Positions 1 to 64,000 of a stretch of 64,000 nt of DNA are shown here, piece after piece. Below the pieces are notes generated by a model. The model was not told where the DNA came from, did no database searches, and saw only the letters and a program-made list of their open reading frames with translations. The translations under genes were made by a program, and so were the position numbers. Positions within the stretch are counted from its first letter, which is position 1. The number at the start of each line of letters is the position of its first letter. Source of the DNA: Sphaerisporangium perillae (GTDB lineage: Bacteria > Actinomycetota > Actinomycetes > Streptosporangiales > Streptosporangiaceae); contig NZ_JALLPO010000034.1 of the NCBI RefSeq assembly GCF_023276435.1, positions 1 to 64,000 on the forward strand, read 5' to 3'.

Positions 1-317
1 GCGGAAGCTCTCTTGAGACCCGCTGAGTAGTTTCCATCCTGTTTCCGCAAGTGGGAGGTGCTGGCCTGACGGTATCGGGAGTAATCTCCGCTGGTAGGCG
101 GCAGAGATCATGGCTCCTGATCGTCTGCCAGGTCGACAAAGGTGGATCTTCCGGGATTCGGCTGCGGCGACTCAAAAGATCGGAACTCCGAACACGCCCT
201 AGCGGCGGGCCGGTGCCTCGTTTGGGGGCCTGCGGCTGATACCGGTGCCTCGCCGCGGAGCCTGCGTTCTGGTCCCATCGTGGCGGGCCTTCCCGGTGAG
301 TGCGAGACCGGCGCCGG
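1..317. other. No gene assigned at the left edge
   Basis: Short open frames exist here on both strands, but none resembles a known family or has a convincing ribosome binding site. The stretch may hold the promoter or tail of a gene lying left of the window. The minus-strand gene at 318 ends here. I see no terminator hairpin. Confidence 0.4.
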
Positions 318-899
318 TCAGCCGGGGGTCTGGGCGGTCTCCAGTTTGCGGATGATCGGGGTGAGCAGGGCGTTGAGCTCTCTGACCAGGGCGGTGACCG
401 CCAGGCGGGCGGTGTCGGGGAGGGAATCCGAAGGGCCATCGGGGGCGGGTGGGAGGGCGTCGAGGGGGATCGGGGCGTCGATGAGCAGGGTGGTCCGCAG
501 GAAGGGGGCGCGGGTCAGGTCCTGGTCGGTGGGCTCCAGGTACTGGCCGAAGGTCTGCGGCCACTCGCGCCAGCCGCGGTCGTGCCACCATTCGCGGGAG
601 GCGGTGAGCTCGGCGGGCAGTGGTGACACGAGCAGGAGGTGGGCGGTGAGCGTGCCGTCCCAGGGGTTGCGGTCGCAGGCGGCGGACAGGATGCGGCGGT
701 GCCGGCGCACGTACGGCGGCGAGGGTGTGATGGCGAGCCGCCAGGCGGCGCAGGCGAAGGTGACCGGCGCGATGTCGCCCCATGAGCCGTCGAACGCCGC
801 GACGTTGGCCCGTACGTGCTCGGCGTAGTGGCTCGACCCGCCGGCGGCGAGCTCCCGGTCGTGGCCGTGGTCGATCCAGAAGGCATCGTGCTCGCCCAT
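318..899 (-). CDS. Hypothetical protein, 193 aa
   Basis: I do not recognise the family. The product is soluble, with no signal peptide or membrane segment, and rich in Trp, Pro and Arg. Visible landmarks are an N-terminal MGEHDAFWIDHGHD stretch, a central EWWHDRGWREWPQTFGQYL region and a helical C-terminus near residues 165-190. Codon use is typical of the neighbourhood, with G/C third positions, and no opposite-strand frame codes better, so it is probably real. It stands alone. The next gene, an acetamidase, runs the other way after a gap of about 225 bases. The ATG at 899 is preceded on the minus strand by an AGAGGAACGC sequence that can act as ribosome binding site. Confidence 0.7.
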   Translation of the reverse strand: MGEHDAFWIDHGHDRELAAGGSSHYAEHVRANVAAFDGSWGDIAPVTFACAAWRLAITPSPPYVRRHRRILSAACDRNPWDGTLTAHLLLVSPLPAELTASREWWHDRGWREWPQTFGQYLEPTDQDLTRAPFLRTTLLIDAPIPLDALPPAPDGPSDSLPDTARLAVTALVRELNALLTPIIRKLETAQTPG

Positions 900-1124
900 G
901 CGTTCCTCTCCGTGACGTGGTCCCGCCGCCAGTCAACGCGACACCGCCGCCCGGCGCGCCGGATTTCTCCCAGAGCCGACCCGAGCTGCCCGCCGCCTTC
1001 GGCCGCCATGTCGCCCTTTGGCACGCCTGGTGATGTCAGCCGCCGTGCGAGGGTTCGTGAGGTGGTACTTGCCGGGCGCTCCGATCCACTGCCGGGTGGG
1101 AGGTATGTGGGAGGCTTTGTCGAC

Positions 1125-2198
1125 ATGTGCTCCCGGAGCAAGAGTGGCGATCCGTTCCGCCATCGACTTTCCACCAGTGCGGCCGCCGCTACGCCGCCGT
1201 CGCGAAACGGCTACCCGGAACCGGTCGTGCTCAAGACCACCCAGGAGACCGCGATCTGGGGTTACTTCCCCACTGACCGGGCGCCGGTGCTGACCGTGGA
1301 CTCCGGCACGGTCGTCAGGATCGATGCCGTCAACCAGTCCGGAGTGTCGGCCGCCCAGGGGCCGGTAGCGTACTTCGAGGCGTTGGGCGTGCCCGCCGAC
1401 CAGGTGCTGCCCGAGCTGGCGGAGGTCGCGAAGAACCCCCGCCCGGCCGGCTCCAGCGGCCACATCCTCACCGGCCCGATTCATGTGAGGGGCGCCGAAC
1501 CTGGAGACGTACTGGAGATCCGTATCCTGGATGTGTCTCCGCGCGTCCCGTACGGCGTGAACAGCACCGGCCCGGGCCGAGGCGTCTGCGGCGATCTGCT
1601 GGACACGGCATCGGACCGCCTGCTCCGGCTGGACCCCTCCAACCGCTACTACTCGTTCGGGCACGGCATCAAGGTCCCGTTCAAGCCGTTCGCCGGAATC
1701 ACCGGAGTCGCGCCGCCCACGTCGGCCGGCTTCGTCTCCGCCAACCCGCCGAACCGGTGGGGCGGCAACCTGGATTTCCGCGACCTTGTCGCCGGTACGA
1801 CGCTGTACCTGCCGGTCTTCCAGCCGGGCGCCATGTTCTACGCGGGCGACACGCACGGCGCGCAGGGCCACGGTGAAGTGGACCAGACCGCCGTCGAGCA
1901 CTCGATGGCGTTCACCGCGCAGTTCATCGTCCGTAAGGGCGCGAGCATCGAGTGGCCGCGCGCGGAGAGTGACGACTACTTCTGGTGCATGGGCATCGAC
2001 GCCGATCTCGACGTCGCGCTGCAGATCGCCGTCGAGGAGGCGGTCGGCTATCTCGTCGAGGCCACGGGTGGTGCGCTGACGACCGCCGACGCCTACGCGC
2101 TGTGCAGCATCGCGGTCGACTTCATCGTCGCCGAGGCGGTCGACGGCAACAAGACCATCGTCGCCTACATCGCCAAGTCGCTGTTGCCCGGACGCTGA
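1125..2198 (+). CDS. Acetamidase/formamidase family protein
   Basis: Metal-dependent hydrolase of the FmdA/AmdA family, which releases ammonia from short-chain amides such as formamide or acetamide in the cytoplasm. The family signature is clear: VLKTTQETAIWGYF and VLTVDSGTVVRIDAVNQ near the N-terminus, GHILTGPIHVRGAEPGDVLE in the middle, then DTHGAQGHGEVDQTAVE and a C-terminal MGIDADLDVALQIAVEEA. The frame is open upstream to 816. I chose ATG 1125 because GGGAGG lies ten bases before it, but GTG 1227 would give a length closer to the family core. The product is 357 residues. The last 124 bases of the gene region are copied almost perfectly at 3537-3660. Immediately after the stop codon the sequence becomes a broken piece of an ADP-ribosylglycohydrolase gene. 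Confidence 0.88.
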   Translation: MCSRSKSGDPFRHRLSTSAAAATPPSRNGYPEPVVLKTTQETAIWGYFPTDRAPVLTVDSGTVVRIDAVNQSGVSAAQGPVAYFEALGVPADQVLPELAEVAKNPRPAGSSGHILTGPIHVRGAEPGDVLEIRILDVSPRVPYGVNSTGPGRGVCGDLLDTASDRLLRLDPSNRYYSFGHGIKVPFKPFAGITGVAPPTSAGFVSANPPNRWGGNLDFRDLVAGTTLYLPVFQPGAMFYAGDTHGAQGHGEVDQTAVEHSMAFTAQFIVRKGASIEWPRAESDDYFWCMGIDADLDVALQIAVEEAVGYLVEATGGALTTADAYALCSIAVDFIVAEAVDGNKTIVAYIAKSLLPGR

Positions 2199-2199
2199 C

Positions 2200-2320
2200 C
2201 GCCCCACCGAGCAGGCAGCCACACCACTCTGCTCCCGAACGTCACGTCGCTCTGCTCGGCTTCGCGCATGATGGTGATCTCCTCCCGCACGGCTGACCCC
2301 GGCCGTATCGCCAGAAACGC
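2200..2320 (-). pseudogene. 5' fragment of an ADP-ribosylglycohydrolase gene
   Basis: On the minus strand this reads EEITIMREAEQSDVTFGSRV, nearly the same as the start of the intact gene at 13658-14752 (EEIIIMREAEHSEVTFGSRV). Base similarity to about 14684-14804 is high, by eye near 85-90 percent, and includes the ribosome binding site region. The frame is lost after about 20 codons, and the copy stops exactly where the acetamidase 3' end begins, sharing the ten bases CGCCCCACCG with it. It cannot make a working enzyme. It is best read as a recombination scar left by a duplicated or formerly complete paralogue. Confidence 0.8.
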
Positions 2321-2640
2321 GCAGCGTGGATCAACGCGGCGTAGTCGGCCGCGGTGCAGCCCTTTGGCCGGCCTCGTTCTCGAAGCACAACCAGGCTCCT
2401 GCCTGGGCCGCGGTCCTATATGACAGGCCACTGCTCGCCATTGTCGATCCGGACATCAGATAACGATCGCCTCAGATAGGTCGACTTCGTTGACTGCGGA
2501 TCCTCTCTTGTGGAATCTTGCTTCGACAGCAGGAGCGGTCGACGGGGCCACGGCTCCTTCAGGCCCGATCTCCCCCCGAGTAGACCGCAGGGCTACATCT
2601 CGATCAGGTTCGAACAGTTGATATCGAGGAATCTCACATC
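2321..2640. other. Intergenic region upstream of the MHYT gene
   Basis: About 320 bases, less GC-rich than the genes. It carries the promoter and leader of the MHYT gene. Near 2330-2400 one minus-strand frame reads KGCTAADYAALIHAARF, which faintly recalls IS630-type transposases, but this is too short to call. No hairpin terminator is seen. Confidence 0.35.
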
Positions 2641-3468
2641 ATGACCACTGTCAACCATTTTGCGCAAGGTCCGCTCACGCTGGTAATCGCCTACGCGATG
2701 TCGTGCGTAGGGTCAGTTCTCGGACTACGGATGACCGTCCGGGCGCATGCCTCCACCGGCGTCTCGCGTAACGGTTGGCTTGTGGGTGCGGCGATCTCCA
2801 TCGGCGGGACTGGGATCTGGACTATGCACTTCATCGCGATGATGGGCTTCGAAGTGGAGGGCACACAGATCAAGTATGACGTGCCGCTCACCATCGCGTC
2901 GGCTCTTGTCTCGATCGTCGTGGTCGGCGCAGGGTTGTTTCTCGTCTTTCTGGGGCGCGGTCGAACGCCCGCGTTGCTCGGCGGCGGCCTGCTCACGGGG
3001 CTCGGCGTGGCCGGTATGCACTACATGGGCATGTACGCCATGAACATGTCTGCCCACGTATCCTACGACCCGCCGATTGTCGTCGCCTCCGTGATCATCG
3101 CTATCGTGGCGGCCACTGTGGCACTCTGGTTCACGCTGCGGGTAAGGCGGCTTTTCGCGATCACCGGTGCGGCTCTGATCATGGGTGCGGCCGTAAGCGG
3201 AATGCATTACACCGGCATGTACGCGATGATCGTCGAGCTGAATACGGAACCAGCGAGTGTCTCAGGCGTTGACGCTTTCGCCTTCCTGGTGCCGCTCGCG
3301 ATCGTCATTGCGCCGATCACCATGGTCACGGCGCTTTTGGCTATTCTGACTCCTTCGGAGAAGGAGATGGTGGAGGACGCTGCCCTTATGGCCAGCTTGG
3401 AAGAACAGCGCAATCGGGCAGGTGGCCATCACGGTTCGCGACCGCCGAGTGTGTCCGGCGGACGCTAA
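2641..3468 (+). CDS. MHYT-domain integral membrane sensor
   Basis: Seven-helix membrane protein of the MHYT family. This domain is proposed to bind copper through conserved Met and His residues and to sense O2, CO or NO. The three repeated motifs are present: WTMHFIAMMGF near residue 60, GMHYMGMYAM near 126 and GMHYTGMYAM near 188, each at the outer end of a helix pair. The product is 275 residues, a stand-alone sensor with no GGDEF, EAL or kinase output domain. It ends in a short hydrophilic tail rich in Gly and Arg. ATG 2641 is preceded by GAGGAATC nine bases upstream. Whatever it signals to is not encoded next door. The function is family knowledge; the ligand here is unknown. Confidence 0.9.
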   Translation: MTTVNHFAQGPLTLVIAYAMSCVGSVLGLRMTVRAHASTGVSRNGWLVGAAISIGGTGIWTMHFIAMMGFEVEGTQIKYDVPLTIASALVSIVVVGAGLFLVFLGRGRTPALLGGGLLTGLGVAGMHYMGMYAMNMSAHVSYDPPIVVASVIIAIVAATVALWFTLRVRRLFAITGAALIMGAAVSGMHYTGMYAMIVELNTEPASVSGVDAFAFLVPLAIVIAPITMVTALLAILTPSEKEMVEDAALMASLEEQRNRAGGHHGSRPPSVSGGR

Positions 3469-3484
3469 AGCGAGATGGGGGCCG

Positions 3485-3531
3485 GCGGCCTTGGCCTCGG
3501 GGTCGTCCCCGGCGATCGGCAGAGCGGAGCG
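3485..3531 (-). pseudogene. Short fragment of an F420-reductase-like gene
   Basis: The minus strand encodes SALPIAGDDPEAKAA, matching SALPIAGDDPAAKTAA of the intact NADPH:F420-reductase-like gene at 45666-46355. About 47 bases are alike, with roughly five differences. It is followed at once by the acetamidase tail copy. Only a trace of the gene survives. Confidence 0.6.
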
Positions 3532-3536
3532 GGCGT

Positions 3537-3660
3537 CCGACGCCTACGCGCTGTGCAGCATCGCGGTCGACTTCATCGTCGCCGAGGCGGTCGACGGCAA
3601 CAAGACCATCGTCGCCTACATCGCCAAGTCGCTGTTGCCTGGACGCTGACCGCCCCACCG
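3537..3660 (+). repeat. 124-bp copy of the acetamidase 3' end
   Basis: Bases 3537-3660 repeat 2086-2209 in the same orientation with a single visible difference, so the last 37 codons of the acetamidase, its stop codon and ten following bases exist twice, 1451 bases apart. The MHYT gene lies between the copies. This copy has no start or N-terminal part of its own. The open frame running into it from 3422 is a chance fusion with the F420-reductase fragment. Confidence 0.92.
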
Positions 3661-3729
3661 GTCAAGGACCGTACGGCCCGGAGTCCGCAGGCGAGGGGGC
3701 GCCGAGATTCCTGGATTCCGGGAGTTTGT

Positions 3730-3769
3730 GTCCCGTACCCGCCGCCGGGTTCGGCGGCGGGTACGGGAC
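3730..3769 (-). terminator. Perfect 18-bp hairpin terminator
   Basis: Arms 3730-3747 and 3752-3769 are perfectly complementary (GTCCCGTACCCGCCGCCG against its reverse complement) with a four-base loop. It lies 15 bases beyond the stop of the minus-strand BNR gene. There is no clear U-tract, as is usual in actinobacteria. Confidence 0.85.
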
Positions 3770-3783
3770 ATAAGGGGCGCCTG

Positions 3784-6588
3784 TCAGTTGAGCGTCAGCT
3801 TCCAGGCGCCGAGGCCGTGGGAGGCGGCGTACAGGAGGCGCTCGCCCGGCAGGATGGTGAGACCGGCCACCTCGAGGTTCGGCATACCCGCCGCGGCACC
3901 GGTCCAGCCGGTGGAGCCCGAGGGCAGGCGCAGCACCCCGAAGTCGTTGGCGGCGTACAGGTCACCGGTCACGTCGTCGCGGACGAGGTCGTTCACCGGC
4001 ACGTCTCCAAGGTCGCCTGACAGGTCCGTCCACGACGAGGTGCCGGTGCCCGGGTTGTAGGTGACCTCGAAGACGTGTCCCGGTGTCGCGGTGGTGTTGG
4101 AGTTGAACCCGCTGTAGGAGATCCAGGCGTGGTTCCCGTTGGCGGGGTCGACGTAGATGCTGGACGGGAAGCGGTTCGGGGTGGGAGCGTCGTCGTCCAG
4201 CCGGGTCCAGGAGACCGAGGACGCGGGCTCGGCGTCGACGTTCCTGGAGAGGAAGACGCGGCCGGTCGATGTGGCCGACCACGCGGTGGAGGTGTCGGCC
4301 ACGGTGCGCTCGATGGCCGCGACCGCGCCACCAGCCCGGTCGCCCCAGACGGCGGCGGTCAGCCGGTTCGGGCCGAGTTCGGCCCAGTCGCCGCATACCG
4401 CCTCGTAGGTGCCGGTCCAGCTGTTGCAGATGCGGTCGGCCTCTGCCAGCGTCCGGTCGCCGAGCCCGGCGGTCTTGGTGCGGTAGGCGGTGAACGCGGT
4501 ACCGGCGAACATCGTCTTGCTCACCTTGGGATCGCTGATGATGGGCGCGTAGAACTGCGTGCCGGGTTGCCCGTAGATCGGGTCGGCCGTCCAGATCCAG
4601 TCCGCGATGTTCCCGTTGTTGAAGTTCACCTCGGTGCTGGCGTCGTAGAAGTTGTGGAACCTGAACTCCTTCACCCCGGTGTCGAAGCCGGACTGGCCGC
4701 CGTCGCCGATCATGGTGTTGAGCCACCTGCCGGGGCTCGTGCCGGACTCCCACGTGCCGTTGTCCTGCGTGCCGCCCTGCAGGGCCGAGCTGTTGTGCGG
4801 GTCGACCGACAGGCTCAGGAACTGCAGCGTCGACAGCCCGTCGTTGACGCCCCGGATCTCTGACGGGATACGCGAGAGCATCTGCCGGCAGCGCGCCTTC
4901 TCCGTGTCGCCGAGCCCGCGCGCGGGGTCGTCGCACCAGGTCGAGCGGTTCACGAACGCGCCGCTCGACCGCATGATGCCGCCGTCGTTGGTCTCGAAGA
5001 ACTGGAACGGGTTGGCGGGGTTGACGACGATGTCGTGCTGGTCGGGGTGCAGGCCGTTCGGGTGCAGCGGGTCGGTGCCGTCGAAGGTCATGTCGGTCGC
5101 CGAGACGCCGGCGTCCGTCGACAGGACGACGGCACGGTGGTTGGCGACGTTCTCCCCGTAGGCGTAGGAACCGCCGACGTACACCATGTCGGGGCGTCCC
5201 GGAGGCGTGTGGACGAAGTTGTCGTACCAGCACTGCCCCCCGCACAGGTTGTACGTCGCGAACCCGGGCTGCGCCACGGCCGGGCTGGACAGGGTCGTGA
5301 ACGCGGGGGTGCCGGTGGCGACGTCGTCGCTGCGCGAGAAGACCGCCGGGTTCGTCCCGTTGTTCCCCTCGTTGACGTACATGCGGGTCTTGCCGTTCGG
5401 CAGGCGCGTCACGTCGAACGCGGCGCGGCTCTGCAGGACGGCCTGGTTGAGCGACGGCTTGATCTGCGTCCAGGTCGCGCCGCCGTCCGGGGAGCGCCAG
5501 ATGCCCCGGGCGTAGGAGGAGGCGTACACGATGCCGGGGTTCACCGGGTCCAGCGCGATGTGCCGGACGCCACGCGGCGAGCAGGCGGAGCCGTTGGTGA
5601 ACTCGGTCTGGCTGCCGGTGCACTCGGCGGCGTTCGCGGAGCCGTTGTGGATGAACGTCCAGGTGCGCCCGCCGTTGGTGGACTTGTAAAGGCCCCACTT
5701 GGCCGCGTCGGGGACGCGGCGTTCCGGTAGCGGCTTGCAGCAGACGCTGGACATGCCCCGCATCGCCGAGGTCGTGGCGACGTAAATGGTCTTCGGCGAG
5801 CCCGGCTTGACCAGGATGTCGCCGATGCCCTTCCCGCCGAGCTCGGCCTTGCCGATCGGCCCGGTCCAGGTGTCGCCGCCGTCGGTCGACTTGTAGAGGC
5901 CGACACCGGCCACGCAGCCGGACCCGCAGACGTTCGCCTCGCCGGTGCCCAGGTAGATGGTGTTGCCGGAGCGGTCGTTGCTGTCGACGGTCACCGCCCC
6001 GGCCGCGTTGACGCCGAGCGAGGCGCCGAGGTACTTCCATCGGGGCCGGCCGTCAAGGGCGTTGTCCGTTCGCCACAGGCCGCCTCCCGACGGGGTGACG
6101 TACAGGCGGCAGCGCAGGGTCGTGCAGGAGCTTCCGATCGCGATCGCCGTCGTACGTCCCGAGGCGATGTACTCATTGGGGACGTAACTGAAGGAGTTGC
6201 GCAGGTCGGTGTCCGGATATAGGGCCTGGTCGGGACCGAGAGGTTTCCAGACGCGGCCCTTGGCCTTGTCCGCGGACAGGGTGCGGACCTCGGCCTTGTC
6301 GGCCGCCGCCTTGGCCGCGTCGACCTGTGCGACCTTGATGGTGTCGGCGGGGTAGGCGCGCTTCTGGAACTCGGCGTCGGCGGCCGAGGCGGGTCCTTCC
6401 CCCGGCTCCTCGTGGCCCGGCGCGGCCTCGCGCAGCTGTTCAAGATGCTGCCCGAGCGCGACGGGCATCTCGGGCTCGGCCTTGCCGGACTCCTCTTCGA
6501 GGAGGAAGAACACACCCACACCGGCGATGACCACGGCGACGAGCCCGGCCAGGAGTGTCAGAAGGGTACGGCGACGTTTGAAGGCCAT
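3784..6588 (-). CDS. Secreted or membrane-anchored BNR/Asp-box beta-propeller protein
   Basis: A 934-residue protein with one N-terminal hydrophobic segment (about residues 6-28, after a Lys/Arg-rich start), so it is exported and either anchored or cleaved. The body carries repeated Asp-box motifs of the sialidase/VPS10 type, for example LYKSTDGGDTWTGPI, LYKSTNGGRTWTFIH and IWRSPDGGATWTQI, which form blades of a beta-propeller. Many Cys residues lie in pairs, which suits an extracellular protein. Catalytic residues of true sialidases cannot be assigned, so glycosidase activity is not claimed. The ATG at 6588 has GGGAGG seven bases upstream and is preferred over the first ATG of the frame at 6630. 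The gene is monocistronic and ends in a strong hairpin. Confidence 0.85.
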   Translation of the reverse strand: MAFKRRRTLLTLLAGLVAVVIAGVGVFFLLEEESGKAEPEMPVALGQHLEQLREAAPGHEEPGEGPASAADAEFQKRAYPADTIKVAQVDAAKAAADKAEVRTLSADKAKGRVWKPLGPDQALYPDTDLRNSFSYVPNEYIASGRTTAIAIGSSCTTLRCRLYVTPSGGGLWRTDNALDGRPRWKYLGASLGVNAAGAVTVDSNDRSGNTIYLGTGEANVCGSGCVAGVGLYKSTDGGDTWTGPIGKAELGGKGIGDILVKPGSPKTIYVATTSAMRGMSSVCCKPLPERRVPDAAKWGLYKSTNGGRTWTFIHNGSANAAECTGSQTEFTNGSACSPRGVRHIALDPVNPGIVYASSYARGIWRSPDGGATWTQIKPSLNQAVLQSRAAFDVTRLPNGKTRMYVNEGNNGTNPAVFSRSDDVATGTPAFTTLSSPAVAQPGFATYNLCGGQCWYDNFVHTPPGRPDMVYVGGSYAYGENVANHRAVVLSTDAGVSATDMTFDGTDPLHPNGLHPDQHDIVVNPANPFQFFETNDGGIMRSSGAFVNRSTWCDDPARGLGDTEKARCRQMLSRIPSEIRGVNDGLSTLQFLSLSVDPHNSSALQGGTQDNGTWESGTSPGRWLNTMIGDGGQSGFDTGVKEFRFHNFYDASTEVNFNNGNIADWIWTADPIYGQPGTQFYAPIISDPKVSKTMFAGTAFTAYRTKTAGLGDRTLAEADRICNSWTGTYEAVCGDWAELGPNRLTAAVWGDRAGGAVAAIERTVADTSTAWSATSTGRVFLSRNVDAEPASSVSWTRLDDDAPTPNRFPSSIYVDPANGNHAWISYSGFNSNTTATPGHVFEVTYNPGTGTSSWTDLSGDLGDVPVNDLVRDDVTGDLYAANDFGVLRLPSGSTGWTGAAAGMPNLEVAGLTILPGERLLYAASHGLGAWKLTLN

Positions 6589-7095
6589 TGGGATGCCTCC
6601 CAGATAGACAGCGCTGCGCGGCGGCGCCATGTCGGCGGCCGACGTAGGCAGCGTCCTATCCGGATCTTGACAACAGATCGTAAAGCCGACAATTACTCGT
6701 ATGTCACGATCGATCAGCCGATTTCATTACGGTCCGGTAGGTCACGGCCGGGGGCGCCGCACCGGAGTGGACCTCCCGGGACGGAGTTCACGACGCCGGC
6801 CGGCGTCGTGATGCGATCCGGTCGGGGGCCCGGCTCGCCGCCGAGGCCGGCGTCGCGGGCGCGGGCGATCGCCACGCCGCGGTGCCGCGCGCCCAGCTTG
6901 AGCAGCACGTTGGAGACGTGGGCGGACGGCCGTGACGATGGTCCCGCCGCCTGAGGCGAAGTCGAACGAGCTTTCGTGGTCTTGTGAATCAAAGACACAG
7001 AGATATTTCGGTTTCTCGTCGCTACGACGGCGCTTGCCCTAGTGTGGTTGTGCGCGGCTGAGGGTGCTGGCGACGTATGGGGCGGGAGGGGCTCG
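6589..7095. other. Divergent intergenic region with a gene scar
   Basis: About 500 bases between the BNR gene and the HerA-like gene. An AT-richer patch at 6660-6730 probably holds the BNR promoter. A LuxR-type fragment lies at 6837-6932. The promoter of the DNA-end-processing operon should lie around 6970-7090; no confident -10/-35 pair was found. Confidence 0.4.
6837..6932 (-). pseudogene. LuxR-type helix-turn-helix fragment
   Basis: The minus strand encodes SAHVSNVLLKLGARHRGVAI followed by ARARDAGL. This is the recognition-helix end of a LuxR/NarL DNA-binding domain, where KTHVSNILxKLGARDRxQAV is usual. No receiver or other domain precedes it, so it is a remnant of a response regulator. 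Confidence 0.7.
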
Positions 7096-8877
7096 GTGAC
7101 TCAGAACGGTATGGCCATCCATTCGACCGAGAATGGGGCGAGCGTGTCGGGGGAGGCGGTCGGGCGGGTGCTCGGGACGCAGGCGGCCTCGCCGCTGTCG
7201 TTCTGGGTCGGGCTCGAACCCGGCAGGGTCCTGCAGCTCGACGACGTCGTGGTGACCCGGCGAGAGGTGCCCGGGCATGGGCCGGTCCTGGTGGCCGGAG
7301 TCGTCACCGGCGTCGAGGCCCGGCACGAGGGGGCCAGCTTCGACTCCGATGTGTTCCTCATCGCCGACGGCGCCCTGCCCGCCGCGGTGGTGGAGTGCGC
7401 CGAGGTCCGGGTCACCCGGGTCGAGCCGGAGGTCTTCGTGCCCCCGCTGCCCGGCTCACCGGTCTACCGGGCCCAGGCGGACGACCGCGACCAGGCGTTG
7501 TACTTCGACGTCATGGACCGGCGCATCCCCATGGGGCTGGGCCGTGACGGCCTGCCGCTGTACGTCAACTTCGACTTCCTGGACGGCACACGCGGCGCAC
7601 ACGTGTCGATCTCCGGAGTGTCGGGCGTGGCCACCAAGACCTCGTTCGCGACGTTCCTGCTCTACTCGATCTTCAACTCCGGGGTGCTGGAGGTGGAGGC
7701 GGCCAACACCAAGGCGCTGATCTTCTCGGTCAAGGGCGAGGACCTGCTGTTCCTCGACCACGCCAACACCCGGCTCGACGATCGCGCCAAGAGCGCCTAC
7801 GGCCGGCTCGGCCTGCCCGCCCGGCCGTTCGGCAGCGTCCACGTGTTCGCGCCACCGCGGCCCGGCGATCCCAACGGCGTGCCGCACGTGTCCGCCAGAA
7901 CCCAGGGGGTGAGCGCCTACTACTGGACGCTGGCGGAGTTCTGCGCGCAGGAACTGCTGCGATTCGCGTTCGCCGACGCCGATGACGAGCGCTCGCAGTA
8001 CTCCCTGCTCATCGGCCAGATCGCCGCCAGGCTGCAGTCTTGGGCGCAACCGGTGGGCGATGCAGGCGCGGTCACGATCAGACTCCCCGACGGGGGAACC
8101 ACGCCCACCTGCCGTACCTTCGCCGACCTGGTCGACTTCATCGGCGACCAGCTCGCCGACGAGGACACGCGTACGACCTGGACGGGTTCGCCGACACCGC
8201 TCGGCACGGTGAACGCGTTCCTGCGACGGCTCCGCAGCGCGGTCCGGCCACTGGCACCGATCATCCGCGGCGATCTGCCGCCCGGCCTCCAGCGCACGAT
8301 CAGCACCTCTGATGCGCAGGTGTCCATCGTCGACCTGCACAACCTGCCGGAACGGGCCCAGCGGTTCGTGGTCGGCGTGGTCCTGCGCGGAGAGTTCGCC
8401 CGCAAGGAGAGCACCGGCACGGCCCGGCCGCTGCTGTTCGTGGTGCTGGACGAGCTGAACAAGTACGCGCCGCGCGAAGGCGATTCGCCGATCAAGGAGA
8501 TCTTGCTCGACGTGGCGGAGCGGGGACGTTCCCTCGGCGTCATCCTCATCGGCGCTCAGCAGACCGCCTCTGAGGTCGAGCGGCGCATCGTGGCCAACTG
8601 CGCGGTCCGGGTCGCCGGGCGGCTCGACCCCGCGGAGGCCGCCCGTTCGGAGTACGGCTGGTTGCCGCCGGCTGTACGGGAACGCGCCACGATCGCCAAG
8701 CCGGGCACCATGTTCGTCGCCCAGCCGGAGATTCCCGTGCCGCTCGCCGTCACCTTCCCGTTCCCCGCCTGGGCGACGCGCCCATCGGAGGCGGCCGCCG
8801 CTCCGGCGCGCGCCGCGCGCCGCGCCGACCCCTTCGCCGGCCTCCCTGGTGCCGACGACGACATCCCCCCGTTCTGA
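7096..8877 (+). CDS. HerA-like hexameric DNA-translocating ATPase
   Basis: ATPase of the HerA/FtsK superfamily (DUF87 type). Family members form hexameric rings that pump DNA and partner NurA nuclease in end resection. An N-terminal HAS-type beta-barrel (about residues 20-115) precedes the ATPase core. The P-loop position reads SGVSGVATKTS near residue 172, with Thr where the canonical GxxxxGK[TS] has Gly. Walker B is clear: LLFVVLDELNKYAP near 445, followed by IGAQQTASEVERRI and VAGRLDPAEAARS in the C-terminal part. GTG 7096 is chosen because GGGAGGGG precedes it; the frame stays open to 7042. The product is 593 residues. The gene starts a run of four genes in one direction, with a 75-base gap to sbcD and overlaps after that. 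Confidence 0.87.
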   Translation: MTQNGMAIHSTENGASVSGEAVGRVLGTQAASPLSFWVGLEPGRVLQLDDVVVTRREVPGHGPVLVAGVVTGVEARHEGASFDSDVFLIADGALPAAVVECAEVRVTRVEPEVFVPPLPGSPVYRAQADDRDQALYFDVMDRRIPMGLGRDGLPLYVNFDFLDGTRGAHVSISGVSGVATKTSFATFLLYSIFNSGVLEVEAANTKALIFSVKGEDLLFLDHANTRLDDRAKSAYGRLGLPARPFGSVHVFAPPRPGDPNGVPHVSARTQGVSAYYWTLAEFCAQELLRFAFADADDERSQYSLLIGQIAARLQSWAQPVGDAGAVTIRLPDGGTTPTCRTFADLVDFIGDQLADEDTRTTWTGSPTPLGTVNAFLRRLRSAVRPLAPIIRGDLPPGLQRTISTSDAQVSIVDLHNLPERAQRFVVGVVLRGEFARKESTGTARPLLFVVLDELNKYAPREGDSPIKEILLDVAERGRSLGVILIGAQQTASEVERRIVANCAVRVAGRLDPAEAARSEYGWLPPAVRERATIAKPGTMFVAQPEIPVPLAVTFPFPAWATRPSEAAAAPARAARRADPFAGLPGADDDIPPF

Positions 8878-8952
8878 GACGCCTGCGCGCCCGGGGGGCC
8901 ACCCCGCCGGCACGCCCCCGTTCCGAGACTTCCCCGCTGTAGAAGGAAACGG

Positions 8953-10104
8953 ATGAAGATTCTGCACACCGCCGACTGGCATGTCGGCAAGGTTCTCAAG
9001 GGCCGGACCCGCGTCGACGAGCACCGCGCGGTGCTGCGCGAACTGGTCCAGCTGGCGCGTGAGGAGGACGTCGACGCGGTGATCGTGGCCGGCGACCTCT
9101 TCGACACCTCCGCGCCGACGCCGGAGGCGCAGTCCCTGGTGCTGAACACGCTGATGGCGCTGCGGGAGGGCGGGCGCGAGGTGGTCGTGCTGGCGGGCAA
9201 CCACGACAACCCGCACCTGCTGGAGGTGTACCGGCCGGTGCTCGGCAAGCTCGGCGTCCAGATCATCGGAACGTTCCGGCGACCGGATCACGGTGGCACG
9301 CTGGCGTTCACGGCCCGCTCGGGTGAGCCGGTACGGCTCGCGGTGCTGCCGTTTCTGTCCCACCGGTACGTCGTCCGCGCCGCCGAGGTGCTCGCGGGCA
9401 CCACCGCCGAGCACAACCGCGACTACGCTCAGCGCATCGGCGAGCTGCTCGGCGCCCTGACCTCGGGCTTCGCCTCCGACACCGTCAACCTCGTCACCAC
9501 CCACGGCACGCTTCCCAGTGGGAAGTTCGGGGGAGGCGAGCGCGAGGCGCAGTCCATCTTCTCCTACTACTTCGAGGCCGCCGCCTTCCCCGTCTCGACC
9601 CAGTACGCCGCTCTCGGTCACCTGCACCGGCGCCAGCAGCTGCCGGGCCCGTGCCCCATCTGGTACAGCGGCTCGCCGATCGCGGTCGACTTCGGCGAGG
9701 AGGCCAACACCCCTGGGGCGCTCCTGGTGACCGTGGAACCCGGGCGGCCCGCCGTGGTGCGCGAGGCGACCATCGCCTCGGCTCGTGCCCTCGCCACGGT
9801 GAGCGGCACGCTGGAGGAACTGGAGGCCATGGCGGGCGAACTCGCGGACACCTGGCTGCGGGTGATCGTGGCGGAGAGGCCGCGGCCCGGGCTCGCCGAG
9901 ACGGTACGCGAGATCCTGCCCGGTGCTTTGGACGTCGAACTCGACGAGCGGTTCCGCCCGGTGCGCGCCTCCCGATCGCAGGGCGCGGCGGGTACCGCGC
10001 ACAGCCCCAGGGAGCTGTTCCGCGGCTACCTGACAGCCACGGGCAGGCAGAACGACCAGGTCGAGAAGTTGTTCAACCGGCTCTACGACGAGGTGGCAAG
10101 CTGA
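8953..10104 (+). CDS. sbcD: SbcD/Mre11-type nuclease subunit
   Basis: Metallophosphoesterase that forms the nuclease half of the SbcCD (Rad50-Mre11) complex, which opens hairpins and trims protein-blocked or broken DNA ends. All phosphodiesterase motifs are present: HTADWHVGK near residue 5, VAGDLFDTS near 49, LAGNHDN near 81, TTHGTLP and ALGHLHRRQ further on. The 383-residue length is normal. AGAAGGAAACGG sits just before ATG 8953. The stop overlaps the start of sbcC by one base (TGATG), so the two subunits are translationally coupled. Confidence 0.95.
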   Translation: MKILHTADWHVGKVLKGRTRVDEHRAVLRELVQLAREEDVDAVIVAGDLFDTSAPTPEAQSLVLNTLMALREGGREVVVLAGNHDNPHLLEVYRPVLGKLGVQIIGTFRRPDHGGTLAFTARSGEPVRLAVLPFLSHRYVVRAAEVLAGTTAEHNRDYAQRIGELLGALTSGFASDTVNLVTTHGTLPSGKFGGGEREAQSIFSYYFEAAAFPVSTQYAALGHLHRRQQLPGPCPIWYSGSPIAVDFGEEANTPGALLVTVEPGRPAVVREATIASARALATVSGTLEELEAMAGELADTWLRVIVAERPRPGLAETVREILPGALDVELDERFRPVRASRSQGAAGTAHSPRELFRGYLTATGRQNDQVEKLFNRLYDEVAS

Positions 10105-12539
10105 TGCGCCCGGTGCGGCTTCACATGGACAATTTCGGCAGCTTCCGCGAGCCGGTCACCGTCGACTTCGCCGACGTGGACTACTTCGCGCTCGTCGGCG
10201 CGACCGGAGCCGGTAAGAGCACGGTCATCGACGCGATCTGCTTCGCCCTCTACGGCACCGTGCCGCGCTGGGGCAAGGAGAACGTCATCGCGCACGCCCT
10301 GGCGCCCTCCGCCACCGCCGGCAAGGTGGCGCTCGTCTTCGAGAGCTCCGGCCGTCGGCACGCCGTCGTCCGAGCCGTCCGCCGCGACGCGAAAGGCAAG
10401 GTTCACACCAAGGAGGCCCGGATCGACGAGCTGGACCCCGCGGTCCCGGCCACGGCGGAGCTCGCCGAGCTGCTGGAGGCGGTGATCCGGCCGGTCGCCG
10501 AGGGCGAGGCCGTGACCGCTGAGGTGCAGCGCATCACCGGCCTGGAGTACAAGTTCTTCACCCAGTGCGTGGTGCTGCCCCAGGGCAGGTTCGCCGAGTT
10601 CCTGCACGCCCAGCCACGCGAGCGGCAGGACCTGCTGGTCCAGCTCCTCGGCGCCGAGGTGTACGACCAGATCCGGGAGCGTGCCGGCCGCGAGGAGGCC
10701 GTGGCCAGGCAGAGCGCCGCATTCGCCCGCGACCGGCTGGCCAAGCTGTCCGACGCCGACGAGGCGGCGGAGCGGGCGGCCACCGACCGGCTCACGTCAT
10801 TGCGCGCCTTCACGGCTCAGATCAGGGCCGATGTCGACTCCTTGCGCGCCGGCGATGAGACGCTACGGAAGGCCAGGGAGGAACGGGCGGCCGCTGCCCA
10901 GCGGCTCGCTCCGCTGGACGCTCTCGCCATGCCCGGCGACGCACCCGCCCTCGCGGCCACGCTGCGCCAGGTCGGCAACGAGGTGAAGGCACGCGCCGAT
11001 GAGGTCTCCCGTCTGGAGGCCGAGGAGCAGCGGGCCCACGAGGACCTGGCCGCGCTCGGAGACAAGGCCGCGCTCACCGCCCACCTGACCGCGTTCGACG
11101 ACCACGATCGGCTGAGCGCCGACCTCGCCAGAGCGAACGCGGAAGCCGAACGGGCACAGGCTGACCTGCGCCGGCTCGGCGCCGAAGCCGAGAAGTGCGC
11201 GACCGCTCTCGCCGACGCCGAGCAGGAGTGGAACCGGCTCCGCGACGCCCATGCCGCGGCTGAGCTGGCCCAGCGGCTCTCGGTCGGCGAGCCCTGCCCG
11301 ACCTGTCTGCGTCCCGTCACCGAACTGCCCCACCATCCCGCCCTCTCCGACCTCGAAACGGCCAGGCGGGCGGTCGACGCGGCCAGGAAGCAGGCCGAAC
11401 AGGGTCGAACCCGGCATGGCAAGGCTGAGACCCAGGCCACCGTGGCGACGCGCCGAGCCGACGAACTGGGTGAGAGTCTCGCCGCCCTGTCCCTCTCCGG
11501 AGACCGGGACGAGATCGCGTCGAGGCTGGGCACGATCCACGAGGCGGAGGACGCGGTCACGCAGGCCAGGCAGGCCATGAAGGCGGCTCGTTCACGGCTG
11601 GCGGAGGTTCAGCGGCGTGCCGATGAGGCCGGGCGGAAGGCCGAACAGTCCTGGCGGGACCTGGACGCGGCGCGCGACACGGTCGTCGCCCTCGGCGCGC
11701 CGCCGCTCGACCGCGACGACCTCCACCGGGCCTGGACCGAACTCCTCGCCTGGCGCGATCGAGCCGCCGAGAGCCGGCGGTCGGCGATGGCCGTACACGA
11801 CGAAGAACTGACCCAGATGGAGCGCAGGCAAGACGGCGAGCGTGTCCTGCTCCTCAAGCGGCTCGTCGACCATGAGATCTCCATTGATTCCGAGCCCACA
11901 CCGGACGCGATCGCCGAGACCGTCGTCAAGGCGGTCACCCGAGCCGAGACCCTGGTGGAGCGGGTCCGGGAGAACCGCAGGCTCGCCACCGAACTCACCG
12001 AGCAGGCCACGGAGAAGGACCAGGAAGCACGGGTCGCCCACGAGCTGGCACAACTGCTGCGTGCCGACGCTTTCGAACGATGGCTGTGCTCCGAGGCGCT
12101 GGAACTGCTCGTCGCCGCGGCGTCCGACACCCTGCGCGAGCTGTCCGACGGCCAGTACGAGCTGGCCCTCGGCGGAAGGAACGAGATCGAGGTCGTCGAC
12201 CATGCCGAGGCGGGGATGCGGCGCAACGTGCGCACCCTGTCGGGCGGCGAGACCTTCCAGGCCGCGCTGGCCCTCGCGCTCGCACTGTCAGAGCAGGTCG
12301 CGGGGCTGGCGGCCGCCGCCTCCCGCAGCCTCGACTCGATCTTCCTGGACGAAGGCTTCGGCACCCTCGACCCGGCCACGCTCGACACGGTCGCCACGAC
12401 GCTCGAACGCCTGGCCATCAGCCGGGAGCGCATGGTCGGGCTGGTCACCCATGTCCCCGCTCTGGCCGACCGGGTGCCGGTACGATTCGAGGTCACCCGC
12501 GACACCAGGGGATCTCATCTGCGGAAGGCGGCATCATGA
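10104..12539 (+). CDS. sbcC: SbcC/Rad50-type SMC-like ATPase
   Basis: ATPase partner of SbcD. The N-terminal half has Walker A GATGAGKST (about residues 32-40) and a Q-loop region ending VLPQGRFAEFL. Two long coiled-coil arms, rich in Ala, Glu and Arg, flank a zinc-hook CPTC at residues 398-401. The C-terminal half has the signature LSGGETFQAALALALAL near 712 and Walker B/D-loop SIFLDEGFGTLD near 746. It has 811 residues, shorter than E. coli SbcC but normal for actinobacterial forms. The ATG overlaps the sbcD stop, and its own stop overlaps the nurA start (ATGA). Confidence 0.95.
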   Translation: MRPVRLHMDNFGSFREPVTVDFADVDYFALVGATGAGKSTVIDAICFALYGTVPRWGKENVIAHALAPSATAGKVALVFESSGRRHAVVRAVRRDAKGKVHTKEARIDELDPAVPATAELAELLEAVIRPVAEGEAVTAEVQRITGLEYKFFTQCVVLPQGRFAEFLHAQPRERQDLLVQLLGAEVYDQIRERAGREEAVARQSAAFARDRLAKLSDADEAAERAATDRLTSLRAFTAQIRADVDSLRAGDETLRKAREERAAAAQRLAPLDALAMPGDAPALAATLRQVGNEVKARADEVSRLEAEEQRAHEDLAALGDKAALTAHLTAFDDHDRLSADLARANAEAERAQADLRRLGAEAEKCATALADAEQEWNRLRDAHAAAELAQRLSVGEPCPTCLRPVTELPHHPALSDLETARRAVDAARKQAEQGRTRHGKAETQATVATRRADELGESLAALSLSGDRDEIASRLGTIHEAEDAVTQARQAMKAARSRLAEVQRRADEAGRKAEQSWRDLDAARDTVVALGAPPLDRDDLHRAWTELLAWRDRAAESRRSAMAVHDEELTQMERRQDGERVLLLKRLVDHEISIDSEPTPDAIAETVVKAVTRAETLVERVRENRRLATELTEQATEKDQEARVAHELAQLLRADAFERWLCSEALELLVAAASDTLRELSDGQYELALGGRNEIEVVDHAEAGMRRNVRTLSGGETFQAALALALALSEQVAGLAAAASRSLDSIFLDEGFGTLDPATLDTVATTLERLAISRERMVGLVTHVPALADRVPVRFEVTRDTRGSHLRKAAS

Positions 12540-13552
12540 CGATCACGGCTCCGCGGCCGGGTTTCACCGTCGACCCTTGGGATCCCGGTTACGGCGCGGC
12601 GCTCGACCACGAGGCTCTCGGCGAGCAGAAGATCACCACCGCCGAGCTCGATCTGGGCATCGAGGTCCCGGGCGCCGACTGGCGTCCCATCTCGCCCGCA
12701 TCGAGCGCCGCGGCTCCCGGCGTCCTGCTCGTCGCCGACGGGGTGCGCCGGATCGACGCCCGGGTGTGGGCCCATCAGCCCGACGGCGCCGTGCCGCTGC
12801 CGGGCATCGCCGCCTCGTTGGCGGCCGGGATCGTCCGCTGCGTTCCCGGCGGCGGCACGCCGGCGACCCTGGTCGATGTCGAGGTGAGCCGGTCGGTGTT
12901 CAGCGCCTCGCCCGACGTGCCGGACATCGTGACCGCCGCCGCCACCTACCAGGGGCGCAGGGCGTCCGGTGCCACGATGGACCAGCTCTCCCTGGCTCTC
13001 CAGCAGCATCTCGCGGAGCTCGAAGTCGACGTCGCGATCCGCTACCGCGCCCAGGCCGGCTCCGATGACCTGCTCCTGGTGGACGGGCCGCTGCGTGGCC
13101 GTACCCACCTGCCGCGTACCGTCGGCTACATCAAGACGCACCACACCGCCTACCTTCCTTCGCCGCAGGCCGCCATCGTCTCGGCGCTGCTTCCGGGGCA
13201 GCGCACGCCCGTCTTCCTGATGGGCACCAGCTGGAGCCGGCACGCCTGGTACCTCCGGCTGCCCATCCGGTCCGCGACGCCGTGGGCCGGGATCGTACGC
13301 TGCGAGGCCGGTGCCGACCTGTTCGCGGACGAGGTGATCGGCCTCGCGGACGCGGTCTCGCGCCTGCTGCCGCCTCTCGCCGGCGTCGACTACAAGGACC
13401 CGCGCGCTCCGCAGAACCTCGTGCCCATCGGCGGGTTGGAGAAGCTCCTCCGCCACCGGCTCGGCGACGCCCGTCTGCTGTACCGATCGCTGCGCCTCGC
13501 CGCCACCCACGGCACCGGCGCGCCGCACGAACGGCCGCCCGTGTCAGTGTGA
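12536..13552 (+). CDS. NurA-like DNA-end-resection nuclease
   Basis: NurA-domain nuclease of 338 residues. In archaea NurA works with HerA to degrade the 5' strand at breaks. Family landmarks are visible in order: an acidic ADGVRRIDARVW block with D68, LLLVDGPL with D183, VGYIKTHH with K200, AWYLRLP with Y239, GIVRCEAG with E257 and the C-terminal APQNLVPIGGLEK. These match the DG, DGPL, YxRL and PxP positions of the fold. The assignment rests on these motifs and on context, since NurA sequences diverge strongly. The ATG overlaps the sbcC stop by four bases, making a complete HerA-Mre11-Rad50-NurA operon. The next gene is convergent. Confidence 0.82.
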   Translation: MTITAPRPGFTVDPWDPGYGAALDHEALGEQKITTAELDLGIEVPGADWRPISPASSAAAPGVLLVADGVRRIDARVWAHQPDGAVPLPGIAASLAAGIVRCVPGGGTPATLVDVEVSRSVFSASPDVPDIVTAAATYQGRRASGATMDQLSLALQQHLAELEVDVAIRYRAQAGSDDLLLVDGPLRGRTHLPRTVGYIKTHHTAYLPSPQAAIVSALLPGQRTPVFLMGTSWSRHAWYLRLPIRSATPWAGIVRCEAGADLFADEVIGLADAVSRLLPPLAGVDYKDPRAPQNLVPIGGLEKLLRHRLGDARLLYRSLRLAATHGTGAPHERPPVSV

Positions 13553-13657
13553 CGGGCGTGAGGTCGAGGTCCTGCGTGACCTTTCTGCAGAGATCACATT
13601 GCTGGTGATCAGGCCGGTGGTCATCCGGCCACCGGTCGTGACGCTTAGTACGGCACC

Positions 13658-14752
13658 TCAGCATCCTGGGTATTTGGCGAAGGAGACGTGGCGCCCGGTG
13701 AACTCGGTCGCGAAGTCGTCGGCGAGTTCGGTGATGGTGTCCCGGCCTTCCAGCTGTGACAGCCACCGCAGGGGGAGGGCGGTGTCGCCGTGCCGGGCTC
13801 CCAGGAGGTTGCCGCAGATGGCGCCGGTGGAGTCGCTGTCGCCGGAGTGGTTCACGGCCAGGAGCAGGGCTTGCTCGAAGTCGTGTTCGTGCATCAGGGC
13901 GCTGTAGACGGCGATGGAGAGTGCTTCCTCGGCCACCCACGCGCCTCCTAGCGTCTCCACGGCCTCTGGGGACGGGTTCCCCTTGGCGGCCAGCGCGACC
14001 GCGGTTTCGAGCGCCTTCGTGGTCTCGTCGTGTGCAGGGTGCTCGGCCAGCAGGTCAAGGGTCCGCCGTACCGCCTGCGCCGTGGTGTCGCCTCGCACGA
14101 GGAAGAAGATGATGGCGGCGAAGGCTCCGGCGGCGAGATAACCCGTGGGGTGGCCGTGAGTGATCTGGGCGCACCGAGCCGCGAGCCGGAAAGCCATCTC
14201 CTCTTCCTGAACCGCCAGACCGAACGGGGCCGAGCGCATGACGGTGCCGCATCCCTTGGAGCCGGGATTGATCGCACCGGGTTCGCCGGCGGCGGCCATC
14301 GGGCCGAGTTCGTGGTGCAGGCCGGACAGGCAGGCGTTGCCGGGTGCGCGCCGCGAGTAGAGCCAGGACTGTTCCCGCAACCAGCCGGTGCGCACCATGT
14401 CATTCCCTGGCGGCGGCGCGGAGTGCTGCTGGGTGTCGAGCCAGCGCAGGTACGCGTGGCGCACGACGGCGACCTCGGCACCGCCGATGCCCCGGTGCCG
14501 TCCACGGACGTTGGCGCGAATCAGCCCTTCGACCGTGAACAGCGTCATCTGGGTGTCGTCCGTGATCAGACCGACCTTTCCGCGCCAATCGGGAGCGAGG
14601 TCGGTGAGCCCGGCATGACCATGGAGGTGGCGGATGGCCGCGATGGACTCGAACTCGATCGGCGCCCCCAGCGCGTCACCCATCGCCCCACCGAGCAGGC
14701 AGCCACGCACCCTGCTCCCGAACGTCACCTCGCTGTGCTCGGCTTCGCGCAT
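13658..14752 (-). CDS. ADP-ribosylglycohydrolase (DraG/ARH family)
   Basis: Enzyme of 364 residues that removes ADP-ribose from proteins, nucleic acids or small molecules. The dinuclear-magnesium signature is complete: GCLLGGAMGDALGAPIEF near the N-terminus, ITDDTQMTLF near residue 65 and HSGDSDSTGAICGNLLG near the C-terminus. I chose ATG 14752 because GGGGGAGGAG lies about nine bases upstream; a GTG at 14773 is in frame. It ends about 105 bases from the convergent nurA gene. A degenerate copy of its 5' end, including the ribosome binding site, occurs at 2200-2320, so a second copy probably once existed. A macrodomain gene lies at 45 kb, but nothing links the two beyond shared ADP-ribose chemistry. 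Confidence 0.93.
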   Translation of the reverse strand: MREAEHSEVTFGSRVRGCLLGGAMGDALGAPIEFESIAAIRHLHGHAGLTDLAPDWRGKVGLITDDTQMTLFTVEGLIRANVRGRHRGIGGAEVAVVRHAYLRWLDTQQHSAPPPGNDMVRTGWLREQSWLYSRRAPGNACLSGLHHELGPMAAAGEPGAINPGSKGCGTVMRSAPFGLAVQEEEMAFRLAARCAQITHGHPTGYLAAGAFAAIIFFLVRGDTTAQAVRRTLDLLAEHPAHDETTKALETAVALAAKGNPSPEAVETLGGAWVAEEALSIAVYSALMHEHDFEQALLLAVNHSGDSDSTGAICGNLLGARHGDTALPLRWLSQLEGRDTITELADDFATEFTGRHVSFAKYPGC

Positions 14753-15222
14753 GATGATGATCTCCTCCCCCACGGCTGTCCCCGACCGTACCGGCAGAAA
14801 CCGCCACCTTGCGTCGATGTCCGCCGATTCGTGAACCTGTGGAAAGGCGATCGCGTGACCTGTGCGGCCTCGCCACCTGATGTACGACGTGCGGTGGCGT
14901 AGGGACGCCGGTTGGTGCTCTTCAGGCGGGCACGGTCTATGAGCCGCTGCGCTGACGCCCCGGGGACCGAGCTGGATGCGGGCCGCTCATCCTCGGCACA
15001 GTGCCCACTCGACGCCCGGGCAGCGGTCCATGACGACATCGAGCCCGGCGCCGAGGGCGCGCTGGGCGGCGGCCTGGTCGATCGCGCCGAGCGGGAGCCA
15101 GACCGCGCGGGCGCCCGCCGCGATCGCAACACGGTCAGCCCCTCGGGGCTTCCACGGAGCGAGCACAGAAGAGGAATTCCGGATCCGGCAGCCGGCGGCC
15201 GCGCCGTCCTGCGCGTCGGCCC
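14753..15222. other. Intergenic region with a CoA-binding-protein remnant
   Basis: About 470 bases between the ADP-ribosylglycohydrolase start and the reductase stop. It holds the presumed promoter of the former near 14770-14900 and the tail of a CoA-binding-domain gene at 14987-15136. Nothing else was recognised. Confidence 0.5.
14987..15136 (-). pseudogene. 3' fragment of a CoA-binding (YccU-like) protein gene
   Basis: The minus strand reads GARAVWLPLGAID, then GAGLDVVMDRCPGVEW and a stop. This is the hallmark C-terminal strand-helix of the YccU/CoA-binding Rossmann family (AVWLQLGVxxEEA...GxxVVMDRCPxIE). The N-terminal two-thirds, including the nucleotide-binding loop, are missing. In-frame sequence extends upstream, but without family similarity. 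Confidence 0.75.
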
Positions 15223-16230
15223 CTATATGTCGAGGACCAGGCGAGGGGTTCTGGACCTGCCGACGCAGATCATCATCGTCTTGCCCGCCTGGCGTTCCTT
15301 GTCGCTCAGGATGGTGTCGTGGTGTTCGGGCACGCCCTCGATGACGCGGGTCTCGCAGGTGCCGCAGTATCCCTCCTCGCACGAGGACATGGCTTCGGGT
15401 ACGACGTCGCGCACCGCGTCGAGAATGGTGCGGTCGGACGGGACGGTGACCACACAGCCGCTGCGCCGCAGCTCGACCTCGAAGGTGGTCACCTGGCTCA
15501 CGACAACCGGCTCGGCCGCTCGTGCCGCGCCCGTCGAGCCGAAGCGCTCCGTGTGCAGGCTCATCGGGCCCTCGGCACACCGCCGCTCCACTGCCGCCAA
15601 CAGGCCCTCGGGCCCGCAGCAGTAAACGGCCGTGCCCGGCCCGCTCTGGGCCAGCGCCGCGTCGAGATCCGGAATGCCCAGCTCGTCCTGCGGAACGATT
15701 TCGACGCGGTCCTCGCCCAGCTCGACCAGCTCCTCCACGAACGCCATGGATGAGCGTGACCGCCCGCCGTAGACAAGGCGCCACTCGGCGCCCCGTGCGC
15801 TGACGTCCCGGACCATCGCGAGGATCGGCGTTATGCCGATCCCCCCGGCGACGAACAGGTACCGAGCCGCTTCGACCAGCGGAAACCTGTTCCGCGGGCC
15901 GCGGACCGAGATGGTCTTGCCCGGCAGCACGGTCTCATGCAGCTCCTGAGACCCGCCGCGGCCTGCCGCCTCGCGCAGCACCGCCACGGTGTAGCAACCC
16001 CGGTCGGCCGGTCGGCCGCACAGCGAGTACTGCCGCACCAGGCCCGAGGGCAGCACCAGGTCGATGTGCGCGCCGGGTTCCCAGGCGGGCAGCTCGCCAC
16101 CGTCCGGATCGACGAGACGCAGGGACATCACGTCGTCGGCTTCCCACGTCGTGCTTCGCACCAGTAGGTCACGTCTGTCCGGGTCGGCCCCGTGCAGCGT
16201 GGCCGCGGGATTCTCGCTCAGCATGGTCAT
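15223..16230 (-). CDS. Phthalate-dioxygenase-reductase-type oxidoreductase
   Basis: Electron-transfer protein of the PDR/VanB class with three domains in 335 residues. The flavin domain has RQYSLCGRP near residue 66. The NAD(P)H domain has VAGGIGITPILAMV near 127 and YCCGPEGLL near 205. The C-terminal plant-type 2Fe-2S ferredoxin has CEEGYCGTC near 290 and the fourth Cys in MMICVGRS. Such proteins pass electrons from NADH to a Rieske oxygenase, here most likely the one at 20856-22142. It is the last gene of the minus-strand catabolic cluster, 64 bases after the 194-residue protein. Confidence 0.93.
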   Translation of the reverse strand: MTMLSENPAATLHGADPDRRDLLVRSTTWEADDVMSLRLVDPDGGELPAWEPGAHIDLVLPSGLVRQYSLCGRPADRGCYTVAVLREAAGRGGSQELHETVLPGKTISVRGPRNRFPLVEAARYLFVAGGIGITPILAMVRDVSARGAEWRLVYGGRSRSSMAFVEELVELGEDRVEIVPQDELGIPDLDAALAQSGPGTAVYCCGPEGLLAAVERRCAEGPMSLHTERFGSTGAARAAEPVVVSQVTTFEVELRRSGCVVTVPSDRTILDAVRDVVPEAMSSCEEGYCGTCETRVIEGVPEHHDTILSDKERQAGKTMMICVGRSRTPRLVLDI

Positions 16231-16294
16231 GGTGTTCGCCTTCGCAGATCTGGGTGCGGGGTACCGCCATCACGACGCCACGGGGGTACCGCCG

Positions 16295-16879
16295 TCATGA
16301 CGCCACGGCGGGTTCGCGGGGGCCACCCCGCAGTACGTCGAGGAAGTGCGCCGCGAGCTCGGTGCCCCGCAGGACGACGAGCATGTCCGCGGCCTCGCGC
16401 AGCGTCGCCATCGCCGTGTTGCCCATAGGGGTGTCCCAGTTCCGGGAGCCGACCACGAGGGCGGCGATCAGGGAGCCGTTGGCCCGGGCGGCCTCGGCCA
16501 GGTTCAGGCACAGGGGCCCGGGTACCTCGGCGAGGTCGGTGGCCAGCAGCACCACCATGTCGGCGGTGTCCACCAGTTCGGCGACGCCGAGGTCGTCGAA
16601 GGCGGGACGCCAGCCGTGCTCGCCCAGCGGGACCGACCCGAGCCGCGGCACGTCGCCGTCCACACCCGTCGACGCGGTCACGCCCCGGACGGTCATCAGG
16701 CCGTCGAGACCCGACCCGAGCATGGCCACCTGTGCCCTCGTGGCGTCGGTGCCCAGTGGTACGACCAGGACGCGCGCCTCATATGAGCGTCGCGCGCCGT
16801 TCGGCCGTGCACTGTCCGGCCGCGCGCCGTTCGGCGGTGCGTTGTCCGGCCGCGCGCCGTTCGGCTGTGCACTGTTCAT
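16295..16879 (-). CDS. Hypothetical 194-aa protein with N-terminal 10-residue repeats
   Basis: The family is not recognised. After the start at 16879 come three decapeptide-like repeats built on PNGARPDxA, encoded by 30-bp DNA repeats at 16791-16880. The rest looks like an alpha/beta nucleotide-binding fold: ARVLVVPLGTDATRAQV, then DTADMVVLLATDLAEVPGP, LIAALVVGSRNW and DMLVVLRGTELAAHFLDVL. No catalytic motif can be named. It sits between the Zn-dehydrogenase (14 bases upstream) and the reductase, so it belongs to the same transcript and probably serves the same pathway as an accessory or regulatory protein. Confidence 0.72.
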   Translation of the reverse strand: MNSAQPNGARPDNAPPNGARPDSARPNGARRSYEARVLVVPLGTDATRAQVAMLGSGLDGLMTVRGVTASTGVDGDVPRLGSVPLGEHGWRPAFDDLGVAELVDTADMVVLLATDLAEVPGPLCLNLAEAARANGSLIAALVVGSRNWDTPMGNTAMATLREAADMLVVLRGTELAAHFLDVLRGGPREPAVAS

Positions 16880-16880
16880 C
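16791..16880. repeat. 30-bp tandem repeat, three units
   Basis: Units at 16791, 16821 and 16851 each begin CGCGCGCCGTTCGGC and differ at a few positions. They lie inside the first codons of the 194-residue minus-strand gene and keep its frame, giving ten-residue repeats. The last unit runs up to the start codon. Confidence 0.9.
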
Positions 16881-16893
16881 ACGGTCCTTCCCT

Positions 16894-18006
16894 TCAGGTG
16901 GCCGGCCGGTCCGCCCACGGGCGGACGACGACGTGCGGGGTGTCCGGGCCCTGCCCGGCGGCTAGCCGGTTCAGCATGTCGCCGACGCCGGCAAGGGGCA
17001 CGTCGACGGTGGGCACGCCCTCCAACCCGGATCCGCCGCCGTCCAGCAGCTCGATGCTCTGGCGCACCCGTTCCGGGGCGCGGCCGCGCACGCCACGGAT
17101 GGTCGCGTTCAGCCTGGTCAGCTCGCTGGTGTCGAGGGTCGCGGCGGTCGAGCCCTTGCCGCCCGCCAGCACCAGCCGCCCACCTTGGGCGAGCAGGGAT
17201 ACCGCACCGGTGACGCTGCCGGACCCGGCGCCGGTGAGGTCGAGCACGACGTCGGCCATCCGGCCATCGGTGGCCTCCGCGAGAAGCTCCCGCAGGTCGG
17301 GGCCGGCGGATTCGGCGGCGGTGGCGCCCAGGGACCTCGCGATGTCCAGACGGGAGCGGTCCTGCGGCAGACCGGAGACGAGGATCTCGCCTGCGCCGCC
17401 GTACCGTGCCGCCGCCACCGCAGCGAGCCCGTGATACCCGGGGCCGAGCACCACGACCGTCTCGCCAGGCCGTAGCGCGCCCGCGCCCAGCACCCAGTCG
17501 AGCGCGTTCGCCAAGGGCAGTGCCCAGGCCGCGAGCGTGTCGCCGAGGCCGGTGGGCAGCGGATGGACCACGGCCTCCCTGGGCAGGTACATGTACTGGG
17601 CGTTGCCGCCCCACAGGGAGGGGCTTTCGTCGACAGGGACCAGCCCGACCCGGCGCCCTTCGCCCCACATGTCGGTACGGGGACACAGCCGGTACCGGCC
17701 GGCGCGGCACTGTTCGCAGTCGCCGCAGGGCAAGTACTCCTCGACCACCACCCTGTCACCGGCCCGCACGCCCCAGCGGCGCGCGGCGTCGTCGCCGAGC
17801 TCGGTGACGACGCCGTGCACGTGGTGGCCGAGCACCGTCGGCCTGGGCAGCCCGGCGCTGTGCAGCGCCACGTCGGTGCCGCAGATGCCGCCGGCCTCCA
17901 CCCGCAGCCAGCCGTCGTCCGCCCGGCTCGGCGTGAGGGGGAACTCGCGCAGTTCGGAGCGGCCCCCGGGCAGGGCGACGCTCGCCAGGGCGGTGCCGGC
18001 CGTCAT
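16894..18006 (-). CDS. Zinc-binding alcohol dehydrogenase family protein
   Basis: Medium-chain dehydrogenase of 370 residues. Zinc-site motifs are GGICGTDVALH near residue 40, GHHVHGVVTELG near 61 and a structural-zinc cluster CGDCEQCRAGRYRLC near 95. The nucleotide fold carries VVVLGPGYHGLAAVAAA near 180, with Tyr-His where GxGxxG usually stands. It probably oxidises an alcohol or diol intermediate of the aromatic or related pathway encoded around it. The ATG at 18006 overlaps the stop of the ABC ATPase gene by four bases; an in-frame ATG at 18018 is the alternative. Confidence 0.9.
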   Translation of the reverse strand: MTAGTALASVALPGGRSELREFPLTPSRADDGWLRVEAGGICGTDVALHSAGLPRPTVLGHHVHGVVTELGDDAARRWGVRAGDRVVVEEYLPCGDCEQCRAGRYRLCPRTDMWGEGRRVGLVPVDESPSLWGGNAQYMYLPREAVVHPLPTGLGDTLAAWALPLANALDWVLGAGALRPGETVVVLGPGYHGLAAVAAARYGGAGEILVSGLPQDRSRLDIARSLGATAAESAGPDLRELLAEATDGRMADVVLDLTGAGSGSVTGAVSLLAQGGRLVLAGGKGSTAATLDTSELTRLNATIRGVRGRAPERVRQSIELLDGGGSGLEGVPTVDVPLAGVGDMLNRLAAGQGPDTPHVVVRPWADRPAT

Positions 18007-18854
18007 CGGCGGAACCATCGGCGTCGCTCGGGCGGCCGGGTGGCGGCCTGGCTGTGGTCGACCTCGTCGCGCAGGTGCTGCCAGATGTCGTAGACCATCT
18101 CGCCGTACTCCGGCCGCTGGCGAAGTTCGAGCACGTCCCGGGGGCGTTCGAACGGCACGTCGAAGAAGGCCTTGGCCCGTCCCGGATGCGCGGTCATCAC
18201 CATGATGCGGTCGCCCAGGGTGACCGCCTCGTCGACGCTGTGCGTGATGAAGACGACGGTCTTGCGGGTCTCGTCCCAGATCCGCAGCAGCTCGCCCTGG
18301 AGCAGGGTCTTGTTCTGCTCGTCCAGCGCCGAGAACGGCTCGTCCATGAGCAGCACGTCGGGGTCGTTGGCGAACGCCCGGGCGATGGACACCCGCTGGC
18401 GCATGCCTCCGGACAGCTGGTGGGGGTAGCAGTCCGAGAACTGAGTGAGCCCGGTCTTGGCCAGGTAGTGGCCCACCGTCTCGCGGATGTCGGCCGCCGG
18501 CACCCCGCGCATGCGCAGGCCGTACGAGGCGTTGTCCCAGACGGTCATCCAGGGAAAGATCGAGTCACCCTGGAAGACCATCGAGTTCTCCGGCCGGCCC
18601 TCTGCCGAGCCGTGGACCTCGACCCGGCCCGCGCTGGCCTCCTCCAGACGGGCGAGGATGCGCAGCAGCGTCGTCTTCCCGCACCCGCTGGGGCCGACGA
18701 TGACGAAGAACTGCCCACGCGGGATGTCGAGATCGAGCGAGTCCAGGGCGGTCACGGTGCGGTCCTTGGCGGGGAACTGCTTGAGCAGGCCCCGCACCGA
18801 CACCGTGATCTCCTGGGCCGGGGCCACCGGCGAGGAGGCGTGCTGGTCGATCAT
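18003..18854 (-). CDS. ABC transporter ATP-binding protein (nitrate/sulfonate/taurine type)
   Basis: ATPase of 283 residues for the importer encoded just upstream. Walker A is GPSGCGKTTLL, the Q-loop lies in MVFQGDSIFPWMT, the signature is LSGGMRQRVSIARAF, Walker B is LLMDEPFSALDEQ and the switch is FITHSVDEAVTLGDRI. The sequence is typical of SsuB/TauB/NrtD subunits. The gene overlaps the permease by four bases at its start and the dehydrogenase by four bases at its end, so all three are translationally coupled. Confidence 0.95.
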   Translation of the reverse strand: MIDQHASSPVAPAQEITVSVRGLLKQFPAKDRTVTALDSLDLDIPRGQFFVIVGPSGCGKTTLLRILARLEEASAGRVEVHGSAEGRPENSMVFQGDSIFPWMTVWDNASYGLRMRGVPAADIRETVGHYLAKTGLTQFSDCYPHQLSGGMRQRVSIARAFANDPDVLLMDEPFSALDEQNKTLLQGELLRIWDETRKTVVFITHSVDEAVTLGDRIMVMTAHPGRAKAFFDVPFERPRDVLELRQRPEYGEMVYDIWQHLRDEVDHSQAATRPPERRRWFRR

Positions 18855-19690
18855 CGGTCGGTCCTCCAGGGAGTGACGAGGCGGGCGACCCAGCCGAGTA
18901 CGAGCGACATCGCGTAACCGATGACCGCGATCACCAGCAACCCGACGTACATGGTGTCCACCGAGTACAGCTGCCAGGCGTTCCAGATCATGAAGCCGAG
19001 ACCGGACTGGGCGCCGACCATCTCGGCGATGGCGATGAGGATCAGCCCCAGGCCGGCGCCGAGCTCGATGCCGGTCATGATGCTGGGCATCGCGCCGGGC
19101 AGGGCCACCGTGCGGAACACCTGCAGACGCTTTGCGCCGAAGTTCTTCGCGACGTCGTAGTACATGGGCTGGATCTGCAGGACGCCCGCGGTCGTGTTGA
19201 GCACGACGGGGTAGAACACGCCGATCGCGACCATCACGATCTTCGACATCTCGCCGAGGCCGAAGACCAGCAGGATCAGCGGCAGCAGCGCGCTCTTCGG
19301 GATCGGGTACGTCCCGGACACCAGCGGCGAGAGCGCCGCCCGCACCGGACGGCTCAACCCCATGACGGCGCCCAGCACCAGTCCGGGGATCAGGCCGAGC
19401 CAGAAGCCGAGGAACAGCCGCTGCAGGCTGGCCCAGGTCTGGGTCCACAGCTCGCCGGAGGACACCATGTCGACCATCCGGCCGAAGATGCTGCTCGGCG
19501 CGGGGAAGAACCGTGCGTCCAGCGCGCCGATCCGGACGAGGACCTCCCAGATGCCGAGCAGCACCAGCGGGGTGACGGCGGCGAGCAGGCGGTCGCGGTT
19601 CCGGGCGTTGCGCCAGCGCGCCGGCCGTACGGGCGTGGCGGCAGGGGCGGCCTCGGTGCCCTGCCGTTCCGGGGAAGTTGTGGTTGCCAT
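18851..19690 (-). CDS. ABC transporter permease (SsuC/TauC type)
   Basis: Inner-membrane permease of 279 residues with about six helices. It starts with a charged cytoplasmic tail and has the EAA-loop region ADVAKNFGAK-like segment (here YYDVAKNFGAKRLQVFRTV, followed by LPGAMPSIMTGIE) that contacts the ATPase. It lies 11 bases after the binding-protein gene and overlaps the ATPase gene by four bases. Confidence 0.94.
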   Translation of the reverse strand: MATTTSPERQGTEAAPAATPVRPARWRNARNRDRLLAAVTPLVLLGIWEVLVRIGALDARFFPAPSSIFGRMVDMVSSGELWTQTWASLQRLFLGFWLGLIPGLVLGAVMGLSRPVRAALSPLVSGTYPIPKSALLPLILLVFGLGEMSKIVMVAIGVFYPVVLNTTAGVLQIQPMYYDVAKNFGAKRLQVFRTVALPGAMPSIMTGIELGAGLGLILIAIAEMVGAQSGLGFMIWNAWQLYSVDTMYVGLLVIAVIGYAMSLVLGWVARLVTPWRTDR

Positions 19691-19701
19691 GGGTGCCTCT
19701 C

Positions 19702-20805
19702 CTATCCGGCGGCCTTCGCGGCCCCGGCCTTGTCGAACGCGCCGAGCTTCGCGACCGCGGCCTTCGCGAACGAGGGGTCGACCAGTGTGTCCACCGAGAC
19801 CTTCTTGCCTTCGAGCCAGCCCTGCTTGTCGAAGAAGTCGTAGTCGCGGCGCAGGCTCTCGGCGTTGACCACCCCGTCGGGGTTGACGTAGTTCGCCACG
19901 ATGGCGCGGTAGAGCTCCGGCTTGAGCCCGGTGGCCGTGGTCACGATCTTGACGATCTCGTCGGCGCCCTTGCCGGTCACCTTGCCGTCCGCGAGCGCGG
20001 ACACGTAGTCACGGGCGCCCTGCAGGTAGGCGGTCATGAAACAGGTGCCGAGCCTGCTCTTCTCGCCGGCGAACTTGCCGCCGTAGAGCACGACGGCCAG
20101 TTGCTGGTTGTCGTAGACGTCCGGCGGGCTGGCCAGCCGTACAGCGACCCCCCGCTGCTCGGCGACCGTGGCGGAGGGCTCAGTGATCATTGCCGCGTCG
20201 ATCGCTCCGTTGCCGAAGGCGGTCACCTGCTCGGCGAAGCCGATGTACTCGTGCTTGACGTCGCCGTAGCCAAGGCCACCGCTCTCGAGGAGCGCGCTCG
20301 CGGTGGAGGACGTCGCGGTGGCCTGGGCGGGCTCGGCCACCTTGAGCCCCTTGAGGTCGGCGATGGTCTTCACCTTGCCGCCGTCGTGGAGATCTTTGCG
20401 CACCATGAGAGGCATGTAGCCGTACCCCTTGGGCATCGACCCCTTGTCCGCGACGATCCGCAGTTCCACGCCCCGGGCCACGGCGTTGTAGAACCCCGCG
20501 GACGGGGCGCCGGCGCCGACGTCCAGCTGACCGGCGCCGAGCGGCGGGATCATCTTCGCGGCGGAGTCGAACGGTACGAACTGGACGGTCAGGCCCTGCT
20601 TCTTGAAGTAGCCCTTGTCCTGCGCCACATAGAACGGCGCGTCACTGGCGCTCTTGGTGATGCCGACGGTCACGGTCTTGCCGTCGCATGTCTCGCCTCC
20701 TGCGGCCTGTGTGGAGCCACCTCCACAGCCCGCCGTGACGAGTGCCATGGAGACGGCCACGCCGGCTGTCGCGGAGCGCAAGCCGGTGCTGGTGATTGCT
20801 TTCAT
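19702..20805 (-). CDS. ABC transporter substrate-binding lipoprotein (NMT1/SsuA-like)
   Basis: Binding protein of 367 residues with a lipoprotein signal peptide: hydrophobic stretch, then TAGCGGGS with the lipidated Cys near residue 27. The mature part starts GKTVTVGITKSASDAPFYVA and continues DKGYFKKQGLTVQFVPF, the opening of the NMT1/SsuA fold, and has FAEQVTAFGNGAIDAAMITEP in the middle. The ligand is not predictable. Clustering with a Rieske oxygenase suggests uptake of the oxygenase substrate, such as an aromatic acid. The start ATG 20805 is 50 bases after the oxygenase stop. Confidence 0.93.
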   Translation of the reverse strand: MKAITSTGLRSATAGVAVSMALVTAGCGGGSTQAAGGETCDGKTVTVGITKSASDAPFYVAQDKGYFKKQGLTVQFVPFDSAAKMIPPLGAGQLDVGAGAPSAGFYNAVARGVELRIVADKGSMPKGYGYMPLMVRKDLHDGGKVKTIADLKGLKVAEPAQATATSSTASALLESGGLGYGDVKHEYIGFAEQVTAFGNGAIDAAMITEPSATVAEQRGVAVRLASPPDVYDNQQLAVVLYGGKFAGEKSRLGTCFMTAYLQGARDYVSALADGKVTGKGADEIVKIVTTATGLKPELYRAIVANYVNPDGVVNAESLRRDYDFFDKQGWLEGKKVSVDTLVDPSFAKAAVAKLGAFDKAGAAKAAG

Positions 20806-20855
20806 GTCAGCGTCCTTCGTTTCTCGATGGCCGTCCCCGAAGGCCATGAGGGGGG

Positions 20856-22142
20856 TCAGATGGAGACGAAGTCCTCGCCGGGCGAGGCGATCAACGCCTC
20901 CCGGGCTCCTTCTTGGAACGGCACCGAGTTGGGCAGGATGAGCGAGGTCGACCGGACTCGCTGGTGCGCCGGGTCGGCTCCGGGCAGCACGTCGGTCTCG
21001 TCGAGATCCTCGGTGGCGGCGAGCAGCCGGCGTCGCGCGAGGATGATCGCGGCGTCGCTGGTGCCCAGCCGCTCCTTGGTGCGGTCGCAGATCTCGCCCA
21101 TGCTCTCCTGCAGCGAGGCGTCCTGCATCGCGATGCCTTCGACCCCGCTGAACGTGCGGTTGTCCTTCTGCGCCTGCCGGTCGATCAGGTAGTCGTTGGC
21201 CCGGCTCGCGACGGGACGGTACGTGCCGGGCACGTACTTCACGTGGATGCCGTCTCCGGCGCGCATCGCGGCCAGCTCGTCCTCGCGCAGGGGACGGCTG
21301 GGGTGGTAGTTGATGCTCCAGGACCAGCAGTTCTCGTCGTCGATGGGCACCCAGGCGTGGCCGCCGAGCGGGTTGTGGGTACCGAACGGCGGGATGATCG
21401 TGTACCACGGCATGATCCACTGCGTGATCCGCCAGTAATAGTTCTCCTCGTCGGCGAACCGCCGGGCGCCGATCACGAGCCCGCCGTCGGACTCGGCGAC
21501 CTCGAACTTCGGCCGGGTGTCGGCCTTGAGGTACTTCAGCCCCTCGGTGCCCGCGTGCATCGGGTCGTCGTCGATGTTGAACCGGTGCGCGAAGGAGACG
21601 TGGCTGGAGTCGATGCCGCCCTCCATGGCCTGCAGGTAGTTGGACTCCTGCCAGCGCTTGGAGACGTAGCGCTGATCGTCGTCGAGCAGTGCCCACTCCA
21701 ACTCGGGCAGCGGGGGCTGCTTGTCGGCCGGGCCCATGTAGGTCCAGATGATCCCGGCACGCTCCACGCACGGGTAAGCGGTGTGCTTGATGCGGTTCTT
21801 GAAGGACGAACTCTCCGGCTCGGAGGGCATGTCGACGCAGTTGCCCTCCACGTCGTACTTCCAGCCGTGGTACGAGCAGCGCAGACCGCAGTCCTCGTTG
21901 CGGCCGAAGAACAGCGACGCGGTGCGATGACTGCAGAACTCGTCGAGCAGGCCGATCCGGCCCCGCGAGTCGCGGAAGGCGATGAGTTGCTCGCCGAGCA
22001 GCTTCACCCGGACGGGCGGGCAGTCGGGCTCGGGGATCTCCTCGGCGAGCAGCGCCGGGATCCAGTACCGGCGGAACAGGGCGCCCATAGGGGTGCCGGG
22101 GCCGGTCCGCACGAGGCGTTCGTTCTGTTCATGGGTGAGCAT
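20856..22142 (-). CDS. Rieske non-heme iron oxygenase, large subunit
   Basis: Oxygenase component of 428 residues of the phthalate 4,5-dioxygenase-like group. The Rieske cluster ligands are CSH near residue 68 and CSYHGW near 88. The mononuclear iron site is DSSHVSFAHRF near residue 178, with distal Asp expected in the C-terminal half. It should insert oxygen into an aromatic or related ring using electrons from the reductase at 15223-16230. The group usually works without a small subunit, and none is present. The ATG at 22142 follows GGAAGGAC. It is the second gene of the cluster after the MFS transporter. Confidence 0.94.
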   Translation of the reverse strand: MLTHEQNERLVRTGPGTPMGALFRRYWIPALLAEEIPEPDCPPVRVKLLGEQLIAFRDSRGRIGLLDEFCSHRTASLFFGRNEDCGLRCSYHGWKYDVEGNCVDMPSEPESSSFKNRIKHTAYPCVERAGIIWTYMGPADKQPPLPELEWALLDDDQRYVSKRWQESNYLQAMEGGIDSSHVSFAHRFNIDDDPMHAGTEGLKYLKADTRPKFEVAESDGGLVIGARRFADEENYYWRITQWIMPWYTIIPPFGTHNPLGGHAWVPIDDENCWSWSINYHPSRPLREDELAAMRAGDGIHVKYVPGTYRPVASRANDYLIDRQAQKDNRTFSGVEGIAMQDASLQESMGEICDRTKERLGTSDAAIILARRRLLAATEDLDETDVLPGADPAHQRVRSTSLILPNSVPFQEGAREALIASPGEDFVSI

Positions 22143-22195
22143 TACTGTCCTTCCTGGAGGCGAAAACAGGTAAGAGCCAAAGGCCGGAGACGGCT

Positions 22196-23407
22196 TCAGA
22201 TCGCTTCGGCGAGTTCCCTGGGGGACGTACTCTGGGCGCGCCAGACCAGGGAGAGGACGCCGGCGGCCAGATAGACCGACACGACGGCGAGCCAGCCGAC
22301 GCTGTAGGACCCGGTGTGGTCGACCAGCAGGCCGAAACTCAGCGGCCCCAACGCGAAGCCGATGTAGAGGCCGACCGCGAGGACCCCGGAGGCCGTGCCC
22401 ACGACCTGGATGGGGCTGATCCGGATCAGGACGAGCATGACGACGACGTTCGCGGCGATCCCGCTCGCACCGAACAGCGCCGCGGCCACCCAGACCACCC
22501 ACGGCAGGCCGAGCTGTTCGGCTCCGAGCAGGGCGCACGCGGCGAGCCCCGAGACCGTGGCGAGCAGAAGCAACGGACGGCGGGGCTCGCGCATCCGTTC
22601 GGCGGCACGCCCCCAGCCGATGCGGGCCACGAGACCGACTCCGCCGACCGTGGCGGCGGTGAGCCCGGCGACCCGAACCGACATGTCCAGCCGCTCGAAG
22701 CTGTAGAGCGGCAGGTAGACGTTCGTGGCCTGCAGACCGGCGCCGGTGAGGAGCGCGTATCCGGCGAGCCACCACACCGAGGCCGGAAGGTCCGCTGTCC
22801 GCCTGGCGGCCCTGGGCGCGGGCGTGGCGTCGCCGGCCGGGACCGTGCCCGGCACGAGCAGCAGGCCCGCGACGGCGGCGATCGCGGCCACGGCCGCGGC
22901 GCCACGCCAGCCGAACGCCACCGCGATGCCGGGAAGCGCGAGTCCCGCGGCGAACTGGCACATCTGCACGCCCGACTGCTTGACCCCCATCAGGGATCCG
23001 CGCCGGCCCGCGGGCACCCGCGCGGCGATGAGCTGGTTCGTCACCGGGTTGGAGAGTGCTTGAACCGCGCCGCAGACGACCACGGCGACCAGCAGCCAGG
23101 GGTAGGACGGCGCCAGGGCGACGCCCCCGATGGCCATGCCGGCTCCGGTGAACAGGACGGCGAGCACCATACGGGCGCTGAAGAGATCGGCGCACCGGCC
23201 GACGAATGGGGAGAAGGCCGCCGCGGCGAGGAACGCCGCCGTCGCGAAGGTGCCGAACTGGGCACGGCTCAGGCCCAGGTCCGCGGTGACCACCGGCGAG
23301 GTGGCAGTGAGGGCGTAGAGAGCCAGCGGTCCGGCTCCCATGGAGAGCGCGAGCGTCAACCCGAAGCCTCGAGGCACCGAGGTACGGCCTTCGGTCGCGC
23401 TTGTCAT
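22196..23407 (-). CDS. MFS transporter
   Basis: Twelve-helix major facilitator protein of 403 residues. The loop between helices 2 and 3 reads GRCADLFSARMVL, a degenerate form of the family GxxxDxxGRR motif, and a second such loop is GRAAERMREPRRPL near residue 270. As first gene of the catabolic cluster, divergent from the IclR genes, it probably imports the pathway substrate or exports an intermediate. That gives the cluster two transport systems, MFS and ABC. Confidence 0.92.
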   Translation of the reverse strand: MTSATEGRTSVPRGFGLTLALSMGAGPLALYALTATSPVVTADLGLSRAQFGTFATAAFLAAAAFSPFVGRCADLFSARMVLAVLFTGAGMAIGGVALAPSYPWLLVAVVVCGAVQALSNPVTNQLIAARVPAGRRGSLMGVKQSGVQMCQFAAGLALPGIAVAFGWRGAAAVAAIAAVAGLLLVPGTVPAGDATPAPRAARRTADLPASVWWLAGYALLTGAGLQATNVYLPLYSFERLDMSVRVAGLTAATVGGVGLVARIGWGRAAERMREPRRPLLLLATVSGLAACALLGAEQLGLPWVVWVAAALFGASGIAANVVVMLVLIRISPIQVVGTASGVLAVGLYIGFALGPLSFGLLVDHTGSYSVGWLAVVSVYLAAGVLSLVWRAQSTSPRELAEAI

Positions 23408-23686
23408 CGAGAAACCTTTCGCATGTCGAACATTGGTGCGTAATGCGGATACACGTGACCGTAAAGTGCGCGTAACGTCGCGTCAAGCCATCGAAGCTAC
23501 CGATTCGAGGTCGTATGGGAGCCCTGTCCACTTCCGCGACCGTCGATTCCCGTCCAGTGCATTGCACATCATGCGTATGGACAGCTACGGTTCGCCATGC
23601 GCAAACATGCGAGGCGATGAACCGCACGGTCGTCGGGACGGATCCGATCTGAGAGGATCATCTGAACTGTGGAGAGCGAGGCCTTG
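23408..23686. promoter_or_regulatory. Divergent control region, probable IclR operator
   Basis: This 279-base gap separates the catabolic cluster from the first IclR gene. CATGCG occurs three times in 42 bases, at 23570, 23596 and 23606, the last two ten bases apart, near a TTCGCCATGCGCAAA element that looks like a partial dyad. These are plausible IclR sites close to the regulator start. Which -10/-35 pairs are used cannot be decided by eye. Confidence 0.45.
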
Positions 23687-24511
23687 ATGACGGACGCCGC
23701 GCGGCACTCCCGTAACACCGACTTCGTCCAGTCGCTGGCACGAGGCCTGGCCGTCATCAAGGCATTCGACGCCGACAACCCGCGGATGACGCTGAGCCAA
23801 GTGGCTCGAGCCGCCAACCTGGCGCCCGCCGCCGCCCGCCGGTCCCTGCTGACGCTGGCCCAACTGGGGTACGTCGCCTACCAGGACGGGCGCTACTCGT
23901 TGCGCCCACGCGTGCTCGGCCTCGGCTACCGATACCTCTCCCGGCTTTCGGTGCGCGACGTCGCCGAACCTCACCTGGAGCAACTGGCGGCCGAGGTGCA
24001 CGAGTCGTCGTCGCTCTCGGTCCTCGACGGTGACGACATCGTCTACGTGGTGCGGGTGTCCGTATCACGCATCATGACGATCGGCATCGGGATGGGAACT
24101 CGCCTGCCCGCGCACCTCACATCCATGGGGCGGGTCCTGCTGGCCAACCTCCCCTCCGATGCCCGCGAACGCCACCTCGAACGGGTGTCGCTCACCCAGC
24201 GGACCAGCAAGACCATCCGAACCGCCGGCGACCTGCGCGCGGAGCTCGAACGCGTCCGTAACCAGGGTTGGTCCATCGTCGACCAGGAGCTGGAAGAAGG
24301 ACTGCGGGCCGTCGCGGTGCCGGTACGGTCGGGCGCCGGCGTGGTCTTCGCCGCGCTGAATGTCTCGACACACGCGAGCCGTACCTCGATCGACGACATC
24401 CGGCGGTCGCTGCTGCCACCGCTGCTGGCCGCCGCCGCACGCATCGAGGCCGACCTGCGGATCTACCCGGCCAGACCCGCACCCGACCACCGAGGAGGCA
24501 ACGGTGTCTGA
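23687..24511 (+). CDS. IclR-family transcriptional regulator (PcaR/PobR-like)
   Basis: Regulator of 274 residues. The N-terminal winged helix has FVQSLARGLAVIKAF, then MTLSQVARAANLAPAAARRS and LLTLAQLGYV. The C-terminal effector domain ends DQELEEGLRAVAVPV and ALNVSTHASRTSIDDI, typical of the Pca/Pob branch that senses aromatic acids. It faces the Rieske cluster and is its likely regulator. ATG 23687 is preferred; a GTG six codons upstream (23669) is possible. The stop lies inside the next IclR gene, with an eight-base overlap. Confidence 0.93.
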   Translation: MTDAARHSRNTDFVQSLARGLAVIKAFDADNPRMTLSQVARAANLAPAAARRSLLTLAQLGYVAYQDGRYSLRPRVLGLGYRYLSRLSVRDVAEPHLEQLAAEVHESSSLSVLDGDDIVYVVRVSVSRIMTIGIGMGTRLPAHLTSMGRVLLANLPSDARERHLERVSLTQRTSKTIRTAGDLRAELERVRNQGWSIVDQELEEGLRAVAVPVRSGAGVVFAALNVSTHASRTSIDDIRRSLLPPLLAAAARIEADLRIYPARPAPDHRGGNGV

Positions 24512-25286
24512 CCGGACGGCGGGGGAGCCGCCCTTCGTCCAATCCCTGGAGCGTGGCCTTGAGGTGCTGCGGGCGCTGAACGACTCTCCCGCGAGCCTGA
24601 CCCTGACGGAGATCGCCACCCAGGTGGGGATGACACGAGCGGCCGCGCGGCGGTTCCTGCTCACCCTCGTCGAGTTGGGCTACGCGGGATCCGACGACCG
24701 GGGGTTCTCGCTGCGACCCCGGGTGCTGGAGCTCGGGCATGCCTACCTCTCCAGCCTGCGGCTCCCGGAGGTCGCCCTGCCGCACCTGGAGCGACTCGCC
24801 GCCACGGTGTCCGAGACCACCTCGTTGACCGTTCTGGACGACGACGAGATCGTCTACGTCGCCCGCGTGCACGGGTTCCGCATCCTCACGGTCTCCATCG
24901 CCGTCGGAACCCGCTTCCCCGCCTACGCGACGTCGACCGGCCGGGTCCTGCTGGCCGGTCTGGACGCCGACGAGTTCGAGGCCTACTTCGAGCGCATCAC
25001 GCCGCGACAGCTCACCTCCGGAACGCTCACCAATCGTGAGCGCCTCACCCAGGAGATCGCCCGGGTACGCCGGCAGGGGTGGACCATTGTCGACCAGGAG
25101 CTGGAGCAGGGCCTGCGCTCGATCGCGGCACCGGTCCGCGACGCCGACGGCCGGGTCGTCGCGGCCGTGAACACCTCCACGCACTCAAGCCGCACGTCCA
25201 TGGACACCATGCGCCGGTCGTGGCTGCCACATCTGCTGGCCACCGCGGACAGCATCGGCGCCGAGCTCGCCCAGACGCCGAACTGA
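24504..25286 (+). CDS. Second IclR-family regulator
   Basis: Regulator of 260 residues with the same domain order as its neighbour and clear similarity throughout (FVQSLERGLEVLRAL, AARRFLLTLVELGYA, DQELEQGLRSIAAPV, NTSTHSSRTSMDTM). The start is GTG 24504, with GAGGAGG seven bases before it, inside the 3' end of the first IclR gene. The pair looks like an old tandem duplication that has diverged. The two proteins may form separate sensors or hetero-oligomers; the sequence does not say. Confidence 0.92.
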   Translation: MSDRTAGEPPFVQSLERGLEVLRALNDSPASLTLTEIATQVGMTRAAARRFLLTLVELGYAGSDDRGFSLRPRVLELGHAYLSSLRLPEVALPHLERLAATVSETTSLTVLDDDEIVYVARVHGFRILTVSIAVGTRFPAYATSTGRVLLAGLDADEFEAYFERITPRQLTSGTLTNRERLTQEIARVRRQGWTIVDQELEQGLRSIAAPVRDADGRVVAAVNTSTHSSRTSMDTMRRSWLPHLLATADSIGAELAQTPN

Positions 25287-25364
25287 TCCGGCCCGGACCG
25301 GGGACCTGGACGTCGGCTATACCTTTCCGGCCCGGACCGGGGACCTGGACGTCGGCTATACCTT
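25287..25364. repeat. Perfect 39-bp tandem duplication upstream of the RpiR gene
   Basis: Bases 25287-25325 and 25326-25364 are identical. Each copy has a GC-rich dyad (CCCGGACCGGGGACC) and ends in GGCTATACCTT, where TATACC resembles a -10 hexamer. The second copy ends 31 bases before the RpiR start, so this may be a duplicated promoter or operator. It directly follows the IclR stop codon. Confidence 0.93.
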
Positions 25365-25395
25365 GCTCTTAGCGTGATGTGAGGAGAGCGGGAAC

Positions 25396-26259
25396 ATGAG
25401 TGTTGCGAGTGGCGGGGGCGCGAGCTCCAGTGTCGCGGAGCGGGTTCGCAGCCGCATGGGGCGGCTCTCGGCCGGTGAGCGCAAGGTCGCCCGGGCTCTC
25501 CTGGCGCACTATCCGTCGGCGGGTCTGGGGTCCACCCACGAGCTCGCGGGGCGTGCGGGCGTCAGCGCCCCGACCGTCGTCAGGTTCGTCGCCCACCTGG
25601 AGTTCGACGGCTACAAGGAGTTCCAGCAGGCGCTCCGTGACGAGGTCCAGGAGCGCAGGGCCTCGCCGCTGACCATCCCGCAGCGCATCACCAAGGATGA
25701 CCTTCGCGCGGTCTCCGCCCGGGTCTTCACCCAGGCCGTCGAGCAGACCTACGCGTCGCTCCCCGACGAGGAGCTGGACAAGGCCGTCGACCTGCTCGCC
25801 GACACCGGCAGGCACATCACCTGCTTCGGCGGCCGTTACTCGCACCTGCTCGCCGCCTACCTGGACCTGCATCTGCGCCAGATGCGCCCGGGGACGACCG
25901 TGCATCCGCAGACGCCCACTCACCACTCGGGCTTCCTGCTGGACGTCGGCAAACGTGACGTCTGCGTGGTGTTCGACTTCCGCCGGTACCAGCGCGACGT
26001 CGTCGATCTGGCCGTCCACGCGCACGGCAGGGGGGCGAAGATCCTGCTCGTCACCGACCCGTGGCTGTCACCGGCCGCCGAGGTGGCCGACCTCGTTCTG
26101 CCGGTCAAGGTCGATGGTCCGAGCCCGTTCGACTCGATCGTCCCGGCCACGGCCGTCGTCGAGTCGATGGTGGCCGGTGTGCTGGCCAAGCTCGGGAAGC
26201 AGGCCGAGACCAGGATCAGAGAGGCGGACGAGCTGGCCGGGGACATCACGTTTGACTGA
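25396..26259 (+). CDS. RpiR-family transcriptional regulator
   Basis: Regulator of 287 residues: N-terminal HTH_6 domain (LSAGERKVARALLAHYPSAG, then STHELAGRAGVSAPTVVRFV) and C-terminal SIS domain (about residues 130-270, with HITCFGGRYSHLLAAYLDLH and GAKILLVTDPWLSPAAEVAD). SIS domains usually bind phosphosugars, but RpiR relatives also control amine and amino-acid catabolism. It starts the run of six genes to 32623 and is the probable regulator of that operon. A GAGGAGAG sequence precedes ATG 25396. Confidence 0.92.
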   Translation: MSVASGGGASSSVAERVRSRMGRLSAGERKVARALLAHYPSAGLGSTHELAGRAGVSAPTVVRFVAHLEFDGYKEFQQALRDEVQERRASPLTIPQRITKDDLRAVSARVFTQAVEQTYASLPDEELDKAVDLLADTGRHITCFGGRYSHLLAAYLDLHLRQMRPGTTVHPQTPTHHSGFLLDVGKRDVCVVFDFRRYQRDVVDLAVHAHGRGAKILLVTDPWLSPAAEVADLVLPVKVDGPSPFDSIVPATAVVESMVAGVLAKLGKQAETRIREADELAGDITFD

Positions 26260-26353
26260 GACGTTTCTTGGGCGATTTATTGACATTCGAATGAAATGAA
26301 TGTTTCATGGCGGCACCCCGCGCCCGACTTCCGCGTCTCCTGGAGCCCGCCTC

Positions 26354-27814
26354 ATGGCCGATAAAGCACCACGTAAGCTGCGCCTGTGGGAGGCACTCGC
26401 CCTCTCCGTCGGGTTGATGGGCCCGACCCTGGCCATGGGCCTCAACGGTCCCGGCGTCGCCGCCACCGTCGGCAAGGCCGTCCCGCTCGTCTTCGTTCTC
26501 GGCCTCATCGGCGTCGCCCTCGTCGGATACGGCTTCTGGCGCCTGACCCAGCACTTCAACCATGCCGGGTCGGTGTACGCGCTGGCCGGTGCCACCATCG
26601 GGCCGCGGGCCGGCTTCTTCGGCGGCTTCGCGCTCCTTGGCACCTACTTGTTCTTCCTGACCTGCACCCAGGCCGCCACCGGGGTGTTCGCGCACGCCTT
26701 CCTCGAGGCGCTCGGCGTGCACAACAGTGGCCCGTGGATCATCGTCGCCGTCGTCGCCGCGCTCGGCATCACGATCCTCAACTCGCGCGACACCCGCCTC
26801 ACCGCGCGGATGCTGCTGGTCATCGAGGGTTTCGGCATCCTCGCCATGCTCGTGCTGGCCGCCGTCGTCGTCGGCGGCTCCGTCACCGGGTCGGGCGGCG
26901 GCACTGAGAGCGGGGGAGCGCCCATCCTGGACCTCTCCACGTTCACCGCCGGCGGCACGACCTTCGGCACGATCATGACCGCCACCGTCTTCGCGTTCCT
27001 GTCCTGGGCCGGCTTCGAGGCCTGCGCCTCGCTCGGGGAGGAGACCGACAACCCCAAGCGCAACATCCCACGCGCTCTCGTCGGCAGTGTGGTGCTCACC
27101 GGCCTGCTCTTCGTCGTCATGATGTTCACCGAGACGATCGGATTCGGCACCGACCAGGCGGGCATCGACGCCTTCGCCGGTGCGGAGTCGCCGCTGTCCA
27201 CGCTGTCGGCCCGCTACATCGGCACGTGGTTCGCCCTTGTGGTCGCCTTCACCGCGGTGGCGTCGGCGTTCGCGAGCTCGCTGTCCTCTTCCGCGGCCGC
27301 CGCCCGCATGCTCTTCGCCCTCTCCCGGGACGGTTTCGGGCCGAAGGCGCTCTCCCGCGTGGACCCCGCCACCGGGTCTCCCCGCGTCGCCCTGGTCGCC
27401 GTCGTCGCCATCACGCTCGTCGTGGACGTCATCGTCTGGGCGGCCGGGGTCGGCGCCTTCGACGCGTACTACTGGTTCGCCACGCTCGGCGTGCTGTGCA
27501 TCCTCGTCGCGTACGCCGTGGCGGGCGTCGGCGTCATCGCCTTCACCTTCTCCGGCCGCTCGGCCATCCCCCGATGGGAGGCGGTACTGCCGGTGGCCGG
27601 CATCGCCTACCTCCTCTTCGTCTTCTACAAGCAGTCGTCCGGCCAGGACGCGCCGTACTCCTACTTCCCGTGGATCGCGGGCGTGTGGTGCCTGCTCGGC
27701 GTCGCGGTGATCCTCTCCGCGCCCGCCCTCGCCCGGCGCATCGGCGAGCGGCTCACCTCCGAGCTCACTGGCACGGGCAGCGTCGCGGACGAACTGGTGG
27801 AACAGCCTCGATGA
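26354..27814 (+). CDS. APC-family amino acid/amine permease
   Basis: Permease of 486 residues with about twelve helices. The family segment near helix 1 reads ALALSVGLMGPTLAMGLNGPG, and FLSWAGFEACASLGEETDNPKRNIPRAL contains the conserved helix 6-7 motif of amino acid and polyamine carriers. ATG 26354 is chosen (GGAG nine bases upstream) over an in-frame ATG at 26300. It probably brings in the amine or amino acid that the following enzymes process. The stop overlaps the aminotransferase start (ATGA). Confidence 0.92.
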   Translation: MADKAPRKLRLWEALALSVGLMGPTLAMGLNGPGVAATVGKAVPLVFVLGLIGVALVGYGFWRLTQHFNHAGSVYALAGATIGPRAGFFGGFALLGTYLFFLTCTQAATGVFAHAFLEALGVHNSGPWIIVAVVAALGITILNSRDTRLTARMLLVIEGFGILAMLVLAAVVVGGSVTGSGGGTESGGAPILDLSTFTAGGTTFGTIMTATVFAFLSWAGFEACASLGEETDNPKRNIPRALVGSVVLTGLLFVVMMFTETIGFGTDQAGIDAFAGAESPLSTLSARYIGTWFALVVAFTAVASAFASSLSSSAAAARMLFALSRDGFGPKALSRVDPATGSPRVALVAVVAITLVVDVIVWAAGVGAFDAYYWFATLGVLCILVAYAVAGVGVIAFTFSGRSAIPRWEAVLPVAGIAYLLFVFYKQSSGQDAPYSYFPWIAGVWCLLGVAVILSAPALARRIGERLTSELTGTGSVADELVEQPR

Positions 27815-29049
27815 CCTCGCTCTACGACGCCGATCTCGCCGTCGTGGCCGGGGCGCAGCGGCTGCGGTTCTTCCCGCTCGCACCGGTTTCGGGGCACGGG
27901 GCCCGCCTGGTGGAGGCGGACGGCCGCGAGCTGATCGACCTCTCCGGCGCCTGGAGCGCGGCCGGTGTCGGCTACGCGCATCCGCGGGTCGTCGAGGCCG
28001 TGGAGCGAGCGGTACGGCGGATGGCGGGGGCCAGCCTGCTCTCGGCCACCAATCCCGAGGCGGTCGCGCTCGCCGAGGAGCTGCTGGCCATCACTCCTGG
28101 CGCATCCGATCGCCGGGTGTACCTCGGTCACGCCGGCTCCGACGCCAACGCCGCGATCATCAGAAGCATCCGCGCCGCCGGCCACCGCCCGCGCATCATG
28201 ACGTTCGAGGGCTCCTACCACGGCGGGCTCGGTCCCGCCCAGCACGTCTCCGGCCTTCATGTCGCGGCCGGCGCCGAACGGGACCCCGGTCTGGTGCTCG
28301 TGCCCTACCCCGACCTCGACGGCGTCGCCACCGAGCTCGCCGCCGGCGACGTCGCCGCGGTGATCGTCGAGCCGATCCTCAGCGACGGCGGAGTGGTCAT
28401 CCCACCGGCCGGCTTCCTCAAGGGGCTCGCCGACCTGTGCCACCGGCACGGCACCTGGCTGGTCGCCGACGAGGTGAAGGCCGGTCTCGGGCGAACCGGC
28501 CGGCTGCACGCCTTCGAGTGCGACGGCATCGCCCCCGACCTCGTCGCGTTCGGCAAGTCACTCGGCGGAGGGCTGCCGCTGTCCGCGGCGATCGGCCCGG
28601 CCGAGATCCTCGACGCCGCCGAAGGATCATCGCTGCTCACGACCGCCGGCAACCCGGTGGCGGCCGCGGCCGGGCGCGCCGTGCTGCGCATCTTGGCCGA
28701 GGAGGAGCTGCCCGCCCGCGCGGCCCGGCTCGGCGAGGGGCTGGGCGCCAGGCTCGACCAGCTCCGCGCCCGTCACGACCAGGTGGCCGACGTGCGCAAC
28801 CGCGGGCTGATAGGCGGCATCGAGCTGACCGACGCCACGACCGCGGCCAAGGTCGTCTTCCGCGCCTACCAGCTCGGCGCGGTGCTCTACTACGTAGGAC
28901 CGAGGTCGAACGTCCTGGAGCTCACCCCGCCGCTGGTCATCGACGAGGCGGATCTCGACCGGGCGCTGGACGTCCTCGACACGGCCATCGCCGATGTCGC
29001 GGCAGGCAAAGTGGACGACGCGGCCGTCGCGCCGTACAGAGGTTGGTGA
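27811..29049 (+). CDS. Class III PLP-dependent aminotransferase
   Basis: Aminotransferase of 412 residues related to 4-aminobutyrate and omega-amine transaminases. Landmarks are GAWSAAGVGYAHPRVVEAVE near residue 46, GSDANAAIIRSIRAAG near 109, FEGSYHGG near 131, VADEVKAGLGRTG near 213 and FGKSLGGGLPLSAAIG near 247, where the Lys carries PLP. It would remove a terminal amino group from an imported or hydrolysed substrate. It is coupled to the permease by a four-base overlap and lies seven bases before the glutamine-synthetase-like gene. Confidence 0.93.
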   Translation: MTSLYDADLAVVAGAQRLRFFPLAPVSGHGARLVEADGRELIDLSGAWSAAGVGYAHPRVVEAVERAVRRMAGASLLSATNPEAVALAEELLAITPGASDRRVYLGHAGSDANAAIIRSIRAAGHRPRIMTFEGSYHGGLGPAQHVSGLHVAAGAERDPGLVLVPYPDLDGVATELAAGDVAAVIVEPILSDGGVVIPPAGFLKGLADLCHRHGTWLVADEVKAGLGRTGRLHAFECDGIAPDLVAFGKSLGGGLPLSAAIGPAEILDAAEGSSLLTTAGNPVAAAAGRAVLRILAEEELPARAARLGEGLGARLDQLRARHDQVADVRNRGLIGGIELTDATTAAKVVFRAYQLGAVLYYVGPRSNVLELTPPLVIDEADLDRALDVLDTAIADVAAGKVDDAAVAPYRGW

Positions 29050-29056
29050 CGTACGC

Positions 29057-30343
29057 ATGACATCGATGATCTTCATCGCGACCTGCGACCTGGCGGGGCA
29101 GACCCGCGGCAGAGCCGTCCCGGCGGCGGACCACGACAAGGTGCTGCACACCGGGGTCGGCTGGGTGCCCGCCGACCTCGCGATCAGCTGCTTCGGCCCG
29201 ATCGCCGAGGACAACGTGTTCGGCCCGACCGGTGACCTGCGACTGCTGCCCGACGAGTCGACCGGCGTCGACATCCCGGCCGATGGCACGCACCCGGGCG
29301 TGCGCCTCTACCTCGCGGACCAGGTGCTGCCCGACGGGTCGCCGTGGCCGTCCTGCCCGCGCACCTTCGCCCGGACGGCGATCGCCGAGTTCCGCGAGCT
29401 GACGGGGCTGGAGGTCGTGGCGTCGTTCGAGCACGAATTCGTCATCGAGGGCCTTCCTGCCTCACCGCCGTTCTCGTTCGAGCGGTTCCGCGACGCCGAA
29501 CCGTTCGGGTCGCAGCTGGTCGAGCTGATGACCCAGGCCGGTCTCGAACCGGAGACCTGGCTGCCGGAGTACGGCGACGGGCAGTTCGAGATCACGATGC
29601 GGCCGAGCGGCGCCATGGTGGCGGCGGACCGCGCCGTGCTGCTGCGCGAGCTGGTCCGCGACCTCGGTCGCCGCCGCGGCCGGCGGCTGACCTTCGCGCC
29701 GCTGGTCGGGCCCGAGGGGGTCGGCAACGGCGTGCACGTGCACCTCTCGCTGCGTGACGCCGAGACCGGTGAGCCGGTGCTCTTCGACGACTCGCGACCG
29801 GGGCGGCTGTCGGAGATCGGCGGCCGGTTCGCGGCCGGCATCCTCCAGCACGCCCGCGCGATCACCGCCGTCACCGCGCCCAGCCCCGTGTCGTTCCTGC
29901 GGCTCACCCCCCACCGGTGGAGCGCCGGCGGCATCTTCCTGGCCGAACGCAACAGGGAGGCGTTGCTGCGGATCTGCCCGACCACGTCGAGCGGCGACGC
30001 GGCGCGGCAGCTGAACCTGGAGTTCCGCGCCGCCGACGCGACCGCGAACCCGTGGCTGGTGATCGGCACGCTCATACGGGCCGGACTGCGGGGCGTCACC
30101 GCCGGGTATCCCGAGCCGAAGGTGTGGCCCGAGCACAGCACCGAGGCCGAGCTGTCGGGCGCGCCCTCCCTGCCGGGGTCGCTGGACGAGGCGCTCGACG
30201 AGCTGGCCAAGGACGACGTCGTGCGGGGCTGGTTCGACGATGATCTGCTGCGGACGCACCTCGACGTGAAGCGCACCGAGCTCGCGCTGGTCGAGGGGCT
30301 GGGGGCCGATGAGGTGTGCCGGAGGATCGCCGATGTCTACTGA
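29057..30343 (+). CDS. Glutamine-synthetase-like ligase (FluG C-terminal type)
   Basis: A 428-residue GS-I-fold protein, probably a gamma-glutamyl-amine ligase rather than a nitrogen-assimilation enzyme. Catalytic segments are FEHEFVIEG near residue 130, YGDGQFEI near 173, GNGVHVHLSL near 226 and NLEFRAADATANPWLVIG near 318. The adenylylation Tyr loop and the usual N-terminal beta-grasp signature are not evident. The neighbouring amidohydrolase matches the other half of fungal FluG. The amidohydrolase start lies inside the last codons of this gene, with an 11-base overlap. Confidence 0.88.
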   Translation: MTSMIFIATCDLAGQTRGRAVPAADHDKVLHTGVGWVPADLAISCFGPIAEDNVFGPTGDLRLLPDESTGVDIPADGTHPGVRLYLADQVLPDGSPWPSCPRTFARTAIAEFRELTGLEVVASFEHEFVIEGLPASPPFSFERFRDAEPFGSQLVELMTQAGLEPETWLPEYGDGQFEITMRPSGAMVAADRAVLLRELVRDLGRRRGRRLTFAPLVGPEGVGNGVHVHLSLRDAETGEPVLFDDSRPGRLSEIGGRFAAGILQHARAITAVTAPSPVSFLRLTPHRWSAGGIFLAERNREALLRICPTTSSGDAARQLNLEFRAADATANPWLVIGTLIRAGLRGVTAGYPEPKVWPEHSTEAELSGAPSLPGSLDEALDELAKDDVVRGWFDDDLLRTHLDVKRTELALVEGLGADEVCRRIADVY

Positions 30344-31475
30344 TCTCAAGGGGCGGATCGACGAGATAGGGCTGGTCGACCACCACGTGCACGGCACGCT
30401 GCGCCGGCCGGTGGAGCGGCCGGCGTTCGAGGAGCTGATCACCGAGTCCGACCGGCCGATCCCGTCGTGGATGACCCAGCTGGACTCGCAGCTGGGCTTC
30501 GCGATCCGGCGGCACTGCGCGCCGCTGCTCGGGCTGGAGCCGTCGGCGAGCGCGGACGACTACTGGGCCGCGCGGTCCGCGTCGGCCCCGGACGAGCTGG
30601 CCCGCACCTTCCTGCGCGCGAGCGGGACGGAGCACTGGCTGGTGGAGACGGGCTACAAGGGCGACCAGATCCTCAGCGTCGCCGGCATGGCGTCCGCCAG
30701 CGGCGTCCGAGCCGACGAGGTGGTGCGGCTGGAGGCGGTGCTGGAGGAGCTGGCCGCCACGGCCACCTCCGCCGCCGGCCTGCGAGACGGCTTCCGCGAG
30801 GCGCTGGAGAAGCGGGCGCGCGGCGCCGTCGGGCTGAAGAGCATCGTGGCCTACCGCCACGGCTTCGACTTCGACCCGGCGCCGCCGACCGACGCCGAGG
30901 TTCGCGAGGCCGCCGGAGACTGGCTGCGGGAGATCGGCACGGGGGCGGTGCCGCGCGTCGACGACCCGGTGCTGCTGCGGATGCTGCTGTGGGCGGGGGT
31001 CGAAACCGGCCTGCCGCTGCAGCTCCACACCGGTTACGGCGATCCGGACGTCGAGCTGCACCGCTCCGACCCGCTGCTGCTGACCCGCTGGCTGAAGGCC
31101 GTGGAGCACACCGGGTCCGACATCCTCCTGCTGCACTGCTACCCCTTCCAGCGCAACGCCGGCTATCTCGCCCAGGTCTTCCCGCACGTCTACTTCGACG
31201 TGGGGCTCGCGATCAACTACACCGGCGCACGCTCCGACGCGATCGTGGCCGAGAGCCTGGAACTCGCGCCCTTCGCCAAGGTGCTCTACTCCTCCGACGC
31301 GTGGGGCCCGCCGGAGTTGCACTACCTCGGCGCGCTGCTGTGGCGCCGTGGCATGACGCGTGCCCTGTCGGCGTGGGTCGAGGAGGGCGAGTGGACTCCG
31401 GCGGACGCCGTACGCGTCGCGACGATGATCGGCCGCTCCAACGCGGCCCGCGTCTACGGATTGGACCTCGGATGA
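30333..31475 (+). CDS. Amidohydrolase 2 family protein (FluG N-terminal type)
   Basis: Metal-dependent hydrolase of 380 residues. The metal-site motifs are GLVDHHVHGTL near residue 11, LKSIVAYRHGFD with a probable metal-bridging Lys near 170, LQLHTGYGDPDVEL near 230, LLLHCYPFQRNAGYL near 265 and YSSDAWGPPELHYLG near 323. This is the COG2159/FluG amidohydrolase pattern. ATG 30333 has GGAGG seven bases before it. Together with the upstream GS-like gene it makes a split FluG. The substrate is likely a gamma-glutamyl or amide intermediate, by inference only. Confidence 0.87.
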   Translation: MSTDLKGRIDEIGLVDHHVHGTLRRPVERPAFEELITESDRPIPSWMTQLDSQLGFAIRRHCAPLLGLEPSASADDYWAARSASAPDELARTFLRASGTEHWLVETGYKGDQILSVAGMASASGVRADEVVRLEAVLEELAATATSAAGLRDGFREALEKRARGAVGLKSIVAYRHGFDFDPAPPTDAEVREAAGDWLREIGTGAVPRVDDPVLLRMLLWAGVETGLPLQLHTGYGDPDVELHRSDPLLLTRWLKAVEHTGSDILLLHCYPFQRNAGYLAQVFPHVYFDVGLAINYTGARSDAIVAESLELAPFAKVLYSSDAWGPPELHYLGALLWRRGMTRALSAWVEEGEWTPADAVRVATMIGRSNAARVYGLDLG

Positions 31476-32623
31476 GCGACCACGCCGAGCTGTGGGCGGC
31501 CCTCGAGCGGGAACTGCCCGCGGCCCTGTCGTTGCGCCGCCGGCTGCACGCCTCGCCGGACCTGTCCGGCGGCGAGTCGGCGACGCGCGAAGCCGTACTC
31601 GCGTCGCTGCCCGACGGGCTGCCACTGACCAAGGTCGCGGAGACCGGGGCGGTGGTGCGCGTCGGCGGACCGGGACCGGCCGTCGGAGTGCGCGGTGAAC
31701 TCGACGCGCTCGCGGTGACGGAGGCGACCGGCGTCGAGTGGAGCTCGCGGAACCGCGGGATCATGCACGCCTGTGGCCACGACGTGCATCTGGCCGCGCT
31801 GGTGGCGATGGCCCGCGCGGTGCACAGGGTGGGAGGGCCGAAGCCGTTGCTGCTGGTCCTGCAACCGCGCGAGGAGACCTACCCCTCAGGAGCGCAGGAC
31901 ATCGTCGAGAGCGGCGTGCTCGGCGCCGAGCGGTGCGAGGCGATGATCGGCGCGCACGTGCAGCCGGTGCTCGCGCCCGACGTCGTCGCCTGCGTACCCG
32001 GCGGTGTCAACGCCTCTTCGGACGAGTTCCAGATCAGCGTGCACGGCGAGTCGGGACACGCCGCCTACCCGCACCTCACGCGCGACCCCGTTCTGGCCCT
32101 GTCGCACACGGTGGTCGCGCTCCAGAGCGTGGTCAGCCGGTCGATCGACCCGATGGTGCCGGCAGTGGTGGGGGTCTCGTCACTACAGGCGGGGAGCGCG
32201 GCCAACGTCGTTCCCGGCGTGGCGAGGGCGCGAGGCACCATACGGGCGCTGTCGACGGCGACGCGCGAACTGCTGCACCAGCGAGTCGTCGAGGTGGCGG
32301 AGTCGGTGGCGCGGACGCACGGATGCGAGGCAGAGGTGACCTTCGTCAAGGGGGAGCCCGTGCTGGAGAACAACCCCCATCTGGTGGCGCAGGTGTCCCG
32401 GCTGCTGCGGTCGCACGGGCTGGAGGTCTCCGACACGCTTCGCTCGGTGGGCGCGGACGACTTCTCCTTCTTCGCCGAGCGGATGCCGTCGGTGATGATG
32501 TTCGTGGGCACTGATACCGACGTCTCCCTGCACAGTGACCGGTTCCTCCCGGGCGATGCGGACGTCGACCGGCTCGCCCGCGCGATGCTGGCCGGCTACC
32601 TGGGCGCCTGTACAGCGCTGTGA
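31472..32623 (+). CDS. M20-family amidohydrolase (HipO/AmaA type)
   Basis: Peptidase-like hydrolase of 383 residues, typically cleaving N-acyl amino acids or hippurate-like amides. Motifs are LRRRLHASPDLSGGE at the N-terminus, VGVRGELDALAV with the first metal ligand position, MHACGHDVHLAALV, and LQPREETYPSGAQDIVESG with the catalytic Glu pair. The dimerisation domain spans about residues 180-290, and ADDFSFFAERMPSVMMFVG follows. It is coupled to the FluG-type amidohydrolase by an ATGA overlap and is the last gene of the operon. Confidence 0.93.
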   Translation: MSDHAELWAALERELPAALSLRRRLHASPDLSGGESATREAVLASLPDGLPLTKVAETGAVVRVGGPGPAVGVRGELDALAVTEATGVEWSSRNRGIMHACGHDVHLAALVAMARAVHRVGGPKPLLLVLQPREETYPSGAQDIVESGVLGAERCEAMIGAHVQPVLAPDVVACVPGGVNASSDEFQISVHGESGHAAYPHLTRDPVLALSHTVVALQSVVSRSIDPMVPAVVGVSSLQAGSAANVVPGVARARGTIRALSTATRELLHQRVVEVAESVARTHGCEAEVTFVKGEPVLENNPHLVAQVSRLLRSHGLEVSDTLRSVGADDFSFFAERMPSVMMFVGTDTDVSLHSDRFLPGDADVDRLARAMLAGYLGACTAL

Positions 32624-32998
32624 CTCACGTCCATGGGTGATCCTGGCGCGGCGGGCGCTTCGGGAGAACGGGCTTCGTCGGCTGTGACAGGTAGCGAAGA
32701 GGAGGAGCGCCACCGACACCGAGGTGGAGGTCTCCGCGAACCGGGTGAAGACCATGAACGCCGCGCAGGTACAGGAGCTGAGGTCCCAGCTCGAAGCCGT
32801 TGCTTGGTGACGGCACCGTACGCCTGTGGGGCGGTGTCGCGGTCCCGGCCGACAACGATCTATCGCGCCTGATCTGCCCGCTGGCCGCCCGGTCCCCCTT
32901 CTCCGCGGGGGATGACAAGTCCGCCGTTCCCCTACCTGATGGGGGAGGGCGGTGCTGAAGTCCATGCCGCCCGGCCGAGTGATCTCGGCCATGACGCG
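32624..32998. other. Intergenic region, nothing firm
   Basis: About 375 bases between the M20 gene and the cold-shock terminator. A plus-strand frame near 32725-32810 reads EVEVSANRVKTMN, then AAQVQELRSQLEAV and a stop. It looks protein-like and could be the tail of a lost gene, but I cannot name it. No other signal is seen. Confidence 0.4.
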
Positions 32999-33035
32999 AG
33001 CCGGGGCCCGCACCTCAAAGGTGCGGGCCCCGGCT
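32999..33035 (-). terminator. Perfect 17-bp hairpin after the cold-shock gene
   Basis: Arms 32999-33015 and 33019-33035 (AGCCGGGGCCCGCACCT and its exact complement) are separated by three bases. It starts 16 bases past the cspA-type stop codon on the minus strand. Confidence 0.9.
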
Positions 33036-33050
33036 GTGTGGCGTGGTGCG

Positions 33051-33254
33051 TCAGGCGGGAACGATGTTCTCGGCCTGCGGGCCCTTCTGGCCCTGGGTGA
33101 CGTCGAAGGACACCTTCTGGCCTTCCTGCAGTTCGCGGAAGCCCTGAGCGGCGATGTTCGAGTAGTGGGCGAAGACGTCGGCGCCGCCGCCGTCCTGCTC
33201 GATGAAGCCGAAGCCCTTTTCCGCGTTGAACCACTTCACGGTTCCAGTCGCCAT
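33051..33254 (-). CDS. cspA: Cold-shock protein
   Basis: A 67-residue single OB-fold RNA/DNA chaperone. The RNP motifs KGFGFIEQ and DVFAHYS are intact, and the ends [15 protein letters not shown] and [10 protein letters not shown] are typical of actinobacterial CspA. A strong AAAGGAG lies six bases before the ATG. The AT-rich leader of about 150 bases upstream and the strong terminator downstream fit a highly expressed single-gene transcript. Confidence 0.97.
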
Positions 33255-33440
33255 GTCAATCTCCTTTGATTAGAGGGCCGAACCGGAACCGGCACCGTGC
33301 CGATTCCGTGTCGCCGTGATAAGCCCGTCCGGAGATGACCGGGAAAACAAAAAATGCACCCAACGTTACAATTCCCGTCAGGTGCGCAAAAAGTTTACGG
33401 ATACCACAACTGCAACTGCGAACAGCCTAGCACATCATCT
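33255..33440 (-). promoter_or_regulatory. AT-rich leader and promoter region of the cold-shock gene
   Basis: This stretch is much poorer in GC than its surroundings, especially 33340-33430, with A/T runs (AAAACAAAAAATG on the plus strand). Cold-shock genes often carry long structured 5' leaders. The exact promoter hexamers are not clear. Confidence 0.5.
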
Positions 33441-33547
33441 CCACGACGAGTCGCAGGAGAGGGATGCCGGTCACGTGGCCGAGAGCCGGAGCGTCCCGAG
33501 GGCGCCCGGTGGGGGCGGCCCAGGCCGGGACGCTTCGCTGGGCCATC

Positions 33548-33958
33548 TCAGGTTTTGCGGGGTTCGCCGCGGTAGGTGCCGAAGGACCAGAGGTTGCCCT
33601 CCGGGTCGCGGACGGCGAAGTCGCGGGAGCCATAGTCGGTCTCGCGGGGCGCGTAGAGCGTCTCGGCTCCGGCATCGGTGGCGCGGGCATACAAGGTCTC
33701 GGGGTCGTCGGTGACGACGTACGCGCCGAAGGTGCCCGGGGGCAGCCACCACGGGTTGTCCTCGCTGCGTTCCCGGTCGGAGCCGAGCATGATGCCGCCG
33801 CCGAGCGGCCAGTCGAGTTGTGCGTGGTCGACACGGTCGCCGTCGCCGTACACGGCGGTGGCCTCGAAGCCGAACGCGTCCACGAGAAAGGCGATGAGCT
33901 TGCGGGCGTCACGGGCGCGCAGCGTCGGCCAGACCTGAGGTTGAGGTGTTTGCGTCAT
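33548..33958 (-). CDS. VOC/glyoxalase-superfamily protein
   Basis: A 136-residue protein of the vicinal-oxygen-chelate fold, PhnB-like. It has paired beta-alpha-beta-beta-beta units: LRARDARKLIAFLVDAFGF at the N-terminus, GGGIMLGSDRER in the middle, and YVVTDDPETLYARATDAGAE, with DPEGNLWSFGTY at the end. The last motif is characteristic. Many members are dioxygenases, lyases or drug-binding proteins, and the activity is not predictable here. Its ATG overlaps the stop of the upstream AraC gene by four bases. Confidence 0.9.
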   Translation of the reverse strand: MTQTPQPQVWPTLRARDARKLIAFLVDAFGFEATAVYGDGDRVDHAQLDWPLGGGIMLGSDRERSEDNPWWLPPGTFGAYVVTDDPETLYARATDAGAETLYAPRETDYGSRDFAVRDPEGNLWSFGTYRGEPRKT

Positions 33959-34800
33959 GCCATCGAGTCTGGCTCCAGGACCGGGACGGGGGCTTGGACG
34001 TTTCGGAACTCTTCGGCCAGCCATTGGGTGGGCGGGCAACCTGCGAGGTCGCGGAACTCCCGGGCGAGGTGCGCTTGGTCGTAGTACCCGCATTCGGCCG
34101 CCAGGTCCGCCAGGCAAGGAACGCTCATGCCCGCGCCGGCCAGGTGTTGCAGCTTCCGCCGGGCCCGGTCGAACCTGATGACCCGGGCGGCGGCCTTGGG
34201 AGTGAGCCCGATCTCGGCGGTGAACCGCGCGCGGAGGTGACGGGTGCTCCAGCCGACCTCATGGGCCAGGTCGCCGACCGGCATCCTGCCGCCGCTGGAC
34301 AGCAGCAACCGCCAGGCCCGGACGACCTCGGCCGGCACGACGCGGTCGAGATCGGCCTGGCGCAGCAGCAGTTCGTCCAGGATCGCGAAGCGCCGGCCCC
34401 AGTCCGGCGCGGCGTTCAGGCGGTCGTGCAACTCGTTGGCGACCGAGCCCAGGACGGCGGTCGCGTCCACGTCGACGTTCCGCAGCGGGCCCGCGGGCAG
34501 GCCGAGCAGGGCACGCGCGCCGAGCGGGCTCAGGGCGAGTTGCACACCGGCCTGCCGGCCCTCATGCGTGATCAGGGCGGTCGAGGTGTGCAGCCCGCCG
34601 ACCAGCGTGTGGTACCGCCCCGGCGGCTGGGCCGGGTCGGGATGGGCGGCGATGTCGAGCGGATCGTCAAGGGTCACGATGACGGTCAGGTACGGCGACG
34701 GCAGGCCGCGATGGCGGCCGGGGAGTCCGTCCCGCTCGCGGTAGCCGTGGTAGTCCCCGATGAGGGAACGCAATGCGGCAGCGGGCGTCCCGTGCACCAT
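33955..34800 (-). CDS. AraC-family transcriptional regulator
   Basis: Regulator of about 281 residues. The C-terminal AraC DNA-binding domain spans about 185-270: VGDLAHEVGWSTRHLRARFT and a second helix-turn-helix CLADLAAECGYYDQAHLARE, ending DLAGCPPTQWL. The N-terminal half is a cupin-like sensing domain. ATG 34800 is a choice; GTG codons four and two codons upstream are possible, and a frame continues further. It is coupled to the VOC gene, so it may control that gene together with the tau-type operon 145 bases upstream. Confidence 0.88.
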   Translation of the reverse strand: MVHGTPAAALRSLIGDYHGYRERDGLPGRHRGLPSPYLTVIVTLDDPLDIAAHPDPAQPPGRYHTLVGGLHTSTALITHEGRQAGVQLALSPLGARALLGLPAGPLRNVDVDATAVLGSVANELHDRLNAAPDWGRRFAILDELLLRQADLDRVVPAEVVRAWRLLLSSGGRMPVGDLAHEVGWSTRHLRARFTAEIGLTPKAAARVIRFDRARRKLQHLAGAGMSVPCLADLAAECGYYDQAHLAREFRDLAGCPPTQWLAEEFRNVQAPVPVLEPDSMA

Positions 34801-34945
34801 CTCCACGCCCACCCCTTCCCGCCGGCACCCCGGCACCATCGTTCCCCGATACCGGTACCCACTTGGAACGTACGCCGAGGCGTACATGATCCGCATGTCG
34901 CAGGCAGGAAAGAGTCGTGGCGGGCGAAGGCGTGGTCTGCCCGCG

Positions 34946-35824
34946 TCACCGGTTGGGGACGGGGCCCACCGGAGTGTCGCCGCGCAGGGTGATGCGGTGC
35001 ATGACGCGATGTTGCGTACCGTAATCGCGGTTGGCGTAGTGGGCCGTGCCGCGGTTGTCCCACATGGCCACGTCCCCGGCGCGCCAGCGGTGCCGGATGA
35101 TGTGCTCGGGCTTGGTGAGATGCGCGTAGAGCAGGTCCAGGATGCCGCGGCTCTCGGCCTCCGACACCCCGACGATGTGCGACGTGAAGCCCGGGTTGAC
35201 GAAGATCCCCTTGCGTCCGGTCTCCGGATGCACGCGGACGACCGGATGCTCGACCGGGTCGAGCCGGGTGACGACCTCTCCGTCCCAGACGCTTCCCTTC
35301 CCGCCGCGACGCTGGGCCAGGTAGTAGCCGAACTCGCGGTTGCCGTCGTGTACGGCGGTGAGCTTGTCGGCCAGCTCGCGCACGGGGGCGGACAGGGAGT
35401 CGTAGGCGAGCTGGCTGTCGGCCCAGTTCGTGTCACCGCCGGTGGCGGGCAGGACGACCGCGCGCAGGATCGACCCCAGGGGCGGGCGTGGCATGAACGT
35501 GACGTCGGTGTGCCAGACGTCGGCGAAGCCGTTGTCGGCGCTGTCCAGCGCGTAGATCTCCGGATGCGCCTCGTCCACTCCGCCGACCACCGGATGGGAG
35601 GCGGTGAGTTCACCGATGCGGCGTCCCAGCGCCACCTGGCCGTCGTCGTCGAGGTTCTGGTCGCGGAAGAACAGGACCTTGTGATCGACCAGGGCGGCGC
35701 TCACCGCCGCCACCTCCTCGTCGGTCGCGGTCGCCAGGTCCAGGCCGTTCACCTCCGCGCCGAAGTTGGGTCCCAGCGGGGTCAGGCTCAGGTCGACATG
35801 CGAGACGTGCAACGTACTGGTCAT
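34946..35824 (-). CDS. tauD: TauD/TfdA-type 2-oxoglutarate dioxygenase
   Basis: A 292-residue Fe(II)/2-oxoglutarate dioxygenase. The iron ligands are HTD in VWHTDVTFMPRPP near residue 104 and the distal His in THRVMHRITLRGD-like QHRVMHRITLRGD near 272, with the conserved GDVAMWDNRGTAHYA before it. TauD releases sulfite from taurine; close relatives use other sulfonates or alkyl sulfates. The gene is last in a tauCABD-ordered operon, coupled to the ATPase gene by an ATGA overlap. That context supports a sulfur-scavenging role. Confidence 0.92.
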   Translation of the reverse strand: MTSTLHVSHVDLSLTPLGPNFGAEVNGLDLATATDEEVAAVSAALVDHKVLFFRDQNLDDDGQVALGRRIGELTASHPVVGGVDEAHPEIYALDSADNGFADVWHTDVTFMPRPPLGSILRAVVLPATGGDTNWADSQLAYDSLSAPVRELADKLTAVHDGNREFGYYLAQRRGGKGSVWDGEVVTRLDPVEHPVVRVHPETGRKGIFVNPGFTSHIVGVSEAESRGILDLLYAHLTKPEHIIRHRWRAGDVAMWDNRGTAHYANRDYGTQHRVMHRITLRGDTPVGPVPNR

Positions 35825-36654
35825 CTCGTTTCTCCTTCCAGGGCGGCGGCGGTACGGACGGCATGGCCGATGGTGGTTCGCAGGGCGGCGTACTCGGGTA
35901 GGGCTCGCAGCTCGTCGGGTTCCAGGCCGGTGCGCGGGAGACCGACTTCGAGGTCGAGGGCGATCCGGCCAGGGCGGTGGGTGAGCACCACGACGCGACT
36001 GCCGAGGAACACCGCCTCATCCACGCTGTGGGTGACGAAGACGGACGTACGGCCGGTCTCCGTGCTCACCCGGCGCAGGTCCTCTTGGAGGCGCTCGCGG
36101 GTGAGCGCGTCCAGCGCCGCGAACGGCTCGTCGAGCAGCAGCAGTGGATCGTCGCCCGCCAGCGCCCTGGCGATGGCCACGCGCTGCTGCTGGCCTCCGG
36201 AGATCTGCCAGATCCGCCGGTCGGCGACGTCGTGCAGGCCCACCCGTTCCAGCAGTTCCGGGACGCGCCGCGCCCGTTCCGGCTTCGGGACACCGGCGTA
36301 CCGCAGGGCCAGGTCGACGTTGCCGCCCACGGTCTTCCACGGGAAGAGCCGGGGCTGCTGGAAGACGACGCCCGCGCCCCTGCCCGGCACCGGCTCCTCG
36401 CCGCCTGTCCGGACGGTGCCGGAGGTGGGCCGCTCGAAACCGGCGATGAGGCGCAGCAGGGTGCTCTTTCCGCATCCGGAGGCGCCGACGATCACGAGGA
36501 ACGAGCCCGTGGGAACGCGGAGGGAGATCGGTCCCAGCGCGGTCACGGCGCTCCGGCCGTCACCATAGACGTGCTCGAGCTCGCTCACGTCCACGGCCGC
36601 GACGTCTTCAGGGGCGGGGGCGAGACCCGCTACGGGCTCAGGATTCGAGGGCAC
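35821..36654 (-). CDS. tauB: Taurine/sulfonate ABC transporter ATPase
   Basis: ATPase of about 277 residues with Walker A GASGCGKSTLLRLIAGF, Q-loop VVFQQPRLFPW, signature ISGGQQQRVAIARAL, Walker B LLLLDEPFAALD and switch FVTHSVDEAVFLG. GTG 36654 overlaps the end of the binding-protein gene by 17 bases and is the most likely start; the open frame runs on to 36801 without a good ribosome binding site. It is coupled to the tauD-type gene. Confidence 0.92.
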   Translation of the reverse strand: MPSNPEPVAGLAPAPEDVAAVDVSELEHVYGDGRSAVTALGPISLRVPTGSFLVIVGASGCGKSTLLRLIAGFERPTSGTVRTGGEEPVPGRGAGVVFQQPRLFPWKTVGGNVDLALRYAGVPKPERARRVPELLERVGLHDVADRRIWQISGGQQQRVAIARALAGDDPLLLLDEPFAALDALTRERLQEDLRRVSTETGRTSVFVTHSVDEAVFLGSRVVVLTHRPGRIALDLEVGLPRTGLEPDELRALPEYAALRTTIGHAVRTAAALEGETR

Positions 36655-37702
36655 CGGGGAGTCCGCTGTTGTAGATCGCCTTCTGCACCGTCGCGAGATC
36701 GGGCACGCTGTCGATCTTCTGCTGGTCCTTGAGGAACTGTGCGGCGCTGACCAGGTTCTGCGCCAGGCCGCCCACCTTTCCAGGAGTGCCCAGCCACTCA
36801 TCGCCGGCCAGGTCCGCCGGCTTGAGGAACACGCCCTGGCTCAGTTGCGACTTGGCCTCCTCCGGGCTGATGTTCAGCTCCTTGCCCACCGCCTCGGCGG
36901 CGGCTCCGGGGTCGCCGGCGATCAGGTCGAGCGCCTTGGCCTCAGCCTTGCGCCAGGCGTCCACGGCCTCGGGGTGCGCGTCGATGAACGCGGTGGCCAC
37001 CACCCCGAGGTCGAGGGTGGGCTTCCCCGCGGTGGCGAGTTCGCGACTGCTGATGAGTACCTTGCCGTTCTTCTTGATCTCCTGCAGGGTCGGCAGCCAG
37101 GTGTACGCGGCGTCGATGTCACCCCGTGTCCAGGACGCCAGGATGTCCTGGGGCTCCAGATCGACGAGGGTCACGGCCGACTCCGGGATGCCCGCCTTGT
37201 CCAGGGTGGCGAGCAGGCTGTAGTGGGACGTCGAGGCGAACGACGTGGCGATCTTCTTGCCGCGCAGGCCCTCGATCGAGGTGATGCCCGTCCCGTTCCT
37301 GGCCACCAGCGCCTCGTTGTCACCCGCCACGTCCAGCACGAACGCCACCTGGTACGGGATGTTCAGGGGCGCTGCGAGCCCTCGAGCCACCGGACTGGAG
37401 CCGATCGCCGCGATGTCGACGCTCTTGGCCACGAACGCGGTGTTGATGCTGGCCCCGGAGTCGAACTTGGTCCAGGTGATCGTGTAGCCGGGCAGCGCGT
37501 CCTCCAGCCAGCGCTTGTTCTTGACGATGAGGTCCCCGCTGGGGAACGCCTGGTAGGCGACGCGGATCGTCTTGGCAGGCGCGCCCCCTCCACCGCCCCC
37601 TCCGCCGCCGCTGGCCGCGCCGTCGCCGCACGCCGCCAGGACGGCCGCCGTGACGGCGGCCAGGGTGATCAGGAGCAGTCGCCTGGGGCGTTGTCGTGAC
37701 AT
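36638..37702 (-). CDS. tauA: Taurine/sulfonate ABC transporter binding lipoprotein
   Basis: A 354-residue periplasmic-type binding protein with a lipobox (LAACGDG, Cys near residue 25) and a nine-Gly linker after it. The mature part starts KTIRVAYQAFPSGDL. GSSPVARGLAAPLNIPYQVA and LEPQDILASWTRGDIDAAYT match TauA proteins. GGAAGGAAA precedes ATG 37702. Confidence 0.93.
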   Translation of the reverse strand: MSRQRPRRLLLITLAAVTAAVLAACGDGAASGGGGGGGGGAPAKTIRVAYQAFPSGDLIVKNKRWLEDALPGYTITWTKFDSGASINTAFVAKSVDIAAIGSSPVARGLAAPLNIPYQVAFVLDVAGDNEALVARNGTGITSIEGLRGKKIATSFASTSHYSLLATLDKAGIPESAVTLVDLEPQDILASWTRGDIDAAYTWLPTLQEIKKNGKVLISSRELATAGKPTLDLGVVATAFIDAHPEAVDAWRKAEAKALDLIAGDPGAAAEAVGKELNISPEEAKSQLSQGVFLKPADLAGDEWLGTPGKVGGLAQNLVSAAQFLKDQQKIDSVPDLATVQKAIYNSGLPGALES

Positions 37703-37748
37703 GGGGGGTTTCCTTCCAAGGATGGGTCGAGCGGAGGGCCGGTGGGGC

Positions 37749-38618
37749 TCACGTGCGCCCTCGCCAGGGGATGAGCCGGTTCTCGGCCGTACGCAGCACG
37801 GCGTCGATGAGCAGCCCGGACAGGCCGATGGCGAACAGGCCGAGTACGACGACGTCGGTCTGCAGGTAGCGCTGGGCGTCGCGCACCATCCCGCCGATGC
37901 CCGGCACGCCGTTGATGGTCTCGGCGGCGACCACCGAGGAGTACGCCAGGCCCACGGCGAGCCGGATGCCCGTGAAGATCTCCGGCAGCGCGTTGGGCAG
38001 CACCACGTCCCTGACGACGTTCCACCGCGTGGCGCCCAGTGCGCGTGCCACCTCGACCAGCCCTGTCGGGGCGCCGTGCACGGCGGAGGCGGTGGCCACC
38101 GCGACCGGGGGCAGGGCGGCGATGGTGAGCAGCCACAGCTTCGGGGTCTCGTCGATGCCGAACCAGATGATCAGAAGGCTGAAGTACGCCAGCGGGGGCA
38201 GGGCACGGACGAAGGTGACCACCGGTTCCGTCACCAGCCGGATCCACGGGACGGTGCCCATGATGACGCCCAGGACCAGCCCGGCCACCGCACCGAGCAC
38301 CGAGCCGATGAGGATCCGGCGCAGGCTGATCCCGAGATGCTCGATCAGGTAGTGCCCGCTGTAGCCCCGGATCCCGTCATGAGTGGTGGAGGTCAGCACG
38401 AGCTGGTCCCACACCGCCTTCGGTGAGGGCACGAACGACGGGTTCCGCGTCGTGACGGCCGCGAGCTGCCAGAGCCCCGCGAGCACCGCGATGGCCGCCA
38501 GCCGCACAACGATCCGGCGTGAGCTGCGCCGGTCCGGAGCCGCCCCCGGCGCCGGCCCGCGGCCCGGAGCCACCGGCCGTTCGAGCCGCTGAGGGGCGTC
38601 CGGCTGCGTGTAGACCAC
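37749..38618 (-). CDS. tauC: Taurine/sulfonate ABC transporter permease
   Basis: A 289-residue permease with an N-terminal Pro/Arg-rich tail and about six helices. The coupling loop is VARALGATRWNVVRDVVLPNALPEIF (given here in part: RALGATRWNVVRDVVLP). GTG 38618 is preceded by GGAGGATC. It is the first gene of the operon, whose promoter should lie in the AT-richer patch at 38660-38710. No regulator of the Cbl or SsuR type is adjacent. Confidence 0.92.
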   Translation of the reverse strand: MVYTQPDAPQRLERPVAPGRGPAPGAAPDRRSSRRIVVRLAAIAVLAGLWQLAAVTTRNPSFVPSPKAVWDQLVLTSTTHDGIRGYSGHYLIEHLGISLRRILIGSVLGAVAGLVLGVIMGTVPWIRLVTEPVVTFVRALPPLAYFSLLIIWFGIDETPKLWLLTIAALPPVAVATASAVHGAPTGLVEVARALGATRWNVVRDVVLPNALPEIFTGIRLAVGLAYSSVVAAETINGVPGIGGMVRDAQRYLQTDVVVLGLFAIGLSGLLIDAVLRTAENRLIPWRGRT

Positions 38619-38827
38619 GGTGATCCTCCGGAGGCGCGTATGTCATCGTTCCGCGTCTCTAGTCACGGATACATGGTTTTCCTACCTTATTAGAAGGGAA
38701 TAGGCAAGGCAAGCGCTCCGCGCGGTCTCGATCTTGACGATGGGGCGGAGGCGGTCGTCGCCGTGCGCCGAGTGGGGACCTCGCAGCCGGGAGTTCACGC
38801 GTCTCGCGGCGTCGGGCGCCGAACGCG

Positions 38828-40087
38828 TCAGCGGGTGATGGCGACCATCAGGTCGGCGGCCGTGGGGCGGTTGCGGGGGTTCTTGTCCAGGGAGGCGGCG
38901 ACCGGTCCGCGCAGGGGATAGGGGAGCACGGAGAGGTCCGGGTGGTAGGTCATGATCAGATTGATCACGTGATACTGGGTCGAGCCGCCGAAGGCGAGCC
39001 GGCCGGTCGCGCCGTAGATCATGGTCGAGGCCCAGCTGAACACGTCCGACTCGGGGCCGACCGGGCCGCCGGAGACCTGCTCCGGCGACATGTACGGGAG
39101 CGTTCCCTTGAACCCGCCCGACGTCATCGTCGCCCGGTCCAGCGCCTTGGCGACGCCGAAGTCGATCACGCGCGGACCGTCGGGACCGAGCAGGACATTG
39201 GCCGGTTTGAAATCCCGGTGCACGATGCCCGCGGAATGGATGCCGCGCAGGGCGGCGGCGGTCGCGATGGCCAGCCGGGTCAGGCCGTCGCCGTCCAGGG
39301 GCCGGTCGTCGTGGACGCGCCGCTCCAAGGAGACGCCGGGCACGTACTCGCTGGCGATGTAGGCGACGTCGCCGACCACCCCGACGTCGATCAGGCGGGC
39401 GGTGGAGAAAGGCGGCACGCGCTGCGCCGCCAGGGCCTCGCGCATGAAGCCGTCCCGCTCGGCCATGCCCCCGGGGATGCGCGCGTGCAGCACCTTGACG
39501 GCGAGTTGCCGTCCGTCGCGGGACTGGGCGAGATAGACCGTTCCCTGACCGCCCTGCCCGAGCCTGCGCAACAGCCGGTAGGGCCCGATCTCGCCGAGAG
39601 CATCCGAGAAGGACGGGCTCACCGCCGAGTCGGTGCCCCAGGGATCCCATGCCGGATGGGAGGTACCTCGGGGGCTCGAGGACTCCGGCGGGAGGGTCGC
39701 CGGGTAATGCGACGTCGGCGACGGATAGGTGACCGCGACGGGCAGGCGCGGCCGGAATACCTCTGACCGAAGGCGGAACGCATGTATCGTTCCAATGATC
39801 CACTGGCTGCCGAACCAGGTCCACATGGCGATGTCATTCCGCAGCGCTTCTTTGGGCAGCTCCTCCGGGGTCGGCGCCACGATCATGACCGCCACGAACA
39901 GTACGCCGTAGCCCACCGCGGCGAGCCGCACGCTCAGGCGCGGCAGCCGTACCGCCGCGGATCCCATGATGGCGACGGTCGCGATGCCGAAGGTGCAGAG
40001 CGGAACCAGTGCCCAGACGATGCTGAGCGTGCGCCTGAGCGGCGAAAGCGGTACGGCGGGCTGGCGGGCCGGGGGCATGGTGCGCAT
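38828..40087 (-). CDS. Ser/Thr protein kinase with N-terminal membrane segments
   Basis: A 419-residue kinase. Unlike classical Pkn kinases, the hydrophobic segments come first (about residues 18-110: IVWALVPLCTFGIATVAIMG, LAAVGYGVLFVAVMIVA and a Trp-rich third). A Pro/Ser-rich linker follows, and the kinase domain is at the C-terminus. Kinase motifs are LGQGGQGTVYLA, VKVLHA with the ATP-binding Lys, HRDFKPANVLL, DFGVAKALD and MSPEQVSG. There is no extracellular sensor domain after the kinase. ATG 40087 and ATG 40078 are both possible. It is divergent from a second kinase gene. Confidence 0.9.
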   Translation of the reverse strand: MRTMPPARQPAVPLSPLRRTLSIVWALVPLCTFGIATVAIMGSAAVRLPRLSVRLAAVGYGVLFVAVMIVAPTPEELPKEALRNDIAMWTWFGSQWIIGTIHAFRLRSEVFRPRLPVAVTYPSPTSHYPATLPPESSSPRGTSHPAWDPWGTDSAVSPSFSDALGEIGPYRLLRRLGQGGQGTVYLAQSRDGRQLAVKVLHARIPGGMAERDGFMREALAAQRVPPFSTARLIDVGVVGDVAYIASEYVPGVSLERRVHDDRPLDGDGLTRLAIATAAALRGIHSAGIVHRDFKPANVLLGPDGPRVIDFGVAKALDRATMTSGGFKGTLPYMSPEQVSGGPVGPESDVFSWASTMIYGATGRLAFGGSTQYHVINLIMTYHPDLSVLPYPLRGPVAASLDKNPRNRPTAADLMVAITR

Positions 40088-40202
40088 GATACGGGGGCGA
40101 CGAGATCGACAGGAGCGCCGATCCCCGCATCGGAGTCTCGCAATGCGCTGTCGTCGGGTAATTTCACCCCGGTGGCAATGCCTCTTCGGAAAGGCGGGCC
40201 GG

Positions 40203-41129
40203 GTGCGGACTGTGGGAGATGGTCGCTACACGCTGGATCCGCTCTCGCGCCGTGCCGGCGGGATGGGCGAGATCTGGTTCGGCCATGACAAGCGCCTGGA
40301 CCGGCCGGTCGCGATCAAGTTCATCCGGATCGACAGGCGGGAGGACGGCAGGCCCGACAAGGAGCTCACGCGGCGTTTCGTCCGGGAGGCGCGGGTCACC
40401 GCACGGCTGGAGCATCCCGGCGTTCCCATGGTCTTCGACTGCGGGACCGACGGCGAGGACCTCTATCTGGTCATGCAGCTCGTCGACGGTTGCGCCGTCT
40501 CCGACCTGCTGGACGAGATCAGCGAGGCGGGCGAGATCCCGGTCCAGTGGGCGGCCGCCATCGCCGCGCAGGTCTGCTCGGTGCTGGCCGCGGCCCATGA
40601 ACGATCGCTGGTCCACCGTGACCTCAAGCCGGGCAACCTCATGCTGTGCCGCGACGGCACCGTCAAGGTGCTCGATTTCGGCGTCGCCGCGGTGCTGGCG
40701 TCCACGGAGACCAAGCTGACGCGTACCGGCGTCACCGTCGGCACCCCGGAGTACATGGCTCCGGAGCAGTTCAACGGCGGTGTCATCGGACCGCGGACCG
40801 ACCTGTACTCCCTCGGTGTCGTGCTGGACGAGATGCTGACGAAGGACAACCAGTTCAAGGGCGAGAGCACGCTCGTCTCGATGCGCAATCACACCGGCCG
40901 CTCCCCGAGACCCCTGCGTGCGCGCAGACGCGACGTCCCCGAGGAGCTGGAACGGCTCGTCCTCCGGTTGCTCGCCAAGGATCCGGATGACCGGCCCGCC
41001 TCCGCCGACGAGGTGCATGCCCGGCTGCTCGGCTTCTGCCGGGAATTGCCACCGTTCCCGGGATACGTCGATGCCGCCGCCCGCTCCGCGATCCGCATGT
41101 ACGCCAGCGCGCTGGGGCGCATCGGTTGA
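40203..41129 (+). CDS. Soluble Ser/Thr protein kinase
   Basis: A 308-residue kinase without membrane segments. GTG 40203 gives an N-terminus directly before the kinase fold. The Gly-rich loop is degenerate, RRAGGMGEIWFG. The Lys motif is VAIKFI, the catalytic loop HRDLKPGNLML, the metal motif DFGVAAVL and the activation segment ends GTPEYMAPEQFNGG. The domain fills the whole protein, ending near a short Arg/Ala tail. It is divergent from the membrane kinase with a 115-base gap. The two may act in one pathway, by inference from position. Confidence 0.9.
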   Translation: MRTVGDGRYTLDPLSRRAGGMGEIWFGHDKRLDRPVAIKFIRIDRREDGRPDKELTRRFVREARVTARLEHPGVPMVFDCGTDGEDLYLVMQLVDGCAVSDLLDEISEAGEIPVQWAAAIAAQVCSVLAAAHERSLVHRDLKPGNLMLCRDGTVKVLDFGVAAVLASTETKLTRTGVTVGTPEYMAPEQFNGGVIGPRTDLYSLGVVLDEMLTKDNQFKGESTLVSMRNHTGRSPRPLRARRRDVPEELERLVLRLLAKDPDDRPASADEVHARLLGFCRELPPFPGYVDAAARSAIRMYASALGRIG

Positions 41130-41290
41130 TCCTCGGCGCCGCGACGGAGGCAGAACGGGTGTCCCGCCGGGTCGGCGTAGACGCGCCGGCTCCGCCTCGC
41201 GTCGCCGGGGGCGAGGAGCGTGGCGCCGTGGGCGCGAACCTGCTCGTCGGCCCGGTCGAGGTCCGTGACGCCGATGTCGAGGTGGAACTG
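41126..41290 (-). pseudogene. 3' fragment of a VOC/glyoxalase gene
   Basis: The minus strand encodes QFHLDIGVTDLDRADEQVRA, then HGATLL and YADPAGHPFCLRRG. This is the C-terminal half of a Glyoxalase_6 type VOC domain. The upstream half is cut off by the 23-bp tandem repeats at 41291, and the frame runs on without a stop into the kinase gene, so the fragment is broken at both ends. It overlaps the kinase stop by a few bases. Confidence 0.8.
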
Positions 41291-41359
41291 CTGATCGGCC
41301 TGCCGCGCGGGAGCTGATCGGCCTGCCGCGCTGGAGCTGATCGGCCTGCCGCGCGGGAC
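41291..41359. repeat. 23-bp tandem repeat, three units
   Basis: Units at 41291, 41314 and 41337 share CTGATCGGCCTGCCGCGC and differ by one or two bases. The period is not a multiple of three, so it would disrupt any reading frame. It marks the break point of the VOC fragment. Confidence 0.93.
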
Positions 41360-41397
41360 GTTGCGGCCGGGGGCATGGACTGGAAGCGTGAGAGCCC

Positions 41398-41532
41398 ATG
41401 ACCGTTTGGAGCCGTTTGGTGCCTGGCCTGGGGCGGTTGCGGGAGTATCGGCGCGGCTGGTTGCGGGGTGATCTGCTCGCCGGGATCACCGTGGCCGCCT
41501 ACCTGGTGCCGCAGGTGATGGCGTACGCCGGC
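41398..41532 (+). pseudogene. 5' fragment of a SulP anion transporter gene
   Basis: The first 45 codons read like the start of a SulP/SLC26 transporter: LREYRRGWLRGDLLAGITVA and AYLVPQVMAYAG, the conserved first helix. After MAYAG the similarity ends and the sequence changes to a PPOX gene in another frame. The remaining 400-500 codons of a transporter are missing. Confidence 0.85.
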
Positions 41533-41872
41533 CACCGTCGATCCGAAGGGGGCGCCGCAGAACAACCCGGTGAGCTTCCGCTACAACGCCGCATCCGGCA
41601 CCATCGACATCGGCGGCTACAACATGGGTGCCAGCCGGAAGTTCCGCAACATCCAGGGCAACGACCAGGTGGCCTTCGTCGTCGACGACATCGCCTCGTT
41701 CAGTCCGTGGCGGGTGCGATGCGTCGAGATCCGGGGACGCGCCGAGGCGCTGCGCGACCAGGAGCCTCCCATGCCGGGCGCCTCCAGCGAGATCATCCGC
41801 ATCCATCCGCTCCGGGTCCTCAGCTTCGGGCTCGAAGGCGAGGGCGCGAAGGCGCCCGAGATCACCTCGTGA
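41531..41872 (+). pseudogene. PPOX-class F420-dependent enzyme gene lacking its 5' end
   Basis: From 41531 the frame reads ATVDPKGAPQNNPVSFRYN, then GTIDIGGYNMGASRKFRNIQ and WRVRCVEIRGRAEAL, the pattern of PPOX-class F420-dependent proteins of about 130 residues. The first 20 or so codons, with the start, have been replaced by the SulP fragment. A GTG at 41570 could start translation, but the first strand would be lost. The stop at 41872 looks native. Confidence 0.82.
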
Positions 41873-41908
41873 GCGCCGCCGCGGCCAATGGGTGGGCTTC
41901 AGGGTGGC

Positions 41909-42094
41909 GGGGCCATCCAGCTCGCCGACTGCAGCGGCAACCCGGTGCGGCAGTTCGTCCTCAGCGGCGCGGGCGACCTGGTCAACCCGCAGGCCAACAA
42001 GTGCGTGGACGTCGCCGCCTGGGGCGGCACCGGCACCCCGCTGCAGTTGTGGGAGTGCACGGGCGGCGCCAACCAGAAATGGTGGCGCGGCTGA
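41909..42094 (+). pseudogene. 3' fragment of a ricin-type lectin domain gene
   Basis: The frame encodes AIQLADCSGNPVRQFVLS, then LVNPQANKCVDVAAWGGTG and LQLWECTGGANQKWW, two beta-trefoil repeats with QxW-like motifs as in CBM13 modules of secreted glycosidases. The start and all upstream domains are missing. It is the fourth truncated gene in one kilobase. Confidence 0.82.
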
Positions 42095-42113
42095 CCGGCA
42101 CCTTCGCTGAGCC

Positions 42114-42149
42114 GGTGCCGGGGCGGTGAGCCTTCACCGCCCCGGCACC
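42114..42149. terminator. 16-bp hairpin between convergent units
   Basis: Arms 42114-42129 and 42134-42149 (GGTGCCGGGGCGGTGA and its complement) with loop GCCT. It lies 23 bases before the stop of the minus-strand gene at 42173 and can serve both directions. Confidence 0.88.
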
Positions 42150-42172
42150 GGGCGCCGGTCGGCTGGCCGGAC

Positions 42173-42460
42173 CTATCTGTAGCCGCCGTAGCCGTGGTGG
42201 CCGTACGGGTGATGGTGACCGTGGTGCCAATGGTGGTGGCCGTAGGGATGACCGTGGTGCCAGTGCTGGTCACCGTAGGGCTGGGCATGGTCGCATAGGC
42301 GGCCGTATTGGTCGTATTGCGGGTATTGGCCGTACGGACTCTGCTGGCAGGGGTGGCCCTGGGACAGGGAATCGGCGCCGGCCGGCTGGCCCGAAATCGC
42401 CACGGGAAGGGCAAAGCTGAACGCCACCAGAGAGGCGGCGGTGAGTGCATTCTTGAGCAT
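42173..42460 (-). CDS. Small secreted His/Tyr/Gly-rich protein
   Basis: A 95-residue protein with a signal peptide (Lys start, hydrophobic core to about residue 22, likely cleavage near SGQPAGADS). The mature part is low complexity. It has a Gln/Tyr-rich stretch with two Cys residues, then repeated HWHHGHPYGHH-like sequence with about 17 His, ending GGYR. The composition suggests binding of Zn, Cu or Ni at the cell surface, but this is inference. A strong hairpin follows. The GC-rich repetitive C-terminus could vary in length between strains. Confidence 0.8.
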   Translation of the reverse strand: MLKNALTAASLVAFSFALPVAISGQPAGADSLSQGHPCQQSPYGQYPQYDQYGRLCDHAQPYGDQHWHHGHPYGHHHWHHGHHHPYGHHGYGGYR

Positions 42461-42923
42461 GCGAAATCTCCGATGATCGAGCCCGGCTTGGCGCCTGGGC
42501 TAATACGGAGCGCCGAATCGGCTCCCGGGAAGATGCCGAATCCGACGTCTATGTCTGAAGACGCTAGCCGAGGCGACCTGGATGGGCATCCCACGGAGGC
42601 AAAAGCCGGGACCTGGATCGTCAAGCAATTCGACCAGCCGACATTTCCGATTTCGCGGGAAATGAGCGGTTTGAACCGGACTTCCGCACGCGCGCGAGGA
42701 GCGGCTGGAGGTTCTCGCCGGCGCACGCGCGTGCTGCCGCGCACGGTCCGAGCCTGGGCCGGCTCCGGTCATCGAGAGGGCCCGTAAATTCGGGTGCGTC
42801 CTGTCACGGCGATCTGTACCGTTGATCTCGAGTTCAGGGCGAAAGGAGCCGGTTTGTGATGATTGATCATCGAGAATGCGTCCGGCGCTGTTCGGTATCC
42901 CTGAGACCCGCTGCTTGGTGAAC
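42461..42923. other. Region upstream of the Y RNA array
   Basis: About 460 bases without a convincing gene. It must contain the promoter of the minus-strand secreted protein and, nearer 42923, that of the RNA array. A short dyad GATGATTGATCATC is at 42858-42871. No tRNA or Y RNA motif was found before 42924. Confidence 0.45.
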
Positions 42924-43059
42924 GCTTCCCCGGTGCGCAGACCGCGGATACTTCGCTCTGCTAAAGCGAGGGTCCGGGTTCGACTCCCGGCGCCGGCCCC
43001 GGCCGGTGTGGTGTAACGGCAGCACTTCTGTTCCGCGGTCGTCTCGATCTCGGGGAGCC
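42924..43059 (+). ncRNA. Y RNA-like (YrlA-type) tRNA mimic, unit A
   Basis: The ends pair to form an outer stem (CCCCG 42928-42932 with CGGGG 43051-43055, extended by T-A and T-G). An internal loop follows (GTGCGCA on the 5' side, GTCTCGATCT on the 3' side), then a perfect 9-bp inner stem (42940-42948 with 43032-43040, GACCGCGGA/TCCGCGGTC). The body is a rearranged tRNA. A 7-bp hairpin with a seven-base loop CTGCTAA (42951-42971) comes first. A perfect T-arm follows (42974-42990, loop TTCGACT), then an acceptor-like stem closed on itself (CGCCGGCC 42991-42998 with GGCCGGTG 43001-43008), two bases, and a D-arm (43011-43025). The order is that of a tRNA opened between D-arm and anticodon arm. 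The presumed role is to bind Ro60 and present a tRNA-like surface to a nuclease or other partner. Confidence 0.82.
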
Positions 43060-43074
43060 ACAACTTTATACGCA

Positions 43075-43188
43075 CCTTCCCGGTGCGCTGACGGCGGATA
43101 CTTCGAGGTTCGATCCCTTCCGGTTCCCCATAGGGAGCCATTCGCCCAGATAGGTGGGCAGGCCACCGTCGCTTCGATCTCGGGAGGG
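43075..43188 (+). ncRNA. Y RNA-like tRNA mimic, unit B
   Basis: Same plan as unit A with different bases. The outer stem is CCTTCCCG (43075-43082) with CGGGAGGG (43181-43188). The internal loop is GTGCGCT with GCTTCGATCT. The inner stem pairs GACGG (43090-43094) with CCGTC (43166-43170), then one mismatch and two more pairs. The T-arm is short (43105-43119, loop TTCGATC). The acceptor-like stem is GGTTCCC (43122-43128) with GGGAGCC (43133-43139), loop CATA. The D-arm is GCCC/GGGC (43144-43159). It lacks the anticodon-like hairpin seen in A and C, and is the most compact unit at 114 bases. Confidence 0.8.
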
Positions 43189-43204
43189 GATTCGACTTCA
43201 GAGC

Positions 43205-43342
43205 GTGCCCGGTGCGCAGGCAGCGGTTACTTCGAATCGAAATCGAGAGGTCGCGGGTTCGACTCCCGCCGTCTCGGGAGACCGAGGCGTAGCTCAGCCG
43301 GTTAGAGCACTATGTACCGCCGCCGACTTCGATCTCGGGCAC
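43205..43342 (+). ncRNA. Y RNA-like tRNA mimic, unit C
   Basis: Outer stem GTGCCCG (43205-43211) pairs perfectly with CGGGCAC (43336-43342). The internal loop is GTGCGCA with GACTTCGATCT. The inner stem is GGC-A-GCGGT (43219-43227) with ACCGC-C-GCC (43316-43324), one A-C mismatch. Then comes a 5-bp hairpin with loop ATCGAAA (43231-43247), a perfect T-arm (43253-43269, loop TTCGACT), an 8-bp acceptor-like stem closed by GAGA (43270-43277 with 43282-43289), bases T and A as at tRNA positions 8-9, and a D-arm GCTC/GAGC (43292-43308). It ends 51 bases before the Ro60 start codon. Confidence 0.82.
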
Positions 43343-43393
43343 TCACTCTGGACGACGGCTCCTCCCGGCACGACCTTTGAGAGGAGTTGTTCC

Positions 43394-44977
43394 ATGATGG
43401 CGAAGTTCAACCGGAAGGACGCGCGTACCGTGACGTTCAGCCCGGTCACCACGGAGACGGTCCCGTCCGGCCGCACGCACGAGGGCGCCCCCGGATACGT
43501 TCGCGATGCCAAGAGCGAGCTCTTCCTCCTGGCCGTGTCGAACATGGTCGGCGAGGACACTTTCTACGAGAAGGCGCGAGGCCGGGACGAGCGTTTCCGC
43601 ACCCTCGTCCACCAGGTCGCGGTCGAGGACGTCGGCTGGCTGGCCGGGTTCCTGCCCTGGCTGCGCGGCGAGGCCAACATGCGTACGGCGCCGATCGTCG
43701 CCGCGCTCGAGGCCGTCAACGCGCGTCTCGCCGCTGGGCTGGACGGTGGCAACCGGCAGCTCGTGGCGAGCGTGCTCCAGCGCGCGGACGAGCCCGGTGA
43801 GGCCCTCGCGTACTGGATCTCCACGTACGGCCGCGCGGTGCCGAAGCCGGTCAAGCGGGGCATCGTCGACGCCGTGCGCCGGCTGTACAACGAGCGGTCC
43901 CTGGTCAAGTACGACACCGACGCCAGGGGTTTCCGGTTCGGCGACGTCATCGATCTGGTCCACCCCACCCCCGACCCCGGCAGGCCGTGGCAGGGGGAGC
44001 TGTTCCGGCACGCGCTGGACCGGCGGCACGACCGCGGCAATCCCATCCCCGGTTCGCTGCGGATGCTCCGGGACCGTGCCGAGCTGCTCGCCCTGCCGGT
44101 CGCCGAGCGGCGCGGCGTCCTCGCCGACGCGGGGCGGCTCGCGTCCGCGGGGATGACGTGGGAGGCGCTCGCCGGCTGGCTCCAGGGGCCGATGGACGCG
44201 GCGGCCTGGACCGCGGTGATCCCGTCGATGGGGTATATGGCCAGGCTGCGGAACCTGCGGAACTTCGACGAGGCGGGGATCTCCGACGAGGTCGCCGAGC
44301 AGGTCGCGGCGGAGATCACCGACCCGGCCGAGGTGGCGCGGTCGCGGCAGCTTCCGTTCCGGTTCTACTCGGCCTACCGGGCGGCGCCGACGCTGCGGTG
44401 GGGCCACGCGCTGGACAAGGCGCTGACGCTGGCGACGGGCAACGTCCCGTCGTTCCGGGGCCGGACCTTGATCCTGGTCGACACCTCGGCGTCCATGTCC
44501 GGCGGGTCCATCTCGGCCCGCTCCATGGTCACGCCCGCGCAGGCCGCGGCGTTGTTCGGGGTGACCCTGGCCGTGCGCGGAGACAAGGTGGACCTGTACG
44601 GCTTCGCCGACGGCGTGTTCCGGCACGGCGTCAAGCGGGGAGCCTCCGTGCTCAAGGAAGTCGAGCGGTTCTGCGGCCGGATCGGAGAGGTGGGCCATGG
44701 CACGCGGATCGCCGCGTCGGTGCGCGCCACCTACAAGGGGCACGACCGGGTCGTGATCCTGTCGGACATGCAGACGATGAACGGCTACGGGGGCGACGTC
44801 ACCGGGGCGGCGCCCGGGCATGTGCCCATGTACGGCTACAACCTGCAGGGCTACCGGCACGCGGCCATGCCGACCGGCCGCGGGAACCGCCACGAGTTCG
44901 GCGGGTTCTCCGACACCGCCTTCCGGATGATCCCCATGCTGGAGGCGGGCGCGTCGGCCTCGTGGCCGTGGCTGTAG
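43394..44977 (+). CDS. rsr: Ro60/TROVE-domain protein (Rsr)
   Basis: Ring-shaped RNA-binding protein of 527 residues. Bacterial Ro60 binds Y RNAs and misfolded RNA, and with PNPase or other nucleases takes part in RNA quality control and stress recovery. The N-terminal HEAT-repeat ring spans about residues 30-355 (for example FLPWLRGEANMRTAPIVAA and ISTYGRAVPKPVKRGIVDAV). The C-terminal von Willebrand A domain has the MIDAS motif LVDTSASMSGG near residue 363 and ILSDMQTMNGYGG near 456. GAGAGGAG lies seven bases before ATG 43394; a second ATG follows at once. The Y RNA array directly upstream supports the call. No rtcBA RNA-repair genes are adjacent. Confidence 0.95.
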   Translation: MMAKFNRKDARTVTFSPVTTETVPSGRTHEGAPGYVRDAKSELFLLAVSNMVGEDTFYEKARGRDERFRTLVHQVAVEDVGWLAGFLPWLRGEANMRTAPIVAALEAVNARLAAGLDGGNRQLVASVLQRADEPGEALAYWISTYGRAVPKPVKRGIVDAVRRLYNERSLVKYDTDARGFRFGDVIDLVHPTPDPGRPWQGELFRHALDRRHDRGNPIPGSLRMLRDRAELLALPVAERRGVLADAGRLASAGMTWEALAGWLQGPMDAAAWTAVIPSMGYMARLRNLRNFDEAGISDEVAEQVAAEITDPAEVARSRQLPFRFYSAYRAAPTLRWGHALDKALTLATGNVPSFRGRTLILVDTSASMSGGSISARSMVTPAQAAALFGVTLAVRGDKVDLYGFADGVFRHGVKRGASVLKEVERFCGRIGEVGHGTRIAASVRATYKGHDRVVILSDMQTMNGYGGDVTGAAPGHVPMYGYNLQGYRHAAMPTGRGNRHEFGGFSDTAFRMIPMLEAGASASWPWL

Positions 44978-44994
44978 GCCCGCGGCCACACCGG

Positions 44995-45025
44995 CGGGAG
45001 GAGTACGTCCACCGTGCTCCTCCCG
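44995..45025. terminator. Bidirectional 12-bp hairpin terminator
   Basis: CGGGAGGAGTAC (44995-45006) pairs with GTGCTCCTCCCG (45014-45025), one T-G pair, loop of seven bases. It lies between the convergent Ro60 and macrodomain stops and can serve both. Confidence 0.88.
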
Positions 45026-45034
45026 TGCGGGGTG

Positions 45035-45565
45035 TCAGTCGCCGTCGGTGGGCCCGGCGGAGCTGAGCGCCTCCTCGAAGGCGGCGTGCGCCTCCGCGGT
45101 GAACAGGACGAAGCGCACGTCCTCCACCTTCGAGGGCGTGGTGCGCACGGTGGTGATCGCGATGCGGGCGGCGTCGGCCATCGGCCAGCGGTAGACCCCG
45201 GTGGATATCGCGGGGAACGAGATGCTGGTCGCGCCCAGGCCGTCGGCGACGCGGAGAGACTCGCGGTAACAGGAGGCGAGCAGCTCGGACCGGTCCTCGC
45301 TCGAGGAGAAGACCGGTCCGACCGTGTGGACGACCCACCGGGCCGGCAGGTCGCCCGCCGTGGTGGCCACGGCCTCTCCGGCCGGCAGCCCCTTGCCGTA
45401 CTGCGAGGCGCGAAGCCGCCGGCACTCCGCGAGGATCGCCGGCCCACCACGCCGGTGGATCGCCCCGTCGACACCGCCGCCGCCCAGGAGTGAGGAGTTG
45501 GCCGCGTTGACGACCACATCCACCTGCTGCTCGGTGATGTCACCCTGGAACAGCGTGATCCGCAT
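45035..45565 (-). CDS. Macrodomain protein (O-acetyl-ADP-ribose deacetylase type)
   Basis: A 176-residue stand-alone macrodomain. The ADP-ribose site motifs are QGDITEQQVDVVVNAANSSL, then GGGGVDGAIHRRGGPAIL and ISFPAISTGVYRWP. The arrangement matches MacroD-type hydrolases that remove ADP-ribose from Asp/Glu or deacetylate O-acetyl-ADP-ribose. ATG 45565 is preferred; a GTG at 45577 is in frame. It is convergent with the Ro60 gene, sharing a terminator. Confidence 0.93.
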   Translation of the reverse strand: MRITLFQGDITEQQVDVVVNAANSSLLGGGGVDGAIHRRGGPAILAECRRLRASQYGKGLPAGEAVATTAGDLPARWVVHTVGPVFSSSEDRSELLASCYRESLRVADGLGATSISFPAISTGVYRWPMADAARIAITTVRTTPSKVEDVRFVLFTAEAHAAFEEALSSAGPTDGD

Positions 45566-45665
45566 GCGAACCGTCACCTCTCACCGTCGTCGGCCCCATG
45601 CGTTGATTCTGCCCGTTCAGCCGTGCGCGGTCAGCCGTGCCCGGTCGGCCGGGCGCGGTGTCGCG

Positions 45666-46355
45666 TTAGCGGCGGGCGGCGGTGAGGGCGGTGCGGATGG
45701 TGTCGGCGCTCGCGGGGGAGCCGGGGTCGTCGCCCGCGATGCCGGTGCCCCGTGGGTCCTTCGCGTACGGCACGGCGTAGGCGGGGGTGTCACGCTGGAA
45801 GCGCCAGCCCTCGGCCAGCGCTCCGGCGTCGACGGCGTCGAAGCCGAGAGTGTCCAGCAGCGCGGTGGCGGCGGTCTTGGCGGCGGGGTCGTCGCCGGCG
45901 ATCGGCAGGGCGGAGCGGTCGGGGGCGCCCGAGGGGCGGGCGAGGGCGGCCAGGTGCTTGAAGTAGATGTTGTTGAAAGCCTTGACGACCTTGGCGTCCG
46001 GCAGGTGCCGCTGGAGCAGTTCGCTGGTGGTGGTCTGCTCGGCGTCCAGCTCGGGGATCTGCCCGTCGCGCTGCGGATAGTAGTTGCCGGTGTCCAGGAC
46101 GACCTTGCCGGCCAGCGACTCCGCCGGCACCTGCTGGTAGGCCTTCAACGGGATGGTCACCACCACCCAGTCCCCGGCGGCCGCGGCCTCGGCCGGGGTG
46201 GCGGCCCGGGCGCGCGGGCCGAGTTCCTCGACGAGCGAGGCCAGGGTGTCCGGCCCGCGGGAGTTGCTCAGGACGACGTCGAGGCCGGCGTCGACCGCCA
46301 GCCGGGCGAGCGTGCTTCCGATGTTGCCGCTGCCGATCAATCCGAGAGTTGCCAT
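45666..46355 (-). CDS. NADPH-dependent F420 reductase-like oxidoreductase
   Basis: A 229-residue Rossmann protein of the COG2085 group. The dinucleotide loop is LGLIGSGNIGSTLARLA at the N-terminus, followed by VLSNSRGPDTLASLV, where SRGP binds the NADPH phosphate, and VVKAFNNIYFKHLAAL. SALPIAGDDPAAKTAA and GFDAVDAGALAEGWRFQ are typical of family members that act on F420 or on other substrates. ATG 46355 is chosen because the sequence from MATLGLIGSGN matches usual starts. A relic of a related gene lies at 3485-3531. Confidence 0.9.
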   Translation of the reverse strand: MATLGLIGSGNIGSTLARLAVDAGLDVVLSNSRGPDTLASLVEELGPRARAATPAEAAAAGDWVVVTIPLKAYQQVPAESLAGKVVLDTGNYYPQRDGQIPELDAEQTTTSELLQRHLPDAKVVKAFNNIYFKHLAALARPSGAPDRSALPIAGDDPAAKTAATALLDTLGFDAVDAGALAEGWRFQRDTPAYAVPYAKDPRGTGIAGDDPGSPASADTIRTALTAARR

Positions 46356-46517
46356 GACGGCGGCAACCACACCTACGCAGGGCTTATTCCTACATGGGAG
46401 GCGGGTTTCTCCGCGCCCGCCCTCCCAGCCGAAAAATCAGGCTTCCAGTGGCTTTCTGCGGGAGTTGCCGCGAACCGTTTCCCTGATCTACGCATCAAAC
46501 GATTCATGATCGGAAAT

Positions 46518-47228
46518 ATGAGCAGAAATGCGGTGCTCGTCTCGGTGCTCGTGACGGCGCTCGTGGCCGCGCCCGCGTTCGGCGGGGCGGGTGCGGCGGA
46601 GGCGGAGACGGTCACGATTCCCAAGGGGTTCCTGCTGACCGAGGCCGAGGCCGAGGCCGCCAAGAAGCTCGCCCCCGAGGACGCGGCCGAGCAGTGGTGG
46701 GAAGTCAGCGACAAGCCGTCCAGGCAGCTCGAGCTGAACCCCTGCGGTCACCGGAAGAAGCCGCGCGACGGCCGCGTGGCGATGCGCACCATCGTGCACA
46801 GCACCAGCGCTCCCTCCTTCTACAGCGAGCAACTCGTGCTCTACCGCGACGTCAAGGCCGCCCGGGCGACGTTCAAGCGGCTCCGCGCCGAGGTGAAGCG
46901 GTGCGCCGCCGGCGGCTCGCGGGCGTACACCCTCTCCGGCACCCGGCATCGTTACGCCGTCTCCCGGACGCTCCGCATCGGAGACGAGGCGATGCTGGTC
47001 GGCGGGTACTTCTACGACAAGGGCGAGAGCGAGTCGTCGTGGGGTGAGAGGTTCGTCGTCGCCCGCCGAGGCACGGCACTGATCACCTACGCAGCCGATT
47101 CCAGCTGGAGAGACGTGTCCAAGGTGCTCGCCCGTGACGCGAAGAAGATGGCCGCGAAGGTCTGCGATCTCCCCGGCGTGTGCGGACCGGCGGCCGCCCC
47201 CCTTCCCGACCAGAGCATCAAGGTGTAG
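46518..47228 (+). CDS. Secreted protein of unknown function
   Basis: A 236-residue protein with a signal peptide (MSRNAVLVSVLVTALVAAPA, cleavage probably near AEA). The mature protein has four Cys residues that could form two disulfides (LNPCGHRK, VKRCAAGG, KVCDLPGVCG). Its central part (MRTIVHSTSAPSFYSEQLVL, AARATFKRLRAEV) resembles the sensor or PknH-like extracellular domains of actinobacteria. No catalytic motif is seen. An ATG at 46506 is also in frame. It is divergent from the F420-reductase-like gene, and a field of gene fragments follows. Confidence 0.78.
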   Translation: MSRNAVLVSVLVTALVAAPAFGGAGAAEAETVTIPKGFLLTEAEAEAAKKLAPEDAAEQWWEVSDKPSRQLELNPCGHRKKPRDGRVAMRTIVHSTSAPSFYSEQLVLYRDVKAARATFKRLRAEVKRCAAGGSRAYTLSGTRHRYAVSRTLRIGDEAMLVGGYFYDKGESESSWGERFVVARRGTALITYAADSSWRDVSKVLARDAKKMAAKVCDLPGVCGPAAAPLPDQSIKV

Positions 47229-47265
47229 GCGAACCGTTCGCCACGCCGCAAGCCGGTTCCGGCGT

Positions 47266-47360
47266 TCCAAGGTCAGGCTGTTGCCGAACCACTGGTGGGC
47301 CAGTTCGTGGGCGACGAGGCGTTCCTCGCCGCGCCGGCCGTCCAGGTGGTTCCTGCCGAG
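47266..47360 (-). repeat. 95-bp copy of an M1 aminopeptidase segment
   Basis: Bases 47266-47360 repeat 50905-50999 with one visible difference, same orientation, 3.6 kb apart. The minus strand encodes the zinc-site region (ELAHQWFGNSLTL is split by the copy edges). No other part of the peptidase gene is near. It abuts a histidine-kinase fragment. Confidence 0.9.
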
Positions 47361-47365
47361 TTTTC

Positions 47366-48035
47366 GAACGGTCCAGCCGATGCCGGATCGGTGGCGTTGC
47401 CAGGCGTGGCTGCGGGTGCCGTGGACGGCGTCTCCCGCGCCGGCAGCTTCACGATGACCTTCAGTCCGCCACCGGCCATCGGTGCCGCCTCCACCGTTCC
47501 CCGGTGCGCGCGCACGATGGACCTGACGATGGCCAGGCCCAGGCCGCTGGATTTGGCTTCTGCGGTGCGGTCGGACTGCAGCCGCTGGAACGGCTCGAAC
47601 AGCCGGTCCACGTCCTCTGGGGGGATCGCGTCGCCGCTGTTGCGCACGCTGAGGACTGCGACGCCGTCCCCGCCGCTCGTCGTCACCTCGATCCAGCCAC
47701 CGTGGTGGTTGTGCCGGATCGCGTTGTCCACAAGGTTACGCACCAGGCGGTCCAGCAGGACCGGGTCGCCGCTGACCGGGGGGGCGCAGGTCGGGGGTGA
47801 TGGTCAGATCGGTGGTCTCCGCTTCGTGGTCCGCCTCACTCAGCGCGACGGCCGCCGCGACCGCCAGATCGTGCGGCTCCTGGGTGATCACGCCGCTGTC
47901 GCTGCGGGCGAGCGCCAGCAGGCCGTCCAACAGTCGTTCGGTGCGGCCGGTTGCGGTCAGCACGCGTTGCGCCATGGCCTCCCATTGGGCGATCGTGCTC
48001 TGCGGCTTGGCCAGTAGCACCTCGGCGCTTGGCCG
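47366..48035 (-). pseudogene. Histidine-kinase gene fragment with a frameshift
   Basis: Minus strand. The upstream piece reads AQRVLTATGRTERLLDGLLA and LARSDSGVI, the segment that normally follows the HELRTPL box; the box itself and all sensor parts are missing. The ATPase part continues in another frame: NLVDNAIRHNHHGGWIEV (N-box) and SGLGLAIVRSIVRAHRG (G-box). The shift lies at a run of seven G at 47778-47784. The C-terminus runs without a native stop into the M1 copy. Confidence 0.85.
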
Positions 48036-48164
48036 GCGGTCGTACCGGTGTGGGCGACGGCGGGTGGACTCGGCGCCACCGTGCCCATCGGCGGCCTCGC
48101 CGGGCTCTACCCGGCAATCCGGGCGGCCCGACTGTCCCCGACCGAGGCACTGGCCACACTGTGA
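48036..48164 (+). pseudogene. 3' fragment of a FtsX/MacB-type ABC permease gene
   Basis: The plus-strand frame ending at TGA 48162-48164 reads ATVPIGGLAGLYPAIRAARL, then SPTEALATL and the stop. That is the invariant last helix and tail of FtsX-like permeases (GxxAGxYPAxRAAxLxPxEALR). Everything upstream is missing. It is joined back to back with the kinase fragment at about 48035. Confidence 0.85.
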
Positions 48165-48311
48165 CCGGGCATCGGCACCGTCCTCGGCCACCGTCGGCGG
48201 TAGCGTACACGGGCGAACGCGCCGAGCAGGGGCCAGCTATCGGTCACAGGCTCACTGAAGCCGGTTCCCGGGGTTGAGTAGCAGCGGTACAGCGGTTGGC
48301 GCTGAGATTGA

Positions 48312-48617
48312 GCGGCGCAGGACGGTGTGGAGCATGTCCTGGGTGATGACCGGGGGCCGTCCGCCGTGCTTGCCCTTGCGGGCGGCGGCGTCGAGTCCTT
48401 CAAGGGTGGCTTCGCGGATGTTCTCGCGTTCGGTCTCGGCCATGGCGGCGAAGAAGCCGAACAGGATGCGGCCGGGCCCGGTCGGGTCGTAGATGCCGGG
48501 CAGCGGGCCGGCGAGCATCTCCGGGACCAGGCCGTGGGCGGTGAGATGGTCGGCGAGCGCGGTGAGTTCGGCGGCGTCGCGGCCCAGGCGCTTCATCTCA
48601 TACACGGTGAGGATGAC
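48312..48617 (-). pseudogene. Serine recombinase (resolvase) internal fragment
   Basis: The minus strand reads VILTVYEMKRLGRDAAELTA, then MAETERENIREATLEGLDAA and GKHGGRPPVITQDMLHTVLR. These are the middle of a Tn3-type resolvase. The N-terminal catalytic Ser segment and the C-terminal helix-turn-helix are missing or replaced by unrelated codons. It is the only trace of a mobile-element enzyme in the window and lies at the edge of the 47.2-48.7 kb scar field. Confidence 0.88.
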
Positions 48618-48816
48618 CCGGCAGTGTGGGGCGGCGCCCTCTTGATCTCGCTCCGGGAATGGACCGTTTCTGAGATCGCAAGGTGCGCACGCTTCGGGTG
48701 TGCTTCCGACACGCGAAATTCTTTTGGGATTGGCAAGTAATGATGGGTTCGCTCCGCACATAGGGAGGATGTCCGTATTTCGCGCTGACAAAGGAAACCG
48801 CTCATGGGAATCACCC

Positions 48817-49365
48817 GTGGATAACGCACGGCTGGCCAGGTTCGAGGCCGTCTATCGGGAGACATATGGCCAGATCAGGGCCTATGCCGCGCGTCGCTGC
48901 GACTCGCCGCAGGATGCCGCGGACGTGGTCGCGGAGACCTTCACCGTCGCCTGGCGGCGGATGGACGAGCTGCCACCAGGGGAAGAGGCCACGCTGTGGT
49001 TGTACGGCGTGGCACGCAAAGTGCTGGCCAACCATCACCGTAGCGAGGCCCGCCGCCAGGCCCGCAGCGTCGAGCTCGACGCCAAGATGGCCGACCTCTA
49101 CGCGGACTCCCCCGACAGCGGAGGCGAACTGAAAGCGATCGCCCAGATCTTCCGGACCCTGCCCGATGACGACCGCGAATTGCTGTCACTGGTCGCCTGG
49201 GAGGGCCTGGACCGCCAAGAGATCGCCACGGCGATGGGCCTGTCGCGCAACGCCGTACGCGTCAGGCTTCACCGCGCCCGCAGGCGCTTTTCCCGCGCGC
49301 TCACCGAGGCGGGCATTCATTCGACGCCAAAAAGCCGGCCGGTACCGGCGGAGAGGTCGCTGTGA
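48817..49365 (+). CDS. ECF-type RNA polymerase sigma factor
   Basis: A sigma-70 family protein of about 182 residues. Region 2 is FEAVYRETYGQIRAYAARR, then DAADVVAETFTVAWRRMDEL and LYGVARKVLANHHRS. Region 4 is LPDDDRELLSLVAWEGLDRQ, then EIATAMGLSRNAVRVRLHRA. GTG 48817 (GGGAA eight bases upstream) is preferred; ATG 48769 and 48700 are in frame. The stop overlaps the next gene's GTG by four bases, so the two are coupled. Confidence 0.9.
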   Translation: MDNARLARFEAVYRETYGQIRAYAARRCDSPQDAADVVAETFTVAWRRMDELPPGEEATLWLYGVARKVLANHHRSEARRQARSVELDAKMADLYADSPDSGGELKAIAQIFRTLPDDDRELLSLVAWEGLDRQEIATAMGLSRNAVRVRLHRARRRFSRALTEAGIHSTPKSRPVPAERSL

Positions 49366-50312
49366 AGAACACCGACGAGATCGACGCGATGACAAGAGCG
49401 CTGGCCCGGGTCCAGCCCGGACAGCCGGTAGGCGACCCATCCGACCCGGAGGCACGGACGCTCCTGGCCTTGATCACGGCCGAGGAGCCCGCCACAGCCG
49501 TCGGCGAGCCGCGCCGTGCCCGCCACCACGGTCCCCGGCGCCTCGTCCTGGTGGCGGCCGCGGCCGTGCTCGCCACGGGCATCGTGGTCGGCCCGAGCCT
49601 GCTGGGGAACGGCCGCGGCGTGGCCACCTCCTACGCCAGCTCGGAGATCGAGATCCAGCGGGAGGGCGACGAGTACGTCGCCCGTATCAAGGACCCCTAC
49701 GCCGACCACCAGAAGTACCGCGAGGCGTTCAAGGCGCTCGGCCTGGACGTCGACGTGCGCATCGTCCCCGTAGCGCCGGGCAAAGTGGGCCAGGAAGTGA
49801 CGGGGTTCCAGGACGGTGTGCGCAAATCCGGGAAGGAGTGGACCTCCCCCTCCGGCATGGAGGACCGCGACGGGAAACCGTGCATGGCGCAGCAGAAGGG
49901 CTGCTACCTGGTGCTCCGTGTTCCGGCCGACCTGACCGGGAAGGCATATCTCAGGCTGGGACGCCAGGCCAACCCCGGAGAGGCCTACGATGAGGACGGA
50001 GGGACGATCGCCACCACCAAGGGAGGCTCGCTCGCCGGGTACCGGGTGGATGAGAAGACCGTGGGCGAGGTCGTGCCGGAGATTGAGAAGCGCGGCCTGA
50101 AGGTCACCTACCTGATCATGACTGTCGGCCCCGGGAACCCGGGCGGCTTCGGCATCGACCCGGACAAGCAAAGTGTCCCCGTCGGCAAGGACTGGGTCGT
50201 CTGGGAGGCGGAAGAAGCCGCCTCGGACACGGTCCGACTGCTCGTCACCGACAAGCGCTACGACAAGAACCCCGTCTACGGCGGCCCGCGCGACAACGTC
50301 ATCACCGACTGA
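49362..50312 (+). CDS. Membrane protein paired with the sigma factor
   Basis: A 316-residue protein with a short N-terminal cytoplasmic part, one membrane helix (about residues 59-80, RLVLVAAAAVLATGIVVGPS) and a large extracellular domain with one Cys pair (KPCMAQQKGCYLVLRVP). The layout and the GTGA overlap with the sigma gene suggest a regulator of that sigma factor, but no zinc-binding anti-sigma motif (HxxxCxxC) is present. It could equally be an exported protein under its control. Confidence 0.83.
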   Translation: MKNTDEIDAMTRALARVQPGQPVGDPSDPEARTLLALITAEEPATAVGEPRRARHHGPRRLVLVAAAAVLATGIVVGPSLLGNGRGVATSYASSEIEIQREGDEYVARIKDPYADHQKYREAFKALGLDVDVRIVPVAPGKVGQEVTGFQDGVRKSGKEWTSPSGMEDRDGKPCMAQQKGCYLVLRVPADLTGKAYLRLGRQANPGEAYDEDGGTIATTKGGSLAGYRVDEKTVGEVVPEIEKRGLKVTYLIMTVGPGNPGGFGIDPDKQSVPVGKDWVVWEAEEAASDTVRLLVTDKRYDKNPVYGGPRDNVITD

Positions 50313-50504
50313 CCACGAAACTGCCGTGCGGCTCGGGGTCCGAGGAACATCGGGACCGATCGTGCGCTAAGCGTTTGTCCTGGTGAACCCCGGTTTAACC
50401 ACCAGTGATCATTTGCCCGAGCCTTCGGCCGAGCTGGTGGGGGTGCCCGTCGGCGCGAGGGTCTCCACGCTGGCCCGGTCCCGGCGAGCACCGTCCGGCG
50501 CAGG

Positions 50505-51836
50505 TCAACGGTGCTCGGCCGGGAGGCGTTCGGTGTGCAGCCATGAGGTGAAGAGCGGGTCGAGCGGGGTGGTGGCGTAGCGGTCGGCCAGGCGGGTGAA
50601 CCGGTCGGTGGTGACGGCGCCGTGCTGGTAGGTGGTCGTCCACTCGCGCAGCATGGGGAAGAACGCCTCGTCGCCGAGAGCGCGCCGCAGGGCGTGCACG
50701 GTGAGCGCGCCACGTTTGTAGACGCGGTCGTCGAAGAGCCGCCGGGCGCCGGGGTCGGCCAGCACGAAGTCCTGGGGGAGTCGCGACAGCTTGCGGTGCC
50801 AGCGAGCGGCGAGCGCGTCGGCGGTCTCACCTCCCGAGGCCTCCGACCACAGCCACTCCGCGTAGCTGGCGAACCCTTCGTGCAGCCAGATCTCGCGCCA
50901 GGACTCCAAGGTCAGGCTGTTGCCGAACCACTGGTGGGCCAGTTCGTGGGCGACGAGGCGTTCCTCGCCGCGCCGGCCGTCCACGTGGTTCCTGCCGAAG
51001 ATCGACATTCCCTGGGCCTCGACCGGGATCTCCAGGTCGTCGTCGGCCACCACCACGGTGTAGGCGGCGAACGGGTAGGGGCCGAACCGCTCGGTGAAGA
51101 GCGCGAGCATCTGCTGCTGCCGGCCGAAGTCGAGACGGACCCGCGACGCGAGCCGGGAGGGGAAGAACAGCCGCTGCGGCACCGGGCCGGACACCTCGGC
51201 CGTCTGGTACCGCCCGATCTGCACGCTCGCCAGATAGGTCGCCATCGGTTCGGCCTGCTCGTACACCCAGGTGGTGGTGGACGCGGCGCGGCGTTTGCCG
51301 GCCAGGCGGCCGTTGGCGACGACCTCGTACGCCGATGCGGTGGTGACCGAGATGCGAAAGGTGGACTTGTCGCCCGGCCGGTCGTTGCACGGGAACCACG
51401 ACGGCGCCCCGGTCGGCTGGCTCGCGACGATCACACCGTCGCTGAGCTGCTCCCAGCCCAGCCCGCCCCAGTGGCTCGGCACCGGGCGGGGGTTCCCCCC
51501 GTACCGGATCTCCACGACGAACAGCGTGCCTTCTTGCAGAGTCCGCGCGGGGGTGACGCGCAGTTTGTCGCCGTGCTGGGTGAAACGCGCGGGTAGGCCG
51601 TCGACCAGTACCGCGGTGGCCCGAAGACCGGCGAGGTCGAGGGCGAACCAGCTCAGCGCCCCGGCCGCGAACGCCGAGATCGTCGCCGACGCGCGGAGCC
51701 GGTTGGCGACGACGCGGTACTCCAGGGCCAGGTCGTAGTGCTCGACCCAGTAGCCCTCGTTGCCCCGTTCCGGAAAGTAGGGGTGGCCACAGGTACCCGA
51801 TGCCACGCTCACGATCGGTCTTGCCTTCCGGATCAT
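50505..51836 (-). CDS. M1-family zinc aminopeptidase
   Basis: A 443-residue metallopeptidase, shorter than PepN because it lacks the C-terminal helical superdomain. The exopeptidase motif VEAQGMSIF stands where GAMEN usually lies, and the zinc site is HELAHQWFGNSLT with the third ligand in WLHEGFASYAEW. The substitution of GAMEN suggests changed substrate choice. ATG 51836 overlaps the stop of the Pls-like gene by four bases, so both are made together. Known epsilon-poly-lysine producers carry a related zinc aminopeptidase that degrades the polymer, so a self-protection or trimming role is likely by inference. A 95-bp segment of the gene is copied at 47266. Confidence 0.9.
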   Translation of the reverse strand: MIRKARPIVSVASGTCGHPYFPERGNEGYWVEHYDLALEYRVVANRLRASATISAFAAGALSWFALDLAGLRATAVLVDGLPARFTQHGDKLRVTPARTLQEGTLFVVEIRYGGNPRPVPSHWGGLGWEQLSDGVIVASQPTGAPSWFPCNDRPGDKSTFRISVTTASAYEVVANGRLAGKRRAASTTTWVYEQAEPMATYLASVQIGRYQTAEVSGPVPQRLFFPSRLASRVRLDFGRQQQMLALFTERFGPYPFAAYTVVVADDDLEIPVEAQGMSIFGRNHVDGRRGEERLVAHELAHQWFGNSLTLESWREIWLHEGFASYAEWLWSEASGGETADALAARWHRKLSRLPQDFVLADPGARRLFDDRVYKRGALTVHALRRALGDEAFFPMLREWTTTYQHGAVTTDRFTRLADRYATTPLDPLFTSWLHTERLPAEHR

Positions 51837-54800
51837 CTCGACGAGGGCGGGGACCACGCCGTGATCGGGTTTCCGAACCAGCGGGTCCGCGGAGGCACGG
51901 TCTCGCCGCGCATCACGAGGGATGCCGGTCCGATCGTGGTGTCCTCCCCGATTGTCGCGGCGGGAAGGACGACTCCATGCGGTCCGAGTGTCGCCCCGTT
52001 CCGCAGCACGACCCTATCGATGCTCATGACGCGATCGTGGAAGAGGTGGGTCTGCAGCACGCAGCCCCGGTTGACGCTGGAGCCGTCACCCACCTGGACG
52101 AGATCCGCTTCGGGCAGCCAGTAGGTGTCGCACCACACCCCGCGCCCGACGCTCGCCCCGAGCGACCGTAGCCACAGGTTAAGGGGAGCGGTCCCCAGCC
52201 AGGCCTCGGCGAACCACGGTGCGGCGAGCACCTCGACGAAGTTGTCGGCGAGCTCGTTGCGCCAGACGAACGAGCTCCACAGCGGGCGGTTCCCCGCGGT
52301 GATCCTGCCGAGGAGCGCCCATTTGGCCGCGGTGGTGATCGCGGCGGCCAGCACTCCGGCACCCGCCAGCATGATCCCCACCAGCAGCGCCGCGACCGCG
52401 AAGCCCCTCGAGGCGGCGAGGAACTCAAGGGTCGCCGCGACGAGCACGGTCAGCGCGACCGTGAACATCGCGGGGACGATCCGGCAGATCTCCACCGTGG
52501 CCCGGGCGGCCTTGAGCCGGCGCGGCGGGTCGTAGGTGCGGTTCCGGTCTCCGTCCTCGGCCGTCCTGCGCAACTCCACGGGCGGCATGCCGAGGTAGGA
52601 CGACCCCGCCTTGGCCTTCTTCGGCGCGGCCGACAGGACGCCCACCAGGCCGTCCTTCGGCACCTTGCGGCCCGGAGCGGTCATGCCGGAGTTGCCGAGG
52701 AAGGCGCGCTTGCCGATGCGCACCTGGTCGACGCGCATGCTGCCGTTGACCAGCTCGTACGGGGCGACCATCGTGTCGTCGGCGAGGAACGCCCCGTCGC
52801 CGACGGTCGTCATCGTGGGCAGTGCGAGCACCGTCGACAGCTCGACGTCGCGGCCGACCTTCATGCCCAGGGCGCGTAGCCACGCGGGGGTGAGGATGCT
52901 GGCGTACAGCGGGAAGAGCCAGACGCGGGCCGCGGCCATCAGCCGGCCGGTCGCCCACGCCTGCCAGGCCTGGCGGCTGTGCACCGGATGCTGCCCGGGG
53001 CGAAGGCCGACGCCGAGCAGCCGCACGCAGAGGACGATGACCAGGGCGAAGGCGGCCAGTGAGGTCACCGTGGCCGGCGCGACCCCGTAGAGCGCGGCGG
53101 GCAGTGCCTCCCCGAGCGTGGCGGCGTCGCGTACGAACCCCTGGAGCACGATGAGGCCGCAGAGGGCGGCGACGACCGGGATCAGGCTCAAGAAGATCGC
53201 GGACAGGCCGTACGTCAGTTCCCAGCGCTTGGAGCGCGGCGGCCGGTCCGAGGGGCGGAAACGTCGCGCCTTGCCCTGCCGGGTGGCGGGCGCGCCCGCC
53301 CAGCGCTCACCCGACGGGACCGCGCCTTCGACCACCGCCCCCGGGGCCACCTGCGCGTTCTTGCCGACGCGCGCGCCGGGGAGCAAGGTCGCGCGCGCGC
53401 CGACCGTGGCGGCGGCGCCGATGCGGATCTCACCGACGCGCAGGAGGTCGCCGTCCAGCCAGTACCCGTGCAGGTCGACCTCGGGCTCGATCGCGGCGTT
53501 CTTCCCCAGCTTGAGCATTCCGGTCACCGGCGGCAGCGTGTGCAGGTCGGTGTCCTCGCCGATCTGCGCTCCGAGCGCCCGCGCGTAACGGGCGACCCAT
53601 GGCGCGCCGGACAGCTGGCCCACCCCGATCTGGGCGGCGAACTGCTCGGCGAACCACAACCGCAGATGTGTGCGCCCGCCGCGGGGATAGGCGCCGGGTT
53701 TCAGGCCGCGCAGCAGCACCCGGGCGACCCCCGCCGCGATGCCCATCCGTCCCCACGGTGAGATGAACAGCAGCCAGCCGGCCAGCACCCACCACCACGA
53801 GACCGTCGGAGCCCAGGGAAACGACACGACGTTGTTCAGCGTGGCGAGGCCGACGATCCAGCGCATGCCGCCGATGGTGAGCAGCGGCACCATCAGTGCC
53901 GTCTGCGCCAGCGCGGCGCGGCGCGGCACCGGTGTCACGGTGCGGTTCGCGGTCGTGGCCTCCGGCGTGCCGAGTGCGGACAGGCGTGCGGCGAGTGCCC
54001 CCAGCGTGGGGTTCTCGTAGACGTCGCCGACCGCGGCGGCGGGGTACCGGGTGCGCAGGGCGGTCACCAGCCTGGCGACGGCGAGGCTCGTGCCGCCCTG
54101 GACGAAGAAGTCGGCGTCCCGGTCGCCGGCGTCCATGCCGAGGATGTCGGCCCACTGCCTCGCCACCCACGCCTCGGTGCCGGACAGCCCGGTCGCGGCC
54201 GCGTCGCGGGTGGCCGCACCGCCGGCCGACGGCCACGGGAGGGCATCGCGGTCGATCTTCCCGGAGGTGCGGGTCGGCAGGGAGTCGACGAGCACGATCC
54301 GCGGGACCAGCGCGGCGGGCAGCGCCTCCGCCAGCCGGTCGCGGGCGGTCGCCTGGTCGAAGTCCGCACCGGGGACGACGTAACCGATCAGAAGCTGATG
54401 CCCCGAGCCGGTTGTGCGGACCGCGGCGGCGGCTCCCATCACGCCCGGCAGTGACTGGATCGCGGTGTCGATCTCTCCCAGCTCGATGCGCCGGCCGCCG
54501 AGCTTGATCTGCTCGTCCGCCCGCCCGACGAAGACCAGGCCCTGCCGCTCCGCCTTCACCAGGTCGCCGCTGCGGTAGGCGCGATCCCAGCCGAGGGAGC
54601 GGAGCGGGGCGTACTTCTCCTCGTCCTTGCCGGTGTCCAGGTAGCGGGCGAGGCCGACGCCGCCGATGACGAGCTGGCCGGTCTCGCCCATGGCGACGGG
54701 TTCGTCCCGCTCGTTGACCACGGCGAGATCCCAGCCGTCGAGCGGCAGGCCGATCCGTACTTGTCCCTGGCCGCCCAGCGGAGCGGCGCACGCGACGACG

Positions 54801-55924
54801 GTGGCCTCGGTCGGGCCGTAGGTGTTCCACACCTCACGTCCCGGCACGGCCAGCCGCTCGGCCAGCTCGGGCGGGCACGCCTCGCCGCCGAAGATCAGCA
54901 AACGCACGTCGTCGAGGGTCTCGACCGGCCACAGCGCCGCCAGCGTCGGCACCGTGGACACGACCGTGACGCCCCTGTCGACCAGCCAGGGGCCGAGATC
55001 CATGCCGCTGCGTACGAGCGCCCGGGGAGCGGCGACGAGGCAGGCGCCGTGCCGCCAGGCCAGCCACATCTCCTCACAGGACGCGTCGAAGGCCACGGAC
55101 AGCCCCGCCAGGACGCGGTCGCCGGGGCCGATGGGCTCCTCCGCCAGGAACAGGCGGGCCTCGGCGTCGACGAACGCCGCGGCGCTGCGATGGGTCACGG
55201 CGACGCCCTTGGGCTTGCCGGTGGACCCCGACGTGAAGATGATCCAGGCGTCGTCGTCCAGGCCGGGACGCCTGTCCCGCTCGTCCAGGCCAGGACGCCC
55301 GTCCTGCCCGTCCAGGCCGGGACGCCCCTCCCGCCCGTCCTGGTCCTGCTCGTCGTGATCGTCCTGCGCTGAAGGGCCGCTGGAGGTGCCGCGCACGGTG
55401 ATCACGCGGTCGGCGCCGATGACCGCGCGGGCCTCCGCCTCGGTGAAGACGAGCTCGGCCCGCTCATCGGGATCGTCGGCGTCGACGGGGACGTATGCCG
55501 CGCCGGCCGTCAGCACCGCGAGGATCGCGACATAGAGGCCGGTGGTGCCCGACGGCACGCGCACGCCCACGCGGTCGCCGGGTCGCACATCCGCGTCCCG
55601 GAGTTCCTCGGCCAGCCGCGCCACCTCGGCGCTCAGGCCCCGGTAGTCGAGGCAGGCCGACCCGTCGTCGAGCGCGGGCATGCGCGGGTACCGGCGGGTC
55701 GTCTCGGCGAGGATGTCCACCAGCGTCCGAGGCGGTGGAGCCGCCTCCCCGGCCAGGAAGACCGCCGGCGCCGCCAGGGCCGCGCGCGGCGCGCCCGGGG
55801 GGCGTGCCGTCCGGTGGCGGCCGTCCGGCGCCGCGAGTTCCATACCGGCAGCGAGGGCGATCGTCTCGCCGGCCGTGCCGCGCGGCGCATGGTTCTGGTC
55901 GGTCTCCACCGGCAGCGGACGCAA
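51833..55924 (-). CDS. Epsilon-poly-L-lysine-synthetase-like NRPS (A-T-transmembrane)
   Basis: A 1363-residue single-module peptide polymer synthetase. The adenylation domain (about 65-560) has FTSGSTGKPKGVAVTH, SVAFDASCEEMW, WNTYGPTEATVVACA and RTSGKIDRDALPWP. The thiolation site is FFVQGGTSLAVARL near 605. The membrane half has six hydrophobic segments and three soluble domains with hexapeptide-like strands (VGARATLLPGARVGKNAQV, then GDGAFLADDTMVAPY and VGDGSSVNRGCVLQTH). This is the layout of Pls, which makes isopeptide-linked lysine polymers, about 1320 residues long. The start is TTG 55924 with GGGGAGAG upstream. An unusual Gly/Asp/Arg repeat lies between motifs A2 and A3. The product may be poly-lysine or another basic homopolymer. 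Confidence 0.92.
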   Translation of the reverse strand: MRPLPVETDQNHAPRGTAGETIALAAGMELAAPDGRHRTARPPGAPRAALAAPAVFLAGEAAPPPRTLVDILAETTRRYPRMPALDDGSACLDYRGLSAEVARLAEELRDADVRPGDRVGVRVPSGTTGLYVAILAVLTAGAAYVPVDADDPDERAELVFTEAEARAVIGADRVITVRGTSSGPSAQDDHDEQDQDGREGRPGLDGQDGRPGLDERDRRPGLDDDAWIIFTSGSTGKPKGVAVTHRSAAAFVDAEARLFLAEEPIGPGDRVLAGLSVAFDASCEEMWLAWRHGACLVAAPRALVRSGMDLGPWLVDRGVTVVSTVPTLAALWPVETLDDVRLLIFGGEACPPELAERLAVPGREVWNTYGPTEATVVACAAPLGGQGQVRIGLPLDGWDLAVVNERDEPVAMGETGQLVIGGVGLARYLDTGKDEEKYAPLRSLGWDRAYRSGDLVKAERQGLVFVGRADEQIKLGGRRIELGEIDTAIQSLPGVMGAAAAVRTTGSGHQLLIGYVVPGADFDQATARDRLAEALPAALVPRIVLVDSLPTRTSGKIDRDALPWPSAGGAATRDAAATGLSGTEAWVARQWADILGMDAGDRDADFFVQGGTSLAVARLVTALRTRYPAAAVGDVYENPTLGALAARLSALGTPEATTANRTVTPVPRRAALAQTALMVPLLTIGGMRWIVGLATLNNVVSFPWAPTVSWWWVLAGWLLFISPWGRMGIAAGVARVLLRGLKPGAYPRGGRTHLRLWFAEQFAAQIGVGQLSGAPWVARYARALGAQIGEDTDLHTLPPVTGMLKLGKNAAIEPEVDLHGYWLDGDLLRVGEIRIGAAATVGARATLLPGARVGKNAQVAPGAVVEGAVPSGERWAGAPATRQGKARRFRPSDRPPRSKRWELTYGLSAIFLSLIPVVAALCGLIVLQGFVRDAATLGEALPAALYGVAPATVTSLAAFALVIVLCVRLLGVGLRPGQHPVHSRQAWQAWATGRLMAAARVWLFPLYASILTPAWLRALGMKVGRDVELSTVLALPTMTTVGDGAFLADDTMVAPYELVNGSMRVDQVRIGKRAFLGNSGMTAPGRKVPKDGLVGVLSAAPKKAKAGSSYLGMPPVELRRTAEDGDRNRTYDPPRRLKAARATVEICRIVPAMFTVALTVLVAATLEFLAASRGFAVAALLVGIMLAGAGVLAAAITTAAKWALLGRITAGNRPLWSSFVWRNELADNFVEVLAAPWFAEAWLGTAPLNLWLRSLGASVGRGVWCDTYWLPEADLVQVGDGSSVNRGCVLQTHLFHDRVMSIDRVVLRNGATLGPHGVVLPAATIGEDTTIGPASLVMRGETVPPRTRWFGNPITAWSPPSSR
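55257..55337. repeat. 27-bp coding tandem repeat, three units
   Basis: Units at 55257, 55284 and 55311 each begin TCCAGGCC and stay in frame, giving nine-residue repeats like GRPGLDGQD in the adenylation domain of the Pls-like synthetase, just before the ATP-binding FTSGSTG loop. Confidence 0.92.
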
Positions 55925-56076
55925 TTACTCTCCCCTGAGTGCCAGGACGATCGTCCAGGTCTTCGTCACGGGCGAGGGGATCGCGGTATCGCGCTGATCA
56001 CCATGCTTCGGTTCCGAACCGGCCCGACTGACGCCATAGGCATCGCACGAGCATATAACTCTCGTCGTGTTCCGCC

Positions 56077-57057
56077 CTATTCCTGGCGATCTCGCGGCCG
56101 GCCGGCCGGCGCCCCCGCGGCATCTTCCGGCCGTGCCCGGACGCACTCCCACTCGTCGACGCCCATCAGGCTCAGGAGGTGGTAGAGCAGGATGAGCTGC
56201 ACCAGCCGGAGGGGTTCGTCCCGGGTGCCGTCGAGCAGGCCCAGGGAGTCCGGCAGCGGGCCGGGTTTGCCCAGGTCGTCCCAGATCGCCGCGGCGACGG
56301 CGTCGCCCGAGGACGTGGGGAGCGCGCGGCTGATGTGGAGTGCGTCGGCGGGGATGCCGTCCGGGTCGCGGGTCAGTGCCAGGGTCACCCCGTCAACCCC
56401 GGTCTCGCTGAGGATCCGCGCGAAGTCGGGGTGCCGGATCGTCGGCCGGAGCAGCACCGACGCCCCGGTGCGGGCGAACTCCACGACGATGTCGGCGTTC
56501 CGCCGTTGCGGCCGGACGTACCGGTCGGCCTCCGGTTCCCTGCGTTCCAGCTCGGAGATCACCTGGTCGTGGGTGTAGCCGCGCTTGAGGGTGTCCCGGG
56601 CGATCTTCCATTGCCGGCGGACCTCCTCGGGCGGGGAGAGGTAGACGGTCACGTCGAAGCAGGCCCGCAGGAGCTTGGTGTGCAGCGGGAGCAGCCCTTC
56701 CACGATCACCAGGGGGTGCGGCTCGACCAGCTCGGGCCGGATGAGCTCGCCGTGGCCGTGGTCGTAGACGGGCTTGAGGATGGGCCGGCCGAGCGCGAGC
56801 AGCCGCAGGTGCTGCTCCATGATCTGGACGTAGTTGCAGGACGGGTGCAGGGGGGTGAACGGCAGCGAGCGCCGTTCGGCCCGGTCGTACCGGTGGTAGT
56901 CGTCGACGCAGAGGGAGATGCTGCGCTCGCTACCCAGTGCGGCGACGAGGCCGCGTGTGAGCGTGGTCTTCCCGGCGGCGCTGTCACCGGCGATGGCGAT
57001 CATGATGGGCCGTACGGCCTCGTCCGCGCGCCTGATCCGCATCAGCTTGTCGGGCAT
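56077..57057 (-). CDS. prk: Phosphoribulokinase
   Basis: A 326-residue kinase that makes ribulose 1,5-bisphosphate, the substrate of RuBisCO. The P-loop is IAIAGDSAAGKTTLTRGLV near residue 20, the substrate region CVDDYHRYDRAER near 50, LHPSCNYVQIMEQHL near 75 and PVYDHGHGEL near 95, with VIVEGLLPLHT near 115. It is longer than proteobacterial CbbP and closer to the actinobacterial/archaeal-like branch. ATG 57057 lies 64 bases after the cbbR stop, in the same direction. A redox-regulated Cys pair is not evident at the N-terminus. Confidence 0.93.
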   Translation of the reverse strand: MPDKLMRIRRADEAVRPIMIAIAGDSAAGKTTLTRGLVAALGSERSISLCVDDYHRYDRAERRSLPFTPLHPSCNYVQIMEQHLRLLALGRPILKPVYDHGHGELIRPELVEPHPLVIVEGLLPLHTKLLRACFDVTVYLSPPEEVRRQWKIARDTLKRGYTHDQVISELERREPEADRYVRPQRRNADIVVEFARTGASVLLRPTIRHPDFARILSETGVDGVTLALTRDPDGIPADALHISRALPTSSGDAVAAAIWDDLGKPGPLPDSLGLLDGTRDEPLRLVQLILLYHLLSLMGVDEWECVRARPEDAAGAPAGRPRDRQE

Positions 57058-57121
57058 TACCCGAAGGTAACTTCGAGCCGTGGAACCGTCTTCCCTGTGC
57101 TGTACGAAAGAAGTTCCCGAT

Positions 57122-58129
57122 TCATTTCCCCTGAAAATCGGTGAATTCTCCGCCTGAGAGTAAATATCGGACGAACAGCGTGGCGGTCGCGGGCAGCCGG
57201 CCGGGGTGGGCCACCAGGTGCCAGTCCCTGCGCAGCGGCGTTCCCGGCGTGCTCCGCACCGCCATCGCGCCCGACGCGAGGTCGCGGATGACGGCGTCCC
57301 GCGACATCAGGCTCACGCCGAGCCCCGCGATCACCGCCTCCCGGATGGCCGTGTTCGAGCCGATCGTCAGCGTGGGCGGGGAGATGTTCAGCTCGTCGAG
57401 CAGCACCTCGGCGGTCGCGCGGGTGCCGGATCCAGGCTCGCGCAGCAGCCACGTCCGCCCGGCCAGCCACCGCCTGCGCTCCTCCCACGCCCCCGCGTCA
57501 TGGTCCTCCGGCCCGCCCGCGTCATGGTCCTCCGGCCCGCCCGCGTCGCGGGCCTCGGTCCCGCCCGCCTCGTGCTCCTGCGGACTGTCCGCGTCGTGGT
57601 CCTCCTCCCACCCCGAGCCGGCGCCGGGGGTGACGACGACGAGCTCGTTCGGGCGCACGGCGAGCACGGCCCGGCCCTTCGGCGGGCGGCCTCCGATGAG
57701 GAGGTCCACCTCGCGGTGGTCCAGGAGCTCGTGCACCCGCTCCCTGTTGCCGATGCGCAGGGTGACGCGGACGCGAGGGTGGGCCTGGCGGAAGCCGCGC
57801 AGGAACCGGGGGACCAGCTGCTCGCCGGCCGGGGTGACCGCCGCGATCCTCAGCTCGCCCCCCTCGGGGTCGGACTCGCCGGCCGCGGCCGCCTGCCCCG
57901 CCTCCAGCAGCCCCAGCGCCTGCCGTACGTACCCGGCATAGGTCTCGCCGGACTCGGTCAGCTCCAGCCCGCGCCCCGCCGGCCGTACGAGCTGGAGGCC
58001 CAGCGACCGCTGCAGCGCCACCAAGGACGCCGAGACCGCCGACTCCGTCACGACGAGCCGCTTGGCGGCGCTCTTCACCGACCCCGTCTCGACGACGGCG
58101 AGGAACGTACGCAGCTGAGTCAAGGTCAT
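57122..58129 (-). CDS. cbbR: LysR-family regulator, probable CbbR
   Basis: A 335-residue LysR regulator. The helix-turn-helix is TLTQLRTFLAVVETGSVKSA, then AKRLVVTESAVSASLVALQR. The effector domain (about 90-330) has ELRIAAVTPAGEQLVPRFLR and IREAVIAGLGVSLMSRDAV. It is divergent from cbbLS with a 48-base gap, the classical place of CbbR. An acidic insertion of about 40 residues built from an eight-residue repeat (AGGPEDHD) interrupts the effector domain near 190-230, an unusual feature in a ligand-sensing fold. ATG 58129 is chosen over an upstream in-frame start at 58156. Confidence 0.9.
   Translation of the reverse strand: MTLTQLRTFLAVVETGSVKSAAKRLVVTESAVSASLVALQRSLGLQLVRPAGRGLELTESGETYAGYVRQALGLLEAGQAAAAGESDPEGGELRIAAVTPAGEQLVPRFLRGFRQAHPRVRVTLRIGNRERVHELLDHREVDLLIGGRPPKGRAVLAVRPNELVVVTPGAGSGWEEDHDADSPQEHEAGGTEARDAGGPEDHDAGGPEDHDAGAWEERRRWLAGRTWLLREPGSGTRATAEVLLDELNISPPTLTIGSNTAIREAVIAGLGVSLMSRDAVIRDLASGAMAVRSTPGTPLRRDWHLVAHPGRLPATATLFVRYLLSGGEFTDFQGK
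57491..57610. repeat. 24-bp coding tandem repeat, five units
   Basis: Units start at 57491, 57515, 57539, 57563 and 57587. The first two are identical (beginning CCCGCGTCATGGTCC) and the others diverge progressively. They keep frame in cbbR and encode eight-residue acidic repeats. Confidence 0.93.
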
Positions 58130-59940
<1,811 letters not shown>

Positions 59941-60027
59941 CAAGCCCCGTCACGGGCGGAGACGGCAGGAACAATCCATGTGTGTCGCCCATGTTCGTCG
60001 CGTTTGACCACGCGTTTCAGCGGTCGC

Positions 60028-60972
60028 TCATCGCGCCGCGGCGGGCGCCTCGCGTTCCTGGCGCCGCCGCGCCGCCGCGTCGAGCAGTTCGGCCACCGTG
60101 CGCCGGGCGGCGGCGCCGTCCCTGCCGTTCTCCGGCTCCCCGCGGAGCTCGCGGAGCCGGTGGAGCAGCTCCAGGTGCACCCGCCCGGCCTCGCCGCGGG
60201 CGACGCGCAGCAGTAGCGCGTCCTTCTCCGGCCCCGGCAGGCTCGCGATCGACTCGGCGTGCTCCCGAAGCTCGTCGCGGGTGGCGGTCAGCTCGGGAGC
60301 GGCCTCGGCGGCGGTCGCGAGCAGGTCGGGGTCGAGCCGCAGGAAGCCGGCGAGTGCCTGCTGGGACGCGGTCAGCGAGCCCAGGCCCGCCGGCACCGGT
60401 GGTTCCGGCTCGGCCTCGAAGTCATCGTCGAAGGCGTCCTCGTCGCGTTCCCAGGTGCCGACGGCGGACAGCCAGGCCAGGTAGAGGGGGCGCAGGTCGC
60501 CGGAGGCCAGCTCGCCGCGGACGCCGGCGATGGCGGAGAGCGAGACCTCCCCGCCCCTGTCCGGGGCGACGTCCTGGTCCCCGGCGCCGTCCCAGGCGTC
60601 CTCGTCGTCTTCGTCGTCTTCGTCGTCTTCGTCGTCTTCGCTTCGGAGGTCCAGGATGATGTGCTCGCCCGAGACCCACGCCTCGACCTGCTCGTCCAGG
60701 AGGTACTCGCGCGCGGCGCCGAGGTCGAAAAGCTCCTTCGGCAGCCGCAGCATCACCTCACGGGTGCCCCAGTCGGTGACGTGGAGATGGGCGTCGTAGT
60801 AGCGCTCCATCATCTGGCGCGGGTCGCCGCCGAAGTCACCGAACTCGTAGTGGTTGGTGAAGCTCGTCGCGGTGAGCTCGGCACGGGTGGACAGGCCCCG
60901 GACCTCGGCCTGCTCGGCGGACGTCAGCGGGCGGTCCAGCGCCAGGAACTCGTAATACTGGTACTCGCTCAT
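60028..60972 (-). CDS. Hypothetical protein with an acidic run, 314 aa
   Basis: A conserved-looking protein whose family I cannot name. The N-terminal part (YYEFLALDRPLTSAEQAEVR, then TNHYEFGDFGGDP) looks globular and begins like a widespread hypothetical family. An almost pure Asp/Glu run (DDEDDEDDEDDED near residue 112) comes from a GTCTTC-type codon repeat at about 60600-60645. The C-terminal half is helical and rich in Ala, Arg and Leu (LLDAAARRRQEREAPAAAR at the end). No membrane segment is present. It is convergent with cbbLS. Confidence 0.78.
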   Translation of the reverse strand: MSEYQYYEFLALDRPLTSAEQAEVRGLSTRAELTATSFTNHYEFGDFGGDPRQMMERYYDAHLHVTDWGTREVMLRLPKELFDLGAAREYLLDEQVEAWVSGEHIILDLRSEDDEDDEDDEDDEDAWDGAGDQDVAPDRGGEVSLSAIAGVRGELASGDLRPLYLAWLSAVGTWERDEDAFDDDFEAEPEPPVPAGLGSLTASQQALAGFLRLDPDLLATAAEAAPELTATRDELREHAESIASLPGPEKDALLLRVARGEAGRVHLELLHRLRELRGEPENGRDGAAARRTVAELLDAAARRRQEREAPAAAR

Positions 60973-61321
60973 CGATCAGGGAACCCGGTGCCGGCAGGCG
61001 CCGTCGTGGCGGTCGGTGGTGGTCTCCATCGTGAGGGCGTCCAGTACGGCCCGGTTCGTGGTCACGGCCGCCGAGCATAGCCGAGGCCGACCGGCGCTGT
61101 GATCCACTTCGGAGGGGCGCTGTGATCCACTTCGGGAGAGCGCCGCCCCGGGCGGCGGGCCGTGCGGTCGTGCGGGTGAGGGTCCCGCGGCTCCGCCTGG
61201 AGGAGGTCGTTCCCTGGTCTTAGTAGGTGCTCGAGAGTTCAGGCGCTCGTCCGATGCGCGCCGGCCCGTACTGCGAGAGCGTCGCTTCTCGAACGTCGCC
61301 GGCACCACCAGAGGAGACCTC
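60973..61321. other. Intergenic region with a 23-bp tandem repeat
   Basis: About 350 bases. A 23-bp unit beginning GGCGCTGTGATCCACTTCGG occurs twice in tandem at 61093-61138. A GC-rich hairpin GCGCCGCC...GGCGG lies near 61140. The promoter of the ABC-2 gene should lie near 61230-61310. No ABC ATPase gene is present, although the permease would be expected to follow one. Confidence 0.5.
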
Positions 61322-62104
61322 TTGAACACCGATGTCCTGCGCGCGGAGTGGATCAAAGTCCGCTCGGTGCGCTCCACCTACTACACCCTCGGCGTGGCCC
61401 TCGGAGGCATCCTGCTCGGTGTCGCGGTCGCCTGGTCGGCGGTGGCGGCGTTCGACGGCGCCCCGCCCGCCATGCGGGCCACGGCCAGGGTCGCGAACCT
61501 GGAGGAGGTGGTCGTGCTGGTCCCGCAGCTGTGCCTGGGGATACTCGGTGTGCTGGCGATCACCTCCGAGTACGGCACCGAGATGATCGCGACCAGCCTG
61601 ATGGCGGTGCCCCGGCGGTGGCCGATGCTCGCGGCCAAGGCCTGCGTCCTGGCCGCCATCGGCCTGGTCACCGGACCGCTGGTCGTGTTCGGGACGTACT
61701 TCGCGAGCCGGTCGATCATCGGCGACCGGTTCAACGGCGCCTACCTCACCCCCGTGGGCGACAAGGTGGCCCTGCTCGCCGTCTCGGGGCTCTCGGTCGT
61801 CGTGTTCGCCCTGCTCGGCCTGGGCCTGGCCACGGTGCTGCGCTCCACGGCGGGGGCCATCGTCATCGTGGTCGGGCTGGTGTACGTGGTGCCGATGGTC
61901 GCGGGCAACCTGCCCGAGCCGTGGAGCGAGCGGCTGGGCTCGGTCATGCTGCCCGGGCTGCCCCGCCAGATCGTCGGAGAGGCCAACGACCACTCGGTGT
62001 TCGGGTCGCTGCTGTCCCCGGCCGGGGCGGTGGCCGTGCTGGTCGCGTACGCGCTCCTGCCGCTGGCCGCGGGCGCCCTGCTCCTGCGGCGCAGAGACGC
62101 CTGA
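61322..62104 (+). CDS. ABC-2-type transporter permease
   Basis: A 260-residue membrane protein with six helices. It begins VLRAEWIKVRSVRSTYYTLG, the typical opening of ABC-2 export permeases, with ITSEYGTEMIATSLMAVPRR in the second loop, and ends LAAGALLLRRRDA. It starts at TTG 61322 (GGAGA five bases before). No ATPase gene precedes it, so it either works with an ATPase encoded elsewhere or has lost its partner. The substrate is unknown. Confidence 0.88.
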   Translation: MNTDVLRAEWIKVRSVRSTYYTLGVALGGILLGVAVAWSAVAAFDGAPPAMRATARVANLEEVVVLVPQLCLGILGVLAITSEYGTEMIATSLMAVPRRWPMLAAKACVLAAIGLVTGPLVVFGTYFASRSIIGDRFNGAYLTPVGDKVALLAVSGLSVVVFALLGLGLATVLRSTAGAIVIVVGLVYVVPMVAGNLPEPWSERLGSVMLPGLPRQIVGEANDHSVFGSLLSPAGAVAVLVAYALLPLAAGALLLRRRDA

Positions 62105-62176
62105 AGGTCGGGAACGGCAGGATGGGCGGTAGGCGCCGGCGGCGCCGGGTGGAGCCGAAGCGAGGAGGCGGTCGCG

Positions 62177-63049
62177 GTGGGCGGAAAGAAGGACGCGGGA
62201 GCCGGCAAGAAGGACGCGGGAGCCGGCAAGAAGAACGGAGGGAGCGGCAAGAAGCAGGGGCGGCTCCCTCGGCAGGTCTACGAGGCCGAGCTGTACCGGC
62301 TGCAGGCCGAGCTGGTGAAGCTGCAGGAGTGGGTGCGGGTCGAGGGCGCGCGCCTGGTCGTCCTCTTCGAGGGCAGGGACGCCGCGGGCAAGGGGAGCAC
62401 CATCAAGCGGGTGACCGAGTACCTGAACCCCCGGGTCGCCCGCATCGCGGCGCTTCCCGTGCCCGGCGAGCGGCAGCGCACCCAGTGGTACTTCCAGCGT
62501 TACGTCGAGCATCTGCCCGCCGCCGGGGAGATCGTGCTGTTCGACCGCAGCTGGTACAACCGTGCCGGCGTGGAGCGGGTGATGGGGTTCTGCACTCCTG
62601 AGGAGTACACCCGGTTCCTGCACCAGTGCCCCGTGTTCGAGCGGTTACTGGTGGAGGACGGCATCCTGTTGCGCAAGTACTGGTTCTCGGTCAGCGACGC
62701 CGAGCAGGAGCGCCGCTTCCGGTCCCGCCTGCAGGACCCGATGCGGCGCTGGAAGCTCTCCCCGATGGACATGGAGTCGATCACCCGCTGGGAGGACTAC
62801 TCGCGGGCCAAGGACGAGATGCTGGTGCACACCGATGTCCTGGAGGCGCCGTGGTACGAGGTGGAGAGCGAGGACAAGAGGAGCGCGAGAATCAACATGA
62901 TCGCCCACCTGCTGTCCAGCATTCCCTATTACGAGGTCCAGCGGCCCCCGTTGACGCTGCCGCCGCGTCCGCCGTCCTCGGGATACCAGCGGCTGCCGCG
63001 CAACGAGCGCAATCGCGTTCCCGACCACGCCGCCACGTTGAAGCGGTGA
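62177..63049 (+). CDS. ppk2: Polyphosphate kinase 2
   Basis: A 290-residue PPK2-family enzyme that moves phosphate between polyphosphate and nucleotides. Walker A is FEGRDAAGKGSTIKRV near residue 65, Walker B EIVLFDRSWYNRAGVERVMG near 118, and the lid SPMDMESITRWEDYSRAKDE near 195. The start is GTG 62177 with GAGGAGG upstream. The first 30 residues are a basic linker of GKKDAGA repeats (21-bp DNA repeats at 62183-62245), which are not part of the fold. It follows the ABC-2 gene after 72 bases. Confidence 0.94.
   Translation: MGGKKDAGAGKKDAGAGKKNGGSGKKQGRLPRQVYEAELYRLQAELVKLQEWVRVEGARLVVLFEGRDAAGKGSTIKRVTEYLNPRVARIAALPVPGERQRTQWYFQRYVEHLPAAGEIVLFDRSWYNRAGVERVMGFCTPEEYTRFLHQCPVFERLLVEDGILLRKYWFSVSDAEQERRFRSRLQDPMRRWKLSPMDMESITRWEDYSRAKDEMLVHTDVLEAPWYEVESEDKRSARINMIAHLLSSIPYYEVQRPPLTLPPRPPSSGYQRLPRNERNRVPDHAATLKR
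62183..62245. repeat. 21-bp coding tandem repeat, three units
   Basis: Three in-frame units encode GKKDAGA, GKKDAGA and GKKNGGS at the N-terminus of PPK2. The first two differ only at one base. Confidence 0.85.
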
Positions 63050-63135
63050 GAATGACGGTCGATTTCCAGTTCCGCGATTCCCGATTCGATGCGACAACGC
63101 TCAATGTGGCGCCGGCCGGGTTCCGGCCGCATTCG

Positions 63136-64000
63136 TCAGGAGCCGCACGGGTGCGTGTCCGGCGCGTCACCTGCCGCCGGTGCCTGTAGCCGGTCGCGGA
63201 GCCGGTTCTTGCGGACCTTGCCGAGCTCGTTCCGCGGCAATTCGTCCACGCATTCCAGGCGAATAGGCAGATACCACTCGGTCATTCCTTGCCGCAGGAG
63301 GTGCTCGCGCAGCTCGTCCAGGGTCGGCGGCGCGCCGCGCGGGACGACGAAGGCGCAGACGATCTCCTTGCCGTCCGCGTTCTGGCGGCCGACGATGGCG
63401 ACGTCCTCGACGGCGGGGTGCTTCAGAAGCTCGTCCTCGACCTCCAGGACCGGGATCAGGTGCGGGCTGCCGACCCGGTCGGCGACCCGGGAGAAGTAGC
63501 GCAGGCCTCCGCGCCGGTCGTCACCGACCAGGTCGCCGGTGTCGTACCAGCCGCCGGTGTCCGCCGGCTCCCAGGTCAGCCGGCGGCCGCGGAGCTCGAA
63601 GGTGCCCACGCACACGGACGGACCGCGTACGTGCAACCGGAAGATCCCGTCGTCGACGGGTTCCAGCCGGACTTCCCGCCCCGGCGTCGGACGGCCGATG
63701 CTGTGCCCCGGCCAGCCGGGAGGATCGTCGACGGCCGTCAAGGTCAACCCGCCCGTCTCCGTCATCCCGAAGCCGTTGACGAGCCGCGGGCACAGCGTCT
63801 CGCGGAGCGGCGCGACGAGCGAGGCCGGCAGCGGGGCCCCGGTGCTGGTGACCAGGTACAGATCGGGCAGCGGGCGATGGCGTCGCCGTTGCGCTCGTAT
63901 CAGGTCGCCCAGCATCTCCGGCGCGCCGAGCAGATGCGTCACCCCGTGCCGGGCCAGCAGGTCCAGCCAGGTGTCCGGGTCGCGGGTATCGGCGAAGACC
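63136..64000 (-). CDS. AMP-binding enzyme, C-terminal part (runs off the window)
   Basis: The 3' end of an acyl-CoA-synthetase or ligase gene that continues past 64000. Seen are VTSTGAPLPASLVAPL, NGFGMTETGGLTLTAVDD with the A5-like motif, GGWYDTGDLVGDDRRGGLRY with the A7 motif and ELPRNELGKVRKNRLRDRL with the catalytic Lys of A10. It most resembles acid-CoA ligases of the fadD/caiC type. The stop is at 63136-63138. The start and ATP-binding P-loop are outside the window. Confidence 0.9.
   Translation of the reverse strand, partial: VFADTRDPDTWLDLLARHGVTHLLGAPEMLGDLIRAQRRRHRPLPDLYLVTSTGAPLPASLVAPLRETLCPRLVNGFGMTETGGLTLTAVDDPPGWPGHSIGRPTPGREVRLEPVDDGIFRLHVRGPSVCVGTFELRGRRLTWEPADTGGWYDTGDLVGDDRRGGLRYFSRVADRVGSPHLIPVLEVEDELLKHPAVEDVAIVGRQNADGKEIVCAFVVPRGAPPTLDELREHLLRQGMTEWYLPIRLECVDELPRNELGKVRKNRLRDRLQAPAAGDAPDTHPCGS

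Follow-up and report, generated by a model that had tools for sequence, protein, structure and literature searches.

In the window analysed here, a stretch of 64,000 nucleotides from Sphaerisporangium perillae, a Ro60/Rsr gene is preceded on the same strand by three tandem structured RNA units, U1 to U3 (Table 1). The encoded protein has a TROVE domain (PF05731, 48.5 bits) and a weak vWA match (VWA_2, 20.5 bits, under the cut-off of 27), and it is related to the solved structures 9l5y, 9kop and 2nvo. A protein search returned at least 7118 relatives at E ≤ 0.001 (7118 of 8000 scored candidates); among the Ro60 matches listed, two proteins of 917 and 922 aa (P0035 and P0066) carry LAGLIDADG homing-endonuclease domains, which are probably inteins. 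U3 ends 50 nt before the ATG of Ro60. The Ro60 reading frame stays open through U3 (43154-44977), so gene callers may place the protein start too early. Right after Ro60 lies a convergent macro-domain gene (PF01661, 45035-45577). A scan of 42600-43450 found neither a promoter nor a terminator.

Table 1. Positions of the RNA units, their parts and the Ro60 gene in the window.
Feature	Position	Strand	Remarks
Y RNA unit 1 (U1)	42925-43058	+	Full layout: Ro60 stem, anticodon arm, T-arm, closed acceptor, D-arm
U1 anticodon-arm hairpin	42951-42971	+	7-nt loop CUGCUAA at 42958-42964, triplet GCU; drawn in the MFE structure
U1 T-arm	42974-42990	+	Folding and covariation in relatives
U1 closed acceptor-like stem	42991-43008	+	Folding and covariation in relatives
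U1 D-arm	43011-43025	+	GTGTAACGGCAGCAC; nearest host D-arm is that of tRNA-Gln, at a low score (12.5)
Y RNA unit 2 (U2)	43075-43188	+	Layout without anticodon arm
U2 T-arm	~43105-43119	+	Position by eye
U2 acceptor	43122-43139	+	Position by eye
U2 D-arm	~43144-43159	+	Position by eye
Y RNA unit 3 (U3)	43204-43343	+	Full layout; Rfam YrlA match of 37.3 bits over 43246-43311
U3 anticodon-arm hairpin	43231-43247	+	Loop AUCGAAA at 43236-43242, triplet CGA, A at position 32
U3 T-arm	43253-43269	+	Rfam YrlA match and folding
U3 closed acceptor-like stem	43270-43289	+	Rfam YrlA match and folding
U3 D-arm	43292-43308	+	GCTCAGCCGGTTAGAGC; Rfam YrlA match and folding
Ro60/Rsr gene	43394-44977	+	TROVE and weak vWA match; 527 aa if translation starts at the ATG at 43394, as assumed

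The first-pass annotation had described three tandem units sharing one fold between 42924 and 43342. The array is real, with outer stems, T-arm, closed acceptor-like stem and D-arm found in all three units, and its units are better bounded as in Table 1. The internal loop of the outer stem was also confirmed, with GTGCGCA or GTGCGCT facing CTTCGATCT or TCTCGATCT. The single fold holds for these common elements and not for the remainder, as in U1 and U3, but not in U2, a further hairpin separates the inner stem from the T-arm. This hairpin, lying 5′ of the T-arm, occupies the place of a tRNA anticodon arm; both the arm and the differing layout of U2 had been overlooked. The anticodon loop of U1 is identical to that of the host tRNA-Ser(gct). 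In U3 the anticodon arm (−2.6 kcal/mol) competes with a rival hairpin (−4.3 kcal/mol, each in isolation), and it is the rival that is drawn in the MFE structure. ARAGORN reads U1 as tRNA-Ser(gct) and U3 as tRNA-Ser(cga); an assignment as tRNA-Ser genes was rejected because the order of the arms is permuted and the acceptor is closed. Fold stability is modestly better than that of dinucleotide shuffles (z of −3.1, −2.1 and −2.1 for U1, U2 and U3), and the main evidence for the units comes from their relatives.

Chen (2014) reportedly described Y RNAs close to Ro60 in over 250 bacteria and phages, each of which has one or more that are tRNA-like. Among 315 genomes of the same family as the window, 120 contain Ro60 at E ≤ 0.001. 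Upstream regions were oriented for 94 loci, 60 of them fetched and 34 taken from earlier sets, the window included; partial or weak matches were excluded, and L001, L015-L021 and the shorter copies L005-L009 and L011 were left out. The anchor CGGTGCGC...TACTTC matched 146 times, and was present upstream of Ro60 in 82 of the 94 regions, the window's own among them. In the family the arrays comprise 1 to 4 units ahead of Ro60. Two of 177 anchors were dropped during parsing for want of a 3′ end, and the later unit parser also excluded units without a TACTTC-like motif.

Other actinobacterial genera, too, have units upstream of Ro60. A pattern scan of named genomes that ignored Ro60 found at least 120 stretches; the 80 that were listed all come from Actinomycetota, judged by record titles. 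A Ro60 match (E<1e-3) lies within 87 of the 120 stretches examined. Among the first 80, Ro60 was found at E<1e-5 in 60; the unit is on the same strand in 60/60 and was computed to lie upstream in 59/60, the exception (L153) being a partial match. Some stretches with units contain no Ro60 match; in Streptomyces, for instance, units are found next to metK-like and priA-like genes. Four of the stretches with no Ro60 match (L117, L164, L186 and L205) have dfp-, metK- and priA-like genes in common (names by eye from the proteins of L205), and the anchor pattern separates the metK-like gene from the priA-like one; the parser recovered units from all of these except L164, and the second unit of L186 and of L205 has a Leu/Ser-like D-arm. 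The proposal of tandem tRNA-mimicking Y RNAs upstream of Ro60 is thus borne out, with a PF05731 gene following the units in the window and arrays of such units standing ahead of the Ro60 genes of relatives. U1, U2 and U3 are members of an actinobacterial Y RNA family.

Within this family a unit may be full, as U1 and U3 are, may lack the anticodon arm, as U2 does, or may be a mini unit of 71-81 nt. Spacing between UACUUC and the T-stem is bimodal: of the 227 units with a T-arm, 17 have exactly 3 nt there and 183 have 18-25 nt. Many mini units retain just the Ro60 stem and an anticodon-type hairpin; among 60 of them the best hairpin has a 7-nt loop in 29 and another loop size in 12, and 19 have none by the criterion used. 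In L207 the mini unit sits where the stretch ends and is probably a full unit cut short.

Covariation was assessed on an alignment (A3) of 44 full units less than 80% identical, including U1 and U3 and not U2. For this, 46 units had been picked by divergence from 99 of suitable length and spacing, and L186 and L217 were removed by hand. The structure imposed on A3 consists of the Ro60 stem, inner stem, anticodon helix, T, acceptor and D stems and the 15-48 pair. Loci in which paired positions change without compensation, which the first-pass annotation had named as evidence against its reading, were not seen: 96.7% of 1619 cells are paired and 24 of 37 pairs have changed on both sides. The covariation score was 0.511, against 0.161 for shuffled and 0.058-0.111 for slid alignments, and covariation is present in every stem of these divergent units. 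The permuted tRNA-like module, in the order T-arm, acceptor and D-arm, was found in units of the U1/U3 type. Chance folding of the units is ruled out by this covariation together with their conservation among relatives.

The anticodon helix is the weakest part of the A3 structure (86.1% paired), and RNAalifold run on A3 with no imposed structure left this arm out; the probable cause is that it occurs in more than one register. When 68 ungapped segments at a fixed distance to the T-arm were compared, the anticodon helix was paired in 87.6% of cells and the anticodon and T helices together scored 0.370, against 0.148 shuffled; the number of pairs changed on both sides (5) was reached by 69 of 500 shuffles, and the other four of the five measures by none. 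At the far end of the unit, the terminal stem covaries and its internal loop is nearly invariant across the 44 units. This loop resembles what we take to be the Ro60 site of eukaryotic Y RNAs, and by that analogy the terminal stem with its internal loop is the putative Ro60 site. The elbow (Levitt) pair, which joins positions 15 and 48 far apart in the permuted sequence, could be counted in 180 full units after 24 parsed units with no D-arm match had been set aside: 76 have A15-U48, 96 have G15-C48 and 8 another combination (172/180 paired; kinship ignored).

A covariance model (R1) was built from the 44 units of A3, with U1 and U3 in and U2 out. In the window's 9.3-Mb genome, where the best 150 of 13435 first-look candidates were scored, the three units are the top three hits (U3, 141.1 bits, E 3e-25; U1, 97.9 bits, E 2.4e-16; U2, 48 bits, E 5e-6). 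Below them come 26 hits up to E 1, every one of which overlaps a host tRNA gene (by eye), many of them over the part from anticodon arm to T-arm. Of the 315 family genomes, 143 have an R1 hit at E ≤ 1e-7. At thresholds chosen after inspecting the lists (R1 E ≤ 1e-14, Ro60 E ≤ 1e-40), 92 genomes have both RNA and Ro60, 13 Ro60 only, 1 RNA only and 209 neither, a co-occurrence that may be biased toward Ro60 genomes by the training of R1 mostly on Ro60-adjacent units. The RNA-only genome (G074) holds a weak Ro60 match, and in 7 of the 13 Ro60-only genomes the best Ro60 match is merely 40-44% identical. Weak R1 hits (E 1e-13 to 1e-8) occur in genomes without Ro60, for which back-to-back tRNA genes are a possible cause. 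Some family genomes, such as G227, G229 and G032, have a second Ro60 paralogue about 42% identical.

The anticodon-type hairpin was then scored in 310 distinct units as the best hairpin after UACUUC. It has a 7-nt loop in 93 units, against 9.8 expected from shuffles (kinship ignored), and 124 units have no hairpin by the criterion, against 188 expected. Loops of 3 nt are also over-represented (33 vs 15.9 expected), which may reflect pairing inside 7-nt loops. Of these 93 loops, 76 have C32, 84 have U33, 75 have a purine (A or G) at 37 and 77 have A38; the combination Y32-U33-R37 is present in 67, compared with 9% of shuffled 7-nt loops.

A second criterion, a 7-nt loop closed by at least 4 pairs, selected 119 units with 90 distinct stem-loops, 80 of them with U33. 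When these 80 loops were compared with the 40 anticodon loops of the 57 tRNA genes in the window's genome, 36 were identical to a host loop; 25.2 would be expected with recombined frames and triplets (maximum 33 in 2000 draws) and 14.0 with random triplets (kinship ignored). Positions 36 and 37 are coupled: of 17 loops with G36, 14 have G37, and of 51 with A, C or U at 36, 44 have A37 (Fisher 4e-7, kinship ignored; 12 of the 80, in which 37 is a pyrimidine, excluded). The same rule is obeyed by 40/40 host tRNA loops. Strictly canonical loops occur in 80 of 172 loci, and in all seven loci having two or more of them the triplets differ.

Across 161 pairs of units whose bodies are 18% different, the triplet differs at 0.67 of sites, the stem at 0.20 and U33 at 0.10; among the 10 closest pairs, with bodies 7% different, the figure for the triplet is 0.067. 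One body type may be found with different triplets. The body isotypes of 63 units are led by the Glu and Asn types, and triplet and body isotype agree in 11 of the 63, where 4.9 were expected (p 0.004, kinship ignored). Strict isotype mimicry was dropped in view of this low agreement. ARAGORN recognised a tRNA in 166 of 187 full units once de-permuted and in 40 as they stand; with two ways of joining, 171/188 were read as tRNA. After de-permutation it accepted 164/187 with the anticodon segment swapped and 125/187 with it shuffled, and its calls are weak evidence for that reason.

Related arrays are carried by actinophages. A Ro60 match was found in 74 phage records, and all ten of the regions examined from these contain such arrays: 38 of 40 TACTTC-type sites upstream of Ro60 have a handle-like motif, spread over 10/10 regions. 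Full-length R1 hits reach 113.6 bits (VanLee). The best hairpin has a 7-nt loop in 9 of 38 phage units, and 5 of those 9 have Y32-U33-R37 (CTGCAAA and CTCTGGA in Quantum, CTTCTAA and CTGCAAA in VanLee, CTGGAAA in Frankenweenie); the loop of BRock, ATGATAA, has A32. Other annotated tRNA genes are present in 9/10 regions, VanLee being the exception. In GiJojo, Alone3, VanLee and Frankenweenie the annotated tRNAs directly upstream of Ro60 overlap R1 hits, and these four annotations are probably misannotated Y RNAs, as judged with the model. The overlapped annotations (L406, L409, L410, L414) are tRNA-Arg(cct), tRNA-Arg(tct), tRNA-Pro(tgg) and tRNA-Ser(gct). Near the Ro60 gene of Alone3 lies an annotated TerD-family gene (L414, 7273-7581), and a TerD-like gene (by eye) lies downstream of Ro60 in 17 of 86 named Ro60 loci. 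No toxin or nuclease partner was recognised by eye in the 14 largest neighbour clusters of these 86 loci.

Judged from sequence and its conservation, the units are almost certainly Ro60-linked Y RNAs with a permuted tRNA-like module, which in U1 and U3 includes an anticodon arm. They are presumably expressed and bound by Ro60. The closest known relative is YrlA (RF02553; structure 6CU1), which is likewise Ro60-linked, with a terminal Ro60 handle followed by a permuted T-arm, closed acceptor and D-arm. The Rfam model matches U3 (37.3 bits, E 1.7e-6) and weakly U1 (19.9 bits, E 0.19), and gave no match to U2; twelve matches in loci of 14 relatives score 31.5-51.8 bits. All lie below the gathering score of 69, and the units are accordingly filed as a Y RNA variant rather than as RF02553. 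PMC8394870 likens YrlA to the D, T and acceptor arms, and the shown part of the RF02553 consensus has no anticodon arm; U1 and U3 possess one. Compared with tRNA, the units share the 15-48 elbow pair, GG in the D-loop, the T-loop, V-loop and a 7-nt anticodon loop with 36-37 coupling; they differ in being circularly permuted, with a closed acceptor and a Ro60 handle in place of the linear order and open acceptor/CCA end. No description of an anticodon arm in Y RNAs was met in the literature searched, including passages of PMC11472068 and PMC9569102, and an earlier report is possible.

Taken together, these observations suggest a model in which the terminal stem, with its internal loop GUGCGCA / CUUCGAUCU, would serve as the handle for Ro60. 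Beyond it, U1 and U3 would fold as a circularly permuted tRNA that starts with the anticodon arm and continues through variable loop, T-arm and closed acceptor to the D-arm, and U2 would do the same without the anticodon arm. The RNA would thereby display a tRNA elbow and, in U1 and U3, an anticodon stem-loop on the Ro60 ring. Since the acceptor is closed on itself, such a unit should not be chargeable, and U1 to U3 are presumably not charged. As bait or decoy, the ribonucleoprotein may draw off enzymes that target anticodon loops, the likeliest being the anticodon nucleases of toxins and anti-phage systems, and the variable triplets would then result from differing attackers.

We propose this decoy mechanism tentatively, as quite possible rather than probable, on four grounds: many of the loops are the same as real ones, triplets turn over, the arm is all that many mini units keep of a tRNA, and related arrays are carried by phages. 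It is also favoured by the suggestion of Hughes et al. (PMC7790460) that an anticodon nuclease may be inhibited by YrlA. Anticodon loops are likewise the targets in the case of phage tRNAs that evade anticodon nucleases, and actinophages have tRNA clusters (PMC10264068); those tRNAs are working molecules with altered loops, in contrast to units that are presumably unchargeable if the acceptor stays closed. The proposal is weakened by the lack of a recognisable nuclease or toxin partner in the neighbour clusters and by the low agreement of triplet and body isotype. Fast triplets would fit functionless drift too, the closest pairs barely differ in triplet, and canonical loops are missing from many units (124/310 without hairpin), present in 80/172 loci and few in phages (5/38). 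Furthermore, Salmonella YrlA fragments were undetected while tRNAs were cut, according to PMC7790460.

The main rival, which we regard as possible but doubtful, is a tether: through the tRNA-like part, with its anticodon arm, Ro60 would recruit a tRNA-binding effector, be it PNPase as in RYPER (Ro60-Y RNA-PNPase), a tRNA-modifying enzyme or a synthetase. The arrangement would resemble that of Deinococcus, where a Y RNA is reported to link Ro60 to an effector by tethering PNPase (PMC8394870, PMC7790460 and PMC4726728). Recognition by shape would let the triplet drift, in keeping with the conserved loop size of 7, U33 and A38 and with the different triplets on one body type. Pure shape recognition gives no obvious 36-37 coupling, however, and does not obviously predict that 36/80 loops should be identical to host tRNA loops.

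Host-equal loops, as well as Glu-type and Asn-type bodies, resemble copied tRNA parts, and the units could instead derive from captured tRNA genes, with the anticodon arm a functionless leftover. The arm can be missing, as the spacing to the T-stem shows (3 nt in 17 and 18-25 nt in 183 of 227 units). We consider this improbable, as a hairpin with a 7-nt loop is retained in 29/60 mini units that have no T-arm, acceptor or D-arm, the pairing of the anticodon stem is maintained by compensating changes, and loop size and U33 persist as bodies diverge.

The units could act in cis, as regulatory leaders of the Ro60 mRNA, and not as trans-acting RNAs, but this is very improbable. Their position directly upstream on the same strand and the lack of a terminator-like site in 42600-43450 would suit a leader; units in stretches without a Ro60 match, such as those next to metK-/priA-like genes in Streptomyces, would not, nor would a handle resembling what we take to be the Ro60 site of Y RNAs. 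Least credible of all are non-canonical tRNA genes or permuted pre-tRNAs processed to working tRNAs, a reading that accommodates the ARAGORN calls (tRNA-Ser for U1 and U3; 166/187 de-permuted, 40/187 as they stand) and is contradicted by an acceptor closed by a short loop, a conserved long handle, an anticodon that seldom tracks the body and the acceptance of 125/187 shuffled units by the same program.

That the anticodon arm has loops resembling those of real tRNAs, and is retained even in units with no other tRNA feature, points to the anticodon loop as a functional surface. Some actinophage features annotated as tRNAs are probably Y RNAs; TROVE proteins are also known from jumbo phages, where Ro60 has been placed with RNA repair and a tRNA-like partner, the passage concerned (PMC7824862) making no mention of an anticodon arm. 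The presence of Ro60 with such RNAs in many actinobacteria and some viruses suggests that Ro60 displays tRNA look-alikes. Returning to the decoy model, in actinobacteria and their phages the arrays of Ro60-bound anticodon Y RNAs might, though we rate this broader view as rather unlikely, constitute a changing decoy repertoire that would absorb or report anticodon nucleases in conflicts among phages, hosts and toxins.
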